Source of the DNA: Campylobacterales bacterium
GTDB lineage: Bacteria; Campylobacterota; Campylobacteria; Campylobacterales; Sulfurimonadaceae
Reading direction: 5' to 3'
Length of the DNA stretch: 64,000 bases
Assembly: GCA_014859655.1 (NCBI GenBank)
Contig: JACUTT010000001.1
Location: forward strand, 1 to 64,000
Part shown: piece after piece, positions 1-64,000 of the stretch
How positions within the stretch are numbered: position 1 is the first letter of the stretch
Layout: each line of letters opens with the position of its first letter
Translations under genes and position numbers: made by a program
The notes under the pieces: generated by a model
The model's database searches: none
Seen by the model: only the letters and a program-made list of their open reading frames with translations
Told to the model about the DNA's origin: nothing

Positions 1-30
1 AAAGTTCTGCACAATCTCATCTCTCTTTTT

Positions 31-67
31 CCCTCTGAAGGCAGTTGGGGGTTTTAGAGGTGCCCTT
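31..67 (+). repeat. Short dispersed repeat, copy A
   Basis: This 37-base segment matches positions 22803-22839 read on the minus strand at 33 of 37 bases without gaps. Both copies carry inverted arms (CCTCT / AGAGG) around a loop that contains GAAGGCAGTT. This copy lies just downstream of the nitrilase gene, outside any coding region. It is seen in sequence; its function is unknown. Confidence 0.6.
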
Positions 68-137
68 CAATATTTCCTGTGTTCAAATAACTCTAAAAGA
101 TTTCATATTTTCCGCTTCCCAAAAGAAGGGAAACTGC

Positions 138-1667
138 TTATTTTTTCAGTTTAAGCTCATAGAGGTCTTCTCTTCTGTCTTTTAAGTTGGTTACTCCGCC
201 GAAGCTGTGCAGCTCTTTTAGGAGGTCGAGGTCGATGTCTGCGACGAGTATCATCTCTGTGTTTGGCGTGGACTCTGCTTTTACTCCGCTGGAGGGAAAG
301 GAGAAGTCGCAGGGGGTAAAGACGGCGGACTGGGCGTACTGTATGTCCATGTTGCTTACCTTTGGCAGGTTTCCGACGCAGCCTGCTATAGCGACGTAGC
401 ACTCGTTTTCTATGGCTCTGGCCTGGGCGCAGATGCGTACGCGCGAGTAGCCGTTTTGCGTGTCTGTCAAGAAGGGCACGAAGAGTATCTCCATCCCCTC
501 TTTGGCAAGGAGTCTGCTCAGTTCCGGGAATTCGACGTCGTAGCAGATCAAGACGCCTATTTTCCCGCAGTCGGTGTTAAATGTTTTTATCTCGCTTGAA
601 CCCTGCAGTCCCCAGATCTTCTGCTCGTCCGGCGTCACATGTATCTTGGAGTACTTCTCCACTGTGCCGTCGCGTCTGCATAAAAAGCCGACATTATAGA
701 GGTGTCCCTCTATCAGTTCGGGCATGCTTCCCGTAATGATGTTGATATTATATGCTATGGCAAGCCGTGAGAACTCCTCGCGAAACCTTTGGGTGTAGCT
801 TGCGAGTTCGCGTATCGCTTCTGCTTCGCTGAGGTGGTTGTATTTTGACATAAGCGGGGCATTGAAAAACTCCGGAAAAAGGGCAAAATCGCTTCGGTAG
901 TTTGAGACGGCATTAATAAAGTACTCAGCCTGCTGAAGCACCTCTTCGATGTTGTTGTAGGGTCTTACCTGCCATTGGATAAGTCCGAGCCGTATCACGG
1001 TTTTTTGGGTCAGCGGCTTTTTCTTTGGCTTAGTGTAGTAGATGTTGTTCCAGGCCAGAAGTGCGGCATATTCACAGCTCTCGGTATCTCCCTCGAGATA
1101 GTTTTTGATAACGCGTTTGACGTGAAAATCGTTTGAGAGCTGGAAGTTGAGCACCGGGTCATGAATCTCTTTTGCTTTGACCCGCATAATGTACTCTTTT
1201 GGAGATATCTCGTCGGCATATTTGTGGTAGTTTGGCAGCCTTCCGCCGAAGACTATCCCTTTTAGATTCAGCTCCTCGCAGAGCTCTTTGCGGTAGTCGT
1301 AGAGGCGTCGGCCTATTCTCAGACCGCGGTATTTTTTGCTGACAAAGACATCCACTCCGTAAAGTATGTCGCCCAGAGGATTGAGCGTGCTGAAGGTGTA
1401 GTTTCCCGTGATCTCCTTATAGGTGTGCGAGTCCTCGAACTTGGCATAATCGACGATCATGCTCAAGGCAAAGCCGGCAAACTCGCCGTCTATCTTGATG
1501 CTCACCTGCCCTTTTGGAAACTTGTCTATCAAGATGGAAATCTCCTTCTCGCTCCAGGTGGAGTCTTTGAGGTGTCTGTACTCATCTTTCATAAGCTCAG
1601 CCATTTCCTTGTGGTCTCTGACCTCCAAGTAGCTGAGTTCGATCTTTTCTATGTTTTGTATGTCCAC
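138..1667 (-). CDS. GNAT acetyltransferase-carbon-nitrogen hydrolase (nitrilase) fusion protein
   Basis: This is a 509-residue two-domain protein. Residues about 1-200 look like a GNAT N-acetyltransferase, with an acetyl-CoA loop of the form RGLRIGR near 114-120. Residues about 225-505 are a nitrilase-superfamily amidohydrolase with the full Glu-Lys-Cys triad: Glu266 (FPEFF), Lys341 (SKIH) and Cys375 (ICYD). The same fusion is known in many bacteria, but its substrate is unsettled. The start is GTG with AAGGA eight bases upstream. It is the last gene before a short non-coding stretch, and the next gene upstream on its strand (fliL-like) is about 65 bases away. The family call is secure; the substrate is unknown. 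Confidence 0.9.
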   Translation of the reverse strand: MDIQNIEKIELSYLEVRDHKEMAELMKDEYRHLKDSTWSEKEISILIDKFPKGQVSIKIDGEFAGFALSMIVDYAKFEDSHTYKEITGNYTFSTLNPLGDILYGVDVFVSKKYRGLRIGRRLYDYRKELCEELNLKGIVFGGRLPNYHKYADEISPKEYIMRVKAKEIHDPVLNFQLSNDFHVKRVIKNYLEGDTESCEYAALLAWNNIYYTKPKKKPLTQKTVIRLGLIQWQVRPYNNIEEVLQQAEYFINAVSNYRSDFALFPEFFNAPLMSKYNHLSEAEAIRELASYTQRFREEFSRLAIAYNINIITGSMPELIEGHLYNVGFLCRRDGTVEKYSKIHVTPDEQKIWGLQGSSEIKTFNTDCGKIGVLICYDVEFPELSRLLAKEGMEILFVPFLTDTQNGYSRVRICAQARAIENECYVAIAGCVGNLPKVSNMDIQYAQSAVFTPCDFSFPSSGVKAESTPNTEMILVADIDLDLLKELHSFGGVTNLKDRREDLYELKLKK

Positions 1668-1732
1668 TAAAATTCCTTGTTTGCTATGAGATATGGCTGT
1701 GTTGGATGAGAAGAGCAGAAAGGGGTTTTAGA

Positions 1733-2212
1733 CTACTGAATGATAAATTTTGTAAAATAGACCTCTTCGATATCGCCTTCGCTCACAACACTGTTTAATC
1801 TATTTTTGAGTTTTTCTTTGAGGGCAAGCTTGCCTTTTTCTGTAGAGACTTCGGAAAAACGGTTTAGACTCATCTCATCGATGACCGCGTCACGCAGGAC
1901 AATATTCTTTTCTTTGAGCTCTTTGACCAGATCGGTGTTGCTCATTTTTAGACGAACTTCGAAACAGACAAACTTTCCGGAGCGGTCGTTCATCGCCATA
2001 TTGGCAGTAAAATTGCCCAAAAAAAAGGTTTCCGGCGAGTTGAAGTCCTGACGACCGGTCCTCACGTAGCCCAAACCCGTTTTCGTCTTTTGGTTGAAGG
2101 TATTGCCTTTGAAATTAAAGGCGGAGTTTGACACGGCATAAATAATGAAGGCCAATATTATTGCTACGATTATCCCAATAACTGCATATGTGCGTATTTT
2201 GTTTTTATTCAT
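1733..2212 (-). CDS. fliL: FliL-family flagellar basal body-associated protein
   Basis: This 159-residue protein has one N-terminal membrane helix (about residues 10-29) and a periplasmic domain with the FliL pattern: a beta strand around SPETFFLGNFTANM, a conserved stretch FVCFEVRLKM, and an end of the type VYFTKFIIQ. FliL proteins sit at the inner membrane beside the stator complexes and affect stator function. No other flagellar gene is adjacent; motAB and fliP lie about 50 kb away. A TATAAT-like box (GGTATAATATC) lies just before the start. Confidence 0.8.
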   Translation of the reverse strand: MNKNKIRTYAVIGIIVAIILAFIIYAVSNSAFNFKGNTFNQKTKTGLGYVRTGRQDFNSPETFFLGNFTANMAMNDRSGKFVCFEVRLKMSNTDLVKELKEKNIVLRDAVIDEMSLNRFSEVSTEKGKLALKEKLKNRLNSVVSEGDIEEVYFTKFIIQ

Positions 2213-2296
2213 AAAAGATATTATACCAAAGAGAAGCCTCTTTAATCTTAGCCATAGTGTACGGCGTTATAATAGAGGTATAAAAAAGGAGATCTC

Positions 2297-2488
2297 ATGG
2301 CGCACAAAAACAATATTATCAATACCACCTCACACTTCATCATTTCGGCTATAACGTTGCTGTTTTGCCTGGTCTGGGCCTTGATCGGCGAGGCTGACAT
2401 CAAGATCGTAGCGGTGACGCTTGCCTTTATCTATTTTCTAAAGTCAGGCATCGACCTTGAGATGAACTCCGGCTCCAAAGCGCACTAA
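2297..2488 (+). CDS. Small two-helix membrane protein, unknown function
   Basis: This 63-residue protein has two predicted membrane helices (about residues 13-29 and 34-50) and polar ends. A strong ribosome binding site (AAGGAG, six bases before ATG) and a TATAAT-like box at about 2269 support translation. It is divergent from the fliL-like gene and convergent with the MTH1187-type gene. I do not recognise a family. The hydrophobic pattern and initiation signals argue that it is real. Confidence 0.7.
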   Translation: MAHKNNIINTTSHFIISAITLLFCLVWALIGEADIKIVAVTLAFIYFLKSGIDLEMNSGSKAH

Positions 2489-2491
2489 ATA

Positions 2492-2821
2492 CTAGTGCTT
2501 CACCTCTCTGCCCAGGTTTTTTTGTACAGAGTCGATCTTGCTCTTTAGGCGGTTTGACTTTCCTTTTCGGATGTCAAACTTCAGCGAAGAGTAGACACGC
2601 TCGCACTCGCTCAGACATTCATACGCCTTCTCAATGACATCCAGAGCTTCTCGCATCGAAGCGCACTCTATGATCGTGCCCATCGGAGTGAGCTGGTAGG
2701 CTACAGCGCTTTTGTCGATCACATCAATAATCCGGCTTACATAGTTCGATACAGAAGAGCCCTCCTTGCAGTCAGCACTTATAGGGAACATTGCAAATTC
2801 AAGCAAAACGGATGTATTCAT
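2492..2821 (-). CDS. MTH1187/YkoF-type thiamine-binding family protein (UPF0045)
   Basis: This 109-residue protein has the hallmarks of the MTH1187 family: an N-terminal strand LLEFAMFPIS, the segment GSSVSNYVSRIIDVID, then YQLTPMGTIIE. Members are small cytoplasmic proteins that bind thiamine or a related ligand with a ferredoxin-like fold; their physiological role is poorly known. It is the last gene of a tight three-gene run with the GGDEF-like gene (11 bases upstream) and a 31-codon ORF. Confidence 0.85.
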   Translation of the reverse strand: MNTSVLLEFAMFPISADCKEGSSVSNYVSRIIDVIDKSAVAYQLTPMGTIIECASMREALDVIEKAYECLSECERVYSSLKFDIRKGKSNRLKSKIDSVQKNLGREVKH

Positions 2822-2832
2822 AATCAGACCTT

Positions 2833-3171
2833 TTAATTGTTTAAGATATTGTCATCTTCAAGGGTGGAGATGCTGTTCTCTTTTGCCTTTTGCAGGGCAT
2901 AAAATGCCCGCGTAACGATGTCCGAATTGGACTCTTTGTCTTTGATCCCGGCAACACCGATATAGATGCGGTTGTGTCCGTCCATGGTGTCATGTTCACG
3001 GATGAAGTTCTCTCCCATCTTAATGGCATCGGCAATCTCGGTCGAGGCTAGGACGACACAGGTACAGCTCTCATTTAAGGGAATATAAATATCCGTTGTT
3101 CGCAAAAAGTCTCTGATGTGATCAAAATGACTGTTGCTTTCGCTGCTGATGACCGCTAGGCAAAAAGGCAC
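2833..3171 (-). CDS. Degenerate GGDEF-like domain protein
   Basis: This 112-residue protein reads like the second half of a GGDEF domain. It has LRTTDIYIPLNESCTCVVLA where active enzymes have LR-x-SD-x-x-x-R-x-GGDEF, and later IYIGVAG and ALQKAKEN, matching the SIGVA and AL-x-x-AK-x-x-G landmarks. The GGDEF motif itself is lost, so diguanylate cyclase activity is not expected. A role as a nucleotide sensor or structural remnant is inference. The start is GTG with a poor ribosome binding site, and the preceding 31-codon ORF ends six bases upstream, which suggests translational coupling. Confidence 0.6.
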   Translation of the reverse strand: MPFCLAVISSESNSHFDHIRDFLRTTDIYIPLNESCTCVVLASTEIADAIKMGENFIREHDTMDGHNRIYIGVAGIKDKESNSDIVTRAFYALQKAKENSISTLEDDNILNN

Positions 3172-3177
3172 TTTGTA

Positions 3178-3273
3178 TCAGTCATACCCGTAGTTTTCGT
3201 CGGCAAGAGCCTCTAGTACCTGCTCTTTGTAGTGGAGCACACCTGTCTCAGTCGGCGTTCTGATGATCTGCAT
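3178..3273 (-). CDS. Small ORF, 31 residues, possible leader or coupled peptide
   Basis: An ATG preceded by AGGAG at good spacing opens a 31-codon frame (begins MQIIRTPTETG, ends NYGYD, stop TGA). It ends six bases before the weak GTG start of the GGDEF-like gene. The sequence is acidic and soluble, with no signal peptide. The strong ribosome binding site and coupling make it plausible; I recognise no family. Confidence 0.5.
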   Translation of the reverse strand: MQIIRTPTETGVLHYKEQVLEALADENYGYD

Positions 3274-3312
3274 GGGCTCTCCTGAAACATTTTTAAACAT
3301 TGTAACACATTA

Positions 3313-3804
3313 CTAAAAATAGTGTGGAGCCAACGCGACTATTTTTTTGTAAATCGTTTCAAAATCTGTCGAGTAGACACGGGTAGTCGCGATCGAGGTG
3401 ATGAAGTTGGTGTCTCCTTCCCAGCGCGGGACAAGATGCAGATGGATATGTTCAGCTATCCCCGCCCCGCCCGCTTTTCCCAGGTTCATTCCGATATTAA
3501 CGCCCTGCGCGTCAAATCCCTCCTTGAGAAGCCGGACACCTTTTTGTGCCAGCGCGCAGATGTGCAGCCAGGTCTCGCTCTGTAAGTTTTCCAGCGCATC
3601 GACATGCTTGTGGGGAATGATCATAAAATGGCCCGGAGCATAAGGGTAGCGGTTCATCACGATAAAACAGAGCTCGTCGCGGTAGAGAACATGCAGTTGC
3701 GTGTCATCGCTAGCATGCTCAGATATATGGCAGAAGACACACCCCTCGGGCTTCTTCTCTTCGTGGTAGGCCGTTCGCCAGGGGGCGTATAAGATTTTTT
3801 CCAT
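3313..3804 (-). CDS. HIT-family nucleotide hydrolase/phosphorylase-like protein
   Basis: This 163-residue histidine-triad protein has HIHLHLVPRW, with catalytic HxHxH at residues 119-123, and an N-terminal Cys-x-x-Cys (22 and 25) that often binds zinc in this subgroup. The region PHKHVDALENL is typical of Ap4A phosphorylase-like or HINT-like members, which act on nucleoside polyphosphates or nucleotidyl adducts. It lies 15 bases downstream of dctM and is probably the distal gene of the long minus-strand operon. The exact substrate is unknown. Confidence 0.88.
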   Translation of the reverse strand: MEKILYAPWRTAYHEEKKPEGCVFCHISEHASDDTQLHVLYRDELCFIVMNRYPYAPGHFMIIPHKHVDALENLQSETWLHICALAQKGVRLLKEGFDAQGVNIGMNLGKAGGAGIAEHIHLHLVPRWEGDTNFITSIATTRVYSTDFETIYKKIVALAPHYF

Positions 3805-3819
3805 TGCTGACTCCTTAGT

Positions 3820-5100
3820 CTATAAAAACGCAAACACAAGATCGGGAAAGAATATCACTAGCATCAAGGCCAAAAGCTGCAAAAAGATAAAGGGGAGAAT
3901 GCCCTTATAGATCTGCAGCGTGCTTAGCATCTCTTTTGCGGCACCCTTGAGAAAGAAGAGTGCAAGCCCGAAGGGAGGCGTTATAAAAGAGGTCTGAAGG
4001 TTCATCGCGACCAAGATGGCGAACCAGATGGGGTCGATCCCCAGCTCCTCTAGTATCGGCACCATGATCGGTACGACGATAAAGGAGATCTCTATAAAGT
4101 CGATAAAAAAGCCCAGGATAAAGATGACCAGCATCGCAAAGGCGATGAAGACCCAGGGATCGGCGATATCGTTTGAAAAGAATTCCAAAAGAAGATCCGA
4201 ACCTCCCATCTCGTTAAAAACCAGACTGAAGGCCGTAGCGCCGATCAAGATCATAAATATCATACCCGAAAGTTTCACCGTCTGCAGTGAAGCATAACGA
4301 AGTATCTCAAAAGAGAAGCTCTTTTTATAGATCGACAAGAGTACCGCGCCGACAACGCCGAAGGCCGCTGACTCCGTCGGCGAAGCGATACCTGCAAAGA
4401 TGGAACCCAGGACAATGAAGATCAGCAGCAAAGGAGGAAAAACTGCGTTTATAGTGAACAGAAGGCTCTCTTTTTCTCCTGCTATAGCCGGAGCGACATC
4501 CTTTTTCACAAGGGCAAAGACGAGGATATACCCAATGTAGAGTCCGACCAGAAGTAGTCCGGGAAGAACAGCTCCCTTGAAAAGGTCGCCGACGCTCACA
4601 CTCATCACATCGCCCAGAATGATGAGGATGATCGAGGGCGGAATGATCTGCCCCAGGGTTCCCGAAGCGGCTATAGTACCCGCAGAGAGCGACTTTGAGT
4701 AGCCGTGACGCAGCATCAGCGGAAGCGCGATAACGCTCATCATAACGACCGAAGCGCTCACTATCCCCGTCGATGCGGCCAAGATGGCACCGACAAGGAC
4801 AACGCTGATTGCCAGACCCCCGCGAAGCGAACCGAAAAGACGGCTCATGGAGAGAAGCAGATCTTCCGCCATACGGCTTTTTTCCAGGATGAGACCCATA
4901 AAGATAAAAAGAGGCACCGCCATCAGCGTAAAATTGCTCATGATGCCGTAGATTCTGAAAGGAAGAAAGTTAAATACTTCAAGCCCCAGCTCAGGCGTCA
5001 GCAGCGCGAATATAAGCGCGAGGCTTCCAAAGACGAAGGCGACTTCAAAGCCCAGCATCAAAAGCACCAGCGCGCACAGAAACATCAACAGACCCATCAT
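3820..5100 (-). CDS. dctM: TRAP transporter large permease (DctM family)
   Basis: This 426-residue integral membrane protein has about 12 hydrophobic segments. DctM landmarks include VPLFIFMGLILEKS near residue 61, GTLGQIIPPS near 147 and ASPTESAAFG near 232. DctM carries the substrate channel of tripartite ATP-independent periplasmic transporters and works with DctQ plus a periplasmic binding protein. It overlaps dctQ by four bases (ATGA). No DctP gene is in this window, so the substrate cannot be inferred; organic acids or taurine-like sulfonates are typical of the class. Confidence 0.93.
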   Translation of the reverse strand: MMGLLMFLCALVLLMLGFEVAFVFGSLALIFALLTPELGLEVFNFLPFRIYGIMSNFTLMAVPLFIFMGLILEKSRMAEDLLLSMSRLFGSLRGGLAISVVLVGAILAASTGIVSASVVMMSVIALPLMLRHGYSKSLSAGTIAASGTLGQIIPPSIILIILGDVMSVSVGDLFKGAVLPGLLLVGLYIGYILVFALVKKDVAPAIAGEKESLLFTINAVFPPLLLIFIVLGSIFAGIASPTESAAFGVVGAVLLSIYKKSFSFEILRYASLQTVKLSGMIFMILIGATAFSLVFNEMGGSDLLLEFFSNDIADPWVFIAFAMLVIFILGFFIDFIEISFIVVPIMVPILEELGIDPIWFAILVAMNLQTSFITPPFGLALFFLKGAAKEMLSTLQIYKGILPFIFLQLLALMLVIFFPDLVFAFL

Positions 5101-5579
5101 GAGCGCAACACCTTTACGGCTTTGATGAGTTCGCTCAGCGACTGCAGAGCCAGAAGTAAAAAGCTCAGCACCATCAGGCTTTTGACGACAAAGCGGTAAG
5201 GCAGGCCTCCGGGATCAGAGGAGCCCTCGGTTTGCATATAGCTCTGTATCACAAAGTCAAAGCCCACATAAACGATAAGAAGCGAAAAAGGAAGAATAAA
5301 CAGAAGCTGAGAGATGATAGTAATCAGGGCTTTTTTCTTTGCTGAAAACTCGGCATAAAAGATATCCACACGGACATGCGCGCCCTCTTTGAGCGCATAC
5401 ACGATCCCCAGCAAGATCACAAGATCAAAAAAGTGCCACTCCAGCTCCTGTAGGGCAATAGAGCCGGCGTGAAAAAGATAGCGTGAAAATGCGTCATAAA
5501 CAATAAGAAGCGTCAATACAACCAAAACAAAGGCAGCGAGGCGGCCGATGAGTTCGCTTAGGGTGTCTATGGCTCTCAT
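5097..5579 (-). CDS. dctQ: TRAP transporter small permease (DctQ family)
   Basis: This 160-residue protein has four predicted membrane helices. It has the DctQ-type helix 2 region LEWHFFDLVILLGIVYAL and the following segment HVRVDIFYAEFS. It pairs with the overlapping dctM. The gene starts eight bases after murF, inside what is otherwise an envelope-synthesis operon; in the related Campylobacter cluster recalled from memory no TRAP pair follows murF, so this looks like an insertion into the operon. Confidence 0.9.
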   Translation of the reverse strand: MRAIDTLSELIGRLAAFVLVVLTLLIVYDAFSRYLFHAGSIALQELEWHFFDLVILLGIVYALKEGAHVRVDIFYAEFSAKKKALITIISQLLFILPFSLLIVYVGFDFVIQSYMQTEGSSDPGGLPYRFVVKSLMVLSFLLLALQSLSELIKAVKVLRS

Positions 5580-5587
5580 CTGCTTTC

Positions 5588-7045
5588 CTAGATAAAGTTA
5601 GGCGCGTCGTTGGCAAAAAGAATGATGTCGCCGCTGGCCGTATAGTGCGCGAGGGTGTCAACAAGTTTCGACTTGTCACTGAGCATGATCTTCTGTTTGA
5701 CGGTGAGATATTTCTCAAAGAGATCTGCATTCAGGCTTCCGGTGACGATGACAAGATCGAAGACCTTGTTGATCTCCTCGATCAGCTCGCGGTTGAGTTC
5801 ATCCGAGCTCTCAACCAGACCCGGGGTGACAATGACCTTTCGTCCGCCGTGCGAAGAACAGAGTGCAATCGCCTCTTTCATCCCTTCGATATTGCCGTTA
5901 TAGCCGTCATCGAGAATGATCTTGCCGCCTGCATCAATTCTCTGGAGACGATGTTCTACGGGGCTGAGGGATTTTACCGCTTTTTGGATATCTTCAATCG
6001 GCATCCCGATATAGCGGGCCACCTTGACGGCAGCGGAAATATTTGTCGCCTGAAAAGAACCCAGAACCGAGGTCTCAAAAGCGACATCCTCTCCCTCTAT
6101 CTCCAGAGTGAAGTTCAGACCTTCAAGCGTTGATGTTAGCGCCTTGATCTCGTCTCCGAAAAATTCGACTTTTTCATGCTTTGCGTCTGTCGCGCTGAGA
6201 TGCACAAAGGCTTTTTCAAGCCGTGAACTCTGCATGATCTCAAGCTTGGTTCGCACGATGTTGTCAATAGTTTTGAAATACTCCAGATGCGCGGGACCTA
6301 TCTTGCCCACAACGGCAATGTGCTGGTTAAGCAGCTGGCTCACCCTGTAGATATCGCCGCGCTCGCGGGCCCCCGCTTCGGCAATGTAGATCTGGGTGTC
6401 GTCTGGCAGATCGCTGTTGATGTCTTTGACGATGCCGCCGAGAGTGTTGACCGAGCGCGGCGTCATATAGGTCTTGTAGCGCGACTTTAGTATCTGGCAC
6501 AAAAAGTTCTTCATACTTGTCTTGCCGTAGCTTCCCGTCAAGGCCACAATACGCAGCTCTTTCATGGATTCAAGTCTTTTTTTTGCCTCTCTCATGTAGG
6601 CCGCAAAAAGAAACTTCTCGATCACTATCGAGCCGATCGTTGCCGCAAGCAGTGGCATAAAGACCCCGTAGACCTCGCAGGCCGCATTGAGCGTGCACAA
6701 AAAGTTCTGAAAAAGCGTCAAAGCGATCAACAAGATCAAAAAGCGCCTTACTCTCCAGGTCAGCACCAGTGACTTGTCCAGACGCTTATGCCAGACAAAG
6801 AGTGCCGGCAAGGCGGCAAAGTAGAAGTAGATCGCGAAAAACCCTGCCCAATTCAAGGCATACATCGCATAATAGATCATAAAAGGGATGATGAAATAGA
6901 AGAGATGCCACCAGGGTTTATGGTGCTTCATCACCACGCGTTCTATCTGGTAGTTGTACCACTGAAGATTGGTGATAAGGTACCATCCGAGGCTGGTAAC
7001 GAAGAGGACGTTGGTTACAAAAAGAAGAAGCTGAACGTAATCCAT
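5588..7045 (-). CDS. murF: MurF-type Mur ligase with polytopic membrane N-terminus
   Basis: This 485-residue UDP-MurNAc-tripeptide:D-Ala-D-Ala ligase-like protein carries about five hydrophobic segments in residues 1-150, in place of the usual soluble UDP-binding domain. A standard Mur ligase core follows: P-loop TGSYGKTS (170-177), AEAGARERGD, KIGPAHLEYF and EHRLQRID, and the C-terminal domain ends in a D-ILFANDA strand. It ligates D-Ala-D-Ala to the peptidoglycan precursor. Upstream ddl supplies D-Ala-D-Ala, which fits the role. It overlaps the hydrolase gene by one base. Long membrane-bearing MurF proteins are, from memory, usual in Campylobacterota. Confidence 0.88.
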   Translation of the reverse strand: MDYVQLLLFVTNVLFVTSLGWYLITNLQWYNYQIERVVMKHHKPWWHLFYFIIPFMIYYAMYALNWAGFFAIYFYFAALPALFVWHKRLDKSLVLTWRVRRFLILLIALTLFQNFLCTLNAACEVYGVFMPLLAATIGSIVIEKFLFAAYMREAKKRLESMKELRIVALTGSYGKTSMKNFLCQILKSRYKTYMTPRSVNTLGGIVKDINSDLPDDTQIYIAEAGARERGDIYRVSQLLNQHIAVVGKIGPAHLEYFKTIDNIVRTKLEIMQSSRLEKAFVHLSATDAKHEKVEFFGDEIKALTSTLEGLNFTLEIEGEDVAFETSVLGSFQATNISAAVKVARYIGMPIEDIQKAVKSLSPVEHRLQRIDAGGKIILDDGYNGNIEGMKEAIALCSSHGGRKVIVTPGLVESSDELNRELIEEINKVFDLVIVTGSLNADLFEKYLTVKQKIMLSDKSKLVDTLAHYTASGDIILFANDAPNFI

Positions 7046-7779
7046 CAGTCTCTCACCGCACGAATATACATCTCTTCGATCTCGCTCGCGATCGACTTGG
7101 AACGGTTTAGAAAGAAGAAGTGGTCGCCCTGATAGACGGTATAGCGGCTGTTTTTGATCAGCTTGGCGATGGTGTTTCCGGCAACAAGCGGTGTCGCCAT
7201 GTCTTTTTCGCCCCAGCAGACAAGGGCTTTTTTGTTGAAGTCTTTAAACTCCTGCGAAAAGTCTTCGTCCACGACCTTTTTAAAGGTCTCATACATCAGC
7301 GTGTTGAGCGTTTGGGCATCTTTTGCGACGAAGAGATGGCGCAGTTTTGCGATCCCAAAAGGCTTCAGAAGTTTAAAAAGCGCTATTTTTGCCCTTACTC
7401 CCCATGCTTTTGGAAGCTTAATACCTGCCGAGGAGAGCAGAACTAGAAGATTGGGATTGAGCAGGGTTGCTACTTTTCCGCCAAAGGAGTGGCCCATCAC
7501 GATCTCTTTTCTGGCCCCCAGCAGCTCCAAAAAGACCTCGATAATACGGGCATACTCCGCCGTATCAAGCACCGCATGGTTGATACTGCCGCCAAACCCG
7601 GGAAGATCGATGTAGATATGGCGGAACTGGTCCATATAGGGCCCGAAAGCCTGCTTCATTATCTCTTTGTTCGAGCCCCAGCCGTGCAGAACGATCAGAT
7701 CATGCCTGGCAGTCGGATTGAGTATCTCGTAAGCAATGCTATAGCTGTGCTGGTCGTGCTGAAAACTTTTGATGGCCAC
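7045..7779 (-). CDS. Alpha/beta hydrolase
   Basis: This 244-residue alpha/beta-fold hydrolase has an oxyanion motif HGWGSNK (32-38), the nucleophile elbow GHSFGG with Ser98, a late acidic residue in CWGEKDMATP and a C-terminal His in QGDHFFF, so the catalytic triad is complete. It has no signal peptide and is probably cytoplasmic. It sits between ddl and murF, overlapping each by one base, which suggests co-translation and a link to envelope precursors. The substrate is unknown. Confidence 0.88.
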   Translation of the reverse strand: MAIKSFQHDQHSYSIAYEILNPTARHDLIVLHGWGSNKEIMKQAFGPYMDQFRHIYIDLPGFGGSINHAVLDTAEYARIIEVFLELLGARKEIVMGHSFGGKVATLLNPNLLVLLSSAGIKLPKAWGVRAKIALFKLLKPFGIAKLRHLFVAKDAQTLNTLMYETFKKVVDEDFSQEFKDFNKKALVCWGEKDMATPLVAGNTIAKLIKNSRYTVYQGDHFFFLNRSKSIASEIEEMYIRAVRD

Positions 7780-8807
7780 TATTTTCCTTTTGCGCTGCGG
7801 ATGGAGTGAAGGTAGGCGTACTCTACGGTGATCTTTTTTCTTTTTGGCAGACTCATGCTTGTGATTATCTGCGTAAAATCGGTGAAGAGATAGTTTGCCA
7901 TTGAGCCGGGAATGGGGTTGATCTCGTTGAGAAGGACCTTTCCATCCACGACAAAGAAGTCGCAGCGGATTAGCGCGCCCTCAAACAAAGGCGTATAGAT
8001 CTTCTCGAAGGCTGCGTAGAGCGCTGCTTTGAGCTCCTCGGATATCTCGGCTCTGCTCACCTGTTCGCTGCGGGAGAAGTCCAGATACTTCTTTTCAAAA
8101 TCAAGAAACTCCTCTTTTTGCGGCTCTTCGACGATGGAGAGCTCCAAGCCATTGCCAGTCATACAGCCGGCGACATTGTACTCTTTGACTCCCTCGATAA
8201 AAGGCTCAATCAAAAGACGGTTGTCAAACTCGTAAGCCACATCCAAAGCATAGTCAAGCTCCTGTGCGCTCTTGACTATGCTCACGCCTATCGAGCTTCC
8301 CAGACGTGTCGGCTTGATGATAAAGGGGTAATCCATACGACTCTCTCTTTCGCCGTTAAGGACTTCATATGAAACAGTATCAATTTCGCAGACCGTAGCG
8401 TAGGCCTTGGTCATAAACTTGTCAAAACTCACAACCGAGGCATCTTTGCGCGGCCCGATATAGTCGATCTCGTAAAAATCAAGAAGTGCAGCGAGTGTGC
8501 CGTCTTCTCCGTCTGCACCGTGGACAAGATTCAAGACTCTGTCACAATCGATCCTGCTGGCGTTAAAGAGTCCTTTTTTATAAAATCCGCTCTTTTGGAG
8601 GCTGAGTTTGGGCGCTTTTTTGTAGCTTGCGTCGCTAAAGGTCTTGGCGCTCATCATCTGCGCTTCGATGAGGTAGAAGGTGTGGTCCTGGTCTAAAAAG
8701 ATAAAGTTTAGGTCTAAGGTGGAGAGTTTCTCTTTGAGCGTTATCGCGGAGACGATGCTGATCTCATGTTCATACGAAGCGCCGCCGAAAAGAATTGATA
8801 ATTTCAC
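7779..8807 (-). CDS. ddl: D-alanine-D-alanine ligase
   Basis: This 342-residue ATP-grasp enzyme begins with FGGASYEHEISI, has LVHGADGEDGTLAALLD, the ATP-binding strand YPFIIKPTRLGSSIGVS and the metal site LLNEINPIPGSM. It makes the D-Ala-D-Ala dipeptide for peptidoglycan. It overlaps the downstream hydrolase and lies in the same operon as murF, the enzyme that consumes its product. An 84-base gap separates it from ruvA. Confidence 0.95.
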   Translation of the reverse strand: MKLSILFGGASYEHEISIVSAITLKEKLSTLDLNFIFLDQDHTFYLIEAQMMSAKTFSDASYKKAPKLSLQKSGFYKKGLFNASRIDCDRVLNLVHGADGEDGTLAALLDFYEIDYIGPRKDASVVSFDKFMTKAYATVCEIDTVSYEVLNGERESRMDYPFIIKPTRLGSSIGVSIVKSAQELDYALDVAYEFDNRLLIEPFIEGVKEYNVAGCMTGNGLELSIVEEPQKEEFLDFEKKYLDFSRSEQVSRAEISEELKAALYAAFEKIYTPLFEGALIRCDFFVVDGKVLLNEINPIPGSMANYLFTDFTQIITSMSLPKRKKITVEYAYLHSIRSAKGK

Positions 8808-8891
8808 ATAAATGTCCTGTAGTGGTTTGAAAAGCTTATTTTATCAAACTAAGTTTAAGTTTTAAGTGTGCCTTGTTAGCAAGATTTGGCA

Positions 8892-9443
8892 TTACCTCAG
8901 CTTTTTAAGCGCCTCTTTAACGATCTCGCCCGTGTCGCTTGCTTGGATTGTCGAGAGGACCTTGATGATCTGCTCTTTTTTAAAGCCCAGGCTCTCCAGG
9001 GCCATGGCAGCTTCCGTCTGTGATGGCAGACTCTTCTCATCGTGCACATTGACAACAAAGTTGCTCAGTTCGACAAGAATACGGCTCGCCCCCTTGGCTC
9101 CGATCCCAGGAACCCTTTTCAAGGCGGCGACATCATTCGCCTGGACGATGCTCAAGAAACTGCCCGGTGTATAGGTGGAGCAGATGGCGACGGCAACCTT
9201 CGGTCCTATGCCATTGATCTTGATCAGTTGCGCAAACATCTGTTTTTCGCTCTCCGTGGCAAAACCGTAGAGGGTGTGGGCATCTTCGCGGATGATCTGT
9301 ATCGTATAGAGCTTAATCTGTTCGGACTCAAGCGCATGAAAGGTATTGATCGAGATGAATACTTCGTAGACAAGTCCGTGTACATTAACATGAACAAGGG
9401 TAGGCTCTTTCTTCTGTATGGTCCCTTCTATTCCGACTATCAT
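8892..9443 (-). CDS. ruvA: Holliday junction branch-migration protein RuvA
   Basis: This 183-residue protein has the RuvA layout: an N-terminal OB fold ([12 protein letters not shown]), tandem helix-hairpin-helix motifs ([12 protein letters not shown] and [15 protein letters not shown]) and a C-terminal domain that would contact RuvB ([14 protein letters not shown]). RuvA binds four-way junctions and loads the RuvB motor; ruvB and ruvC are not in this window. It overlaps the end of the DUF342 gene by four bases. Confidence 0.96.
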
Positions 9444-11332
9444 GCTTTTATGTCCGTGGCACTGAAGACGATCCTGTAGACTCCGCTCACTTCATCCTGT
9501 TTTAGCATAATAAACCGCTCGTCTGTTCCGCCCTTGGGAACATGGTAAAGCTCTATAGGCGGTTCAAGCAGTTTGAAACGGATCTCGTTATGACCCTTGT
9601 AGGAATCATGGTTGATGATTTTTGCATTTAAAATATCGTGTTGCAGGGAGTTTTTTCTTGCCGAAAGAAGCTCAAGCATCTCTTCGTTTTGATGCAGCTC
9701 TTTTTTCAGATTAAGAAGATGCTTCTGAAGGTCTTGAAACTCTTTAAACTTCACGACAAAAGATCCTGGCATCTTTGCTCCGCTCTTCTTGTACTGAAGC
9801 AGACGTTTTTTCAGATCGACAATAGCCCCTTCATTTTCATCTAAAATATTTTGGTTTTTGGCAACTTCCTCATCCAGTTTTCGCACCTTGCGTTTTTGCA
9901 ACACAAGCTCGTTTTCGTTTTCACTCAGAGCTTCTTTCTCCTCGCTATACAGAACAGGCGAGATCATAAAAGAGTTCTCTTCGCCTTTTTGGGTCTTGAT
10001 CTCTATCTTCGAACTTGCGGTGATATCCACATGAGAGGAGAGAAGCTCTATGTAGACCTCTTTAGCGATGATCTTGCCGCCTGTTGCCTGCTTGACCTTG
10101 ACATATTCGGCCTCGATAACACCCTGCTCCAGGCGGGTTACCTCAACGCGTATCCCCTTGATCTTTCCCTTGTGGATGTTGACCTTTACATCATCGCCTT
10201 CTATATAGGAGCTCTGGTGAGTTTGGCCGCCGATGTGTACCTTTCGGGCCTTTAGTCTGGCGTTGTTGCCGACATTTCCGTCGACATTAATCTCTTTGGC
10301 TTCAACTTCCATCCCGGCTCCGATCGCGTCTTTGAAGGCATCTGTCTCTTTGACATTGATGGAGACGTCGGCATCAATCCCCGCTTCTATCGAACCGGTC
10401 GCCCTAAAGCTTATCTCTGTTATCTCCATCTCGACTCTAAGGTCGTAGGTGTTGTTCTCAAAAACGATATAGCCGCTGTTCTTTGCCCGGTACTCGATAG
10501 ACTTCTCATTGTCAAGCACTTCTATCTTTTCAGTGACGTTAAAGGTCGGAGCAAAAGAGACGAGAGGATCTTTTGGCTCGATATACTCACCACGGCAATT
10601 GCGTCCCGGCTCGCCTCTGTGCGGTTTGATATACTCGATCAAGAGATCATTTTCAGCAACACTGTGTATAAAATTGCGTTTCGTATGGTCCATTTTCGCC
10701 AATGCATTAATGTCTTTGGTATTTTGGTAATGCAGTATCATCTTGTCGTTGAGCGTTTCTTTTGGCTCCAGCGCACAGCCGACCTCGAAACTTATCCTCT
10801 CCTCAGTATTGAGGACTCCCTGAACGCGGACTTTTGCAGCAAACTTTTCTATTTCACTTTTGAGGTTTTTGTCCCAGATGTTGATCATCATATTGGCTCG
10901 AAGTTTGCGTTTATTGATAAAATCAAAAAGATCTTTCTCTATCCCCTCATAGTACTCTACAACGGAGCCGGGTCTTATAGAGGCATACAAGCGTGTCATC
11001 GTGGCATTTGCACCGATACTCAAATTGAGTTTTGAAAATTTGTCCTCTTTATCAGCTACTATTATCTCGATCTCATAAACCTGGCGTATCTGCACCCGGG
11101 GATCGCTCAAAAGCGTTTCGTCGTTGAGCCGTTCAAGTCCATCGCCCAAGATCTCCTCTTCTTCTTTGCCTTCGCCCTCTTTCAAAAAAGTCTGGACTTC
11201 CAAGAGATTAAAATCGAGGCCAGAGGCTTTTATGCCGTATTTTGATGCTGTTGAGACAAGCTCTTTGGCAATATTTTGTGTGCGGAGGACAAAGGAGTTA
11301 AAATCATCAATAGAAGCGTTCTTCTGGCTCAA
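9440..11332 (-). CDS. DUF342 / FapA-family protein
   Basis: This 630-residue cytoplasmic protein has a beta-rich centre with regular strands ([39 protein letters not shown]), typical of the DUF342 beta-helix, and a charged coiled-coil region at about residues 470-575. DUF342 proteins are poorly characterised; some act in polar or membrane processes. It heads the long minus-strand operon towards ruvA-ddl-murF and is divergent from murJ across 100 bases. From memory, the same position is kept in C. jejuni. The family is confident, the function unknown. Confidence 0.85.
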
Positions 11333-11432
11333 GGGTATCCTTGGTTTTAGATTTATTATACTATTATATTATTTATCATTGCTTGATTTCGAGCAACTTG
11401 TATACCAAGAACAGAGACTTTTTTAGGAATTT

Positions 11433-12839
11433 ATGTTTAAATCAATCTTTACTAACAGCATTGGTATACTTTTTTCACGTATTCTCGGTTTTATTCGTGA
11501 TTTAATGACAGCATCGGTGCTTGGTGCCAACATCTACAGCGATATCTTTTTTGTCGCCTTCAAACTCCCCAATCTTTTTAGACGCATCTTTGCGGAGGGG
11601 GCATTCTCCCAAAGCTTTATTCCCTCTTTTACCGCTTCGCGGCATAAGGCTATCTTTGCCGTTCATATCTTTGTGCTCTTCTTTTTTATTATTTTTCTGC
11701 TGACGATGCTGGTTCAGCTCTTTCCTTTTTATGCCGCCAAGACGATAGCCCTGGGTTTTGACGAGCAGACGCTTAAGCTGGCGCAACCTTTTGTGGCTTT
11801 GAACTTCTACTACCTTCTTTTTATCTTCAGCGTCAGTTTTCTTTCCGCGCTCTTACAGTACAAAGAGCATTTTGCCACCACTGCCTTTTCCACGGGACTT
11901 CTAAACATATCAATGATAGGCGCACTTCTTCTGGCCAATGAAAAAGAGTCTGTAGAGATCGTCTATTATCTAAGCTACGGTGTTTTGATCGGCGGTTTTC
12001 TTCAATTTCTTACCCACTTTATGATGGCCCGACGCAAGGGTGTCATCAAATTTCTTTTTGGCGGATTCAAATATTTCAACAGCAAAAAGGAGAAGCTCGA
12101 AGATGAGAAGAAGGCCTTTCGCAAAAGCTTTTTTCTAGCCATCTGGGGCAATTCCACGGCACAGTTTGCAGCCTTCATCGACACCTGGTTGGCCAGTTTT
12201 TTGGTCAGCGGCTCTATCTCCTATCTATACTATGCCAATCGTGTTTTTCAGCTTCCTCTAGCACTGTTTGCCATCGCAGTCTCCGTCGCGCTTTTTCCGC
12301 GGATCTCTCGATATATCCGCCACCAAAAGCATAAAGAGGCGGAAGAAGCCTTTTATAAAGCGTTTTGGTTTCTTGCCATCTTGCTGAGCCTGAGCCTTAT
12401 CGGCGGCTTCATGCTCTCTACGGAGATCGTATGGCTGCTTTTTGAACGGGGCGCATTTGAAGCAGCGGACACTCAGAACACAGCGTTGATCTTGCAGATG
12501 TATATGCTGGGGCTTTTACCCTATGGCCTGAGCAAGCTTCTCTCTTTGAAGCTCTATGCCGAGCACCGCCAAGGCGAGGCGGCAAAGATCGCAAGCTACG
12601 CTTTGGGCGGCAACATCATCCTCTCATTGGCCCTTATCTCGCCTCTTGGCGCCGTCGGACTGGCCCTGGCAAGCTCACTTAGCGGCGTGATACTTTTTAT
12701 CTATACGGTCAAAGCCTATGGCGCAGAGCGCTTTTTTGCTATAATCTCCGACAAAAAGGCGCTATGGCTTTTGATCGCCTCGCTTGTTTTGATCCTGATC
12801 TTATACCTACTTAAAGAGATGATGCATGACTATATATGA
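11433..12839 (+). CDS. murJ: Lipid II flippase MurJ
   Basis: This 468-residue polytopic protein has about 13-14 membrane segments. Its N-terminus FTNSIGILFSRILGFIRDLM and the segment LFRRIFAEGAFSQSFIPSF are diagnostic of MurJ/MviN. It moves lipid-linked peptidoglycan precursor across the inner membrane. AGGA precedes the ATG. The stop overlaps the cysS start by 14 bases, so the two are probably co-transcribed. Confidence 0.95.
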   Translation: MFKSIFTNSIGILFSRILGFIRDLMTASVLGANIYSDIFFVAFKLPNLFRRIFAEGAFSQSFIPSFTASRHKAIFAVHIFVLFFFIIFLLTMLVQLFPFYAAKTIALGFDEQTLKLAQPFVALNFYYLLFIFSVSFLSALLQYKEHFATTAFSTGLLNISMIGALLLANEKESVEIVYYLSYGVLIGGFLQFLTHFMMARRKGVIKFLFGGFKYFNSKKEKLEDEKKAFRKSFFLAIWGNSTAQFAAFIDTWLASFLVSGSISYLYYANRVFQLPLALFAIAVSVALFPRISRYIRHQKHKEAEEAFYKAFWFLAILLSLSLIGGFMLSTEIVWLLFERGAFEAADTQNTALILQMYMLGLLPYGLSKLLSLKLYAEHRQGEAAKIASYALGGNIILSLALISPLGAVGLALASSLSGVILFIYTVKAYGAERFFAIISDKKALWLLIASLVLILILYLLKEMMHDYI

Positions 12840-14220
12840 CACTGCCAGCAAGACAAAAAGGGCCTTTGAGCCGATCACACCGGGAAAGGCAACGCTTTAT
12901 GTCTGCGGACCGACCGTTTATGATGATGCCCATCTGGGCCATGCTAAAAGTGCTTTGGTCTTTGACCTGCTGGTACGCACCCTTGAGGCCAACGGCCTTG
13001 ACGTCACCTTTGCGCGCAACATCACCGATATCGACGACAAGATCGTCAAAAAGCTTGCGGAACAGGGTGCGAGCCTCAAAGAGCTCACCGAGTTCTATAC
13101 CGATGCCTACCACCGCGACATGGACGCTCTGGGTGTCCGCCGTCCCGACATCGAACCCAAAGCCACTGAATCCATGGAGGAAATGATTTCGCTGATTACG
13201 ACGCTGATCAAAAAAGGACATGCCTACAAAACCCAAGAGGGCGATGTCTATTTCGACACCCAAAAAGATGAAAAATACCTCTCTATCTCGCACCGCAGCC
13301 AAGAGACGGACGAGACGCAGAGCCGGATCAAAGAAAACGGCTTTAAAAAACATCCCGCCGACTTCGCGCTGTGGAAACATTTTGACGAGGGGATCCGATA
13401 CGAAACCCCCTTCTCCTCTGGGCGTCCGGGCTGGCATACGGAGTGTGCAGCCATGATCGAAAAGCATCTGGCGGTCGAGGGAAAATACGCGATCGACATT
13501 CACGGCGGCGGCGCCGATCTTCTTTTTCCTCACCATGAAAACGAGGCTGCCCAGCACCGATGTGCCAAAGGCCAGGAGCTTGCAAAATACTGGATGCACA
13601 ACGGTTTCGTCAACATAGACGGCGAAAAGATGAGCAAGAGTCTTGGAAACAGCTTCTTTGTCAAGGATGCCCTGCTCTCCTATCACGGCGAGGTCTTGCG
13701 CTTTTACCTTCTGAGCACCCACTATAGAAGCGATTTCAATTTTAACGAGATCGACCTGCTCTCGGCAAAAAAACGCCTCGACAAGCTCTACCGCCTCAAA
13801 AAGCGTCTTTTCGGCATGGCTGAAAGCGATGAGAAGACACCCTTCCAGACCCAGCTTCTCGAGGCGCTCAGCGACGATCTCAATATTTCCAAGGGCCTTT
13901 CGCTTCTGGATGAGATGATCTCGCACGCCAACGAGGCCATGGACGCCAACCCCAAAGACAAAATTGCAAAACGCCAGGCACAGAGCAACCTCGCATACGT
14001 GCAGAGGCTTCTTGGATTTGGGGAGCAAAACCCCTTTGAGTATTTTCAATTCGGCATAGCACCGCAGGTCAAAGCGACGATAGAGGAGCTGATCGAAAAA
14101 CGCAGCCTTGCCAAAGCAGCCAAAGACTTTGCTTCTTCAGACCTGATAAGAGATGAGCTTCTTGCTCTGGATATCTCCATTATGGATACCGCCGAGGGTA
14201 CCTTTTGGGAGAAGCACTAG
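12826..14220 (+). CDS. cysS: Cysteinyl-tRNA synthetase
   Basis: This 464-residue class I aminoacyl-tRNA synthetase has the signature HLGHA (36-40) and KMSKS (268-272). Zinc ligands are visible: Cys27 in VCGPT, the cysteine of WHTECAAM, and the His and Glu of HHENEAAQ. It charges tRNA-Cys. It overlaps murJ, and a hairpin with a short T run follows its stop. The length is normal for the family. Confidence 0.97.
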   Translation: MTIYDTASKTKRAFEPITPGKATLYVCGPTVYDDAHLGHAKSALVFDLLVRTLEANGLDVTFARNITDIDDKIVKKLAEQGASLKELTEFYTDAYHRDMDALGVRRPDIEPKATESMEEMISLITTLIKKGHAYKTQEGDVYFDTQKDEKYLSISHRSQETDETQSRIKENGFKKHPADFALWKHFDEGIRYETPFSSGRPGWHTECAAMIEKHLAVEGKYAIDIHGGGADLLFPHHENEAAQHRCAKGQELAKYWMHNGFVNIDGEKMSKSLGNSFFVKDALLSYHGEVLRFYLLSTHYRSDFNFNEIDLLSAKKRLDKLYRLKKRLFGMAESDEKTPFQTQLLEALSDDLNISKGLSLLDEMISHANEAMDANPKDKIAKRQAQSNLAYVQRLLGFGEQNPFEYFQFGIAPQVKATIEELIEKRSLAKAAKDFASSDLIRDELLALDISIMDTAEGTFWEKH

Positions 14221-14226
14221 TACTGT

Positions 14227-14248
14227 TCTCCCCTTATTGGGGAGATTT
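14227..14248 (+). terminator. Probable intrinsic terminator after cysS
   Basis: A perfect 7-bp stem, TCTCCCC / GGGGAGA, with loop TTATT, is followed by TTT. It lies seven bases after the cysS stop and before the pyrD promoter. The short T run makes it moderate in strength. Confidence 0.65.
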
Positions 14249-14272
14249 AAAACTCCTATTAATGATTTTCCA

Positions 14273-14278
14273 GTATAA
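14273..14278 (+). promoter_or_regulatory. -10 box for pyrD
   Basis: There is a TATAAT hexamer in a 115-base gap, 57 bases before the pyrD ATG. No clear -35 is present, as is common in Campylobacterota. It follows the cysS terminator hairpin, consistent with a separate transcription unit. Confidence 0.5.
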
Positions 14279-14335
14279 TCACGTCAAAAAATAAGCAATG
14301 GACTCCCTGATTTTCCTTGCATACAAAGATGATAA

Positions 14336-15394
14336 ATGATCCCATACACCCTGCTAAAACCTTATCTTTTTAAAGTTCAGCCCGAGACGGCGCATCATCT
14401 TGTGGAATATTTTTTACGCGCAAGCAATATCTTCCCTTCCGCCTTCAACCCCTGGATAGAAGAGCATTTCGTTCAGCACGAATCACTTTCGCAGGAGCTT
14501 TTCGGACGTACTTTTTTAAATCCGGTCGGTCTGGGCGCAGGCTTTGACAAAAATGCAACACTGATTCGCGGCATTCAGGCTCTGGGCTTCGGCTTTACCG
14601 AAATAGGGACCGTGACGCCCAAACCGCAGGAGGGGAATCCTAAACCCCGTATGTTCCGCCATATCGAAGAGGAGAGTATCCAAAATGCGATGGGCTTCAA
14701 CAATGACGGCATGGCACGCGTCAAAAAGCACCTTTTGGAGCGTTTCCCCTTTTCGACCCCTATCGGCGTCAACATAGGAAAGAACAAGGCGACTGAGGAA
14801 AAAGATGCCATCAATGATTACACCCTGCTCATCAACAGCTTCCAGGACCTCTGCGACTATCTGGTCATCAATATCTCCTCTCCAAACACGCCCGGACTGC
14901 GCGACCTTCAAAACGAGGCCTTTATCAATGAGCTTTTCACCAAAGCAAAGGCACTGACCGACAAGCCCATACTGCTGAAAATAGCACCGGACATGACACC
15001 CGAACAAGCCGTCGAACTCTGCGCTATGGCAGTCAAGGCCGGAGCGGCGGGCATTATCGCTACCAATACGACGGTTGACTACAGCCTTGTCAAAGAGCCC
15101 AAAGAGATCGGCGGGATCAGCGGTGCGGTCTTGAAAGAGAAGAGCTTCACAATCTTTGAGGCGATAGCAAAAGAGCTCTATGGCAAGACGACACTGATCT
15201 CGGTCGGCGGAATCGACTCGGCGCACGAAGCTTACAGACGCATCAAGGCCGGGGCTTCTTTGGTTCAGGTCTATTCAGCCCTTGTCTATCACGGGCCGAC
15301 ACTGATCCGAGACATCAACCTTGGACTCATCGAACTTTTGCAAGCCGACGGATTTAACAACATCAGCGATGCTGTCGGTGCGGACAGAAAATGA
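14336..15394 (+). CDS. pyrD: Dihydroorotate dehydrogenase (quinone), class 2
   Basis: This 352-residue FMN enzyme has class 2 features: the N-terminal helix region KPYLFKVQPETAH that docks on the membrane, NPVGLGAGFDKNA, the motif NISSPNTPGLR with the catalytic serine, LLKIAPD and ISVGGIDSA for FMN phosphate binding. It oxidises dihydroorotate with quinone as acceptor in pyrimidine synthesis. The stop overlaps an ATG of the next frame (ATGA), but that M16 gene more likely starts further in. Confidence 0.95.
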   Translation: MIPYTLLKPYLFKVQPETAHHLVEYFLRASNIFPSAFNPWIEEHFVQHESLSQELFGRTFLNPVGLGAGFDKNATLIRGIQALGFGFTEIGTVTPKPQEGNPKPRMFRHIEEESIQNAMGFNNDGMARVKKHLLERFPFSTPIGVNIGKNKATEEKDAINDYTLLINSFQDLCDYLVINISSPNTPGLRDLQNEAFINELFTKAKALTDKPILLKIAPDMTPEQAVELCAMAVKAGAAGIIATNTTVDYSLVKEPKEIGGISGAVLKEKSFTIFEAIAKELYGKTTLISVGGIDSAHEAYRRIKAGASLVQVYSALVYHGPTLIRDINLGLIELLQADGFNNISDAVGADRK

Positions 15395-15432
15395 GAGACA
15401 ACAGCACCCTCTCGCGCAGATCCTTTGGAGGA

Positions 15433-15461
15433 TTTGGCATCAAACTAGTGAGTTCTATAAT
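15433..15461 (+). promoter_or_regulatory. Sigma-70-type promoter for the M16 protease gene
   Basis: TTGGCA and TATAAT hexamers about 16 bases apart lie shortly before the strong ribosome binding site (CAGGAG) and ATG at 15481. They occur inside the longer open frame, which supports the internal ATG as the true start. Confidence 0.5.
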
Positions 15462-15480
15462 TTTTAGCACAGGAGTAATT

Positions 15481-16740
15481 ATGGCTGCATCTTTACCGAG
15501 TTATCAAACACAGACCCTATCAAACGGTCTGCAAGTCGTTGTTATTCCCATGGAAAACAATACCAGCGTTATCTCTACGGACATCTTCTACAAGGTCGGA
15601 AGCCGAAACGAAGTCATGGGCAAAAGCGGAATAGCGCATATGCTTGAACACATGAACTTCAAATCCACAGACAATCTAAAATCAGGCGAATTTGATGAAG
15701 TGGTCAAAGGCATGGGTGGACTGAGCAACGCTTCGACCGGTTTTGACTACACCCACTATTTCATCAAAAGCTCCTCTAAGAACCTTCCAAAATCGCTCGA
15801 TCTTTTCGGCGAATTGATGCAGAGCCTAAAGCTTCAAGACGATGAGTTTCAGCCCGAGCGTAATGTCGTGGCCGAAGAGCGCCGCTGGAGAACAGACAAC
15901 TCACCTCTTGGCTATATGTATTTCAGACTTTTCAACAATGCCTATCTCTACCATCCTTACCACTGGACACCGATCGGTTTTATGGGCGATATTCAGAACT
16001 GGACGCTGGAGGATATCACAAGCTTCCATCAGACCTATTATCAACCGAAAAATGCGATCATCGTCGTTACCGGCGATGTGAAGGCAGAGGATGTCTTCAC
16101 CCTAGCCAAAGAGCGTTTCGCCCTGATAGAAAACAAAAAAGAGATCCCGACAGTGCATATGGTTGAGCCGAGACAGGACGGGGCAAAACGTCTGGTTGTC
16201 TACAAAGAGAGCGAAGTGGAGATGCTGGCCATTACCTATCACATCCCCAACTTTTTGCACAAGGACCAGCCTGCCCTTTCGGCGATCAGCGAGATGCTGA
16301 GTTCAGGGAAAAGCTCACGTCTGTATCAGAGTCTGGTCAATGAAAAACGTCTGGCCAACCAGATCTATGCCTACAATATGGAAAACATCGATCCGGGCCT
16401 CTTCATCTTTATGGCCGTCTGCAACCCCGGTGTTACGGCCGAAGAGGTAGAAAAAGAGATCCTCTCGCAGATCGAAAGACTCAAGAGCAAGCACGTCGAT
16501 GAAGACGAGCTGACCAAGGTAAAGATAAACACTAAGTCCGACTTCATCCACTCTCTGGAGAGCTCCTCTTCGGTCTCTGATCTTTTTGGCGGCTTTTTGG
16601 CGCGTGGGGACCTTGAGCCTTTGATGCATTATGAAGAGAACATTAATGCCCTTGCACCCAAAGACATACAAGAGACTGCCTTGAAGTATTTCGATGAAAC
16701 CCAATCCACAACTGTAATTTTACGCAAAGGTGAAAAATGA
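15481..16740 (+). CDS. M16-family zinc peptidase
   Basis: This is an insulinase-type (M16) peptidase of 419 residues when started at the ATG preceded by AGGAG and a TATAAT promoter; the frame stays open 30 codons upstream to 15391. The inverted zinc motif HMLEH is at residues 53-57 and the downstream ligand Glu is in NVVAEERRW. The C-terminal half (LAITYHIPN, SSRLYQSL) is the inactive-lobe fold. No convincing signal peptide is seen from the chosen start. It is followed by dapA with a four-base overlap. From memory this matches C. jejuni Cj0805. Confidence 0.88.
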   Translation: MAASLPSYQTQTLSNGLQVVVIPMENNTSVISTDIFYKVGSRNEVMGKSGIAHMLEHMNFKSTDNLKSGEFDEVVKGMGGLSNASTGFDYTHYFIKSSSKNLPKSLDLFGELMQSLKLQDDEFQPERNVVAEERRWRTDNSPLGYMYFRLFNNAYLYHPYHWTPIGFMGDIQNWTLEDITSFHQTYYQPKNAIIVVTGDVKAEDVFTLAKERFALIENKKEIPTVHMVEPRQDGAKRLVVYKESEVEMLAITYHIPNFLHKDQPALSAISEMLSSGKSSRLYQSLVNEKRLANQIYAYNMENIDPGLFIFMAVCNPGVTAEEVEKEILSQIERLKSKHVDEDELTKVKINTKSDFIHSLESSSSVSDLFGGFLARGDLEPLMHYEENINALAPKDIQETALKYFDETQSTTVILRKGEK

Positions 16741-17630
16741 ATAGAGTGACGGGAGCTACGACAGCGCTTATTACCCCTTTTAAAAATGGAAAACTGGACG
16801 AGGCCTCTTATGCGGCGCTTATCAGACGCCAGATCGCCAACGGCATCGATGCCGTCTGTCCGGTCGGCACTACGGGAGAAAGCGCGACCCTGACCCACGA
16901 CGAGCACAAACGTTGTATAGAGATCGCTGTAGAAGTGTGCAAAAACACTGGCACGAAGGTCTTGGCCGGCGCAGGAAGCAACGCAACGGCAGAAGCGATC
17001 GACATCGCCAAGCATGCCCAAAAATCGGGTGTAGACGCCATATTTTCCGTCAGTCCCTACTACAACAAGCCTTCTCAGGAGGGACTCTACCAGCACTACA
17101 AGGCGATAGCCAACTCTGTGGGTGAGCTGCCTTTTATGCTCTACAACGTACCCGGACGAACCGGCGTGGACATCAGTGCGGACACGGTGATCAGACTTTT
17201 TGATGACGTGAAAAACATTTACGGCATCAAAGAGGCTACGGGCAGTATCGAGCGTACGGTCGAGCTTCTCTCTCGCCGTCCCGATCTGGCTGTTTTCAGC
17301 GGGGACGATGCGATCGACTACCCTGTTTTGGCCAATGGGGGCGCAGGTATCACCTCGGTGACGGCAAACTTGTTGCCAGATATGAAAAGCGAGCTGGTTC
17401 ATAAGGCTCTCAGCGGTGACTTCGCCGCCTCAAAAGCGCTTAACGACAAGCTCTACCCAATTAACAGTATCATGTTTTGCGAGTCAAACCCGATACCGAT
17501 CAAGGCGGCGATGTACATCGCCGGTCTTATCTCGACGCTGGAGTACAGACTGCCTCTGGTGCAACCCAGTATCGAAAATATGAAAGCGATAGAAAAAGTA
17601 CTAACTCACTATGAAATAAAAGGATTATAA
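16737..17630 (+). CDS. dapA: 4-hydroxy-tetrahydrodipicolinate synthase
   Basis: This 297-residue TIM-barrel lyase condenses pyruvate and aspartate semialdehyde in lysine and diaminopimelate synthesis. Schiff-base Lys165 lies in YGIKEATG and the catalytic Tyr136 in MLYNVPGRTG; GTTGESATL binds the pyruvate carboxylate. It overlaps the M16 gene by four bases and the following SDR by one base. Confidence 0.96.
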   Translation: MNRVTGATTALITPFKNGKLDEASYAALIRRQIANGIDAVCPVGTTGESATLTHDEHKRCIEIAVEVCKNTGTKVLAGAGSNATAEAIDIAKHAQKSGVDAIFSVSPYYNKPSQEGLYQHYKAIANSVGELPFMLYNVPGRTGVDISADTVIRLFDDVKNIYGIKEATGSIERTVELLSRRPDLAVFSGDDAIDYPVLANGGAGITSVTANLLPDMKSELVHKALSGDFAASKALNDKLYPINSIMFCESNPIPIKAAMYIAGLISTLEYRLPLVQPSIENMKAIEKVLTHYEIKGL

Positions 17631-18397
17631 TGCAAGGAAAGACTCTTTTAATCAGCGGCGGAACACGCGGAATCGGAAAAGCAATCGTGTATGCTTTTGC
17701 GGAGCAAGGTGCAAATGTCGCGTTTACGTACAACTCTAAGGACGAGGTTGCCAACGAGATCGTTGCCGATGTCGAATCAAAATATGGCATCAAGGCACGC
17801 GCCTACAAGCTCAACATCCTAGAGCCCGAAGAATACAAAGAGGTCTACAAAGCATTTGATGAAGATTTCGACCGTTTGGACTACTTCATCTCCAATGCGA
17901 TCATCTCAGGACGCGCTGTTGTCGGCGGCTTCGGTCCTTTTATGCGTCTGAAGCCGAAGGGTCTTAACAATATCTATATCGCAACCGTCGATGCCTTTGT
18001 TGTCGGCGCACAGGAAGCGGCCAAACGCATGGAAAAGATCGGCGGCGGTTCCATTATCTCAATGAGCTCGACTGGAAACCTGGTCTATACGCCAAACTAC
18101 GCGGGACACGGCACCAACAAAGCAGCTGTCGAAGCGATGGTGCGCTACGCTGCGGCTGAGCTTGGCGAAAAAGGGATCCGCGTCAACGCCGTCAGTGGTG
18201 GTCCGATCGACACCGATGCACTCAGAGCCTTTCCAAACTACGAAGAGGTCAAATCTGAAGTCGTCAGACGCTCGCCGCTTAGCCGTATGGGCGAGGCGCA
18301 AGACCTGACAGGAGCCTGTCTATTTTTGTGCTCAAACGCTTCAAGCTGGCTTACGGGACAGACTATCGTTATCGACGGCGGGACAACATTCCAATAA
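17630..18397 (+). CDS. Short-chain dehydrogenase, FabL/FabI-like (Tyr-x6-Lys)
   Basis: This 255-residue Rossmann-fold SDR has the cofactor loop GGTRGIG (10-16). The catalytic pair is Tyr157 and Lys164, spaced by six residues rather than the usual three. That spacing is characteristic of enoyl-ACP reductases such as FabI and FabL, so a fatty-acid synthesis role is possible. The C-terminus WLTGQTIVIDGG is typical of SDRs. It is translationally coupled to dapA. Substrate specificity is inference from one motif. Confidence 0.8.
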   Translation: MQGKTLLISGGTRGIGKAIVYAFAEQGANVAFTYNSKDEVANEIVADVESKYGIKARAYKLNILEPEEYKEVYKAFDEDFDRLDYFISNAIISGRAVVGGFGPFMRLKPKGLNNIYIATVDAFVVGAQEAAKRMEKIGGGSIISMSSTGNLVYTPNYAGHGTNKAAVEAMVRYAAAELGEKGIRVNAVSGGPIDTDALRAFPNYEEVKSEVVRRSPLSRMGEAQDLTGACLFLCSNASSWLTGQTIVIDGGTTFQ

Positions 18398-18420
18398 TAG
18401 AGTTCTGTAAGAACCCTATT
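18396..18420 (+). terminator. Hairpin at the 3' end of the SDR gene
   Basis: A stem AATAGAGTTC / GAACCCTATT (one mismatch) with loop TGTAA begins inside the stop codon region. It is AT-rich and followed by AATTAAC rather than a clean T run, so it is a plausible but weak terminator. Confidence 0.45.
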
Positions 18421-18427
18421 AATTAAC

Positions 18428-18529
18428 ACGCAAAATGAGCGAAGCCCCTCTTTGCTGCGCTGGCCGCTTGGGCGCTGAAGCTAGCCTCTTGCGAGGCAGA
18501 GGACTTTTTGTGGTTTTACAAGAAATCTA
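18428..18529 (+). repeat. 102-bp dispersed repeat, copy 1
   Basis: This segment aligns without gaps to 50330-50431 at 86 of 102 bases. It contains a perfect hairpin GCCTC-TTGC-GAGGC. It lies between the SDR gene and pgsA and creates a false N-terminal extension of the pgsA frame. On the minus strand both copies stay open and share SSASQEASFSA, but neither encodes a plausible complete protein. Confidence 0.75.
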
Positions 18530-18600
18530 ATCTAAAAAATATCGCATTCGACAAGATTTTAAAGCCAGTCTTGTCGAAAATTTTATACAAAGCCTATATT

Positions 18601-19167
18601 ATGCCTGAGACTAAAAATCAAATCCTCAATACTCCCAACATCCTGGCACTTTTGCGTATTCTTATCGCTCCGTTTATGTTCTGGGTCATCATTACGCCTG
18701 AATTCTTTACCGCGCAGCAGATACACATTACCTGGGTCTACTATCTCGCTGCCCTGCTCTTTGTGCTGGCCAGTATCACTGACTTTTTTGACGGCTACAT
18801 TGCCCGTACCTTCGATCAGATCACCGCACTTGGAAAAGTCCTTGATCCGCTTGCAGACAAGATGCTGACCATCGGTGCTTTTTTGGCCCTTATGGTCATG
18901 GGAGATGCCTCTGCCTGGGCAGTTTATATCATCATCATTCGTGAGCTTTTTATCACAGGCCTGCGAACGGTTACCATGGCGGAGGGGATTGATGTCAGTG
19001 CCTCATTTGCAGGGAAGGTAAAAACTGTCTTTCAGATGATTGCGATCGGTTTTCTTATCATGCACTGGCCCTATGCAACCGCCCTGCTCTGGCTTGCCGT
19101 TGCCCTTACGCTTTACTCCGGTGCCGAATATGTCATAGGGCTGATTAAAGCCTTGAAGGACAGATGA
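18601..19167 (+). CDS. pgsA: CDP-diacylglycerol-glycerol-3-phosphate 3-phosphatidyltransferase
   Basis: This membrane enzyme of 188 residues from the ATG at 18601 makes phosphatidylglycerol phosphate. It carries the CDP-alcohol phosphotransferase motif D-G-x2-A-R-x8-G-x3-D-x3-D at residues 64-86 (DGYIARTF ... GKVLDPLAD). The longer open frame from 18508 runs partly through the dispersed repeat and gives an atypical N-terminus, so the internal ATG is preferred; 188 residues is normal for PgsA. It overlaps rseP by four bases. Confidence 0.92.
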   Translation: MPETKNQILNTPNILALLRILIAPFMFWVIITPEFFTAQQIHITWVYYLAALLFVLASITDFFDGYIARTFDQITALGKVLDPLADKMLTIGAFLALMVMGDASAWAVYIIIIRELFITGLRTVTMAEGIDVSASFAGKVKTVFQMIAIGFLIMHWPYATALLWLAVALTLYSGAEYVIGLIKALKDR

Positions 19168-20213
19168 TGAGTTGGCTTGTCTCTTTACTCGTTCTCTCCT
19201 TTTTGATCTTTTTCCATGAGTTGGGACATTTTTTTGCGGCACGTGTGATGGGTGTGCGTGTAAAAGTCTTCAGCATAGGCTTTGGCAAAAAGATCGCCTC
19301 CTTTGAGTGGAAAAATACGCAGTGGCGCATCGCAATGATCCCACTTGGCGGCTACGTACAGATGAAGGGGCAGGACGATACCGACCCAACTGCACTAAGT
19401 CAGGACAGCGACTCTTATAATGTTAAAAAGCCATGGCAGAGGATCTTTATACTGCTTGCCGGTCCCTTTGCCAATTTTGTGCTGGCGCTTTTTCTTTTCT
19501 GGCTGATCGCCTTAGGCGGTCCGCAGGTGCTCTCGCCTGTGATCGGCGAGATCGTCAAAGATTCTCCGGCCCAGCAGGCCGGTTTGCAGAGCCAGGACAT
19601 CGTCACACAGATCAACGGCATAAAGATTGAGACTTGGGAGGAGATGGCCAAGGCGATCTCAGACTCTTCGGGTACACTCTCTATCGTCGTTGAACGTGAT
19701 AACTATCTTCAAAACTTCACTATCTCTCCGCAAATGCGCGAGGCCCGCAATGACTTCAACGAGAGCGTACAAAGACGGATGATAGGCATCGGTGCGGCAG
19801 GCGTCTCCAAGACCCTGGAGGTCGAAAACTCATTCAAGTATGCCTGGGACAAGACCGTCTGGGCCTCTACGCTTATCTTCGGAGGTGTTAAGCGGCTTAT
19901 CTTAGGAGATGTCCCGGCAAAAGAGCTCGGCGGGGTAATCAGCATCGTGACGATAACTGCCGACGCGAGTGCCCAGGGGTGGATGGCCGTTTTCTTTTTT
20001 GCCGCTTTGATCTCTGTAAACCTGGGAATTTTAAACCTCCTGCCTATTCCAGCACTCGACGGCGGGCATATCATGTTCAACCTCTATGAGATGATTTTTC
20101 GCCGCGCACCCAGCGAAGCAATGCTTGTGCGTCTGACCATTGGCGGATGGGTGCTGCTTATTGCGCTAATGGCTTTAGGGCTCTACAACGACATTACCCG
20201 ACTAATAGGATAA
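19164..20213 (+). CDS. rseP: RseP-family intramembrane zinc metalloprotease (site-2 protease)
   Basis: This 349-residue integral membrane protease has the zinc motif HELGH (18-22) in the first membrane helix, one PDZ domain (about 110-180, with AGLQSQDIVTQING) and the C-terminal LPIPALDGGH that provides the third ligand. Site-2 proteases cleave membrane-bound anti-sigma factors or signal-peptide remnants. It is co-transcribed with pgsA and, four bases downstream, yggS. Confidence 0.95.
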   Translation: MMSWLVSLLVLSFLIFFHELGHFFAARVMGVRVKVFSIGFGKKIASFEWKNTQWRIAMIPLGGYVQMKGQDDTDPTALSQDSDSYNVKKPWQRIFILLAGPFANFVLALFLFWLIALGGPQVLSPVIGEIVKDSPAQQAGLQSQDIVTQINGIKIETWEEMAKAISDSSGTLSIVVERDNYLQNFTISPQMREARNDFNESVQRRMIGIGAAGVSKTLEVENSFKYAWDKTVWASTLIFGGVKRLILGDVPAKELGGVISIVTITADASAQGWMAVFFFAALISVNLGILNLLPIPALDGGHIMFNLYEMIFRRAPSEAMLVRLTIGGWVLLIALMALGLYNDITRLIG

Positions 20214-20217
20214 AAAC

Positions 20218-20892
20218 ATGAACACAGAAGCATACAAGATTTACCTAGACGGCGTTATCCAGCGTGTAGAAAATGCGCGCATTTCACGCAGCGAGCATCA
20301 TATCGTCAAGATCGTCGCTGTCAGCAAATACTCAGATGAGGCGGAAATCAAAGCCTTGTATCAGATCGGGCAGCGTGCCTTTGGTGAGAACAAGGTTCAA
20401 GACCTCCTTGCCAAAAGCACAAACCTGAACGATCTTCCGCTGGAGTGGCACTTTATTGGTACCCTGCAAAAAAACAAGATCAACCAGCTTATCGACGCCG
20501 ATCCCTTCCTTTTTCAAAGCCTTGATTCGCTTGAGCTGGCACAGGCGCTTCAGCAGCGCCTTAAGATCAAGGAAGCGCGTATGGAGTGTCTGCTTCAGAT
20601 CAACTCGGCCAAAGAAGAGAGCAAAAGCGGCGTAATGCCCGAAATAGCCGCAGACATCTATGCGCAGATCAAAGAGAACTGCCCAAATATCACGCTCCGC
20701 GGCGTTATGAGCATCGGTGCGCATACTCAGGATCAAAAGATCATTCAAGAGAGCTTTGAGACAACGTACGGGATATTTAAGGGTCTTAAGGGAGCAGATA
20801 TCTGTTCTATGGGAATGAGCGGGGATTTTGAGCTTGCCATCAGATGCGGCTCAAATATGGTCCGCCTGGGCTCTATAATCTTTCCGAAATAG
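20218..20892 (+). CDS. YggS/PROSC-family PLP-binding protein
   Basis: This 224-residue protein folds like alanine racemase N-domain. The PLP lysine is Lys37 in AVSKYSD; FGENKVQDL, EWHFIGTLQKNK and the phosphate-binding GMSGDFELAIRCGSNMVR are diagnostic. The family maintains pyridoxal phosphate homeostasis and has no known enzymatic activity. It is the last gene of the pgsA-rseP-yggS run and convergent with the EAL protein gene. Confidence 0.94.
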   Translation: MNTEAYKIYLDGVIQRVENARISRSEHHIVKIVAVSKYSDEAEIKALYQIGQRAFGENKVQDLLAKSTNLNDLPLEWHFIGTLQKNKINQLIDADPFLFQSLDSLELAQALQQRLKIKEARMECLLQINSAKEESKSGVMPEIAADIYAQIKENCPNITLRGVMSIGAHTQDQKIIQESFETTYGIFKGLKGADICSMGMSGDFELAIRCGSNMVRLGSIIFPK

Positions 20893-20899
20893 TTTTTTT

Positions 20900-20926
20900 T
20901 TGCCACCCTAAGGTTGCCTTAGAGGG
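20900..20926. other. Hairpin between convergent genes
   Basis: CCACCCTAAGG and CCTTAGAGGG form an imperfect stem in the 37-base gap between the yggS and EAL-protein stops. A run of T precedes it on the plus strand. No T run follows it on either strand, so it is not a canonical intrinsic terminator, though it may still mark the shared 3' ends. Confidence 0.4.
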
Positions 20927-20929
20927 CAG

Positions 20930-22774
20930 TTAGACAGCGATGTTATTAGCTGATGACACCCGCTTAATATCTATCTGCGCACTCGCCTCGCCTATATACT
21001 CCCCTTGCGAATAGTCAATCCCGATCTCAAGAACCTTCTCTTGCAGCTGTTTCGTATCGACATGCTCTGCAATCGTCTCTGCACCGATCCGCTTGGCAAA
21101 GGCAACGATATTCTCAACGATCATTTGGTGCGAAAGATTGGTATCAAGGTTTTTAATAAACGAACTGTCTATCTTGATCGTCTTTGCTTCTGTACGGAGC
21201 AGGCGACTAAAGACAGACTGTTCAGCACCAAAATCACCCAGAGTGATATTGAAACCGCGTGAGCGCAAACCTTTGATCTGTACTAATGTTTCATGCTCTG
21301 CCTTGAGCGCAATATTTCCGATCACTTCAAGATAGACACGCTTGGGTTCAATATGATAATAATCACACTTATAGCTCAAAAACTCTTCCAGATAGTTTTC
21401 GTTAAAGTCCTGGGCCGAAACATTTAATGAAAATGCATAAGCCTTGGATTGGAAGTATTTGAATGCCTTGTCGATTATCACCCGCGTGATCTTAGTCGTC
21501 AATCCGGCCAATCGCACAGGGTCCGTCACGGCACTTGCATTCAGTATACCTCCCTCCTTGTCCAAGATATAACAAAGCGCTTCATACTTCTCTATACGGC
21601 CTGTTTTATTATTGTAAATGGGCTGATAGTAAGACATGACACGATCATTTTTAAGGGCATCCTTCACCGTCTGTATGCAGGTAAACGCGGCTCTTTGCTG
21701 CTGGACATATTTTGAATTGTTTTGAAAGACGACCAGCTGGCCTCCTCCTCTCTCTTTTGCTTCCTCAGAAGCTGTCTTGGCATGGATAAAGAGTCTGTTA
21801 TGCTCTCCCCTACCCATGCCTATAGAGAAGCTGATGTCAAACTCGATATCGCCGGCAAGCACCGGAGTCTCCTTGAACATTGCCATGATCTGCTGCGAGA
21901 GTATAAATTCCTGGTTGGATGTGGGGGAGAAGATCAAAACAACAAACTCATCCGCACTGATTCTAAACAGTTCTGTATTGCCAGGAAGAAAACGCTTTAA
22001 ACGCGATGCGGTCTCTTTGAGGACCCTGTTTCCATACCCCATGCCATAAAGTGTATTAATACTGTCAAAACGGTCAATGTCTATAAAAAGAAGCGCCTTG
22101 TTTCCGACTTTTGCTATCGCATCTCTCAGGGCGCGTGTGTTGCCCAGTCCCGTCAGGTCATCTTTGAGTCTGATCTGCTCGATATACAGCGCCTGCTCAT
22201 TCAAGCGCAACTGAAACTCCCGCTCCTGTCCAAGCAGACGCCCCAGACGTTTTTTTTCGTAGGTAAGCGCTTCGTTGAGTTTTTTTTCATTGGCTTCATA
22301 ATGTTCTTGAAGCTGTCGTTTCTGTGCCCTAATCTGCTCGGAAGCATTCACTTGTTGTGTTTTTTGCGCCGCGCTGTAAAGCTGTACACAGCTTTTGTAC
22401 ATACTCTCAAGAAGCATCTGCATATTAATGGGTTTTGGGATGAAGCCGTCAATGCCCATATTGCTCCACTGCAAAAGAGTCTCGGCATCACTTGTCTTTG
22501 AGATCACGATAAGGTGTTGTGCGGGAGAGATCTTTTTGATCTGTTCAACCATCGCTATAGCAGAATAGTTGGCAAGGTCTATCTCTGTAATGATAAGGTC
22601 ATGCTGATTTATCTTGTAATGGTTTAGCCCGTCATACCCGTCTGCTGCTTCGTCTACCTGCGCAAAAATACGGCTGAATGTTTTTACAAGCGACTGCCTA
22701 ACACTGCTGTCACCGTCGATACACAAAAGCTTTAGTTTTTTCGTATAGGGCAGCAGATCTTTAAATTCAACCAT
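20930..22774 (-). CDS. Receiver-GGDEF-EAL protein with degenerate motifs (paralogue 1)
   Basis: This protein is 614 residues from the ATG that follows GAGGT; the frame also stays open to a GTG at 22810. The order is a receiver domain (about 12-125), a coiled coil (about 138-200), a GGDEF domain (about 205-350) and an EAL domain (about 365-605). The receiver has the acidic pair and conserved Lys, but Glu replaces the phosphoacceptor Asp (TEID). The cyclase motif is SADEF, so cyclase activity is unlikely. The EAL motif is intact (YEAL), but the metal-binding DDFG is GDFG, so phosphodiesterase activity is doubtful. It probably works as a c-di-GMP or GTP sensor. It is adjacent to a paralogue. Confidence 0.85.
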   Translation of the reverse strand: MVEFKDLLPYTKKLKLLCIDGDSSVRQSLVKTFSRIFAQVDEAADGYDGLNHYKINQHDLIITEIDLANYSAIAMVEQIKKISPAQHLIVISKTSDAETLLQWSNMGIDGFIPKPINMQMLLESMYKSCVQLYSAAQKTQQVNASEQIRAQKRQLQEHYEANEKKLNEALTYEKKRLGRLLGQEREFQLRLNEQALYIEQIRLKDDLTGLGNTRALRDAIAKVGNKALLFIDIDRFDSINTLYGMGYGNRVLKETASRLKRFLPGNTELFRISADEFVVLIFSPTSNQEFILSQQIMAMFKETPVLAGDIEFDISFSIGMGRGEHNRLFIHAKTASEEAKERGGGQLVVFQNNSKYVQQQRAAFTCIQTVKDALKNDRVMSYYQPIYNNKTGRIEKYEALCYILDKEGGILNASAVTDPVRLAGLTTKITRVIIDKAFKYFQSKAYAFSLNVSAQDFNENYLEEFLSYKCDYYHIEPKRVYLEVIGNIALKAEHETLVQIKGLRSRGFNITLGDFGAEQSVFSRLLRTEAKTIKIDSSFIKNLDTNLSHQMIVENIVAFAKRIGAETIAEHVDTKQLQEKVLEIGIDYSQGEYIGEASAQIDIKRVSSANNIAV

Positions 22775-22916
22775 TTCACACCTCTTTTTCACGTTAAAAC
22801 ACAAGGACACCTCTAAAAACCCTAACTGCCTTCAGAGGTGCCCATAATTATGCCCAACGCTTACTCTGCCTGTACTTTAGCAGAGCTAAACCAATACAGA
22901 GTAAATTATAGACAAT
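22775..22916 (-). promoter_or_regulatory. Intergenic leader of the first EAL gene, with promoter and repeat copy
   Basis: This gap between the two EAL genes holds, on the minus strand, a TATAAT box (in GTCTATAATTTAC, about 22900) and then the short dispersed repeat at 22803-22839. The repeat would therefore lie in the 5' untranslated region and could fold into a hairpin ahead of the start codon. The promoter assignment is by motif only. Confidence 0.45.
22803..22839 (-). repeat. Short dispersed repeat, copy B
   Basis: This is 33 of 37 bases identical to positions 31-67 in opposite orientation. Here the arms extend to a perfect 7-bp inverted repeat (CACCTCT / AGAGGTG) with a 19-base loop. It lies in the leader of the receiver-GGDEF-EAL gene. 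Confidence 0.6.
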
Positions 22917-24485
22917 TTATATTTGTGCGGAAGGTTTTCCGATATAGAAGCCCTGAGAGTAGTCCACGCCCAGGCTCTTGACAAGGTCAAATAACTCCTG
23001 CGAATCCACATATTCGGCCACCGTCTTGGCGCCGATCTTTCTGGAAAAGTCTACGATGTTTTCAATGATTATTTTTGCCTTGCTGTCATTCAAAAGCTCT
23101 TGAATAAAATGGCCGTCGATCTTTAAAATCTGCGCGTGGATCTGCATCATCCGTGCAAAATTGGAGCCGTCCACACCGAAGTCATCTATGGAGATCTTGC
23201 ATCCGAGTGATCTGAGCGCCTCTATCTGTGGCAGACACCCTTTGGCCAATTCCGTGCTGATATTTTCCAGGACCTCGATATAGAGGCGCTCAGGCTCAAT
23301 GGCATACTGGTCGCATTTGTAGCTGATAAAATCAACCAAATACTCTTCCATAAAATCCTCATGCGTGACATTGATGGAAAAGGAGTGGCTCTTGTCCTTA
23401 AAATATTTGAAACTTTTGTCGATGACCAGGCGTGTGATATCGCACATCCTTCCGGCAAAGATCGCCGCGGGGATGAAGTCACTTGGCTGGTAGAGGCTTT
23501 TGTCCCTCTCCTCTATGCGACAAAGCACCTCGTATTTTGTTATCGCGCCGCTCAGGTTCTCCATGATGGGCTGGTAATGGACGACAAGCCTGTCTTCGCA
23601 GATCGCTTCTTGTATTATTTTTACCCATTTTATATGCTCTTTTTGTTCTTTAATAAAAATTGAGCCCTCGTTATAGCTAACGATGCGCTTGCCCTCTTTC
23701 GCTTCACACAGGGCGATGTCGGCTTTTTGGATAAGCTCTTCACCTGAGGCGATGCCGATGGCAGTATTGATTTTAAGCAAAAATCCGTTTACCTCTATAG
23801 GCGTTTGTTCAAAAAAGGATTTTAACTGCTGTGAAAGTATCTTTATCTGCGAAGGAGCCGGGTTACTGAGCAAAACAGAGAACTCGTCCTCGTTAGTATG
23901 ATAGAGCTCCGCATTGACGGGAAGATTGATCTTGATGGCGTCTCTAAACTCAAGTAGGACCTTTTCCGTGATCTGCGTGCCATAATAGATCTGAAAGGCT
24001 TTAAAATTGTGAAGAGAGAGCTTTAGAAGCGCATTGTGCCGGCTATTCTCTTTGAGCCTGTCTTTTAAGGCATTGAGGTTTCGGCAGGCACTCAGGGGAT
24101 CGATGTAGTAGATATCGTAAAATATCTCCTGCATGTTCAGATAGGAGGCTGCGCGGTAAAGTACGCGCTTGCACTCTTTTTCATCGAGCGGATTGAGCAA
24201 AATGGCATCTGCACCCGCCCGCAAAGACTGCATTACCGTCTTGGGATTGGAACTGCAGGCAATGACATAGCGTTCAGGAAGAAAGTGTTTTATCTTTTCC
24301 ATGACCTCCATGCTCTCGACATGTTCCATATCCAAAACCATAAAGTCATAGTTTCTAAGATGGGAAACGGAACCTATCGCCATACCCGAGGAGAAGAATT
24401 CGATCTTGTGTGCAAAATTTTCAAGTGATGTCTGGTGCGAAGGTGTCTGCAGATAGAGTATTCTGATCTTAGAGTAGCTGTTCAT
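22917..24485 (-). CDS. Receiver-like-GGDEF-EAL protein (paralogue 2)
   Basis: This 522-residue protein has the same domain order as its neighbour. Its receiver-like part (about 6-115) keeps an Asp at the phosphoacceptor site (LDME, Asp52), but lacks the acidic pair (LQTP) and the conserved Lys (LNPL). The cyclase motif is NEDEF (198-202), so it is probably inactive. The EAL domain reads EVL, with DDFG, the NV-x-x-x-DF asparagine, LKIDG lysine and AEYVD glutamate all present, so phosphodiesterase activity is plausible. The ribosome binding site GAAGG precedes the ATG. It is probably an old tandem duplication. Confidence 0.85.
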   Translation of the reverse strand: MNSYSKIRILYLQTPSHQTSLENFAHKIEFFSSGMAIGSVSHLRNYDFMVLDMEHVESMEVMEKIKHFLPERYVIACSSNPKTVMQSLRAGADAILLNPLDEKECKRVLYRAASYLNMQEIFYDIYYIDPLSACRNLNALKDRLKENSRHNALLKLSLHNFKAFQIYYGTQITEKVLLEFRDAIKINLPVNAELYHTNEDEFSVLLSNPAPSQIKILSQQLKSFFEQTPIEVNGFLLKINTAIGIASGEELIQKADIALCEAKEGKRIVSYNEGSIFIKEQKEHIKWVKIIQEAICEDRLVVHYQPIMENLSGAITKYEVLCRIEERDKSLYQPSDFIPAAIFAGRMCDITRLVIDKSFKYFKDKSHSFSINVTHEDFMEEYLVDFISYKCDQYAIEPERLYIEVLENISTELAKGCLPQIEALRSLGCKISIDDFGVDGSNFARMMQIHAQILKIDGHFIQELLNDSKAKIIIENIVDFSRKIGAKTVAEYVDSQELFDLVKSLGVDYSQGFYIGKPSAQI

Positions 24486-24588
24486 TGTTACCTTCGCTGA
24501 AGCTGTCTTGTTTTAGCGTAAAAGCCAGGGCAGTTAATCAAGAAAGGATATATAAAAAAGGTCAATCAAAAGAAAACAGGGACAAAAA

Positions 24589-24816
24589 TCAACTTTTTTC
24601 TTTGATCATGGCAAGATAGAGCTCTTCCACCTTTGTTCTTGCCCACGGCGTCTTTCGCAGAAACTTGAGACTGGAGCTGATGGTAGGGTCGTTGTAAAAA
24701 CAGCGGATCTCTATGTGCGAGTAGAGCTCTCTCCAGCCGTAATGCGCGACCAGACGCTCCAAGATCATCTGCAGGGTAATGCCGTGAAGCGGGTTGTTTG
24801 CATGTTGATCGCTCAT
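24589..24816 (-). CDS. VF530-family (DUF2132) DNA-binding-like protein
   Basis: This 75-residue protein shows the VF530 pattern: [48 protein letters not shown], then VEELY near the end. The family is small, helical and of unclear role, and has been described as DNA-binding from structure. The frame at 24566-24895 on the same strand is an out-of-frame shadow. The gene stands alone, with about 100-base gaps either side. Confidence 0.85.
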
Positions 24817-24963
24817 CTGCTTCCTTTTTTAAAGACAAAGTTTTTATAGGTGGAATTTTAGCAAATTGTTGATTAAAGATCGCAGTGCCAGTCATGGAAG
24901 CTATAGTGCAAAGTAAATTTTACTATTAGCAAGCTTTGCTATAATGCCAAAAAAAGGAAAATT

Positions 24964-25242
24964 ATGTCATTTTCACTCATTCACAACCAAGATGCAAACC
25001 AATACGAATACCACATCGAAGGCCACATCTGCCATATCACCTACGAAGAAAGCGGCAACAAAATGCACCTGACCCACACCATCGTACCCGATGCATTAGG
25101 CGGGCGCGGCATCGCGAAACAGCTCTTGATCGATGTCCTGGAAGAGATCAGAAAATGCGGTAAAAAAGCCGTTGCGGAGTGCTCATACATCGTCAACTTT
25201 GAGAGTAAAAATCCTGATTATGCGGATGTGTTTGTAAAGTAA
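24964..25242 (+). CDS. Small GNAT-type N-acetyltransferase (YidJ/Acetyltransf_CG family)
   Basis: This 92-residue compact GNAT protein has the central VPDALGGRGIAKQLLIDVL acetyl-CoA loop and the family's late Cys in AECSYIVNF, followed by NPDYADVF. These minimal acetyltransferases are common in bacteria and their targets are unknown. AAGGAAA precedes the start, and a strong hairpin terminator follows 14 bases after the stop. Confidence 0.87.
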   Translation: MSFSLIHNQDANQYEYHIEGHICHITYEESGNKMHLTHTIVPDALGGRGIAKQLLIDVLEEIRKCGKKAVAECSYIVNFESKNPDYADVFVK

Positions 25243-25256
25243 CAAAAAGATAATTT

Positions 25257-25284
25257 ACAAGCCACTAGCAAAGGTGGCTTTTGT
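25257..25284 (+). terminator. Terminator after the small acetyltransferase gene
   Basis: AAGCCAC and GTGGCTT form a perfect stem with an 8-base loop, followed by TTGTAG. The fit for the plus-strand gene is good. Confidence 0.65.
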
Positions 25285-25581
25285 AGTTTATATACAATTT
25301 TATTTGTAATTTCAGACTCATTAGTAGGATCATTTTTTGTAAAAGCAATCCCATTTGTATCATCAAGATAGATATTTAGAAAACTTAAAGAGTGATGCAA
25401 TTGCAAGGAGTCTAGCAAGGAAGCGTATTTGTGCCCCTCAGGGCACATCGGTACATGACGAACGTAACGACGCAGCAAGTGCGTCGCTTCTGGCACTAAA
25501 TACCGACACCCCCTGTCGCTCGTGTGTCCTACGCCATTTAAGAGCATAGGATGAAAGCAAAAATGGGGTGATTTGAGTTTT
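25285..25581. other. Hairpin-rich intergenic segment with a possible gene remnant
   Basis: About 300 bases between convergent genes hold no intact gene. Three perfect hairpins stand in a row: GTGCCC-CTCA-GGGCAC (25431-25446), CGACGCA-GCAAG-TGCGTCG (25468-25486) and CGACA-CCCCC-TGTCG (25504-25518). On the minus strand, 25290-25400 is open and reads like protein (LNIYLDDTNGIAFTK), suggesting a decayed coding fragment. No start, ribosome binding site or family is recognisable. It could be a structured RNA, a dispersed repeat or debris from a lost gene. Confidence 0.4.
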
Positions 25582-28173
25582 TTATACGGCTTTTATTTTT
25601 ACGCCGTACTTCTCTTCGGCTACCGTACGCTCTTCGAGGTGGTAATCTTTAATCTCGTTAAAATTGAGATATTTGTAAACCTCTTCCGTCTTTCCGGCAA
25701 GTTTTGCAGGAACGATGTCCATGTACTCTTCTACCGTAGGAATACGGCCCAGCTTGGAGCACACCGCAGCAAGCTCAGCACTTCCTAAGTAGACCTGAGT
25801 TCCTTTTCCAAGACGGTTGTCGAAGTTACGCGTTGAGGTAGAAAATACCGTCGATCCGACACGTGCACTCGCCTGGTTGCCCATACAGAGTGAACATCCC
25901 GGCACTTCGGTCTGCGCTTCGATCGCTTTGAAAACGTCGTAGTAGCCTTCGTTGATCAACTGCTGCTCATCCATACGAGTCGGTGGAACGATCCAGAACT
26001 TCTCAACAGCAACCTTGCCTTCTCCACGCATAACTTCACCGGCCGCACGGTAGTGACCGATGTTTGTCATACAAGAACCCAAGAATACTTCGTCTATTTT
26101 CTCACCCGCGACTTCGCTTAGAAGTTTAACGTTGTCCGGATCGTTTGGACAGGCAAGGATCGGCTCTGTTACTTCGTTTAGATCGATCTCGATGACTGCT
26201 GCATACTCAGCGTCAGCATCTGGCTGCATCAATGACGGCTTAGCCACCCACTCCCTCATCTTATCTGCACGACGCTGCAGTGTACGTGAATCTTCGTAGC
26301 CGTCAGCGATCATAGACTCGATCAGCGTGATGTTTGACTTTAGGTACTCAACTACCGGTGCTTCATTAAGAAGTACTGTGCAAGCCGCAGCCGATCGCTC
26401 TGCAGATGCATCCGAAAGCTCAAACGCCTGCTCAGCCTTAAGCTCAGGAAGACCTTCGATCTCCAGGATACGTCCGTTGAAAATGTTTTTCTTGCCTTTT
26501 TTCTCAACCGTCAACAGACCTTGCTGGATCGCATAGTAAGGGATGGCATTTACAAGGTCACGCAGAGTGATACCCGGCTGCAATTCGCCTTTGAAACGTA
26601 CAAGTACAGACTCAGGCATTGTAAGCGGCATTGAACCCGTAACTGCAGCGAAGGCAACGATACCTGAACCACCCGGAAAAGAGATACCAATAGGGAAACG
26701 CGTATGGCTGTCCGCACCCGTACCTACGGTATCCGGAAGTGTCAAGCGGTTTAGCCATGAGTGGATAACACCATCTCCCGGGCGAAGTGCTACACCTGAG
26801 CGGTTAGCGATAAAGTCAGGAAGCGTGTGGTGCATCACAACGTCAGAAGGCTTTGGGTATGCCGCGGTGTGACAGAAAGACTGCATAACCAGGTCTGCAG
26901 AAAAACCAAGTGCTGCAAGCTCTTTGATCTCATCACGTGTCATTGGACCTGTAGTGTCCTGAGAACCAACCGTTGTTGTCACCGGCTCAACATACATGCC
27001 CGGACGAACACCTGTCATACCGCATGCCTTACCCACCATCTTTTGAGCAAGCGTATATCCCTTGCCTGTATCAGCCGGTTGCTCAGCGGTCAAGAATGCA
27101 TCTGATGCACCCATGCCGAGAACACCACGTGCCTTAGATGTCAAACCGCGACCGATGATCAAAGGAATACGACCGCCTGCACGCACTTCGTCAGTGATGG
27201 TGTTGGGGTTAAGTTTAAAAGTAGCGACACATGCGCCGTTCTTGTGTGCCTCACCCTTGTACGGATAGATCGTCACGACATCGCCTGTCTCCATAGAAGA
27301 GACGTCCATCTCCAACGGCAGTGCGCCCGAATCTTCACAGGTAGCGAAGAAGATAGGAGCGATAATACCGCCGATAACCACGCCGCCGGTACGCTTATTT
27401 GGAACACCAGGGATGTCCTCTCCCATGTGCCACTGTACCGAGTTGACGCCTGATTTGCGGCTTGAGCCTGTTCCGACAACATCACCGACATAGGCGATAG
27501 GGTGACCGGCTTTTTTCAGCGATTTGATCGTGTTGATCGGGTCTTCCATCTTTGAAGCAAGCATGGAGTTTGCATGCAATGGAATGTCTGAACGGGTAAA
27601 CGCCTCTGAGGCAGGAGAAAGGTCATCTGTGTTAGTTTCGCCGGGAACTTTAAATACCGTCACCGTGATCTCTTTAGCCAAGGCCGGCTTGGAAGTGAAC
27701 CACTCGGCATTTGCCCACGAAGTCATCACTTCTGTAGCGGCAGCATTGCCGGCCTTGTGAAGTTCTTCAACATCATTGAAGGCATCATAAACAAGAAGCG
27801 TATGTTTCAAAGCATCTTTGGCTGCCTCTACGACTTCTGCACTGTTTGAGGTCAGACCGTCAATCATAGGCTTCACATTGTAGCCACCGAGCATCATACC
27901 CATGATCTCGATCGCTTTTTCAGGAGTTATGCTGTCGACTTTAACTTTTTCAGAGGCTACATCGTTTAAAAATGCCGCTTTAACATAGGCAGCATCATCA
28001 ACACCCGGTGAAACACGGTTAGTCAAAAGATCTAAGTTGAAAGCTGCATCACCCTCGCCCGCTTTGATCATTTCGATGAGTGCCGCTGTCTGCTCTGCAG
28101 AAAGTGGAAGCGGCGGAACGCCCAATGCGTCGCGTTGTGCTACGTGTGCTTTGTATTCTTCAATAAAAGACAT
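25582..28173 (-). CDS. acnB: Aconitate hydratase B
   Basis: This 863-residue bifunctional aconitase B interconverts citrate and isocitrate in the TCA cycle (oxidative or reductive). The 4Fe-4S ligands are in GSCMTNIGH and CSLCMGN. The N-terminal HEAT-like domain ([17 protein letters not shown]) and the swivel domain ([12 protein letters not shown]) precede the catalytic core, as is usual for AcnB. An AGGAG ribosome binding site and a TATAAT box lie upstream. It is monocistronic, and length and domain order are normal. Confidence 0.97.
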
Positions 28174-28318
28174 AGAATCTCCTGGTATATTTTTGTGAGA
28201 TTATAACAGAGATATCGCTCTTTAGCAGCTATGTGTTACAAAAGTAAACACTCTTATTTTTTTGTATGTGTATATTAGTAACAAACTGAAACTTCTTATT
28301 TTTACTTATAGAGGCAGA
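28174..28318 (-). promoter_or_regulatory. acnB promoter region with inverted repeat
   Basis: On the minus strand a TATAAT box (28200-28205) lies about 27 bases before the acnB ATG. Upstream, at 28234-28250, is a near-palindrome that reads TGTTACAAAAGTAAACA on the plus strand. A related half-site, TTAGTAACA, occurs near 28275. The spacing, about 29 bases upstream of the -10 box, would suit a transcription factor site, but the regulator is unknown. Confidence 0.4.
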
Positions 28319-28876
28319 CTATTTCCGCCTGAGCAAAACATCCGAAGCGATCTTCTGCGAAGGACCATTGAGGTTTTGCGCAGCCCACTGCAGGTAAGGT
28401 GTCGGGAGCTCTTCCCATTTCTCGCCCTTGTGCTTTCCGAACATAACTGTTTCCTCATGCTTAGGCGGGACTTTGCTGCTCTTACGTTCAGAGAGTTCGT
28501 TTAAGGCGATCTGCCTGTCTTGCGAGTTGAGATTTTGAGAGAGCCATTTAAGATAATCCTCGTCAAGATCAGCCCACTTCTGCCCTTTGAACTTTCCGAA
28601 GTTGATCGTCGCATCTTGGGAGATCTTGAAACGCTGAGGCTCCTCTTCTGTGACAAAAACCTCCATCCCTTTCAGATTGAAGAGTTCCTGCAGATACTGC
28701 ACCTCTATGCGTTTGGGGATAACAAGAGACTCGCTGCTGTAATCCAACTGTCCGCTTCGCGCAGCCGCAAAGGCTTCAAGTTCCTGCAGGGTCTGTACAG
28801 AGAGTTCACTGATATTTTCTATCTTACAGCGAAAAAAACGAGGGTACTGGGTGTAGGAGAGTTTAATCACAGGCAC
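28319..28876 (-). CDS. Tandem DUF3820-like protein
   Basis: This 185-residue protein has a duplicated motif: INFGKFKGQKWADLDEDYLKWL (about 98-119) and VMFGKHKGEKWEELPTPYLQWA (about 143-164). This FGK-x-KG-x-x-W-x-x-L-x-x-x-YL-x-W pattern is that of DUF3820 (once linked to quorum-sensing-regulated virulence factors). The N-terminal 90 residues are unassigned. The start is GTG. The biochemical role of the family is unknown. Confidence 0.7.
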   Translation of the reverse strand: MPVIKLSYTQYPRFFRCKIENISELSVQTLQELEAFAAARSGQLDYSSESLVIPKRIEVQYLQELFNLKGMEVFVTEEEPQRFKISQDATINFGKFKGQKWADLDEDYLKWLSQNLNSQDRQIALNELSERKSSKVPPKHEETVMFGKHKGEKWEELPTPYLQWAAQNLNGPSQKIASDVLLRRK

Positions 28877-28893
28877 TCTTTTTCAAAAAGAGG

Positions 28894-29139
28894 CTACTGC
28901 TGTTTTATGCGGACAAATTTATCCGTTGTCGGGTCGAGCACATAGAGTATCGACGGGTTTGTCTCGTCGCCTTTTAGGACCTTATATACCCTGCCTTTAA
29001 GTTCAAAGATCTTTTCCATCTCGGTCTCATCAAAGACAATAGGCTTGTCGCATTCACAAGGCTTAAGAAGATGTTTTTTTGGTGCATCCGCTGACAAAGT
29101 GAAGGCAAGTGGCAGTAACAAAAATAGTGTTTTTTTCAT
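28894..29139 (-). CDS. Small exported protein, unknown function
   Basis: This 81-residue protein has a clear Sec signal peptide (MKKTLFLLLPLAFTLSA), giving a mature periplasmic peptide of about 64 residues with a CEC motif and a charged C-terminal region. The start overlaps the ftsK stop (ATGA), so it is co-translated with ftsK. No family is recognised. Confidence 0.65.
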   Translation of the reverse strand: MKKTLFLLLPLAFTLSADAPKKHLLKPCECDKPIVFDETEMEKIFELKGRVYKVLKGDETNPSILYVLDPTTDKFVRIKQQ

Positions 29140-31400
29140 GATCCGATGATCTCCCTGTTTCCTTTGTTGTTTTGCGCGGAAAGTATGCCTTCATTTTCCA
29201 GCTGCTCTATAATGCGCGCAGATCGGTTATAACCTATCTGAAGGCGTCTTTGAAGGTAGGATATAGAGGTCTTTTTATCTGACAAGATAATCCCTTTTGC
29301 CTCATCAAAGAGCTCGTCGAGTTCTCCGTTGTCACCGTTTGAGCCCGAACCCTCAGAAGAGATGCCGCCCTCTTCCATCAAAAAGCGCTTGTCATAGACG
29401 ACTTCTCTTTGTGATTTTATAAAGTCAACGATCTTCTCTATCTCCGACTCGCTGCTCCAGGGTGCGTGCAGACGGACTAATCCGCTCATTCCAGGAGGAG
29501 TGAAGAGCATGTCACCCCGACCTAAAAGAGACTCGGCACCCATCTGGTCCAAGATGATCTTGGAGTCGATCTTCTGGCCGACCTTGTAGGAGATGCGCGA
29601 AGGGAGGTTGGCTTTGATAAGGCCCGTTACTACGTCCACCGAAGGACGCTGCGTAGCGACAATAAGGTGAATCCCAGAAGCCCTTGCCATCTGGGCCAGG
29701 CGCGCGATAGAGTACTCCACATCTTTGCCCGAGGTCATCATCAAGTCCGCTAGCTCGTCAATGATAACAACGATGTAGGGGAAGATCTCGTCGCCCTCTT
29801 TTTTCGCTTTTTCGTTATAATTCTCTATGTTTTTCGTGCGTGTTTCGGCCATCATCGTGTAGCGGCGCTCCATCTCGGTGACCATATTGTTCAGCGCGAT
29901 AATCGCCTCTTTTGCCTTGGTGATGACCGGTGTGAGCAGATGCGGGATATCGTTATAGATAGAGAACTCCAGCATCTTCGGGTCGATCATCAGCAGTCGC
30001 AGATTGTCCGGCGAGTTCTTGTACAGAAGCGAAAGGATCATGGCGTTGATCCCCACCGATTTGCCTGAACCCGTCGTCCCCGCAATGAGCAGGTGCGGCA
30101 GTTTTTTAAGATCGGTGATAAAAGGCTTGCCGACGATGTCCTTGCCCAGAATGATGGTCAAGGGAGAGGCCGACTCCTGAAAAAGTTTGCTCTCGAGTAT
30201 CTCACGCAGATAAATCGTCTGAACGCTCTGATTGGGGATCTCGATACCGACGACGTCTTTTCCCGGAATAGGTGCCTGGATACGGATCGTCTGTGCGCGC
30301 AGCGCCATAGCAAGGTCATCTTGAAGGCTGAGTATCTTCGAGACCTTGATATTTGCCGCCGGCTTGAACTCGAAGGTCGAAACAACGGGACCTGCATAGG
30401 TACGCACCACGTCGCCTTCGATCTTGAAGTGGGCCAGCTTGTCGATCAGGTCTTCGATCTTCGCGTCAAGCTGCTCCTCGTTCAGCGCAGAGTCGTGCTC
30501 TACCGGTTTTTGCAAAAAGTGCGTCGGCGGGAGTTTGAAGTTTTTGGGTTTTTCGGTTACCCCTTTTTCGATCTGATCCAGAAGCTGTTTGTTCTCTTCG
30601 AGCTCGTCGATGACCAGCGCATGCTTCTCTTCTTTGACCTTTTTTGCCAAAGTGACAATGGTCTTTGCTTCGGCCTCTTTTATGCTCTCTATAGCAGACG
30701 CTACGATAACGGGATCGGGTTCTTTGTCGATGACCGGCTCTTCTTTGGCTACGATATACTCAGGATAAAGCGGTGGAGGTTCAGGCACAAAACTCTCCTC
30801 ATCTTCAGCTATATATTTACAAGACTCTTCTGCGCTCTCATTTTCATAGGCTGAAACCTCGTCATCATCTTCATGTGCGTAAACATATTTTTCATTTTTT
30901 ACTTTTGCGACTGTTTCTTTCTTTTTTTTTGCGGGCAAAAAACGCGAAAGCTCAAAACGAGGCAAGGCAGCCATCACCTGATGCAGACTTTTGTCCAGCA
31001 AGATCATAACAGCAAGGGTTGTGCTCATCAGCCAAAATATCCAGACCCCTGCTCCGCCGATAAAAGGCGAAAGAAAATCAACAAAACTGCCGCCCATTGT
31101 ACCGCGCAATCCGTTTGATACGACCAATGCCTGGAAAATGCTCAAGGTAAAAAAGAGCAATACTGAAGAGAGCACGAGCTCAAGGCGCCGCATGCTCATG
31201 CCTGGATTTTTAAACCATAAAAAAAGAGAGACCATCAACGCAAAAGGATAGAGATACGATATATATCCGAAAAGCCCATGATTGTGCATGGCAAAATCTG
31301 CGCCGAATGAACCGACAAGGTTCAAGCTCGATGCTATGGTAGCAAAAGATAGATAGGAGAGAAGGCCTGCGCCTATAATAAAGAAGATATTACGTAAGAT
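29136..31400 (-). CDS. ftsK: DNA translocase FtsK
   Basis: This FtsK/SpoIIIE motor has N-terminal membrane helices, an acidic linker (about 150-270), the motor domain with Walker A TTGSGKS and Walker B IVVIIDELADL, and a C-terminal winged-helix gamma domain (YLQRRLQIGYNRSARIIEQLE). It pumps and segregates chromosome ends at the division septum. The only canonical in-frame start is TTG at 31325, which would cut off a membrane helix. The frame is open upstream and an ATC at 31400 sits six bases after GAAGGA, where homologues would be expected to begin. I give the longer form; see findings. Confidence 0.9.
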   Translation of the reverse strand: MLRNIFFIIGAGLLSYLSFATIASSLNLVGSFGADFAMHNHGLFGYISYLYPFALMVSLFLWFKNPGMSMRRLELVLSSVLLFFTLSIFQALVVSNGLRGTMGGSFVDFLSPFIGGAGVWIFWLMSTTLAVMILLDKSLHQVMAALPRFELSRFLPAKKKKETVAKVKNEKYVYAHEDDDEVSAYENESAEESCKYIAEDEESFVPEPPPLYPEYIVAKEEPVIDKEPDPVIVASAIESIKEAEAKTIVTLAKKVKEEKHALVIDELEENKQLLDQIEKGVTEKPKNFKLPPTHFLQKPVEHDSALNEEQLDAKIEDLIDKLAHFKIEGDVVRTYAGPVVSTFEFKPAANIKVSKILSLQDDLAMALRAQTIRIQAPIPGKDVVGIEIPNQSVQTIYLREILESKLFQESASPLTIILGKDIVGKPFITDLKKLPHLLIAGTTGSGKSVGINAMILSLLYKNSPDNLRLLMIDPKMLEFSIYNDIPHLLTPVITKAKEAIIALNNMVTEMERRYTMMAETRTKNIENYNEKAKKEGDEIFPYIVVIIDELADLMMTSGKDVEYSIARLAQMARASGIHLIVATQRPSVDVVTGLIKANLPSRISYKVGQKIDSKIILDQMGAESLLGRGDMLFTPPGMSGLVRLHAPWSSESEIEKIVDFIKSQREVVYDKRFLMEEGGISSEGSGSNGDNGELDELFDEAKGIILSDKKTSISYLQRRLQIGYNRSARIIEQLENEGILSAQNNKGNREIIGS

Positions 31401-31470
31401 GGAGAATCCTTCAGTTAAACTATCGCAATTATAACCAAAATTAAAAACCCGTCAAAAATAGCGGGCAAAC

Positions 31471-33387
31471 TTAGAGGTAATTCACCAGCGAGAGCTGTGA
31501 AATGCGTGATACTGTCGATAGCATGGCCTGATAATTCATTTGGAGCTGTTGAAGTTTTAAAGCCGCCTCGGCCATATCTGCGTCAATCGCTTCGGAACGC
31601 AATGATTTTGTTGACACAAGAAGCAAGTCGATTCTATTGGACGACATCTCCAGATTTTTTGACTGGGCACCGGCGACGGAGTGTTGATTGTATGTGTGAG
31701 AAGCTAGATCATCTATGGCTTGAAGAGCATTTTGTATACCGCCATTTCGTGGGTCAAGAGCAGTTCCGTCCGCTTGAAGACGCCCCAGTTCAACAGCGGT
31801 AATAGCGGCATTGATCTGTTGGAAGAAGTCTGTTTTGGGGTCACGGATCGTCAAGGCATTGTTCGTATTAAATGTTAAGGCTGAGGCCGCGGCCGTAAAG
31901 TCATTCGTATTGTTATCATAAAGTGAAATTTCAGCTGGTGTGAGCGTATTGAGCAGATCCTTAAAAACAATTTGGCCTTTATAGTTCAATGATGTCGTGC
32001 CGTCTAAAACAGAAGCCTTAAGGGCATTAGTGTACGCACCTTCGGTATCCGCAGTAGGCAGATTTCCGGTTACAACCATATTTATAACATCCGTCAGCTG
32101 CTTGTATGTCATCTCATCGGCTGGAGTAGGAACAGCCGGACTGCCTGCATTAAAAATACTATAGGTGTTCCCGTCTACAGTAAATGATGAACCGCCATCT
32201 TTCAAATTGATAGTTGCCGTAAAATCTGCTCCACTTACATCAACACCGGAATAATTAAATATTACTCCATTCAATGAATTCTGCGCACTTGCATCAACTA
32301 ATTTGGTGCCATTTGACACGAAACTGTTATCACTGTTTAAGACATGAGAGACGTTGGAAGTCAACACTGACCCACTCTTGCTAAATCGGGTACGATCATA
32401 AATCTTAGCTTCGTCATTTGTTCCATCAGATGATGTCAATCCGCTTTTTATAAACTCTTTAACATCTCCGGTAGTCAGCGCATCGATATTGGTTATGGCC
32501 GTATCACCTGATGAACCCACTATATGAAAATCAATTTTGCTTGATCCCTTCAGCTTGTCTTCAATAACGATATTGCCACTTCCATTCAAAGAGACATTTA
32601 CACTTCCGGTGCCGAACAAGTTTTCAATTTTACTCAAAAGACTGCTGACCGGTGTAGTGCCATCTATAGCGATTTTTTCTTTGAAACTTACTCCTGCACT
32701 GTCTGTACCGCGCACATAAAATGAGTATGGACTTGTGCCTGCTCCCATCATATCTTCTATGGAGTCAGAAGCTTTTATCGCGGCATTTGTTAAGGTGTTT
32801 CTTATCGCAATATTGGTCGTGATTTTTCGCTGCGTATCATTTTCATCCCCTAAGAAAAGATCGGCGCCACTGATATTGTATTTTTGTTCAACTCCCGAGC
32901 CTACAAATGCCTTTAGGTCGGTATCGTTGCCCTGATACAAACCGTTAGCATCAATGGGTTTTGTTTTTATTTCTGAACCCGAGAAGAGGTATTTTCCATC
33001 TATTGAAGTGTTGGCTAACTGGACCATGTTTTCTTCCAGACCGCGAAGATCCAGCGCGATAGCATTCAGACTCTCAGGGCTATTTGTTCCATTTGCTGCT
33101 TGAATCAGTTTAACCTTCATCGATTCAAACACCTCAACCATGCCATTCATCGTTATGTCGGTATTGTTACTTACTTGATTCGCACGCGTTGCATTCTGCT
33201 TGGCTTGCGACAAAGTCGTCACTTCGTTGTCGAGTCGCACGGTATCGATAAAAGTAGAAGTATCTTCATAGGCATACTGTATCTTTTGACCCGATGAGAT
33301 CTGCTTGGTTACATCGAAGAGTTCTTTGGCAACCTTGCTCTGGTCGAACTGTAAATTTCTATAGTATCCGCTTAATGTCGCACGCAT
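31471..33387 (-). CDS. flgL: Flagellar hook-filament junction protein FlgL
   Basis: This 638-residue flagellin-like axial protein has an N-terminal D0/D1 helical region with QFDQSKVAKELFDVTKQISSGQKI, a long variable beta-rich middle (about 160-540), and a C-terminal helix DADMAEAALKLQQLQMNYQAML followed by LSLVNYL. Both ends match FlgL (HAP3), which joins hook to filament; the long variable middle is the surface-exposed part. A sigma-54-type promoter and a GGAGG ribosome binding site precede it. From memory the ftsK-flgL neighbourhood also occurs in Campylobacter. Confidence 0.9.
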   Translation of the reverse strand: MRATLSGYYRNLQFDQSKVAKELFDVTKQISSGQKIQYAYEDTSTFIDTVRLDNEVTTLSQAKQNATRANQVSNNTDITMNGMVEVFESMKVKLIQAANGTNSPESLNAIALDLRGLEENMVQLANTSIDGKYLFSGSEIKTKPIDANGLYQGNDTDLKAFVGSGVEQKYNISGADLFLGDENDTQRKITTNIAIRNTLTNAAIKASDSIEDMMGAGTSPYSFYVRGTDSAGVSFKEKIAIDGTTPVSSLLSKIENLFGTGSVNVSLNGSGNIVIEDKLKGSSKIDFHIVGSSGDTAITNIDALTTGDVKEFIKSGLTSSDGTNDEAKIYDRTRFSKSGSVLTSNVSHVLNSDNSFVSNGTKLVDASAQNSLNGVIFNYSGVDVSGADFTATINLKDGGSSFTVDGNTYSIFNAGSPAVPTPADEMTYKQLTDVINMVVTGNLPTADTEGAYTNALKASVLDGTTSLNYKGQIVFKDLLNTLTPAEISLYDNNTNDFTAAASALTFNTNNALTIRDPKTDFFQQINAAITAVELGRLQADGTALDPRNGGIQNALQAIDDLASHTYNQHSVAGAQSKNLEMSSNRIDLLLVSTKSLRSEAIDADMAEAALKLQQLQMNYQAMLSTVSRISQLSLVNYL

Positions 33388-33438
33388 ATCGTACCTCCGC
33401 TAATTCCGAACAGTAACTCAAATTTTGTCTATCGTAAA

Positions 33439-33453
33439 GCAAAACAAGTTCCA
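33439..33453 (-). promoter_or_regulatory. Sigma-54-type promoter for flgL
   Basis: The minus strand reads TGGAACTTGTTTTGC: a GG and a GC separated by exactly 10 bases, as in -24/-12 promoters (consensus TGGCAC-N5-TTGC). It lies about 52 bases before the flgL start. RpoN control of hook-associated genes is known in Campylobacterota. Confidence 0.6.
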
Positions 33454-33520
33454 TAATCTATTTTTTCATAATCTGGACCATAAATCGGCTTTTTTGGTAA
33501 TTTTTAAAGTCTTCGTGCAC

Positions 33521-33526
33521 TATAAT
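33521..33526 (+). promoter_or_regulatory. -10 box for the HU gene
   Basis: A TATAAT hexamer lies 28 bases before the HU ATG, with a T-rich tract upstream, as is usual for housekeeping promoters in this phylum. Confidence 0.55.
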
Positions 33527-33553
33527 TTTGCACTTTCCAAAAAGGAGCGGAAA

Positions 33554-33844
33554 ATGACAACACTTAAAAAGGCAGAACTCATTGCCTGCGTTGCAGACAA
33601 AGCCTGCCTGGCAAAGGTTGACGCGGAGGCTGCTATAGAGGCTTTGCTGGAGACTATTGTAGACGCGATGAAAGAGGAGAAAACGATCAACTTCAGCGGA
33701 TTTGGAAGTTTCAGTACGATATTTCGTCCTGCCAGAACTGCCCGAAATCCCCGTACAGGCGAGAATATCGAAGTAGCAGAGACAAAAATTGTCAAGTTCA
33801 AAATCGCGAAGAGTTTCAAAGAAGCGGTCGCAGACTCTAAATAA
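33554..33844 (+). CDS. HU-family nucleoid DNA-binding protein
   Basis: This 96-residue protein starts at the ATG after AAGGAG; an upstream in-frame extension lacks signals and spans the promoter. It has NFSGFGSFSTIFRPARTARNPRTGENI, the HU/IHF beta-arm with the intercalating proline in RNPRTGE. HU bends and compacts DNA. It is monocistronic, between flgL and tRNA-Leu. Confidence 0.93.
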   Translation: MTTLKKAELIACVADKACLAKVDAEAAIEALLETIVDAMKEEKTINFSGFGSFSTIFRPARTARNPRTGENIEVAETKIVKFKIAKSFKEAVADSK

Positions 33845-33878
33845 AAACTCTTTTACCCCGCTTTAAGCATTGAACACC

Positions 33879-33884
33879 TATAAT
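33879..33884 (+). promoter_or_regulatory. -10 box for tRNA-Leu
   Basis: A TATAAT hexamer lies 14 bases before the tRNA 5' end, so transcription would start about at or a few bases before the mature end. Confidence 0.5.
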
Positions 33885-33898
33885 TCCGCCCTCTTCAT

Positions 33899-33983
33899 GC
33901 CGCCGTGGTGAAATCGGTAGACACGTCGGATTCAAAATCCGATGCTTTCGGGCGTGGCGGTTCAAGTCCGCCCGGCGGTACCA
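33899..33983 (+). tRNA. tRNA-Leu (anticodon CAA)
   Basis: The cloverleaf can be drawn by hand: acceptor GCCGCCG / CGGCGGT (G-U first pair), anticodon stem TCGGA / TCCGA around loop TTCAAAA with anticodon CAA, a class II variable arm (TGCTTTCGGGCGT), T stem GGCGG / CCGCC with loop TTCAAGT, discriminator A, and encoded CCA at 33981-33983. It decodes UUG leucine codons. Confidence 0.95.
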
Positions 33984-34008
33984 CCCAATTTTCTCTACTA
34001 TTTTGACT

Positions 34009-34274
34009 TTACAATATATTCATATACGCTTCGGCGTCGGCTTTGTTATAAAACTCACAGACTGTTTCCTCCGCTTCACCCGAACTTGAAACGACGGTGA
34101 CGGTGATATTGGTCGAGCTGACACTCTTGATCGCTTTTTTATCCATGTCTCATCCCGGCTGATCTTTATGATCCCGTCAATGATCTCATAGGTATCGGTT
34201 GTCACTTCAAAGACTCCATCCGCAATGTAGTCAAGCCGTCTGTATCTGTTTTCGTAATTTTCAGCCAGCGGTAT
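34009..34274 (-). pseudogene. Broken or frameshifted small gene of unknown family
   Basis: Two overlapping open frames on the minus strand read as one protein if joined. The upstream frame (from 34274, no good start) gives YRRLDYIADGVFEVTTD ... IKISRDETWIKK. The downstream frame gives AIKSVSSTNITVTVVSSSG ... AYMNIL with TAA at 34009. They meet at AAAAAAG (34134-34140), where a -1 slip in ATA AAA AAG joins them exactly. Alternatively the downstream frame is a separate 45-codon gene starting at ATG 34146. A further possible break lies near 34260. I read it as a decayed gene; recoding or an assembly indel is also possible. Confidence 0.45.
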
Positions 34275-34399
34275 TCAGTCTGTCGTGCTGCCGTCCTAAT
34301 TCTACTCTTAACAAAAATATAAATAATATATTATAATTTATTATAACAATATAACAGATTTTTTAGAATCTTTTTTTGCACTATCACTTCGGCTAAAGC

Positions 34400-35329
34400 A
34401 TGATGCATTTTTTTATGTTACAATGCCTTCTATATCCACAAAAGAGAAGAAGAATCTTGCTTTTAAAATCCCTCCTTTTACTTAGCTTTTTTTGTATCTC
34501 TGTCTTTTCTGCGGAGCTAAAAACCGACTATACAATTTCAAGCCAGGAGCTGAATGCTTCTGCTATTTTTCCTCAAATCAAAGATGACTTCACTATCTAT
34601 AAATTCGCCAAACACCGGTATAAAAAGTCATTCTCTTCAGCCGTATTGATACAAACTTTTAAAGAGCATAATGTTCTGCTTGAAGACAAGAGTCCGGGCA
34701 TTATTCATTTTAAGCGTGCCACCTCATTGGATATGACGCCTTTAGAAGAAAGGATCAAGGCCTATTATCTCTCGTTCTATCCTTCGATGCAGATCGCATC
34801 CGTCACGTTTAAGCTTCACAGCTTCATACAAAAGCTTCCGGAAGCGTTTACACTCGACTTTAAACCCAATGCCTATCAATACAAAAAATCAACCCTGCAG
34901 CTGACTTCGCCAACATCAAACAAACGCCACTTTATAAGCTATGAGATTCATGCCAGTGTCAAACTTTTTAAAGCAAGTCATAACATAAATCGCGGTAAAA
35001 TTCTCAAACCTATTGATCTGGTCTATTCGATCGAGCCCTTTGAGCGTCTAAAAGGCTCGATCCTGAAAACATTGGACGAGAGTGAACTTCGTGTGAAAAA
35101 GCGTTTAAACGAAGGCCGAATACTATATGAAAAAGATCTTGAGATCGTGCCTTCTGTTCTTAGGAATAAGACCGTTTATGCCCGTATGGTAAGCGGAAAC
35201 GTGCACCTGGAATTTCAGGCAAAAAGTCTACAAGACGCTCAAATCGGTGATATCATTTTAATCCAAAAATCAGACAAGCAGCGCCTAAAAGCAAAGGTTA
35301 TCGGCCGGAACCTTGTGCAAATAGAGTAA
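34400..35329 (+). CDS. flgA: Flagellar P-ring chaperone FlgA
   Basis: This 309-residue exported protein has a signal peptide (KSLLLLSFFCISVFSA) and a C-terminal SAF/FlgA domain (NINRGKILKPIDLVY; ILYEKDLEIVP; VYARMVSGNVHLEFQAKSL; ending AKVIGRNLVQIE). FlgA assists assembly of the flagellar P ring in the periplasm. The in-frame TTG at 34457, after GAAGAAG, would give a neater signal peptide and may be the real start. It heads the flgA-ubiX-coaD-tmk-hisS-speA-cysE run. Confidence 0.85.
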   Translation: MMHFFMLQCLLYPQKRRRILLLKSLLLLSFFCISVFSAELKTDYTISSQELNASAIFPQIKDDFTIYKFAKHRYKKSFSSAVLIQTFKEHNVLLEDKSPGIIHFKRATSLDMTPLEERIKAYYLSFYPSMQIASVTFKLHSFIQKLPEAFTLDFKPNAYQYKKSTLQLTSPTSNKRHFISYEIHASVKLFKASHNINRGKILKPIDLVYSIEPFERLKGSILKTLDESELRVKKRLNEGRILYEKDLEIVPSVLRNKTVYARMVSGNVHLEFQAKSLQDAQIGDIILIQKSDKQRLKAKVIGRNLVQIE

Positions 35330-35362
35330 TATCCGTGCTATAGCACGCAGCGAGGAAGCAAG

Positions 35363-35902
35363 ATGCCAAGTCAAGCAAAGATCATTGTTGCTATCAGCGG
35401 TGCCAGCGGTGCACATATCGGATTGAAGGTCTTAAAAGTGCTTCCTGAGGCTATGCAAAGGCATTTGGTGATATCTGAACACGCCAAAGTCGTACTGGAC
35501 AAAGAGACTGATACTAAAGAATATAAAAACAGCGATATCGGCGCTTCTATCGCTTCGGGCTCCTACGGTGCGGATATCATGATGATAACACCCTGCAGCA
35601 TGAACACCCTGGCAAAGATTTCCTGCGGGATTGCAGACGACCTTATCACACGTGCGGCGAGCGTTATGATAAAAGAGAACAAAAAGCTTCTTCTGGCACC
35701 GCGCGAAATGCCTTTTTCCGCGATCGCCTTGGAAAACATGTTGAAACTCTCCCGACTTGGCGTTATAATTGCGCCTCCGGTTGCGGCCTATTATGCCAAC
35801 GTTAGCACTGTCGATGAGATGGAAGATTTCTTTATCGGCAAGTGGTTTGACCTTCTGGGCATTGAACACAATCTATACCAACGATGGAGCAGCGATGATT
35901 AA
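35363..35902 (+). CDS. ubiX: UbiX-family flavin prenyltransferase
   Basis: This 179-residue protein begins with IIVAISGASGAHIGLK, has the middle segment SYGADIMMITPCSMNTLAKIS, and LLLAPREMPFSAIALENMLKLS, all signature regions. UbiX makes prenylated FMN, the cofactor of UbiD-type decarboxylases in quinone synthesis. AGGAAGC lies before the ATG. It overlaps coaD by eight bases. Confidence 0.94.
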   Translation: MPSQAKIIVAISGASGAHIGLKVLKVLPEAMQRHLVISEHAKVVLDKETDTKEYKNSDIGASIASGSYGADIMMITPCSMNTLAKISCGIADDLITRAASVMIKENKKLLLAPREMPFSAIALENMLKLSRLGVIIAPPVAAYYANVSTVDEMEDFFIGKWFDLLGIEHNLYQRWSSDD

Positions 35903-36383
35903 AACTTCTTTGTACCCGGGTACATTCGATCCCATAACCAACGGCCATTACGATATTATCGTCCGTGCGCTCAATCTTTTTGACACGGTGGTGATCGCTG
36001 TTGCGGACTCTCATGAGAAGAAACCGCTCTTTACCCTGAAGCAGCGTGTCGAGATGGCCAAAGCAGCCACCTCGCATCTGAAAAATGTCGAGGTCCTCCC
36101 TTTTGACAACCTCACCGTAGAGTTTGCCGCCAAACAGAACGCCTCTATCCTGATACGCGGCCTTCGCGCGGTGAGTGACTTTGAGTATGAGCTACAGCTG
36201 GGCTACCTGAATAACTCGCTTGATGCTTCGATCGAGACAGTCTATCTTATGCCCAATCTGAAACATGCCTTTATCAGCTCATCCATCGTGCGCAATATGC
36301 TCAAGTTTAACGGCAAGACTTCACACCTTCTGCCGCCAAAAGTCGAGAGTATGATCAAAGAGATAAACACATGTACCTTGTAG
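35895..36383 (+). CDS. coaD: Phosphopantetheine adenylyltransferase
   Basis: This 162-residue nucleotidyltransferase catalyses the penultimate step of coenzyme A synthesis. YPGTFDPITNGHYDII carries the T/HxGH motif, LIRGLRAVSDFEYE binds pantetheine phosphate, and ISSSIVR is the second ATP motif. The start is the ATG at 35895 that matches the family N-terminus; the frame extends upstream inside ubiX. It overlaps tmk by 13 bases. coaBC of the same pathway is at 55.6 kb. Confidence 0.95.
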   Translation: MIKTSLYPGTFDPITNGHYDIIVRALNLFDTVVIAVADSHEKKPLFTLKQRVEMAKAATSHLKNVEVLPFDNLTVEFAAKQNASILIRGLRAVSDFEYELQLGYLNNSLDASIETVYLMPNLKHAFISSSIVRNMLKFNGKTSHLLPPKVESMIKEINTCTL

Positions 36384-36952
36384 TCGAGGGCATCGATACC
36401 TGCGGCAAAAGCACGCAAATTGAACTCTTGGCCGCGGCCTATCCGCAGGCGCTCATCACCAAAGAGCCCGGTGCGACAGCCTTGGGAAGCAAGATTCGTG
36501 AACTTGTCCTCTATAGCGATGATCTCTGTCCTGTCACCGAGCTTCTGCTCTTTTTGGCCGATCGCAGCAACCATGCCTCGCAGGTCATCAAGCCCAATCT
36601 GGGCCGGCTTATCATCTCGGATCGCTCTTTGATCTCGGGAATGGCCTATGCTCTCGCCTCAAAGCAGTTTGATTATGCCTGGCTGGAGAAGCTTAACCGT
36701 TTTGCGATGCAGAACATCATGCCTGATGCAATCATTCTCTTTCATATCAAAGAAGAGACCCTGATAGAGCGCCTGGGCGAAAAAAGTCATGATGTTATCG
36801 AGCAGCGCGGCATCGCTTATATGCTCAATGTTCAAAAAGAGCTTCATTTTGTAGCCAAGACTCTGGGGCTGAAAATGCTTCTGATCAATGCCGAAGAGAG
36901 CATAGAAGCCATTCACATACAGATTGACAATTTTATTAAAGGAAGCCTATGA
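36371..36952 (+). CDS. tmk: Thymidylate kinase
   Basis: This 193-residue P-loop kinase has VVEGIDTCGKSTQI near the start, the DR motif in LIISDRSLISGMAY and a lid region rather poor in arginine. It phosphorylates dTMP to dTDP. It overlaps coaD by 13 and hisS by 4 bases, so the cluster is tightly translationally coupled. Confidence 0.93.
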   Translation: MYLVVEGIDTCGKSTQIELLAAAYPQALITKEPGATALGSKIRELVLYSDDLCPVTELLLFLADRSNHASQVIKPNLGRLIISDRSLISGMAYALASKQFDYAWLEKLNRFAMQNIMPDAIILFHIKEETLIERLGEKSHDVIEQRGIAYMLNVQKELHFVAKTLGLKMLLINAEESIEAIHIQIDNFIKGSL

Positions 36953-38163
36953 TCCGTTCACTTCGCGGAATGAATGACACCCTGGAGCCTGAAGAGTCCC
37001 AGCGTTTCAGCTATTTTATTGAGACGGCAAGCCGCATCGCTAGAAACTACGGCTTTCGTTTTATTGAGACGCCTCAGCTGGAAGAGACGGCCCTATTCAA
37101 GCGTGCCGTCGGCGAGAGCAGCGACATCGTCGGCAAAGAGATGTACCAGTTTATCGACAAGGGAGAGAATAGTGTCTGCCTGCGTCCAGAGGGCACTGCC
37201 GGCGTTGTACGCGCCTTTATCCAGAACAAATATGACCGTCAGGAGCAGACACAGCGCTTCTTCTATCACGGTACGATGTTTCGATATGAACGTCCTCAAA
37301 AGGGGCGTTTGCGCCAGTTCCATCAGTTCGGATGCGAAAGTTTCGGCGAGGTCTCTGTTTTGGAAGATCTTAGCATGATCCTGATGGTGCGCAATATCTT
37401 TGATGCGCTGGGGATTGCTTTCACCCTCAAGCTCAACTCTTTGGGCGATCAGAACTGTATGCCTTCCTACCGAGAAAAACTGGTCGGCTTTTTGGATGCC
37501 CACGAAGCGCAGCTGTGCGAGGATTGTCAGCGTCGAAAAACAACAAACCCTATCCGTGTGCTTGATTGTAAAAACGCAGCCTGCCAGGCGCTTTATGCCA
37601 CTGCGCCCAAGCTGATGCAAAATCTCTGCAGGTCTTGCGAAAGCGATTTCAACACCCTCACTGCGCATCTAGATGTGCAGGGCGTGGCCTACGAGATCGA
37701 CACGCATCTTGTTCGCGGTTTGGATTACTACTCCAAAACAGCCTTCGAGTTTGTCAGCACGGAGATCGGCGCGCAGTCTTCCATTGCCGGCGGCGGCCGC
37801 TATGACAGGCTGGTGGAGTTTTTGGACGGACGCCCTACCCCTGCTGTCGGTTTTGCCATCGGGATCGAGCGCTTGATGGAGCTGATAAAGATGCCTGAAC
37901 TTGAGCGCGAAGGTTACTATTTCGGAGCTCTGGATGAGCACGCGATCAGCAAACTCTATATCCTTGGCATGAATAAACGACGCAGCGCCAAGGTCATGAT
38001 CGAGTACAATGCTCGCAACTTAAAAGCCCACCTCAAAGCCGCAGACAAGGCCAATGCAAGATTCTGTGCCATTCTCGGTGAAAACGAACTGAGCAGCGGC
38101 ACCATCTGGCTCAAAGATCTTGTCGAAAAAACCGAATCAGAAATTGCCCAGGAGGCCCTGTAG
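36949..38163 (+). CDS. hisS: Histidyl-tRNA synthetase
   Basis: This 404-residue class II synthetase has motif 1 region FIETPQLEETALFKRAVGE, motif 2 RPEGTAGVVRA ... FRYERPQKGRLRQFHQFG, histidine-specific LVRGLDYYSKTAFE, and motif 3 VGFAIGIERLM. It contains four clustered Cys (CEDC ... CKNAAC), as seen in some bacterial HisRS. It charges tRNA-His. Confidence 0.96.
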   Translation: MIRSLRGMNDTLEPEESQRFSYFIETASRIARNYGFRFIETPQLEETALFKRAVGESSDIVGKEMYQFIDKGENSVCLRPEGTAGVVRAFIQNKYDRQEQTQRFFYHGTMFRYERPQKGRLRQFHQFGCESFGEVSVLEDLSMILMVRNIFDALGIAFTLKLNSLGDQNCMPSYREKLVGFLDAHEAQLCEDCQRRKTTNPIRVLDCKNAACQALYATAPKLMQNLCRSCESDFNTLTAHLDVQGVAYEIDTHLVRGLDYYSKTAFEFVSTEIGAQSSIAGGGRYDRLVEFLDGRPTPAVGFAIGIERLMELIKMPELEREGYYFGALDEHAISKLYILGMNKRRSAKVMIEYNARNLKAHLKAADKANARFCAILGENELSSGTIWLKDLVEKTESEIAQEAL

Positions 38164-38222
38164 TTGAGATATTTGCTGAGAGTTCTAAATATGTTTACCC
38201 CAACCCACACGCACAGGACAAT

Positions 38223-40061
38223 ATGATGCCTATAAACAATTACGGAATAAATATCTGGGGAGATGCTAACTACATTATCGAAGATTCTGAGGTCACGCTC
38301 AATCATCTGAGCAAACCTTCGCTTCTTAGCATTGTAAACGAGATACGACAGAGCGGCCTTCGAGGGCCGATAATACTGCGTTTTCCGCACCTAATCCAAA
38401 AGCAAATAGAGACGCTCTATACAACCTTCAGACGCTCCATCCAAGAGGTGAACTACAAGGGTGAATTCAAGGCGGTATTCCCTCTGAAAGTCAACCAGTT
38501 CCCTCAAGTCGTCGAAGCGATAACCACCCACGGAAAAGCCTTCAATTACGGTCTTGAGGCCGGTAGCAAGGCAGAGCTTATCCTGGCAATGTCACAGACC
38601 TCTTCGGGCGCACCGATCACCGTGAACGGCTTCAAGGACACGGAGATGATCTCTTTGGGCTTCATGGCCGCACAGATGGGGCATAACATCACCCTGACCA
38701 TAGAAGGACTTGCCGAACTTGAGTCTATCGTGGAAGTCTCAAAAGCGTGCAATCTAAAAATTCCCTCTATCGGCATCCGTCTGCGTCTGCACAGTTCGGG
38801 AAGCGGAGTCTGGGCAAAAAGCGGCGGCAGCGACGCCAAATTCGGCCTAAGTGCGACAGAACTTTTAGAAGCGATAAATCTACTCAGAGAAAACGATCTT
38901 TTGGATTATTTCCATATGGTCCACTTCCATATTGGCTCGCAGATGGAGGACATCACGCCGCTAAAACGCGCGCTAAGAGAAGCAGGAAACATCTATGCTG
39001 AGCTCAAAAAGATGGGTGCCGAAAAACTGCATGCGATCAATATCGGAGGCGGTCTGGCGATCGAATACGCACAGCACTCTGCAGACAGACTTCGCACCTA
39101 TACGATCGAAGAGTTTTCTAATGACGTTGTCTTCTTGCTGGGCGACATCATGAACAAAAAAGGAGTCGAACACCCTGATATCTTTACCGAATCGGGACGC
39201 TTTATCGTTGCCTCGCATGCGGTGTTGATCACCCCTGTCCTGGAGCTTTTTTCCCAAGACCATCAGGAAAAATCGCTGCGCATCAAAGAGAGTAATCCGC
39301 CTTTGATCGAAGAGCTGCTAGAGCTTAACAAGCTGGTCAACGCCAAGAACTCGATCGAGTATCTGCACGATGCACTTGATCATATGGAATCTCTTTTCAC
39401 CCTCTTCGACCTGGGCTACATCGACCTGCAAGACCGCTCGAATGCCGAGATCCTGGTTCATGTCATTATAAAAAAGGCACTTCGTCTCTCCAAAGGGTAT
39501 CCGACGACCGAACTCGAAAAGCTGCAGATACGTCTGCAGGAGCACTACCTTATCAACGCCTCTATCTTTCAGAGTCTGCCTGACTACTGGGGCTTGGGCC
39601 AGCGTTTTCCCATTATGCCTCTGCACAAGCTTGACGAACCTGCACTTCGCTCGGCCAACCTCTGGGATATCACCTGTGACAGTGACGGCGAGATCGGTTT
39701 CTCGAGCTCTTCCCCTCTGTACCTGCATGATGTCGACCTGGATGAGGAGGAGTATTTTCTCGGATTCTTCAATGTCGGCGCTTACCAGGAGACTTTGGGA
39801 ATGAACCACAACCTCTTCTCCCATCCGACCGAGTGCAGTGTCATTATCGGAAAAGAAGGCTACAGCATCGAAAATATTGACGAGGCAAGCAGCCTGCTTA
39901 AAGTCATTGCGAGTCTCGGCTACGATGAGACGCAAATTTTAATCCAGCTAAAGAATTCCCTGGCGCGATCAACTTTTATCACAGAAGAAGAAAAAAGTGA
40001 TACACTTCAAAAACTGGAACTATATCTGTATCAAAATAGTTACCTAAGAACAACAAACTAA
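38223..40061 (+). CDS. speA: Biosynthetic arginine decarboxylase
   Basis: This 612-residue PLP enzyme of the alanine-racemase fold group converts arginine to agmatine for polyamine synthesis. Lys89 in VFPLKVNQFP binds PLP. HSSGSGVWAKSGGSDAKFG, HFHIGSQ and INIGGGLAIEY are conserved; the tail contains the CDSDGEI active-site cysteine region. The start is at tandem ATGs. It lies 59 bases after hisS in the same direction and nine bases before cysE. Confidence 0.95.
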   Translation: MMPINNYGINIWGDANYIIEDSEVTLNHLSKPSLLSIVNEIRQSGLRGPIILRFPHLIQKQIETLYTTFRRSIQEVNYKGEFKAVFPLKVNQFPQVVEAITTHGKAFNYGLEAGSKAELILAMSQTSSGAPITVNGFKDTEMISLGFMAAQMGHNITLTIEGLAELESIVEVSKACNLKIPSIGIRLRLHSSGSGVWAKSGGSDAKFGLSATELLEAINLLRENDLLDYFHMVHFHIGSQMEDITPLKRALREAGNIYAELKKMGAEKLHAINIGGGLAIEYAQHSADRLRTYTIEEFSNDVVFLLGDIMNKKGVEHPDIFTESGRFIVASHAVLITPVLELFSQDHQEKSLRIKESNPPLIEELLELNKLVNAKNSIEYLHDALDHMESLFTLFDLGYIDLQDRSNAEILVHVIIKKALRLSKGYPTTELEKLQIRLQEHYLINASIFQSLPDYWGLGQRFPIMPLHKLDEPALRSANLWDITCDSDGEIGFSSSSPLYLHDVDLDEEEYFLGFFNVGAYQETLGMNHNLFSHPTECSVIIGKEGYSIENIDEASSLLKVIASLGYDETQILIQLKNSLARSTFITEEEKSDTLQKLELYLYQNSYLRTTN

Positions 40062-40070
40062 GGATTTTTA

Positions 40071-40772
40071 TTGGGGCTTTTTTCCGAGATTAAAGAAGAT
40101 TTTTCAAATGTTTACAAGAACGATCCTGCTATTCAATCACGAATCGAGCTTTTTTTCAACTACCCGGGTGTCTGGGCTGTTGCTACATACCGCATTGCCA
40201 ACCGCCTTCATAAAGCCAATTGGAAACGTTCCGCACGTGTCATTATGGGGCTCAACCAGATCATCACCAACATCGACATCCATCCTGCTGCGACTATCGG
40301 AAATCGGGTCTTTATCGACCATGGAACCGGTGTAGTTATCGGCGAGACGACGATTATTGAAGATGATGTGCTCATCTATCAAGGCGTCACTCTGGGCGGA
40401 GTCAATCTCACTGCGGGCAAACGCCACCCTACCATCAAAAGAGGAGTAGTTATCGGTGCGGGTGCGAAAGTCCTTGGCAACATCACTATCGGCGAGTACT
40501 CAAAGGTCGGGGCGAACTCCGTCGTCGTCAAAGAGGTTCCCGATCACTCGACTGCCATCGGCATACCTGCGCGTGTTGTTGACAAAGGACGTTGCAAGGA
40601 CCCTTTTAGCCACAACAAGCTTCCCGATATCAACAAAGAGATATTTGATTACCTGTTAAAGCGTGTCGCCGTACTGGAACACATCATTGTAAAAGAGAAC
40701 AAAGAGATCTTGGACCAAGACCTCGAACTTGAAAATATATATGAATCCTTCATCAAAGCGATGAAGGCATAA
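40071..40772 (+). CDS. cysE: Serine O-acetyltransferase
   Basis: This 233-residue left-handed beta-helix acyltransferase starts at TTG with AAGGA upstream. It has DIHPAATIG, FIDHGTGVVIGETTIIEDD, the VTLGG loop and GAGAKVLGNITIG, typical of SAT. It makes O-acetylserine for cysteine synthesis. It ends the flgA-to-cysE run; a weak hairpin follows. Confidence 0.93.
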   Translation: MGLFSEIKEDFSNVYKNDPAIQSRIELFFNYPGVWAVATYRIANRLHKANWKRSARVIMGLNQIITNIDIHPAATIGNRVFIDHGTGVVIGETTIIEDDVLIYQGVTLGGVNLTAGKRHPTIKRGVVIGAGAKVLGNITIGEYSKVGANSVVVKEVPDHSTAIGIPARVVDKGRCKDPFSHNKLPDINKEIFDYLLKRVAVLEHIIVKENKEILDQDLELENIYESFIKAMKA

Positions 40773-40965
40773 AAAAAGATCATGGATAAGAATTTTATCC
40801 AAAACAAACCCTCTCACTTTTGTCTATAAATGTAAAAATCCCCTAAAAAACAAGCTATAATTTCACAACAAGTTAAATGTCCCTTCCGGGCGTTTCCTTA
40901 AAAATTTCTTGAAGTCCTATGGTCCCTAAACAAGGGTCCAAAAAGGCTTTAATTCAAGGGTAAGC
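40773..40965 (+). promoter_or_regulatory. aspC promoter and structured leader
   Basis: The gap holds a hairpin (TGGATAA / TTATCCA, 40783-40801) after cysE, a TATAAT box at 40856-40861, and then a leader of roughly 98 bases before the aspC ATG. The leader has a hairpin with arms GGTCCCT / AGGGTCC (40921-40939, one mismatch) and an 11-codon frame beginning ATGTCCCTTCC near 40877. I cannot match it to a known riboswitch; attenuation is speculation. Confidence 0.4.
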
Positions 40966-42132
40966 ATGCTTTCTGACAGAATCGATATTCTTTCTGAATC
41001 CATTACAATCGCGGTTTCAACATTGGCTCAAGAACTACGTGCTCAAGGAAAAGATATCCTTAGCTTTTCAGCAGGCGAACCTGATTTTGACACGCCTCAA
41101 GTCATCAAAGACAGTGCTATAGCCGCTATCAATGCAGGCTTTACCAAGTATACAGCGGTGGACGGCATCCCCGAACTTCGTATGGCCATCGCCAACAAAC
41201 TTAAACGCGACAACGGCTTGGACTATACACCAAACCAAATCATTGTCAGCAACGGGGCGAAACACTCTCTTTTCAACCTTTTCCAGACAACGATAAATGA
41301 TGGCGATGAAGTCATCATCCCTGCACCTTACTGGGTCACTTATCCTGAGCTTGTGAAATATTGCGGAGGTGTCGTTGTCGAAATACAGACAGATCATACC
41401 AGCGGATACAAGATCACGCCTGCGCAACTAAAGTCGGCAATTTCTGCCAAGACGAAGATGATCGTGTTGACCTCGCCTTCAAATCCGACCGGCTGTGTAT
41501 ACACAAAAGAGGAACTGAGCGCTCTGGCCGATGTGCTCAAGGGAACCAATATTCTTGTGGCAAGCGATGAAATGTATGAAAAACTGCTGTATGACGGCGA
41601 GTTTACCTCTGCTGCAGCAATCAGCCAAGATATGTTTAATCGTACCATCACGATCAACGGTCTAAGTAAATCCGTAGCGATGACGGGATGGCGATTTGGC
41701 TATCTTGCGGCTAAAGACACCGAACTGATCAGTGCGATGAAAAAGCTGCAAAGCCAAAGCACCTCAAACATCTGCTCCATAACGCAAAAAGCTGCGATTA
41801 CTGGCCTTGACGGCTCAGCCGACACCGACATAGAAAGAATGCGCCAGGCCTTTGCCGCACGCAGGGACGAGGCTGTTGAACTCTTTAATGCGATTGAGGG
41901 CCTTTCGGTTGTCAAGCCGGATGGCGCTTTTTATCTCTTTGTCAATACCCAAAATATAGAAAACGACTCGCTAAAGTTTTCAAAGATGCTTCTTGAAGAG
42001 ACCGGCGTAGCTGTTGTTCCGGGTATCGGTTTCGGCACGGACGGCCACTTCAGATTTAGTTTTGCCACCGACATAGAAAGCATCCGTGAGGGAATCAAAC
42101 GCATCAAGGCTTTTGTTGCCAAAAACTACTAA
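40966..42132 (+). CDS. aspC: Aspartate/aromatic aminotransferase, class I
   Basis: This 388-residue PLP aminotransferase has Schiff-base Lys235 in GLSKSVAMTGWRFGY, GEPDFDTP near the N-terminus, YWVTYPE, SPSNPTGCVY and a C-terminal FRFSFAT that supplies the substrate-binding Arg. It interconverts aspartate and oxaloacetate. It has its own promoter and leader, and a terminator hairpin follows its stop closely. From memory the Campylobacter equivalent is aspB. Confidence 0.93.
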   Translation: MLSDRIDILSESITIAVSTLAQELRAQGKDILSFSAGEPDFDTPQVIKDSAIAAINAGFTKYTAVDGIPELRMAIANKLKRDNGLDYTPNQIIVSNGAKHSLFNLFQTTINDGDEVIIPAPYWVTYPELVKYCGGVVVEIQTDHTSGYKITPAQLKSAISAKTKMIVLTSPSNPTGCVYTKEELSALADVLKGTNILVASDEMYEKLLYDGEFTSAAAISQDMFNRTITINGLSKSVAMTGWRFGYLAAKDTELISAMKKLQSQSTSNICSITQKAAITGLDGSADTDIERMRQAFAARRDEAVELFNAIEGLSVVKPDGAFYLFVNTQNIENDSLKFSKMLLEETGVAVVPGIGFGTDGHFRFSFATDIESIREGIKRIKAFVAKNY

Positions 42133-42138
42133 TCTTCT

Positions 42139-42168
42139 TGCCCATCTTTACGGTGGGCACCTCGTTTT
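42139..42168 (+). terminator. Terminator after aspC
   Basis: TGCCCA and TGGGCA form a stem, extendable with wobble pairs, around TTTAC. It is followed by CCTCGTTTT, only a few bases after the aspC stop. Confidence 0.6.
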
Positions 42169-42249
42169 ACAAGTGCTTATATTGTTCTTATTTGTTTTTA
42201 TATAAATTTTGTTATACTTTATCAAATTTAATTCCAAACAGAGTTCATC

Positions 42250-42555
42250 ATGAAACTTGATCTTCAAAGCTCCGCATCAAACTACTCGGAAAAGGTAAAA
42301 AACATACGTGTTACCTACTCAAAAGCCAGTGAGAGTGCCATTGGATTTACGCAGGAAAAGAAGATAAACCATCTTCATGAACAAAATATTGTTGACAGCT
42401 ATTTCAAAATTTTTGATCAAAACCTTACAGATACGGCGATAAAAAACCTGATTTCTGCACGCCTGCAGCCTTCTCACAAATTGCCTGAGGTCCATAATAT
42501 GGAAAATCTTTTGGCAAAAGCAGACGATCTACTTAACTTCTCTACAACAATATAA
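42250..42555 (+). CDS. Small helical protein, unknown function
   Basis: This 101-residue soluble protein is predicted to be mainly helical and lacks a signal peptide. Its opening MKLDLQSSASNYSEKV has the flavour of small flagellar or motility-associated proteins, but I see no diagnostic motif and do not assign a family. A TATACT-like box lies about 35 bases upstream. It is convergent with the ilvB-ilvN-lpxD operon. Confidence 0.65.
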   Translation: MKLDLQSSASNYSEKVKNIRVTYSKASESAIGFTQEKKINHLHEQNIVDSYFKIFDQNLTDTAIKNLISARLQPSHKLPEVHNMENLLAKADDLLNFSTTI

Positions 42556-42601
42556 TCCGCATTAAAATTTAAAAATAAAATGAAGTGTTCTCAGATGCAG
42601 C

Positions 42602-42618
42602 CACCCTGTGAAAGGGTG
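42602..42618. terminator. Hairpin between convergent genes
   Basis: CACCCT / AGGGTG forms a perfect 6-bp stem with loop GTGAA in the 70-base gap between two convergent genes. On the plus strand it is followed by TGTAAGTTTATTT. It may serve both genes. Confidence 0.45.
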
Positions 42619-42625
42619 TGTAAGT

Positions 42626-42829
42626 TTATTTAAGTTCTTGAAGTGCCGCGATAACATCATCAAGGTTGTTCAGAGGAAGATGGACTTTCCACTCAGGGTT
42701 TTGCGCGTCACCCGAGAGTGAAATACCGACACTGACAACAGTCCCGCTTCCCGCTCCGTAAGGTTCAGCGATCTTGGTAACTGAGATAACACCTTTTTTT
42801 GTGCCGTCTAAGGCAATTGATCTGCTCAT
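42626..42829 (-). CDS. Conserved small protein, unknown function
   Basis: This 67-residue, probably cytoplasmic protein has a beta-strand-rich core (GVISVTKIAEP, GTVVSVGISLSG, WKVHLPL) and a C-terminal helix (LDDVIAALQEL). It lies 13 bases downstream of lpxD and is probably the last gene of the ilvB operon. AGGATATT precedes the ATG. I recognise no domain. Confidence 0.65.
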   Translation of the reverse strand: MSRSIALDGTKKGVISVTKIAEPYGAGSGTVVSVGISLSGDAQNPEWKVHLPLNNLDDVIAALQELK

Positions 42830-42842
42830 AAAATATCCTTCT

Positions 42843-43799
42843 TTAGTTTGATTTTAACAGTCTAGCTAATTTAGCTTGAAGTTTCAACCACTGTCTCTGC
42901 TCCATCAAAGGAAAACCGCCATAGGTCTTCCCACCCACCTTGACATCATTAGTAACACCCGAGCGTGCTGCAAAGGTCGTAAAGGGAGCTACTTCAAGGT
43001 GCCCGGCTGTCGCGCTTTGACCTCCCATGACAACATTTCGGCCCAATCGCGTCGAGCCGGCTATGCCGCACTGTGCGACGAGGATGGAGTACTCGCCGAT
43101 ATCGACATTGTGCCCGAACTGCACAAGATTGTCGATCTTGCACCCCTTGCGGATATAGGTCGTTCCGAAAACTGCCCTGTCAATGGCACAATTCGCGCCG
43201 ATCTCCACATCATCTTCTATAACGACATTACCGTTTTGATAGATCTTGACGTGCTCGCCCAGCTTGGTATGGGCAAATCCGAAGCCGTCGCTGCCGACAA
43301 CCGTTCCGCTGTGTATGATGCATCTCTTGCCGATCTCACAGTCTCTGTAGACCGTTACATTAGGATGTAGGATTGTGTCATCACCGATCTTGGCATAACA
43401 GCCGACGAAGGCACCGGGCAGGATCTTCACGTTCTTTCCGATCACAGCACCCTTGCCGACATAGGCTTTTTCGGAGACAAAACTTCCCTCTCCTATGAGG
43501 GCATCAGCTCCCTCTGTCTCGATTACCTCGGGAGAAAAGAGCTTGGATGCCAAAGCAAGCTTAAGGTAAGGCTCCTCATCCACCAGGGCAATACAGCCGG
43601 CAGGAACTTTTCCGGCCGATGCGCTCTTGCATAAGACGGCCGAAGCTTTGGTACCCTCAAGGCTGGAGATGTACTTTGCATTGTCTAAAAAAGAGATCTG
43701 ACCCTCATTCGCCTCATCAAGGGTATGGATACCGCTGATCTCAAGATCTTCTCCATCAAAAGCAATCCCGATGGCCTTTGCAATTGCCGAAAGCTTCAT
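42843..43799 (-). CDS. lpxD: UDP-3-O-acylglucosamine N-acyltransferase
   Basis: This 318-residue left-handed beta-helix acyltransferase of lipid A synthesis has an N-terminal uridine-binding domain (ISGIHTLDEANEGQISFLDN). Hexapeptide repeats run through the middle, with the catalytic His in LVQFGHNVDIGE, and a C-terminal helix ends the protein. Its start overlaps the ilvN stop by one base, an arrangement also seen, from memory, in Campylobacter. Confidence 0.95.
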   Translation of the reverse strand: MKLSAIAKAIGIAFDGEDLEISGIHTLDEANEGQISFLDNAKYISSLEGTKASAVLCKSASAGKVPAGCIALVDEEPYLKLALASKLFSPEVIETEGADALIGEGSFVSEKAYVGKGAVIGKNVKILPGAFVGCYAKIGDDTILHPNVTVYRDCEIGKRCIIHSGTVVGSDGFGFAHTKLGEHVKIYQNGNVVIEDDVEIGANCAIDRAVFGTTYIRKGCKIDNLVQFGHNVDIGEYSILVAQCGIAGSTRLGRNVVMGGQSATAGHLEVAPFTTFAARSGVTNDVKVGGKTYGGFPLMEQRQWLKLQAKLARLLKSN

Positions 43800-44269
43800 T
43801 ATATCTCCATCGCAACAACACCGCTGCGCACAATCTCTTTAGGATGAAAGCGCTTGATCGCTTTTAAAAAGTTGTCTACGCGCTGGGGAATGTCTGCCAC
43901 ATTGCAGATCATAAAATCTTCGCTGACATTGACGATCTTGCCGTTGTAGGCCGCGCAGAGTGCTGCGATATCACTTAGGCACTCGGTGACCGGGAACTTA
44001 ACCAGAGCCATCTCTTTTTCAACAAGGTTGGCGTGCTCGTAGACCTTCAAAACTGGGATCAGTTTATGCAGCTGTTTAATGATCTGTTCGATCACAAGCA
44101 CGGAACCTTGGGTGACAATCGTGATACGAGAGTATTTAGACTCAGGGATCGGTGCAACCGTCAATGAGTCTATGTTATAGCCGCGGCCAGAAAAAAGGCC
44201 TGCAATACGAGACAGAACACTCGCCTCATTGATTACGATTACAGAAATTACGCGTCTCTCTTCTGGCAT
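43799..44269 (-). CDS. ilvN: Acetolactate synthase small subunit
   Basis: This 156-residue regulatory subunit has an N-terminal ACT domain (ISVIVINEASVLSRIAGLFSGRGYNIDSL) that binds valine for feedback control, and a C-terminal ALS_ss_C domain (VSEDFMICNVAD ... FHPKEIVRSG). It overlaps ilvB and lpxD by one base each. Confidence 0.95.
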   Translation of the reverse strand: MPEERRVISVIVINEASVLSRIAGLFSGRGYNIDSLTVAPIPESKYSRITIVTQGSVLVIEQIIKQLHKLIPVLKVYEHANLVEKEMALVKFPVTECLSDIAALCAAYNGKIVNVSEDFMICNVADIPQRVDNFLKAIKRFHPKEIVRSGVVAMEI

Positions 44270-45963
44270 TACTTATCCTTGTACTCTAGCATCATGTTAA
44301 ACAGCGATCCGCCTGATGGGACCATCGGCAGAACGTTTTCCAAACGGTTGACGGTAACGTCGATCAAAGCGACCACGTTTTTTTCAACGGCATCTTTGAG
44401 CGCTGCATCGAACTCCTCTTTTGTCTTGACACGATAGCCAAGACCGCCGAAGCTCTGCGCGAGCATAACAAAATCAGGCTGCATCGAAAGATCCGTCTGC
44501 GAGTGGCGTTTGTCATAGAACATCGTCTGCCACTGGCGAACCATACCCAGGTAGTTGTTGTTCAAGATGACGTTGATGACGGGGAGCTTATACTCCACCG
44601 CAGTCATCAGCTCCTGGATATTCATTAAGATAGAGCCGTCGCCTGTGACGTTGATACTGACCTTGTCCGGGCAGCCGCGTTTTACGCCTATAGCAGCCGG
44701 GAAACCAAAGCCCATCGTTCCAAGCCCCCCCGAAGTGATCCACTGGCGTGGACGGCTGAAGGGATAAAACTGCGCGGCCCACATCTGATGCTGGCCGACA
44801 TCGGTAGTGATATTGGCATCATCACCAAGAAGCTGACCGATACGCTCTACGACCCACTGCGGTTTGAGGACCTCGTCACTGTCTTGGTAGGAGAGAGGAT
44901 GAAGCTTATCAAAATTGGCCACGGTTTCGCGCCACTGGGCGTACTTCTGGCCGTCTATTCTCTCTTTGGCCAAAGGGATCATCTCTTTAACAACATTCTT
45001 GACATCGCCTACGATAGGAAAGTCTGCATTGACCAGCTTGGAGATGCTCGCGGGGTCGATATCGATATGGATGATGCGGGCGTGTTTGGCAAATTCGGAA
45101 AGCTTGCCCGTTACACGGTCGTCAAAACGCGCACCGATCGCTATCATCAGATCCGCTTCGCTCATGCTCATATTTGCCGCGTAGGAGCCGTGCATTCCCA
45201 GCATCGAGATCAGGTTCTCATTGTCTGCGCCCAGCGTTCCTCTGGCCATCAGGGTCTCGACAGAGGGAATGTTTGTCATATTGACAAGCTCACGGACTTC
45301 ATCCGCCGCGTTTGAGTTGATGATACCGCCGCCGAGATAAAAGATCGGACGACTGGCTTCCCCGATCGCGTCTATTGCTTTTTTGATCTGACGAGCATTG
45401 CCTTTGACCGTCGGCTTGTAGGTCTCAAGCTCGATGCTCTCCGGATAGACAAACTCTTCGATCTGCGCGGTGACATCTTTGGGAATATCAACATGCACCG
45501 GTCCCGGACGTCCGGTAGAGGCGATATAAAAGGCCTCTTTCAGGATGCGAGGAAGATCTTTTGCGTCCGTAACAAGGTAGTTGTGCTTTGTACAGGGGCG
45601 TGAAATTCCCACGGCATCTATCTCTTGGAAGGCGTCCGTGCCGATAAGGCTCATCGGTACCTGCCCAGAGATAACGACCATAGGAATAGAGTCCATATAG
45701 GCATCCGCCAGACCGGTGACGGCATTGGTGAATCCGGGACCTGAGGTGATCATCGCTACGCCGACTCTGCCGGTTGCTTTGGAGTAGCCTTCTGCCGCAT
45801 GAATCGCTGCTTGTTCATGACGGGCAAGAACATGCTGAAAACCGTTTTGTTTATAAATTTCGTCATAGACATTCATGATAGCGCCGCCGGGATAGCCAAA
45901 AACCACCTCGACATTTTCCGCGATCAAAGACTCTATGACCATTTGAGCACCGCTGATTTGCAT
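44269..45963 (-). CDS. ilvB: Acetolactate synthase large subunit
   Basis: This thiamine-diphosphate enzyme starts branched-chain amino acid synthesis. The catalytic Glu region is FGYPGGAIMNVYDE ... RHEQAA, the FAD/middle domain includes LMARGTLG and ARFDDRVTG, and the ThDP motif is GDGSILMN ... ILNNNYLGMVRQWQ. The ATG at 45963 has GGAGA seven bases upstream; the ATG four codons earlier (45975) lacks a binding site, so the shorter 564-residue form is preferred. Confidence 0.95.
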   Translation of the reverse strand: MQISGAQMVIESLIAENVEVVFGYPGGAIMNVYDEIYKQNGFQHVLARHEQAAIHAAEGYSKATGRVGVAMITSGPGFTNAVTGLADAYMDSIPMVVISGQVPMSLIGTDAFQEIDAVGISRPCTKHNYLVTDAKDLPRILKEAFYIASTGRPGPVHVDIPKDVTAQIEEFVYPESIELETYKPTVKGNARQIKKAIDAIGEASRPIFYLGGGIINSNAADEVRELVNMTNIPSVETLMARGTLGADNENLISMLGMHGSYAANMSMSEADLMIAIGARFDDRVTGKLSEFAKHARIIHIDIDPASISKLVNADFPIVGDVKNVVKEMIPLAKERIDGQKYAQWRETVANFDKLHPLSYQDSDEVLKPQWVVERIGQLLGDDANITTDVGQHQMWAAQFYPFSRPRQWITSGGLGTMGFGFPAAIGVKRGCPDKVSINVTGDGSILMNIQELMTAVEYKLPVINVILNNNYLGMVRQWQTMFYDKRHSQTDLSMQPDFVMLAQSFGGLGYRVKTKEEFDAALKDAVEKNVVALIDVTVNRLENVLPMVPSGGSLFNMMLEYKDK

Positions 45964-46046
45964 GTGTCTCTCCATTTGTAAAAATTCTTGCTATTATAGT
46001 TTAAAAAGATATGATAGAGGTTAAGAGAAGCAAAAGTGCTTGTGGC

Positions 46047-46958
46047 TTAGCTGGACTTCAGCCCCTTTTCACACGCCCAGATGGCGGCCCCTTCGCGCAG
46101 ACCATCATCAATAATCACAGAAGCTTCATAATCAAAGATGTCAAACAAAGAGGCGTAGATCATCACTCCGACAACAATCAGCTCTTCACGGCCCACTCCA
46201 ACGTAGCCTGTGCGTTCATCCACACTAAGCGCCAGAAGCTGCTGCAGAGCCTGCATGCAGTCAAAATAGTTGAGAGTAGAGCCGTTGATGCGCGCCGTGT
46301 CATAGTCTTCATAGCTCATCTTCTGTTTAAAGGCAGCTATTGTTGTCGGTGTTCCTGCTGTTGCCACATAAAAATCAGGCTTTCCCTCTCGCAGATAATA
46401 CGCATGAGCATACGCTTTTATCGCAGAAAGTTCTTTAGGAAGGTTTTCCTGCAGCAGCTCTTTTGAGGGGTACTTCGAGGCCATCGTCACTATCCCTACG
46501 GGAAAGCTCTTCGACTCGCTCAAATGGCCTTTTTTAAAGATGATCTCGGTTGATCCTCCGCCGATATCGACAAGCAAAAACGTGCCCCTGAAGCCCAGGC
46601 TTTCCAAACGGCGTTCAACACCAACGAGCGTCAGTTCTGCCTCTTTTTGGGGCGAAATGATCTTGAATTTTAGGCCTGTCTCTTGGTAAATACTCTTTAT
46701 GACATCCGTTGCATTGGATGCTTGCCGCATCGCTTCGGTCGTGAGCGCGATGCAGGGTTCATGCTTGAAGTCAAATATCTCAGAGGCCTCCTTAAAGCCC
46801 TTAAGTATCCTTTCAAGTGCAGCAGGTGAAATCACGCCTTCATTGTGCAGAAGTTCGGCTGTTTTGACGATCTTTTCATATCTTTTGACAAACTCTTTTG
46901 TCTGACAATCTATTTGGATCATCCGAAGAGAGTTCGAACCCAGGTCAATGCATATCAT
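46047..46958 (-). CDS. Ppx/GppA-family phosphatase
   Basis: This 303-residue protein of the sugar-kinase/actin fold begins with CIDLGSNSLRMIQID, has the strand FLLVDIGGGSTEIIF and GVIT-like helices. The family hydrolyses polyphosphate or converts pppGpp to ppGpp; which of the two applies here is not clear. At this length it corresponds to the catalytic core only. It starts nine bases after ilvA and probably shares its transcript. Confidence 0.88.
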   Translation of the reverse strand: MICIDLGSNSLRMIQIDCQTKEFVKRYEKIVKTAELLHNEGVISPAALERILKGFKEASEIFDFKHEPCIALTTEAMRQASNATDVIKSIYQETGLKFKIISPQKEAELTLVGVERRLESLGFRGTFLLVDIGGGSTEIIFKKGHLSESKSFPVGIVTMASKYPSKELLQENLPKELSAIKAYAHAYYLREGKPDFYVATAGTPTTIAAFKQKMSYEDYDTARINGSTLNYFDCMQALQQLLALSVDERTGYVGVGREELIVVGVMIYASLFDIFDYEASVIIDDGLREGAAIWACEKGLKSS

Positions 46959-46967
46959 GGCGCAGAC

Positions 46968-48179
46968 TTACTTCATCTCGCTGCTGAGATAGCCGTGCTC
47001 AAGCAGAACTGAGCGGATCTCGTTTTGATGGGTTTCACCCTTTGTCTCAAGGTGGATCGTGACATTGGCATCCCCATAATCGAGCGTTGTAGAGGTTCTG
47101 TCATACGCAATATGAACGATGTTGGCATAAAGCTTGTTCAAAAGATCCGTCAGTTTCATCAGCGAGCCGGGCTTATCCACGAGCGTCACCGTGAGTTTCA
47201 TCTTGCGATGGGATTTAAGCAGACCTTTTTCTATGATCACGGACAACATCGTTACATCGATGTTTCCTCCACTGAGTATCACTCCTGCCTTTTTGCCTTT
47301 GATATCAGCAATTTTGCTGTGCATGAGTGCCGCCACACCGACCGCACCGGCGCCTTCAACAACAAGCTTTTGCTTCTCCAGCAAGAACAAGACTGCATTC
47401 GCGATCTCTTCATCATCCACGCTGACAATCTCATCCACACTCATCAGGATCTGCTTCAAGGTGATGGGTGATGTGTCACGCACCGCGATACCGTCGGCAA
47501 TCGTCCGGACAGAGGTGGTATCGATCGGCTTTTTTTGTTCAAAAGAGAGCCTCAGAGCAGGTGCACCCGCCGCACTGACACCGATGATCCTGATCTTGGG
47601 GTTAAGCGCTTTTGCCGCCGTTGCGACGCCTGAAATAAGTCCGCCGCCGCCCACCGGAACGATAATGATATCCAGATCATCTATTTCGTCCAGCATCTCC
47701 AAGGCTATCGTCCCCTGCCCCGACATCACCTCTTCATCTTCAAAGGGATGGATAAAGACAAGGTTGTTTTCTTCTCCATAGGCTATAGCGTAGGCACAGG
47801 CCTCATCATAGTTTTCGCCGGCCAGGATGACCTCGGCCCCATAAGAACTCACGCCGTTGATCTTGGTCAAAGGTGTTGTCTCTGGCATAATAATCACCGC
47901 TTTTGAGCCAAAATGTTTGGCAGCAAATGCGACTCCCTGGGCGTGGTTTCCTGCACTGGCCGCAATAATGCCCTCGGCTCTTTGCGCCTCACTTAGCGTG
48001 GCCAGTTTGTTATAGGCTCCGCGAAGTTTAAAGGCTCCCGTGATCTGAAGGTTCTCTTTTTTGACAAATATCTCGGCTCCGCTCATTGAGCTCAACAGCG
48101 GCGCATAAGCAAAGGGTGTGCGGGCAACAACGTGTTTGATCCGTTCGGCTGCTCTCTTGATAGATTCTAAGTTTAGCAA
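46968..48179 (-). CDS. ilvA: Threonine dehydratase (ammonia-lyase) with ACT domain
   Basis: This 403-residue PLP enzyme deaminates threonine to 2-oxobutyrate for isoleucine synthesis. PLP Lys51 is in TGAFKLRGAYN; SAGNHAQGVA and the glycine-rich PVGGGGLISG bind cofactor phosphate. A C-terminal ACT domain (about 330-403) suggests allosteric control. The arrangement ilvA-CoA_binding protein, with trmA further upstream, is recalled from Campylobacter. Confidence 0.93.
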   Translation of the reverse strand: MLNLESIKRAAERIKHVVARTPFAYAPLLSSMSGAEIFVKKENLQITGAFKLRGAYNKLATLSEAQRAEGIIAASAGNHAQGVAFAAKHFGSKAVIIMPETTPLTKINGVSSYGAEVILAGENYDEACAYAIAYGEENNLVFIHPFEDEEVMSGQGTIALEMLDEIDDLDIIIVPVGGGGLISGVATAAKALNPKIRIIGVSAAGAPALRLSFEQKKPIDTTSVRTIADGIAVRDTSPITLKQILMSVDEIVSVDDEEIANAVLFLLEKQKLVVEGAGAVGVAALMHSKIADIKGKKAGVILSGGNIDVTMLSVIIEKGLLKSHRKMKLTVTLVDKPGSLMKLTDLLNKLYANIVHIAYDRTSTTLDYGDANVTIHLETKGETHQNEIRSVLLEHGYLSSEMK

Positions 48180-48191
48180 TAATAGACCTTT

Positions 48192-48617
48192 TTATAATGC
48201 TGCATGCTCGACCATCGTACATCTGTTCTGTACCACTTTGAGACCTGCTTTTTCAACCATACGGGCTGCTTCATTGTTCACAATGCCTTGTTGCGCCCAG
48301 AAACATTTGACATCGCCGCGCGCCAGGACCGCTTCGGCAACGGCCACAAGAGCATCAGGTTTGCGAAAGATATTGACCATGTCTACCGCAAAAGGGATCT
48401 CGGCCAAAGAGCGGTAGACTTTTTCGCCAAGAATCTCCTCTTCTTTCGGATAGACGGGAATAATTGTGAAGTTATGCTCTTTTAAGTATTTCGCAACCCT
48501 ATAGCTTGCCTTGGTCGGATCAGGAGAGAGTCCTATGATCACTATCGTCTTCGTCTGTGCAAAAATTTCTCTGATCTCTTCGCTTGAGCTGTTTACAGTT
48601 GGGAATTCACACTCCAC
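48192..48617 (-). CDS. CoA-binding domain protein (YccU type)
   Basis: This 141-residue Rossmann-like protein has TIVIIGLSPDPTKASYRVAKYL, IIPVYPKEEEILGEKVYRSLAEI and CFWAQQGIVNNEAARMVEKAGL, the pattern of stand-alone CoA_binding domains. These bind coenzyme A in structures, but their function is unclear. It lies 12 bases upstream of ilvA in the same direction. Confidence 0.9.
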   Translation of the reverse strand: MECEFPTVNSSSEEIREIFAQTKTIVIIGLSPDPTKASYRVAKYLKEHNFTIIPVYPKEEEILGEKVYRSLAEIPFAVDMVNIFRKPDALVAVAEAVLARGDVKCFWAQQGIVNNEAARMVEKAGLKVVQNRCTMVEHAAL

Positions 48618-48687
48618 GCTTTCTCCTTCTGAGAAGTATTTGTGTGATTATAACAAAATTGCCGGCCGATGCATTAGGGGGAGCCCT

Positions 48688-49200
48688 TTACTTTTCTTCT
48701 CGCATCAAAAGTTTAGGAAAGGGGTTCTCCTCAGGGCAGACGCTTTCGCTCTTTTGCAAAAGCAGAAGATTTTCTTTGGCCTTGGCCAACTCCCTTGAGA
48801 GGCGGTTGTTCTCTTTTTTAAGCACCGAAAGTGTAGTTTCGGCGTCTCGTTTTGCCTGGACGCTCTCTTTTGTCTTCTGCTTAAGATGTTTGTTTTCGGC
48901 TTGAAGTTTTTTGTTTCTCTCTAGCACGCCCTGCAGATACTGTTCAAAACCTTCATTGTCTTGCGCAAGCAATTTGGAGTCCGTGTTTTTCTCAACAAAG
49001 CGCTTTTTTATTGCTTCGTTTTGCTCTTTCATCTGCGCTTCATACGCCTCGTTTTTCTGCACTGAGGCTGCATATCGCATGCGCAGTTCACTGACCTCGT
49101 CCACAACACTTTGCAGACGCTCAACTGCCATCTCCTGCGCAAGTACAGAGGTGCAAAGAGATAAGAGCAGAAGCACTCTCGAAGAAAACAAGATTGTCAA
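48688..49200 (-). CDS. Exported coiled-coil protein
   Basis: This 170-residue protein has a Sec signal peptide (SSRVLLLLSLCTSVLAQ) followed by almost continuous heptad-like coiled coil (about 25-150; many E, K, L and N). A short tail contains one Cys (SVCPEENPF). It overlaps the trmA stop by four bases, so it is co-translated with trmA. No family call is made; a periplasmic scaffold or adaptor is plausible. Confidence 0.7.
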   Translation of the reverse strand: MTILFSSRVLLLLSLCTSVLAQEMAVERLQSVVDEVSELRMRYAASVQKNEAYEAQMKEQNEAIKKRFVEKNTDSKLLAQDNEGFEQYLQGVLERNKKLQAENKHLKQKTKESVQAKRDAETTLSVLKKENNRLSRELAKAKENLLLLQKSESVCPEENPFPKLLMREEK

Positions 49201-50306
49201 ATCCGCTTCTTTAGCACAGCGCCCATTTCTAAATGTTCTGTATAGGGGAACTGATCGAAGGCCGCCATTTGAGTCACCTCGTATTCATCGCTGAGTGCTT
49301 CGAGATCGCGTTTGAGTGTTTCGGGGTTGCACGATATGTAGATAATATGTTCAAACCGTCTGCAAAACTCTCGCGAACGCTCATCCAAGCCGCTCCGCGG
49401 CGGATCGACAAAGAGTGTCTTTAATTCATAGCTGCTCAGGTCTATCTCCTTCATCCGCCTAAACTCCCGCTCGGCGTCCAGAGCCTGAGTGAACTCTTCG
49501 CTGCTCATGCGCACAAACTCGATATTGTGCGTATCGTTCAGACGCATGTTTTCTATGGCTGCGGCAATAGAACTCTTTGATATCTCCGTCGCCAATACCT
49601 TCTCGAAGACCGTGGCAAAAGGAATGGTAAAGTTTCCGGATCCGCAGTAGAGCTCTAAAAGATCGCCGCTTGAGCCTTTTGTCTGCTGCAGTGCCCAGCT
49701 GACCATCTGCTCGTTGACACGGGGATTGGGCTGGGTAAAGGCGTTCTCTACCTGTTTGAAACGGTAGACTCTACCCTCAAAGTTCAAAGTCTCGGTGACA
49801 TAGTCCTGTCCTATGACCACCTTTTGCTTGCGGCTTCGCCCGATGATATGAACACCCAGCTCATCGCCGAGCTCTTTGGCCAGCTCGCTCCATCTCTCGT
49901 CAAGCTGTCTGTGGTAGATCAAAGAGACGACGATCTCGCCCTGGCTTGATGAGAGAAAATCCACATTAAAAAGCTTTGTCCCCATCTCTTTGGCACTGAT
50001 CTTTGCCAGGAGCTTCGGCATCAAGGCACTGATATGTTCGTTGACCATAGGACAGGCATCTATCGTCACAACGCCCTGCTTGTCAAGCCTGTTCATCGCA
50101 TAGGAGATCTCCTCTGCTACGTGCCAGATCTTGAACTCGCTGCGCGCACGGTAGTTCTGCTCTTTTGACCTTGCTATAGCAAAGCTTCCCTGATAGACAG
50201 CGTAGAAGAGCGTTTTGACGCGTTCTAACTTCTCGCTTAACTGCTCTTCATAGCTGAGATCATAAAGCTTGCAGCTTCCACACACACCGAAATATTCACA
50301 ATTCAT
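49197..50306 (-). CDS. trmA: TrmA-family tRNA/rRNA (uracil-5-)-methyltransferase
   Basis: This SAM-dependent RNA methyltransferase is 369 residues from the ATG that begins MNCEYFGVCGSC. Cys3, Cys9 and Cys12 form a C-x5-C-x2-C cluster as in RumA-type enzymes that bind 4Fe-4S. The SAM region is LLELYCGSGNFTIPFA, and the catalytic nucleophile is in YISCNPETL preceded by FVDPPRSGLD. The frame remains open to 50423, but that part reads through the 102-bp dispersed repeat and is rejected. Target (tRNA U54 or an rRNA uridine) is not decided by sequence. Confidence 0.9.
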   Translation of the reverse strand: MNCEYFGVCGSCKLYDLSYEEQLSEKLERVKTLFYAVYQGSFAIARSKEQNYRARSEFKIWHVAEEISYAMNRLDKQGVVTIDACPMVNEHISALMPKLLAKISAKEMGTKLFNVDFLSSSQGEIVVSLIYHRQLDERWSELAKELGDELGVHIIGRSRKQKVVIGQDYVTETLNFEGRVYRFKQVENAFTQPNPRVNEQMVSWALQQTKGSSGDLLELYCGSGNFTIPFATVFEKVLATEISKSSIAAAIENMRLNDTHNIEFVRMSSEEFTQALDAEREFRRMKEIDLSSYELKTLFVDPPRSGLDERSREFCRRFEHIIYISCNPETLKRDLEALSDEYEVTQMAAFDQFPYTEHLEMGAVLKKRI

Positions 50307-50329
50307 CGCATCATCTTTCATTATTTTAT

Positions 50330-50431
50330 ACGCAAAATGCTCAAAGCCCATCTTTGCTACGCTGGCCGCTGTGGCACTAAAGCTAGCCTCTTGCGAGGCA
50401 GAGGAGTTCTTCCAGTTTTGCAAGAAGTCTA
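50330..50431 (+). repeat. 102-bp dispersed repeat, copy 2
   Basis: This is gapless and 86 of 102 bases identical to 18428-18529, same strand. It lies between the trmA start and the fliP stop, overlapping the last three bases of fliP. Relative to the local genes it is in the opposite orientation to copy 1. It contains the same GCCTC-TTGC-GAGGC hairpin. Confidence 0.75.
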
Positions 50432-51163
50432 CTTAATACTCGCGACCAGATTTCCAATCAACAGGTTCCATCCATCCACCAGGACAAACACCAGTATCTT
50501 GAAGGGCAGCGATATCATGACCGGCGGCAACATCATCATACCCATCGACATCAAGATAGAGGCAACAACCATATCGATGACTAAAAAGGGCAGAAAGAGC
50601 AGAAATCCGATCTCGAAAGCGGTCTTGAGCTCGCTGATCATAAAGGCAGGCACAACAACAGAGAGAGGAACATCGCTGATGCTCTGCGGATTTTCCATCT
50701 TTCGTATTCGAAAGAAGAGCGCCAGGTCTTTTTCGCGTGTGTTGCGGATCATAAAGTTTTTAAAAGGCTCTGTTGTACGTTCGAAGGCGACCTCATATGA
50801 GATCTGTTCTTCCACATAGGGTTTTATTCCCTGCTCGTAGGCTTTTATACCGACAGGCTCCATCACATAGATCGTCAGCAGCAGCGCCAGGGAGACAAGC
50901 AGCTGCGTCGGCGGAATCTGCTGCGTTCCCATAGCCTGGCGTAAAAATCCGAAAACGATGACAAAACGCGTAAAGGTCGTTGTCATCAGCAGCAGGCTCG
51001 GGGCCAGGAACATAATGGTCAGCAAAACGATCACATTGAGCGAGTTGACCAGGGCGGCAGGTGTTTCGGGCGATGAGAGAGAGAGGTTTATCGTCGGTAT
51101 TTCGAGCGTTTCGCCAAAGGCGTAGATGCTAAAAAGCATCAGTGAGGTTAAGATTCTGATCAT
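50429..51163 (-). CDS. fliP: Flagellar type III export gate protein FliP
   Basis: This 244-residue membrane protein has an N-terminal cleavable signal (LTSLMLFSIYAFGE), the FliP regions TRFVIVFGFLRQAMGTQQIPPTQ and FIIMLPF-type segment PAFMISELKTAFEIGFLLFLPF, and a C-terminal GWNLLIGNLVASI. FliP forms the core of the export gate. It overlaps motB by four bases, making motA-motB-fliP one operon. Confidence 0.95.
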   Translation of the reverse strand: MIRILTSLMLFSIYAFGETLEIPTINLSLSSPETPAALVNSLNVIVLLTIMFLAPSLLLMTTTFTRFVIVFGFLRQAMGTQQIPPTQLLVSLALLLTIYVMEPVGIKAYEQGIKPYVEEQISYEVAFERTTEPFKNFMIRNTREKDLALFFRIRKMENPQSISDVPLSVVVPAFMISELKTAFEIGFLLFLPFLVIDMVVASILMSMGMMMLPPVMISLPFKILVFVLVDGWNLLIGNLVASIK

Positions 51164-51945
51164 TTTTTAAGTGCTTCTGCTTTATCCAAAACAGACTGCT
51201 CGAGTTCAGCTTTGTTCTCGTTTTTTCGCGCATAGAAGTAGAGCTCCACCCGACGGTTTTTCTCGCGTCCCTTGATGCTCTCGTTGCTCGCTTCGGGACG
51301 ATAGTCGGCAAAACCGGCCGCGTGCATCCGGTCCGGCTTTACCCCGCCTATAAGCAGCTCTTTAAGTACTGATATAGCACGCTGTGCAGAAAGGTCCCAG
51401 TTGTCTTGAAAGGTGCTGTTTTTTCCCGGGGCCATGTTGTCCGTATGCCCGCGGACACTGACTTCGAGCTTATTTGGAAGTTCGTGGATCAAAAGCGCAA
51501 TACGTTTCAAAAAAAGCAAGGCATCTTCATTCTCGATCTTCGCTTCGCCGGCTTTAAACAGCAGACTCGCCGGCAGACGCAGAACAAAACCCTCTTCACT
51601 CTCGCTAAGTGTTACGGCAGGCCCCTTGCCTTTTTCCATCATCTCGTTCATCTCAGCAATTGCCTGATTGATGCGGTTGACCTGCTCTGAGCTCTCGTCA
51701 CGGTTCTCTATCGGTGTCGATTCCTGGATACGCTGCTTGGAGATCTCGGTCTTTGTTCCGCCCTCCAGTACGCTCATCGCGCCCGCGAGCGAACCGATCG
51801 CCTCAGAGATCTTTTTGGCGTCCATGCTAGACATCGAGAGCAAAAGCACGAAGAAACACAGGAGAAGACTCATCAGATCCCCGAATGCCGCCAGCCAGTT
51901 GGGCAGACACTTGGGGCACTTGTGTGGCTTTGCTTTTTTCGCCAT
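51160..51945 (-). CDS. motB: Flagellar stator protein MotB (PomB-like)
   Basis: This 261-residue protein has one membrane helix with the ion-binding Asp23 in FGDLMSLLLCFFVLLLS, preceded by a CPKC motif, and a C-terminal OmpA-like peptidoglycan-binding domain (VRGHTDNMAPG ... RNRRVE-type GREKNRRVELYF). The helix resembles, from memory, Vibrio PomB more than E. coli MotB, so a sodium-driven stator is possible but not shown. It is four bases downstream of motA. Confidence 0.94.
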   Translation of the reverse strand: MAKKAKPHKCPKCLPNWLAAFGDLMSLLLCFFVLLLSMSSMDAKKISEAIGSLAGAMSVLEGGTKTEISKQRIQESTPIENRDESSEQVNRINQAIAEMNEMMEKGKGPAVTLSESEEGFVLRLPASLLFKAGEAKIENEDALLFLKRIALLIHELPNKLEVSVRGHTDNMAPGKNSTFQDNWDLSAQRAISVLKELLIGGVKPDRMHAAGFADYRPEASNESIKGREKNRRVELYFYARKNENKAELEQSVLDKAEALKK

Positions 51946-51949
51946 TTAT

Positions 51950-52714
51950 CTACTCAAACTGACTGACACGGTCGCCAGGCGAAAGAAAAGAGAGAAGTTT
52001 GGCCTCAAGCGTACGCGGATTGTCACCTGCTTGAATCGACATGATCCCCTCCAACACAACCTCTTTGACCAGATTCTCTTCATCATTACGGATAAGCAAA
52101 ATGTTGGCGATCGGCGTGCCGAAGATATTGCCTATCATCGCCCCGTACATCGTTGTCAGCAAGGCGACCGCCATAGATGGCCCGATCGCAGAAGGATCCG
52201 CCATGTTCAAAAGCATAGCCACCAGGCCGATCAGCGTACCGATCATACCCATGGCGCCCGCAAATCCGGCCCACTGGTCAAAGATAGCCGCATTTCCTTT
52301 GTGTCGGGTACTGGTCTGGTCCATCTCGATCTCTAAAAGCTCACGGATCGTATCGGGTTCATTCCCGTCGACTGCCATAGAGAGACCCTGTCTTAAAAAT
52401 GTATTCTCTTCATTATTGGCCGCCGCTTCTAGCGACAAGATGCCGTCACGACGAGCCTGAGTCGCGTACTCTACCAGTTTTTTTATCAGATCTGCCAGAT
52501 CTTCACGCGGGGGTTTCACTGCGATCATGAAGATCTTCACAAAACTCTTCATCTGCTCCATACGAAAACCGACAAGGAGCGATCCGAGCGATCCGCCCAC
52601 AACAATGAGCACAGAGGGAATATCGATATAGGCGCCGATACCGACACCCATTGCCATCGCACCCAGTAAAAGTGCTATAACCAGAACAAGACCTATGACC
52701 GTTGCTAAATCCAT
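51950..52714 (-). CDS. motA: Flagellar stator protein MotA (PomA-like)
   Basis: This 254-residue protein has four membrane helices. Cytoplasmic loop residues include the SLEAAANNEENTFLRQGL stretch. The periplasmic-side helix reads MGMIGTLIGLVAMLLNM, followed by GPSMAVALLTTMYGAMIGN. These are PomA/MotA hallmarks. The start has GGGGAA before ATG. It heads the motA-motB-fliP operon and is divergent from glmU. Confidence 0.94.
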   Translation of the reverse strand: MDLATVIGLVLVIALLLGAMAMGVGIGAYIDIPSVLIVVGGSLGSLLVGFRMEQMKSFVKIFMIAVKPPREDLADLIKKLVEYATQARRDGILSLEAAANNEENTFLRQGLSMAVDGNEPDTIRELLEIEMDQTSTRHKGNAAIFDQWAGFAGAMGMIGTLIGLVAMLLNMADPSAIGPSMAVALLTTMYGAMIGNIFGTPIANILLIRNDEENLVKEVVLEGIMSIQAGDNPRTLEAKLLSFLSPGDRVSQFE

Positions 52715-52914
52715 TGATTCCCCAAAAAAAATTCTTATAATAATTTGTCAATATTATTACTTAATTTTTAAAAATCAAGCTTAAATCAAGCCCTCCGAGC
52801 GAAACTCATCTTCGCATGCTATAGATAGGTGACAATTATCAGGCCCAAATCGGTGGATTTGACAAAAACATTACTTTTATGCTTGCTGCAGGAGTCTGAG
52901 CGCTCTATTTTTTG

Positions 52915-52920
52915 TTATAA
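52915..52920 (+). promoter_or_regulatory. -10 box for glmU
   Basis: A TATAAT hexamer after a T-rich tract lies 33 bases before the preferred glmU ATG. It overlaps the first codons of the longer open frame, which supports the internal start. Confidence 0.5.
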
Positions 52921-52952
52921 TCTTGCAAAATCCTATAAAACGAGAAAACACT

Positions 52953-54248
52953 ATGAGCCTATCCATTGTAATTTTGGCCGCCGGCAAAGGCAGCCGTATG
53001 AAATCATCCACCGCAAAAGTCCTGCATACGATTTCGGGCAAAGCGATGCTCTACTTCATCATCAAAGAGTCTCTGCGCATCAGCGACGATGTCACGGTGG
53101 TGATCCACCACCAAAAAGAGGCTGTCCAAGAGGAGATGATGAAGCATTTTGACACGATAAAGTTTGTCGTGCAGGATGCCGAGAACTTCCCCGGAACCGG
53201 CGGTGCGGTGATGGGAATAACTCCAAAACATGAAAAAGTCCTGGTCCTCAACGGCGACATGCCGCTTATTACGGCCGAGGCGCTGAGCGGATTTGAGGCC
53301 TCTGACGCGGATATCACGATGTCGATCTTCAACCTTGCCGATCCCAGCGGCTACGGACGTGTCATCATCTCCGAGGCCGGCGTAGAACGCATCATCGAAG
53401 AAAAAGACGCAAGCACGCAGGAAAAAGCCGTCACCCACGTCAATGCCGGCATCTACTCCTTTACAAAGAGCGTGCTTGAAACCTACCTGCCGCGCCTGAG
53501 CAATGACAACGCCCAGGCCGAATACTATCTCACCGACCTGATAGCCATGGCGAGAGAGGATAGACTGACTATTTCTCCGCTTCTTGTCGACGAGGAGCAT
53601 TTCAAAGGGGTGAACTCAAAGTTCGATCTTGCTGTGGCCGAAGAGATAATGCAGGCACGCATCAGAGAAAAGTGGATGAAAGAGGGGGTGAGCATGCAGC
53701 TTCCCTCGACAATCTACATCGAAGAGGGAGTCGTTTTCAAGGGCGAGTCCATGCTTGAAAACGGTGTTCGACTCTGCGGCAATACCCTGCTTGAAAACAC
53801 CCATATCAAATGCGGCTGTGTCATCGAAGACAGCATCATCAAAAACTCCGATATCGGTCCAATGGCGCATATCCGCCCCCACTCGCACATCGAGCAGACC
53901 CACATCGGAAACTTTGTCGAGATCAAAAAGTCAAACCTCAAAGGGGTAAAAGCCGGCCACCTCTCCTATCTCGGCGACGCGCAGATCGGCGAGGGGACCA
54001 ATGTCGGTGCGGGTGTGATCACCTGCAACTACGACGGCATCAATAAGTACCAAACCATCATCGGCAAAAATGTCTTTATCGGCTCAGACTCGCAGCTGAT
54101 AGCACCCCTTGTGGTGGAAGACGATGTCCTGATCGCAGCAGGGACTACCGTGACCTCAGAGAAGATACTCAAGGGCTCGCTTGCACTCAGTCGAACTCCG
54201 CTTAAGTCTGTGGCCGGATTTTACTACAAGTTTTTTGGCAAAAAATAA
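52953..54248 (+). CDS. glmU: Bifunctional GlcN-1-P acetyltransferase / GlcNAc-1-P uridylyltransferase
   Basis: This 431-residue enzyme makes UDP-GlcNAc for peptidoglycan and LPS. The N-terminal nucleotidyltransferase has LAAGKGSRMKS and VLNGDMPLI; the C-terminal beta-helix has SNLKGVKAGHLSYLGDAQIGEGTNVGAG with the catalytic His. The start was chosen at the ATG that begins MSLSIVILAAG; the frame extends ten codons upstream to a TTG within the promoter. Confidence 0.96.
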   Translation: MSLSIVILAAGKGSRMKSSTAKVLHTISGKAMLYFIIKESLRISDDVTVVIHHQKEAVQEEMMKHFDTIKFVVQDAENFPGTGGAVMGITPKHEKVLVLNGDMPLITAEALSGFEASDADITMSIFNLADPSGYGRVIISEAGVERIIEEKDASTQEKAVTHVNAGIYSFTKSVLETYLPRLSNDNAQAEYYLTDLIAMAREDRLTISPLLVDEEHFKGVNSKFDLAVAEEIMQARIREKWMKEGVSMQLPSTIYIEEGVVFKGESMLENGVRLCGNTLLENTHIKCGCVIEDSIIKNSDIGPMAHIRPHSHIEQTHIGNFVEIKKSNLKGVKAGHLSYLGDAQIGEGTNVGAGVITCNYDGINKYQTIIGKNVFIGSDSQLIAPLVVEDDVLIAAGTTVTSEKILKGSLALSRTPLKSVAGFYYKFFGKK

Positions 54249-54276
54249 ACCAAAAACAAAGCGGTAAAAACTCCAT

Positions 54277-55509
54277 TTAACAATGAAGTCCCGCCAGATA
54301 CCCGCTAGCAAAGGACCACTGCAGATTGTATCCCCCGCAGGGGCCATCGAGATTCATCACCTCTCCGCAAAAAAAGAGTCCCTTAATCACCTTGGACTCC
54401 ATTGTCTCAGGACGTATCTCTTTGAGCGAGACGCCGCCGCGCGTTATCATCGCCATCTTGAAGCCTTCGTGGCCGGTTACCGTCAAGGGTGTCCAGGCCA
54501 GAAGTTTTGTCAGCTCGGCTCTGTTGAAGCCGGGAAGTTTGTTGAAGCCAAGTTCTGCATCAACGCCGCTGAGTCTGCACAGCTCGCGGCTTAAGGGTTC
54601 CGGCAGAAGCGTTTTTAGAAGGTCCAGGGTGCTTTGATTTGTGTCTTTGTCAAGCTCTTTTTTGAGGTGAGAAAGGATCTGCTCTTCGTTCATCCCCTTG
54701 GTCATGTTGAGCAGCAAAGGCACCTCGCCATATTGTGCGATCAGCGGGGTCACCTCTCTGGCAAAATCAAGGACCACAGGACCGCGGATGCCGTTTTTTG
54801 TAAAGATAAGGTCACCTTTGGCTCGGAGCTTTTTGAGCTTAGGCAGATTGACGCGCAGCTCTACCTTGGAAATCGTATCCGCGCGGCAGTTCTGCACCCA
54901 GCTCTCTTTGACTCTCAAAGGCATCATCGCCGGGAAGAGCTCCGTCACCTTGTGCCCGACGGACCGGGCCAGCGGGTAGCCGTCCCCCTCCGCGCCCAGG
55001 ACGGGGTAGCCGAGTCCTCCTGTAGCGATGATGACGCTGGGCGCATAGTAGTCGTGCGTCTGTGTTTTGACGCCCTCCACCTGCTCTTCGCTAAAAAGTA
55101 GCTCTTCTGCGCGCTCTTGACAGGTGAGTTCTACGCCGAGCCTCTTCATCTCCGCTTCAAGTGCGCTAAGAATCGTCCCTGCGTTGTGGGTCGTCGGGAA
55201 GATGCGGTAGCCGTCAGGCGCGTGGCTTTCGACGCCAATCTCCTCGAAAAAAGCCTGCACTTTTTTATGGTCAAAAGCCTCCAGAGCCGGGGTCATAAAG
55301 CGCCCCTCTTTTCCGAAACGGGCCATAAACTCCTCGTTGGGCAAGGTATTGGTAAGATTGCAGCGTCCCCCGCCGGTAGCCTTTAGCTTGGCGCCGAGCT
55401 TGGAGAGTTTTTCTAGCAGAAGTACTTTTTTGCCGCGGCGTGCGGCAGTGATCGCTGCCAACATACCCGCAGCGCCCGAGCCGATAATAATCACATCATA
55501 TTTTTTCAT
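54277..55509 (-). CDS. HI0933/BaiN-type flavoprotein (NAD(P)/FAD-dependent oxidoreductase)
   Basis: This 410-residue FAD protein has the dinucleotide motif IIGSGAAGMLAAITAARRGKKVLLLEK, then KLKATGGGRCNLTNT, diagnostic of the HI0933 (YhiN) family, and a C-terminal LFFCGEVMNLDGPCGGYNLQWSFASGYLAG. The family's general reaction is unknown, although one member reduces bile-acid intermediates. It is the only minus-strand gene in the glmU-coaBC region. Confidence 0.9.
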   Translation of the reverse strand: MKKYDVIIIGSGAAGMLAAITAARRGKKVLLLEKLSKLGAKLKATGGGRCNLTNTLPNEEFMARFGKEGRFMTPALEAFDHKKVQAFFEEIGVESHAPDGYRIFPTTHNAGTILSALEAEMKRLGVELTCQERAEELLFSEEQVEGVKTQTHDYYAPSVIIATGGLGYPVLGAEGDGYPLARSVGHKVTELFPAMMPLRVKESWVQNCRADTISKVELRVNLPKLKKLRAKGDLIFTKNGIRGPVVLDFAREVTPLIAQYGEVPLLLNMTKGMNEEQILSHLKKELDKDTNQSTLDLLKTLLPEPLSRELCRLSGVDAELGFNKLPGFNRAELTKLLAWTPLTVTGHEGFKMAMITRGGVSLKEIRPETMESKVIKGLFFCGEVMNLDGPCGGYNLQWSFASGYLAGLHC

Positions 55510-55570
55510 GCCGAAAGTATGACACTTTTGGACTTAATTAGTGTAAAATACCCGAAAAAAAGATATCATT

Positions 55571-56833
55571 ATGTTCCCCAACCTCTTAAACGGCAAGAAA
55601 ATCCTTCTGGGCGTTACCGGCTCGATCTCCATCTACAAGTCCCTAGAACTCATCCGTCTCTATGTCAAAAGCGGTGCGCAGGTGCGCGTTGTGATGAGCG
55701 AATCGGCCAAAAAGTTCATTACGCCGCTGACCTTCGAGACGATCAGCATGAACAAGGTCCTGCACCGCGAAAGCGAATCTTGGGATAATGATCTCAACCA
55801 CATCAAAATAGGTGCATGGGCGGATCTTTTTGTAATTGCTCCGGCCTCGGCCAACACCATCGGCAAGCTCTCAAATGCCATAGCAGACAACCTTCTGCTG
55901 CAAACCGCCCTGGCCTATCCGCATCCCAAGCTCCTCTGTCCCTCGGCCAACACCAACATGATGCAAAACCCCATCATTTCTCATTCGATGAAGATGCTTG
56001 CGCTTTCCAACTACACCATCATGGCGACCCAGAGCAAACTGCTTGCCTGCAATACCGAAGGCGACGGGGCCCTGGCCGATCCGGAAGATATCTATTTTCA
56101 CAGCGCACAGATGCTGCTCAAAGAGGAGTTCTGGCAGGACAGACGTGTGATCGTCACCGGCGGCGGGACAATTGAGAAGATCGATGATGTCCGCTATCTT
56201 TCCAACTTCTCCAGCGGCAAAATGGGTTCTTCGCTTGCACTGGCGCTATTTTTCAAAGGTGCGGATGTCAACTTCATCTCCAGCCGTTTCCCCCAGCGTC
56301 TGCCCAAAGCCATGCATCAGATCAGCATTGAAGGCTCGGCCGAGCTCAAGGAGTACATCGTCGACTCCATCCGCGTGGCCAAAAAAGGCAAGATGACCAA
56401 GCCGACACTGATGAGCGATGCCAATCCCCAGCTGATCCAGAAAAAGCCCTTCTTGTTTATGGCCGCTGCGGTCAGTGACTATCTCCCCGCCTTCCCCCAG
56501 CACGGAAAACTCAAAAAAGCCGATGTCGGCGAAAAGTGGTCTTTGGAGCTTAGAGAGAGCGAGGACATCCTCTCTTCGATCAGCAAAGAAGGGATCTTTA
56601 CCGTCGGATTTAAGGCCGAGATGAACGCGGATACCGCTCTTCAAAGCGCCCAGGCGATGCTGGAGAAAAAAGGAGTGGACGCGGTCTGCTTCAATCTTTT
56701 GCACGACAGCTCAAGTTTCGGAACAGAACAAAACGCTCTGGAATTCATCACCCGAGAAGGCAGGGTGATTCTGGACAAAGAGGAGAAGCTCTCTCTCTCG
56801 CTGAAGGTCTTGGAGCTGTGTAAAAGCCTATGA
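55571..56833 (+). CDS. coaBC: Bifunctional phosphopantothenoylcysteine decarboxylase/synthetase
   Basis: This 420-residue protein has a CoaC flavin decarboxylase half (about 1-185: LLGVTGSISIYKSLEL, PASANTIGKLSNAIADNLL, CPSANTNMMQNP, the Cys in LACNTEGDGALAD) and a CoaB synthetase half (VIVTGGGTIEKIDDVRYLSNFSSGKMG; AAAVSDYLP). It carries out two consecutive CoA steps. It overlaps the next gene by four bases. Confidence 0.95.
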   Translation: MFPNLLNGKKILLGVTGSISIYKSLELIRLYVKSGAQVRVVMSESAKKFITPLTFETISMNKVLHRESESWDNDLNHIKIGAWADLFVIAPASANTIGKLSNAIADNLLLQTALAYPHPKLLCPSANTNMMQNPIISHSMKMLALSNYTIMATQSKLLACNTEGDGALADPEDIYFHSAQMLLKEEFWQDRRVIVTGGGTIEKIDDVRYLSNFSSGKMGSSLALALFFKGADVNFISSRFPQRLPKAMHQISIEGSAELKEYIVDSIRVAKKGKMTKPTLMSDANPQLIQKKPFLFMAAAVSDYLPAFPQHGKLKKADVGEKWSLELRESEDILSSISKEGIFTVGFKAEMNADTALQSAQAMLEKKGVDAVCFNLLHDSSSFGTEQNALEFITREGRVILDKEEKLSLSLKVLELCKSL

Positions 56834-57576
56834 TCATTAACGCTGCGCCTGCACTTCAAAACCTGCTCGCGCAGCTCTCCTCGGCCAGACTCTCCTCCCT
56901 TCTGCCCGTGGAGGTCCTGGTTATCAAAAATCTCTCCGAACAGAAGTTTCTGCTTCAGATCAAGGGACAAAAACTCGAAGTCAGTACGCCAAAACCCCTG
57001 ATCGTGGGCGAAAAGTACCTCGCTTCGATTTCTCACGACACCCAAAATAACACTCTTTTCCTGAAACATTTCCACAAGTTTCCGCTCAAGGCGGAGCAGG
57101 CGCTCTACAGTCTCGAAGAGGTGCTCCGTCATTTCAAAACGCCCTCCAAAGAGGCCGTAACCCAGCTGCACACCCAACTTCTCTCCTCACTCTCCAATGC
57201 CAGTGGCAAAGAGGAGTTCAGTTTTTTAACACAGATGCTACTGGGCCTGAACCAGGGCTTTGTCTCCCTGCCCTTTCGGTACACCGCGGGATTTGGGCTT
57301 TTACAGTATAAAAAAAGAAAACGACAAGGAAAACAAAGCCAAGATGAAGTACAATTTTACGCACATCTAAAGCATCTCGGACCGCTTGATGGCCTTGTCG
57401 GCATCAATGATGATGAAGTCTATGTCCATATCAATGTGCTGTTTGAAGAGAGCTTGACCCTGTTACAGGGCTACGCCGACGAGTTTTCTTTCAAGAGCAG
57501 CCTAGTCATCCGTCTCAAAGAGGAGATCTCCCCTCTTTTTGCTCTGAGTGAGCAGATTTTGGACATCAATATCTAA
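56830..57576 (+). CDS. Conserved protein between coaBC and uppS, unknown function
   Basis: This 248-residue soluble protein has no signal peptide and no motif I can name. The N-terminal third (LLPVEVLVIKNLSEQKFLLQIKGQKLEV) and the C-terminal part (GPLDGLVGINDDEVYVHINVLFEE ... LIRLKEEI-like SLVIRLKEEISPLF) loosely recall FliK-type hook-length control domains, but this is weak. It overlaps coaBC by four bases and precedes uppS by 15. A gene in this slot is, from memory, also present in C. jejuni. Confidence 0.7.
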   Translation: MIINAAPALQNLLAQLSSARLSSLLPVEVLVIKNLSEQKFLLQIKGQKLEVSTPKPLIVGEKYLASISHDTQNNTLFLKHFHKFPLKAEQALYSLEEVLRHFKTPSKEAVTQLHTQLLSSLSNASGKEEFSFLTQMLLGLNQGFVSLPFRYTAGFGLLQYKKRKRQGKQSQDEVQFYAHLKHLGPLDGLVGINDDEVYVHINVLFEESLTLLQGYADEFSFKSSLVIRLKEEISPLFALSEQILDINI

Positions 57577-57591
57577 GCATGGTAAAAAGCA

Positions 57592-58266
57592 ATGAATGAA
57601 CTAAAACATATCGCGATGATCATGGACGGCAACGGCAGATGGGCACAGTGCCAGGGCAAGAAGCGTTTTGTCGGCCATGAGGCGGGCTCGGAAAGAGTCC
57701 GCGAGGTCACGCGCTACTGCGCCGAGCATCCCGAGATCGAACGCCTCAGCCTTTTTGCCTTTAGCACGGAAAACTGGAAACGCCCCAAGCTTGAGGTGGA
57801 GTTTTTGATGAAACTACTTTCGCACTATCTTGAGAAGGAGCTTCCCACCTACCTTGAAATGGGCGTCAAGTTTGAGATGATCGGCGATGCTTCGCGCTTC
57901 ACGCCCGCCCTTCAAAAGCAGATCAGCGAGCTCGAGGAGGAGACAAAGCACGGAACCCGACTGATCCAGCATCTGGCCCTGAACTACGGCTCGAGAAACG
58001 AGATCCTGCGCGCGATAAACTCCTTGAAAAACAGCGAGATGGTCACCGAGGAGAGCCTCGGCAATGCCCTTGACTGCAAGCACAATGTAGACCTTCTGAT
58101 CCGTACCGGAGGCGAGCACCGGCTTTCCAACTACCTGCTATGGCAGTCCGCCTATGCGGAGCTTTTCTTCAGCGACACCCTCTGGCCGGACTTTACAAGT
58201 GCGGAGCTAGAGAGTATTATTGCGAGGTTTAAAAATATCGACAGGCGATTTGGGGGTGTTAAGTGA
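57592..58266 (+). CDS. uppS: Undecaprenyl diphosphate synthase
   Basis: This 224-residue cis-prenyltransferase has MIMDGNGRWA with catalytic Asp12, LFAFSTENWKRP, NYGSRNEI and the C-terminal LLIRTGGEHRLSNYLLWQSAYAELFF. It makes the C55 lipid carrier for peptidoglycan and polysaccharides. It overlaps the prepilin peptidase gene by four bases. Confidence 0.95.
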   Translation: MNELKHIAMIMDGNGRWAQCQGKKRFVGHEAGSERVREVTRYCAEHPEIERLSLFAFSTENWKRPKLEVEFLMKLLSHYLEKELPTYLEMGVKFEMIGDASRFTPALQKQISELEEETKHGTRLIQHLALNYGSRNEILRAINSLKNSEMVTEESLGNALDCKHNVDLLIRTGGEHRLSNYLLWQSAYAELFFSDTLWPDFTSAELESIIARFKNIDRRFGGVK

Positions 58267-59012
58267 TTTTTGGGTTTATTGTACTGATAGGACTGATCTT
58301 CGGCTCCTTTTTGAATGTTTTGATTTCACGTATTCCCAAGGATGAAAATGTCGCTTTTCCCGCTTCTCACTGTCCCAAGTGCAAGGCACCGCTGAAGCTC
58401 TACCACAACATTCCCCTCTTCTCCTGGCTCTTTTTGAGAGGAAAATGCGCTTTTTGCCACGAGAAGATCTCTGTGCAGTACCCCCTTGTAGAGCTTCTTT
58501 GCGCCATTATCTTTGGTGCGGTCTACCTTAAACTGGGTCTAAGTTTTATGGCCTTAATGATAGCACTCTCCTTTAGCTTTCTGCTCACGCTCTCCGTCAT
58601 CGACTACTATTACAAGGCCGTTCCCGACAGCATGAATCTTCTGGCCCTGAGTACGGCCATAGCCGCCGCGACCGGTTTTCAGGGTTTCGTGCTCAACCTT
58701 GAAAACGCCCTGCTCTTTGTCGGAGGATTTGCACTGCTGCGATTTTATCTCTCCTACCTTATCAAAAAAGAGGCTCTGGGCGAAGGCGATCTGATGGTCG
58801 CGGGCACGATGGGCGCGATGCTGGGGATACAGCTGGGGCTGATGGCCATCTTTCTCGCCGCCCTGCTCGCCCTGCCCGTGATGATGCTGATGCGAAACGA
58901 AACAGATGAGAGTAAGATGGTTCCTTTTGTTCCATTTTTGGCTCTGGCGCTCTTCATCGTCTATATCTTTGACTCTGTCTTTATAAACTACTGGAACAGC
59001 CTCTATGGATAA
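58263..59012 (+). CDS. Prepilin peptidase (A24 family)
   Basis: This 249-residue polytopic aspartic protease has an N-terminal cytoplasmic zinc motif with four Cys (37, 40, 62, 65), the first active-site Asp in VIDYYYKAVPD (about 119) and the second in EGD of ALGEGDLMVAG (about 177). It would cleave type IV prepilin leaders and may N-methylate them. No pilin genes are in this window. GTG-like start overlap with uppS is four bases. Confidence 0.92.
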   Translation: MIFGFIVLIGLIFGSFLNVLISRIPKDENVAFPASHCPKCKAPLKLYHNIPLFSWLFLRGKCAFCHEKISVQYPLVELLCAIIFGAVYLKLGLSFMALMIALSFSFLLTLSVIDYYYKAVPDSMNLLALSTAIAAATGFQGFVLNLENALLFVGGFALLRFYLSYLIKKEALGEGDLMVAGTMGAMLGIQLGLMAIFLAALLALPVMMLMRNETDESKMVPFVPFLALALFIVYIFDSVFINYWNSLYG

Positions 59013-60024
59013 ACTCAAAAGCTATCTGCTCTCTAACTTTTCGCAGATCTATTTTTCTATCTTTTTGCCGCTCTTTGTCATCGCCTCGGTGATCATGCTC
59101 GTCAAAATTGCCGCCATTACCGCTATCATCCAGCTGAGTTTCCTTGAGATGGTGCAGCTCTACCTCTTTATGCTTCCCGAGCTGCTCTTTTATACCCTGC
59201 CGATCACTTTTTTCATCTCGGCCGTGATGACGGTGGCAAAACTCTCTTTTGATTACGAAATGATCGTCATCTTTTCTCTGGGAGTAAAACCCTCGAGCGT
59301 ATTGAAGTTTTTTGCCAAACTGGCACTCGTGCAGAGTCTTCTGCTTATCTTCATCTTTTTTGTTTTGGTCCCGCATACGACAAATCTTTACAAGAACTTC
59401 ATCAAGGTCAAGACCACCGAGGCGAAGTTCAATATAGAGGCCTCGGAGTATGGGCATAAATTCGGTGACTGGCTGATTTTTGTCGGAAAAGACAGCGAGG
59501 ACGGGACCTTCAGCGATGTCATCTTGTTCAATCAGCAAACTGAAGAGGAGACACTGCTCCTGGCTGAGCATGCCGATATTATCACCCTTGCCGGCGCGTT
59601 AAAGCTTCAGCTGCACCAGGGAAAAGGCTTCAACTACACCAAAGACTCCCTCACGCAGATGAGCTACAGAAAGATGTATATCAATGACACGACCGAAACT
59701 GACACAAGTGAGTACAGAAACACCTTGCAGTTTTGGCTCAACCCAGACGCGCGTGCAAAGATGACGCGCAAGTTCACCATCAACATGCTTGTCGCGCTCT
59801 TTCCTCTGCTGAGTGTTTTTCTTGTTCCTACAATAGGGATCGTCAATGTACGCCACCAAAAAAGCTATACCTATGCCTATGTCTTTTTGGCCGTGCTTCT
59901 TTACTACGGCACTGCCTTTGTGCTCGCCGAGCGCCTTGGACTCTACACTATCGCCATCGTCGCCATCTCCACGCTCCTCCCTGTCATCTATCTCTACCGA
60001 CAGAAAATAGTAAAACGCTACTGA
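59005..60024 (+). CDS. LptF/LptG-family permease (YjgP/YjgQ)
   Basis: This 339-residue inner-membrane protein has six predicted helices and a periplasmic beta domain (about 130-235), the LptF/G layout. Landmarks are LLSNFSQIYFSIFLPLFV at the start, PELLFYTLPITFFISAVMT, and LVPHTTNLYKNFI. It works with LptB2 and LptC to extract LPS from the inner membrane. LptF and LptG cannot be told apart here. It overlaps the prepilin peptidase gene by eight bases and truA by one. Confidence 0.9.
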   Translation: MDKLKSYLLSNFSQIYFSIFLPLFVIASVIMLVKIAAITAIIQLSFLEMVQLYLFMLPELLFYTLPITFFISAVMTVAKLSFDYEMIVIFSLGVKPSSVLKFFAKLALVQSLLLIFIFFVLVPHTTNLYKNFIKVKTTEAKFNIEASEYGHKFGDWLIFVGKDSEDGTFSDVILFNQQTEEETLLLAEHADIITLAGALKLQLHQGKGFNYTKDSLTQMSYRKMYINDTTETDTSEYRNTLQFWLNPDARAKMTRKFTINMLVALFPLLSVFLVPTIGIVNVRHQKSYTYAYVFLAVLLYYGTAFVLAERLGLYTIAIVAISTLLPVIYLYRQKIVKRY

Positions 60025-60752
60025 TGCGGATCAAACTCATACTCTCCTACAACGGAAGCGCCTTTGAAGGTTCCCAGGTACAAAAGCATACGGCCAACAC
60101 CATTATGGGAAGGCTCTACAGAGCCTTCGAAATGCTCAATATTCAGACCAAACTCCATGCCAGCGGCCGTACCGACGCAGGGGTTCATGCCTTCAAACAG
60201 GTGATGCACTGCGAGATTCCTCCCTTCTGGGCTAATCTTGACAAACTCAAAGAGCATCTGCAGTTTCGTCTTCCCGAGTCCATCAAGATACGCCATCTCA
60301 GCGAGGCAAGCGAGCATTTTCATTCGCGCTATAGCGCCAAACGCAGGGCCTACCGCTACCTGCTCTGCGATGAGGAGAGCAACCCTTTTGAGGGCGGTTT
60401 TGTTACCTTCACCCGCTCAAAAATAGACATTGAAGCCCTTACCGAGGCGATAGCCCTTTTTGAGGGCGAGCATGACTTTGCGCTTTTCAAAAAAAGCGGG
60501 GGAGCTTCGGGGAGCGCTGTACGCACCATCTTCAAGACCCGGGTCTACCGCTACAAGAACAAGACCGTTCTCTATTTTGAGGCGAACGGCTTTTTGCGCT
60601 CACAGATCCGCCTGATGGTGGCCTTTTTGCTCAAGATCAGCGAGAAGAGCCTGAGCAAAGAGCAGCTTCTGGAACAGCTGAACAACCGCAAGGTCTACAA
60701 CACCCGCCCCGCTCCGCCCAACGGCCTCTATCTTTCCAACATCATCTATTAA
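60024..60752 (+). CDS. truA: tRNA pseudouridine synthase A
   Basis: This 242-residue enzyme modifies the tRNA anticodon arm (positions 38-40). Catalytic Asp51 is in ASGRTDAGVHA. FHSRYSAKRRAYRY and FEANGFLRSQIRLMVAFLL are conserved. The start is the ATG that overlaps the LptF/G stop (TGATG); the longer open frame from 59733 is antisense-like noise over the upstream gene. Confidence 0.94.
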   Translation: MRIKLILSYNGSAFEGSQVQKHTANTIMGRLYRAFEMLNIQTKLHASGRTDAGVHAFKQVMHCEIPPFWANLDKLKEHLQFRLPESIKIRHLSEASEHFHSRYSAKRRAYRYLLCDEESNPFEGGFVTFTRSKIDIEALTEAIALFEGEHDFALFKKSGGASGSAVRTIFKTRVYRYKNKTVLYFEANGFLRSQIRLMVAFLLKISEKSLSKEQLLEQLNNRKVYNTRPAPPNGLYLSNIIY

Positions 60753-60764
60753 AAAATTACTTGG

Positions 60765-62348
60765 CTACTCTGCCCAAAAGAGATCAAGCTCTTTTTCATA
60801 GGCGTCTGTCGAGACCTTAAACAGACCCAGCAAAGAGTCAAAGAGGTTGTCGTGAGAGAACTCTTTGTCTTTTTTTGCCCGTAACGCGATTGTATTGATA
60901 TCAAAGCCCTCGCTAAACCACATCACTGCCGGTACATGCTTTTGCACTTGTGGCGCGATGAAGTAAGGCAGGCCATGCAGATAGACACCATTTTCGCCCA
61001 AGGACTCGCCATGGTCGGACACATAAATCATAGCCGTGTCCATAGTTTCGCTGTTGGACTTTAAAAAATCGATGGTCTTGGCCAAAAAGTAGTCCGTATA
61101 TAAGAGGGCATTGTCATACGCATTGTTAATTTCCTCATCCGTACACTCTTGGAGCTGGTTTGTCTTGCACACGGGCAAAAACTTTTCAAACTCTTTTGGA
61201 TAACGCTTATAATACGCCGGGCCGTGATTTCCCATCTGATGCAATACAATAAGGATATTATTGTTTTCTGTCTTTTCTATAAAGTCTTGAAGGCCGATGA
61301 GCATTGCTTCATCTCTGCATTCACCATTATCACAAAACTCTTCATTGCCAATGTGCTTGTAATCCTCATACTCGACGCGCAACGCAACGCCTTTTGAATC
61401 AGAGTTGTTGTCTTGCCACAAAACTTTGACACCGGCATGCTTTAAAACATCAAGCACATTTTCTGTTGATGCGGCTTTTGCATCATTGTAATCATTTCGA
61501 CCAAGTCTTGAAAACATGCACGGAACAGATACCGCGGTAGAGGTTCCGCAAGAGTAGATGTTTGAAAAATTGATCACGTTTTTCAGTTTGAGCTCCGGAT
61601 TGGTCTCTTGCGCGTAGCCGTTTAAAGAAAAATGATCCGCCCGGGCAGTTTCGCCGACCACGAGTATAAGGACCTTTTTTCTATCCCCCTCCTTGTTTAT
61701 TGCCGCATCAAGGCCCAGCTGTTCTGCTGCAACCTCGCCTTTGGACGCATTCAAACCTATATATTTGCCCAAGGAGTAAATGTAGTATGTCAGATTGCTG
61801 TAAAAACGCAGCGACTTATTTTCTCTTAAAAACGAGGCGTAAAAATCACTAAATGCAAACATCAGTGCAAAAACAATCGTAAAAGCCCCTGTTGTGACCT
61901 TCACTTTTGATACCAACTCTTTTTTCCATGGCTTGTGTTCAATTGTGCTCTTATAGAGAATAAAAGAAGGCAAAACGCCTAAAAATAAAAAGTAAAGTAA
62001 AACCTTGTAACTAAAGAGATCACTTGCTTCATTCACGTTTGTTTCAACAATGTTTTGGATCATGATGTCGTCTATGACAACATTGTAGGTCAACATAAAA
62101 TAGCTGCTTAAAGAAGAAGCGATCAGCACAACTATAAGCATAGGTTTGAGCGTATATCGGGTGCTGGTAAAATGGAACAAAAAGACGAGAAGGGTTATAA
62201 ACACAAAAAATATTGAGAGCAAAAAGCCGATATTTTGAAAATTCAGAGGGTAGGCTTCACTAACATTGTGCCAAAACGACAGATTGTTTGCAATCACTAA
62301 AAAAAGCGAGACTGCAAATATGGCTTGTAAACTTGTAATTTTTTTCAT
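60765..62348 (-). CDS. eptA: Phosphoethanolamine transferase (EptA/EptC family)
   Basis: This 527-residue protein has five N-terminal membrane helices (about 8-190) and a periplasmic sulfatase-fold domain. Metal and catalytic features are GETARADHFSLNGY, the Thr nucleophile in SCGTSTAVSVPCMF, HQMGNHGPAYYKRYP and YVSDHGESLGENGVYLHG. It transfers phosphoethanolamine to lipid A; in Campylobacter a homologue also modifies the flagellar rod protein FlgG. Many Cys in the domain suggest disulfides, as is typical. It is convergent with truA. Confidence 0.93.
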   Translation of the reverse strand: MKKITSLQAIFAVSLFLVIANNLSFWHNVSEAYPLNFQNIGFLLSIFFVFITLLVFLFHFTSTRYTLKPMLIVVLIASSLSSYFMLTYNVVIDDIMIQNIVETNVNEASDLFSYKVLLYFLFLGVLPSFILYKSTIEHKPWKKELVSKVKVTTGAFTIVFALMFAFSDFYASFLRENKSLRFYSNLTYYIYSLGKYIGLNASKGEVAAEQLGLDAAINKEGDRKKVLILVVGETARADHFSLNGYAQETNPELKLKNVINFSNIYSCGTSTAVSVPCMFSRLGRNDYNDAKAASTENVLDVLKHAGVKVLWQDNNSDSKGVALRVEYEDYKHIGNEEFCDNGECRDEAMLIGLQDFIEKTENNNILIVLHQMGNHGPAYYKRYPKEFEKFLPVCKTNQLQECTDEEINNAYDNALLYTDYFLAKTIDFLKSNSETMDTAMIYVSDHGESLGENGVYLHGLPYFIAPQVQKHVPAVMWFSEGFDINTIALRAKKDKEFSHDNLFDSLLGLFKVSTDAYEKELDLFWAE

Positions 62349-62436
62349 CTAAAATGTACCTTATTGATTTGAAAGCGTATTATACAAAATTTATGTGTAA
62401 TATTAATTAAGGACAATGTTAGGTCTTACACCAAAT

Positions 62437-62459
62437 AGCTTAGTCCATTACACTAAGCT
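62437..62459. promoter_or_regulatory. HAIR-like inverted repeat upstream of htpG
   Basis: A perfect 8-bp inverted repeat AGCTTAGT-N7-ACTAAGCT lies 38 bases upstream of the htpG -10 box. The 7-base spacer and outer form resemble the HspR operator (HAIR, CTTGAGT-N7-ACTCAAG), though the arms differ. It also lies between htpG and the divergent eptA, so it could act on either. Confidence 0.5.
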
Positions 62460-62496
62460 TCATTGACAATACTTGAATAATGATAGATTTTTTTGC

Positions 62497-62502
62497 TATA
62501 AT
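62497..62502 (+). promoter_or_regulatory. -10 box for htpG
   Basis: A TATAAT hexamer preceded by a T tract lies 35 bases upstream of the htpG ATG. A TTGACA at 62463-62468 is too far (28 bases) to be its -35. Confidence 0.55.
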
Positions 62503-62537
62503 CGCAGCCACAAAAATTTCACTACAGGAGCTATTTT

Positions 62538-64000
62538 ATGGCAAAACATCAGTTTCAAACGGAAGTCAATCAAATTTTACAATTGATGATTCATTCACTG
62601 TATTCCAACAAAGAGATCTTTTTACGCGAGCTTGTCTCCAACGCCTCGGATGCGCTGGACAAGCTCAATATGCTTGTCTTGACGCATGATGACTATAAAA
62701 ACATCCCCTTCGATGCGCGTATCGACATACGTATAGACAAAGAAGCGCGCCAGCTTGTTCTCTCAGACAGCGGTATCGGTATGAATGAAGCCGATCTGAT
62801 CGAAAACCTCGGTACAATCGCAAAGTCGGGAACCAAAGCCTTTCTTGCCAACCTTTCGGGTGATCAGAAAAAAGACTCCCAGCTGATCGGACAGTTCGGC
62901 GTCGGTTTTTACGCCTCTTTTATGGTGGCCGACAAGGTCGAAGTGATCTCGAAAAAAGCCGGCGAAGAGAAGGCCTACAAGTGGACTTCAGAGGGCACCG
63001 GCGAGTATGACCTTGAAGAGTCGACGCGCGAGAGTCACGGAACGACCATCATCATGCACCTTAAAAAAGAGGAAGACGAGTTCTTAGAGCCTCACCGCAT
63101 TGATAGCATCATCAAGAAGTACTCCAACCATATCCCCTTCCCTATCTTTATGGACAAGGAGCACTTCGTTCCTGCGCAAAAAGACGAGGAGGGAAAAGAG
63201 ACCACACCCTCTTCGACTGAGATCAAAAACGAGCAGATTAACAAGGCAAACGCCCTGTGGAGCATCTCAAAAGCCGATATCAGTGATGAAGAGTACAAAG
63301 ATTTTTACAAGAGCATCTCTCATGATTCGGGCGAGCCTATCACCTGGATGCACAACAAGGCTGAGGGTGCGATAGAGTACACGACACTCTTTTACATCCC
63401 TGAAAAAGCGCCGATGGATCTGTACCGTGTTGATTATCAGACAGGAATCAAGCTCTATATCAACCGTGTTTTCATCACCGACGATGAAAAAGAGCTTATG
63501 CCTACCTACCTGCGCTTCTTGCGCGGGGTGATCGACTCCAAAGACCTTCCGCTCAACGTCAGCCGCGAGATCTTGCAGTCTAACCCTATTATGGCAAAGA
63601 TCAAAAACTCTTCGGTCAAGAAGGTCCTTTCTGATCTTGCAAAAATGGCTAAAAAAGAGAGCGAGAAGTATGAGAAGTTCTATACTCAGTTTGGAAACTG
63701 TCTCAAAGAGGGAATCTACTCCGACTACGGCAACCGCGAAAGACTACTGGAACTGCTGCAGTTCAACACGCTCAAATCTGATAAAAAAGTAAGCATCGAA
63801 GAGTTCGTCAAGAATGTAGACGAAGAGAAAAAAGAGATCTACTACATCACGGGTAAGATGTCGCTTGCCATGCTTAAAAACTCCCCCTCCCTGGAGCGTT
63901 TCAAGGCAAAAGGGATCGACGTCCTTGTGCTGAACGAAGAGATCGACACCATCGTCTTCCCGATGGTGAATGAGTACAAAGAGTACAGCTTCGTCAACGT
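62538..64000 (+). CDS. htpG: Molecular chaperone HtpG (Hsp90), 5' part
   Basis: The gene runs off the window end after 487 codons, so it is partial. The start ATG follows CAGGAG. The GHKL ATPase domain has LRELVSNASDALDKL, the metal/ATP site SDSGIGMNEADLIENLGTIAKSGT, and QLIGQFGVGFYASFMV. The middle domain follows (IKLYINRVFITDD ... LPLNVSREILQ, with the catalytic Arg region). HtpG is a stress chaperone; the HAIR-like repeat upstream suggests heat-shock control. Confidence 0.97.
   Translation, partial: MAKHQFQTEVNQILQLMIHSLYSNKEIFLRELVSNASDALDKLNMLVLTHDDYKNIPFDARIDIRIDKEARQLVLSDSGIGMNEADLIENLGTIAKSGTKAFLANLSGDQKKDSQLIGQFGVGFYASFMVADKVEVISKKAGEEKAYKWTSEGTGEYDLEESTRESHGTTIIMHLKKEEDEFLEPHRIDSIIKKYSNHIPFPIFMDKEHFVPAQKDEEGKETTPSSTEIKNEQINKANALWSISKADISDEEYKDFYKSISHDSGEPITWMHNKAEGAIEYTTLFYIPEKAPMDLYRVDYQTGIKLYINRVFITDDEKELMPTYLRFLRGVIDSKDLPLNVSREILQSNPIMAKIKNSSVKKVLSDLAKMAKKESEKYEKFYTQFGNCLKEGIYSDYGNRERLLELLQFNTLKSDKKVSIEEFVKNVDEEKKEIYYITGKMSLAMLKNSPSLERFKAKGIDVLVLNEEIDTIVFPMVNEYKEYSFVN

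Follow-up and report, generated by a model that had tools for sequence, protein, structure and literature searches.

Two adjoining open reading frames of 626 and 522 amino acids lie on the minus strand of a 64,000-nucleotide stretch of Campylobacterales DNA (the window), flanked by acnB and yggS. P2 comes first in transcription and P1 second, with a gap of 106 nucleotides between the limits of the two frames. The features at the locus are as follows, relatives being cited by G numbers.

20930..22810, minus strand: P1, 626 amino acids; receiver (acceptor aspartate changed to glutamate), long coil, degenerate GGDEF (SADEF), EAL.
20987..21670, minus strand: EAL domain of P1, limits from the domain search.
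21236-21238, 21317-21319 and 21569-21571, minus strand: altered codons 525, 498 and 414 of P1, respectively.
21743..22162, minus strand: GGDEF domain of P1, with a degenerate A-site (SADEF) that is old in its family.
22805..22843, minus strand: 39-nucleotide palindrome with a T-rich tail in the P2-P1 gap, about 30 nucleotides before the likely P1 start.
22917..24485, minus strand: P2, 522 amino acids; pseudo-receiver, degenerate GGDEF (NEDEF), EAL; predicted probable c-di-GMP phosphodiesterase.
22932..23618, minus strand: EAL domain of P2, with a full catalytic residue set and the loop 6 sequence DFGVDGSN.
23685..24074, minus strand: GGDEF domain of P2, with a degenerate A-site (NEDEF).
24589..24816, minus strand: VF530-family gene upstream of P2, also present in G024 (81% identical).

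The start of P1 is more likely the ATG of MVEF at about 22774, where several relatives align, than the GTG at 22810, from which P1 residues are numbered here. A small GNAT-type gene (PF14542) at 24964-25242 on the plus strand was not found in the 17 kb stretch of G024 around the pair. No RNA element reached the Rfam cut-offs near the pair within 20000-29000.

The receiver-GGDEF-EAL architecture that both genes had been predicted to share is recovered by Pfam, with the receiver of P2 below the cut-off (20.8 versus 30.2 bits). Response_reg matches both proteins, GGDEF matches P1 with an E-value of 1.1e-18 and P2 with 8.1e-12, and EAL matches P1 with 8.7e-48 and P2 with 7.3e-57 (192.9 bits). Single-chain AlphaFold models, based on input alignments of 18 sequences for P1 and nine for P2, consist of three domains each (mean pLDDT 83.8 and pTM 0.56 for P1, 86.4 and 0.61 for P2); the N-terminal domain of the P2 model is (beta/alpha)5-like, and the EAL fold of P2 is supported by Pfam, the predicted model and Foldseek. 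Between the receiver and GGDEF domains, the models place an 85-residue helix (130-214) in P1 and a linker of 26 residues (helix 102-127) in P2. The best sequence match of both proteins is the PAS-GGDEF-EAL protein RbdA (PA0861) of Pseudomonas aeruginosa (E-values 1.7e-38 for P2 and 2.3e-30 for P1), also the top Foldseek match for both models, with which they share the GGDEF-EAL order. RbdA has a PAS input and, in the alignment, an intact GGDEF motif, whereas P1 and P2 combine a receiver-type input with a degenerate GGDEF domain.

As anticipated in the original prediction, the GGDEF motif is lost in both genes: the A-site GG(D/E)EF of diguanylate cyclases is replaced by SADEF in P1 and NEDEF in P2. 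SADEF is found in every P1 copy of the genus that covers the site, and TADEF in most single-copy relatives; judging from these motifs, the cyclase activity of both domains would have been gone long ago. Neither receiver contains the full set of acceptor aspartate, acidic pair, threonine or serine, and lysine. P1 of the window keeps the serine and the lysine and has glutamate at the acceptor position, as in all five readable genomes of the genus (the window genome, G024, G034, G042 and G006), and the second genus with a tandem pair has aspartate there; P2 keeps the aspartate and lacks the acidic pair and the lysine. Both receivers would thus be poor or unable phosphate acceptors, which would make control by an ordinary histidine kinase unlikely. 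Among the translated neighbouring reading frames, judged by eye, no cognate kinase was noticed beside the pair.

The EAL domain of P2 carries the motifs YEVLCR, NVT, EVLEN, DDFG, LKID, VAE and SQG and contains all the catalytic residues, that is, the set ExLxR, N, ExxE, DDFG, K, E and Q. The letters EVL had been taken as a loss of EAL, a view that we discard, since YEVLCR is a complete ExLxR motif and EVLxR is common among relatives with full catalytic sets. The retention of DDFG and of the remaining metal residues in P2 is borne out by the complete motifs, and all the P2 EAL domains read, including those of relatives, keep the catalytic residues. Loop 6 (DFGVDGSN) departs from DFG(T/A)GYSS, a consensus that is common but not strictly required. 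The proposal that P2 kept phosphodiesterase activity is therefore upheld as far as the necessary residues are concerned, the exception being a canonical loop 6: on its sequence, P2 is probably active as a c-di-GMP phosphodiesterase, and it would hydrolyse c-di-GMP perhaps weakly because of the odd loop.

The same loop is the basis of an alternative that we regard as distinctly unlikely, namely that P1 and P2 are both weak or inactive and P2, too, is a receptor. The loop of RbdA, which by sequence is the nearest relative with a solved structure, is also off consensus (DDFCAGMSS), and RbdA is active; this, with the retention of catalytic residues in all P2 EAL domains read, argues against the alternative. 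In its favour, activity can be reduced when loop 6 is degenerate, according to the excerpted text of PMC10333796, and FimX likewise has EVL. The likeness to FimX, in the portion of PMC3527489 consulted, extends from EVL to a degenerate GGDEF domain and an N-terminal receiver domain, but FimX is without several catalytic residues, all of which P2 keeps.

The EAL domain of P1 in the window reads YEALCY, EVIGN and GDFG and does not contain the full catalytic residue set. The original prediction was right that P1 keeps the letters EAL and has GDFG for DDFG (D525G, the first aspartate of the motif) but missed two further losses, those of the ExLxR arginine (R414Y) and the loop-6 glutamate (E498G). 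Loop 6 is off DFG(T/A)GYSS in P1 as well, and the pocket residues E410, N463, E495, D526, K546, E582 and Q602 are retained. The roles of single EAL residues are general background to this comparison. They agree with what is given in parts of PMC12943098 and PMC2994820. With three such losses, P1 of the window is very probably inactive as a phosphodiesterase, as far as its sequence can tell.

Among the sequences compared, all three losses are private to the window genome. In the alignment, R414 and D525 are retained in 17 of 17 other P1-type sequences, and E498 in 14 of the 17 (glutamine in two, lysine in one) and in all five congeners; P1 of G024, 88% identical to that of the window, has the intact set. 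The idea that "complementary" decay characterises the pair is not supported, since P1 and P2 of the relatives keep ExLxR and DDFG, the exception being two of the 11 single-copy relatives, G084 and G135, which have IDNF for DDFG; losses confined to one genome indicate that the apparent complementarity is recent and not a design of the pair. G084 (L091 7289-9037) and G135 (L092 7620-9377) carry acnB-linked P1 orthologs that group together in the tree, and IDNF is therefore probably one separate loss.

The original suggestion that one protein became a sensor, understood here as P1 regulating P2 in the manner of a FimX/LapD-type c-di-GMP sensor, now appears highly improbable. The EAL fold and the several pocket residues listed above are compatible with it, but R414Y, itself private to the window genome, removes the arginine of ExLxR, the motif that decides whether inactive EAL domains bind the ligand, according to the excerpts of PMC10333796. 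ExLxR is needed for a FimX- or LapD-type receptor and is the binding motif of FimX (same excerpts); P1 of the window, with EALCY, is without it. LapD shares the GGDEF-EAL fold with the models of P1 and P2, but it is a degenerate receptor, whereas P1 of the window has lost ExLxR and the EAL domain of P2 is not degenerate; by Pfam, no membrane-type input domain is present in P1 or P2. In the loss of catalysis and probably of the ligand, P1 of the window resembles the CsrD-type and EAL-only proteins that do not use c-di-GMP (PMC10333796, in part), but these have established other functions and the P1 losses are limited to one genome.

The genus is represented in our collection by six genomes, the window genome included. 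Both genes were expected to occur side by side in relatives, and they do, the tandem order being present in five of the six and in two genomes of a second genus. Whole pairs occur in the window genome, G024, G034 and G042 and, in the second genus, in G008 and G026; homology and tandem conservation of P1 and P2 exceed chance. The pair is broken in two of the six genomes. In G006 the genes adjoin and are split over two contig ends, with an in-frame stop after the receiver of P1 and a frameshift in P2. In G048 there is a deletion-like loss: neither P2 nor the first half of P1 is present, and the P1 remnant, which starts at about residue 350, adjoins a gene whose G034 relative sits upstream of P2. 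These breaks may be real or may be assembly faults. Absence of one gene from close relatives, which had been named as an argument against a pair, was thus found in part, P2 being present in five of six genomes and missing in G048, a fragmented assembly. In G034 (L077 10709-13928), genes for an LRR protein, an exonuclease and an MFS transporter lie between P2 and acnB, and by eye LRR and exonuclease-like genes precede the P1 remnant of G048.

Outside the tandem genera, a single P1-type gene, with no P2 found alongside, often lies next to acnB (G009, G015, G084, G092, G104, G122 and G135). Of the 151 genomes of the family, 18 contain P1-type matches and seven contain P2-type matches with E-values under 1e-100. 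In the tree, P1 of both tandem genera groups with the acnB-linked single genes and P2 falls outside; the P2 sequences of the two genera form no single supported clade in it, which is compatible with one or two origins of P2. P1 and P2 would go back to an ancient duplication in which a receiver-GGDEF-EAL phosphodiesterase gene was copied, with P1 the presumed ortholog of the gene beside acnB in several genera.

Several measures bear on how P1 of the window has evolved. It breaks four otherwise-invariant EAL columns (W378, R414, D525 and L596), compared to none in any of the five relatives nearest to it and zero to seven in twelve more distant ones, and in the GGDEF-EAL tree its branch is about twice as long as that of G024 (0.093 versus 0.047). 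Of the 34 EAL positions at which it differs from its nearest relative, three are among 11 functional sites, which is no more than random placement gives (hypergeometric P = 0.19) and fits a loss of the normal protection of functional sites rather than targeted change. Compared to G024, dN/dS is 0.08 for the whole gene and 0.11 for the EAL domain, at a dS of 0.8 and with the frame intact, and polarised counts of amino-acid to silent changes (19:19 on the window branch, 13:15 on that of G024) reveal, on inspection, no clear excess of the former. P1 as a whole is under purifying selection; therefore, either the loss happened recently or P1 is maintained for some other purpose.

We consider it highly improbable that the three changes are errors of assembly or the product of a strain mixture. 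The window genome is a draft assembly of 85 contigs, which can hold base errors, and the restriction of three conserved-site changes to a single genome would be in keeping with such faults, but the frame is intact and at least four base changes are spread over about 335 bases. The AT-to-GC lean of the P1 changes is common to neighbouring genes and G024, which leaves no base-error signature in P1, and the silent divergence of P1 is normal for the region. The suspicion that P1 stands out by its silent divergence from G024 was dismissed: the outlier is P2, with a pS of 0.745 compared to 0.41-0.52 in eleven other genes (0.49 in P1). Nucleotide identity to G024 is only about 0.71-0.80 between roughly 22.75 and 24.75 kb, in P2 and the stretch preceding it, a divergence far above that of neighbouring genes and chiefly at silent sites. 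The simplest reading is that P2 was likely replaced by an allele from a congener not sampled here.

The palindrome between the genes has the arms GGGCACCTCT and AGAGGTGYCC, and its pattern occurs without mismatch at four places in the window genome; a partial copy lies at 33-65, at the left end of the window. The pattern is absent from G024, G006 and G048, has two copies with a different loop in both G034 and G042, and was not seen in the P2-P1 gaps of the five relatives read. We regard it as a dispersed repeat, REP- or MITE-like, and possibly a terminator or attenuator for P1.

Intact frame and low dN/dS (0.08), together with a tandem order kept in two genera, are also what would be expected if P1 were a pseudoenzyme maintained for protein contact, pairing by its EAL or GGDEF faces with P2 or another GGDEF/EAL protein and setting its activity without binding c-di-GMP; hetero-contacts between degenerate and active GGDEF/EAL proteins of E. 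coli are described in parts of PMC5635695. We consider this unlikely, although the least so of the alternatives. P1 of the congeners is catalytically equipped and reveals no ancestral pseudoenzyme role, the linkers of 85 and 26 residues in the models would make full-length parallel coil pairing unlikely, and the pair is broken in two of the six genomes. In a more specific version, to which we give very little credence, P2 was replaced by the allele of a more distant congener, the repeat was inserted between P2 and P1, and P1, though still folded, then lost its active site and turned into a catalytically dead subunit tuning the new P2; if true, a pseudoenzyme partnership of P1 and P2 would have been caught at birth.

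The explanation that we favour, and hold to be reasonably probable, is that P2 functions as a phosphodiesterase, if possibly a weak one, and that P1 of the window is a spare one in early decay, rather than a dedicated sensor. In the window genome alone, P1 would recently have lost a metal-binding aspartate, the glutamate of loop 6 and the ligand-gripping arginine, and with these three losses it most likely does not cleave or bind c-di-GMP well. The sequences, their conservation, the privacy of the losses and the intact frame are observed, and from them we infer the enzyme activities and the redundancy. In support are the private losses, the four broken invariant columns versus none, the longer branch, the pair breaks elsewhere in the genus, the terminator-like repeat just before P1 in the window genome and not in the five relatives read, the complete catalytic set of P2, and other EAL genes of the genome that could cover the loss of P1. 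Against it stand the low dN/dS, the intact frame, the lack of a clear amino-acid excess, the value of P = 0.19 at functional sites, and distant P1-type sequences that break up to seven invariant columns without being called decayed; purifying selection and unenriched losses thus leave room for a kept, non-catalytic role of P1.

The window genome has 27 GGDEF and 15 EAL matches (fragments, P1 and P2 included) and one borderline PilZ match, and most of its c-di-GMP receptors are therefore probably of kinds other than PilZ. GGDEF/EAL paralogs commonly lose their activity, and degenerate GGDEF-EAL paralogs and hetero-contacts are already known (PMC5635695 and PMC10333796, each in part); a search of openly licensed PMC papers found no report of the P1/P2 pair. 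Motif losses of one genome should not be taken as the design of a gene pair, and the near-identical, intact ortholog in G024 offers a close natural control for the first steps of EAL inactivation.
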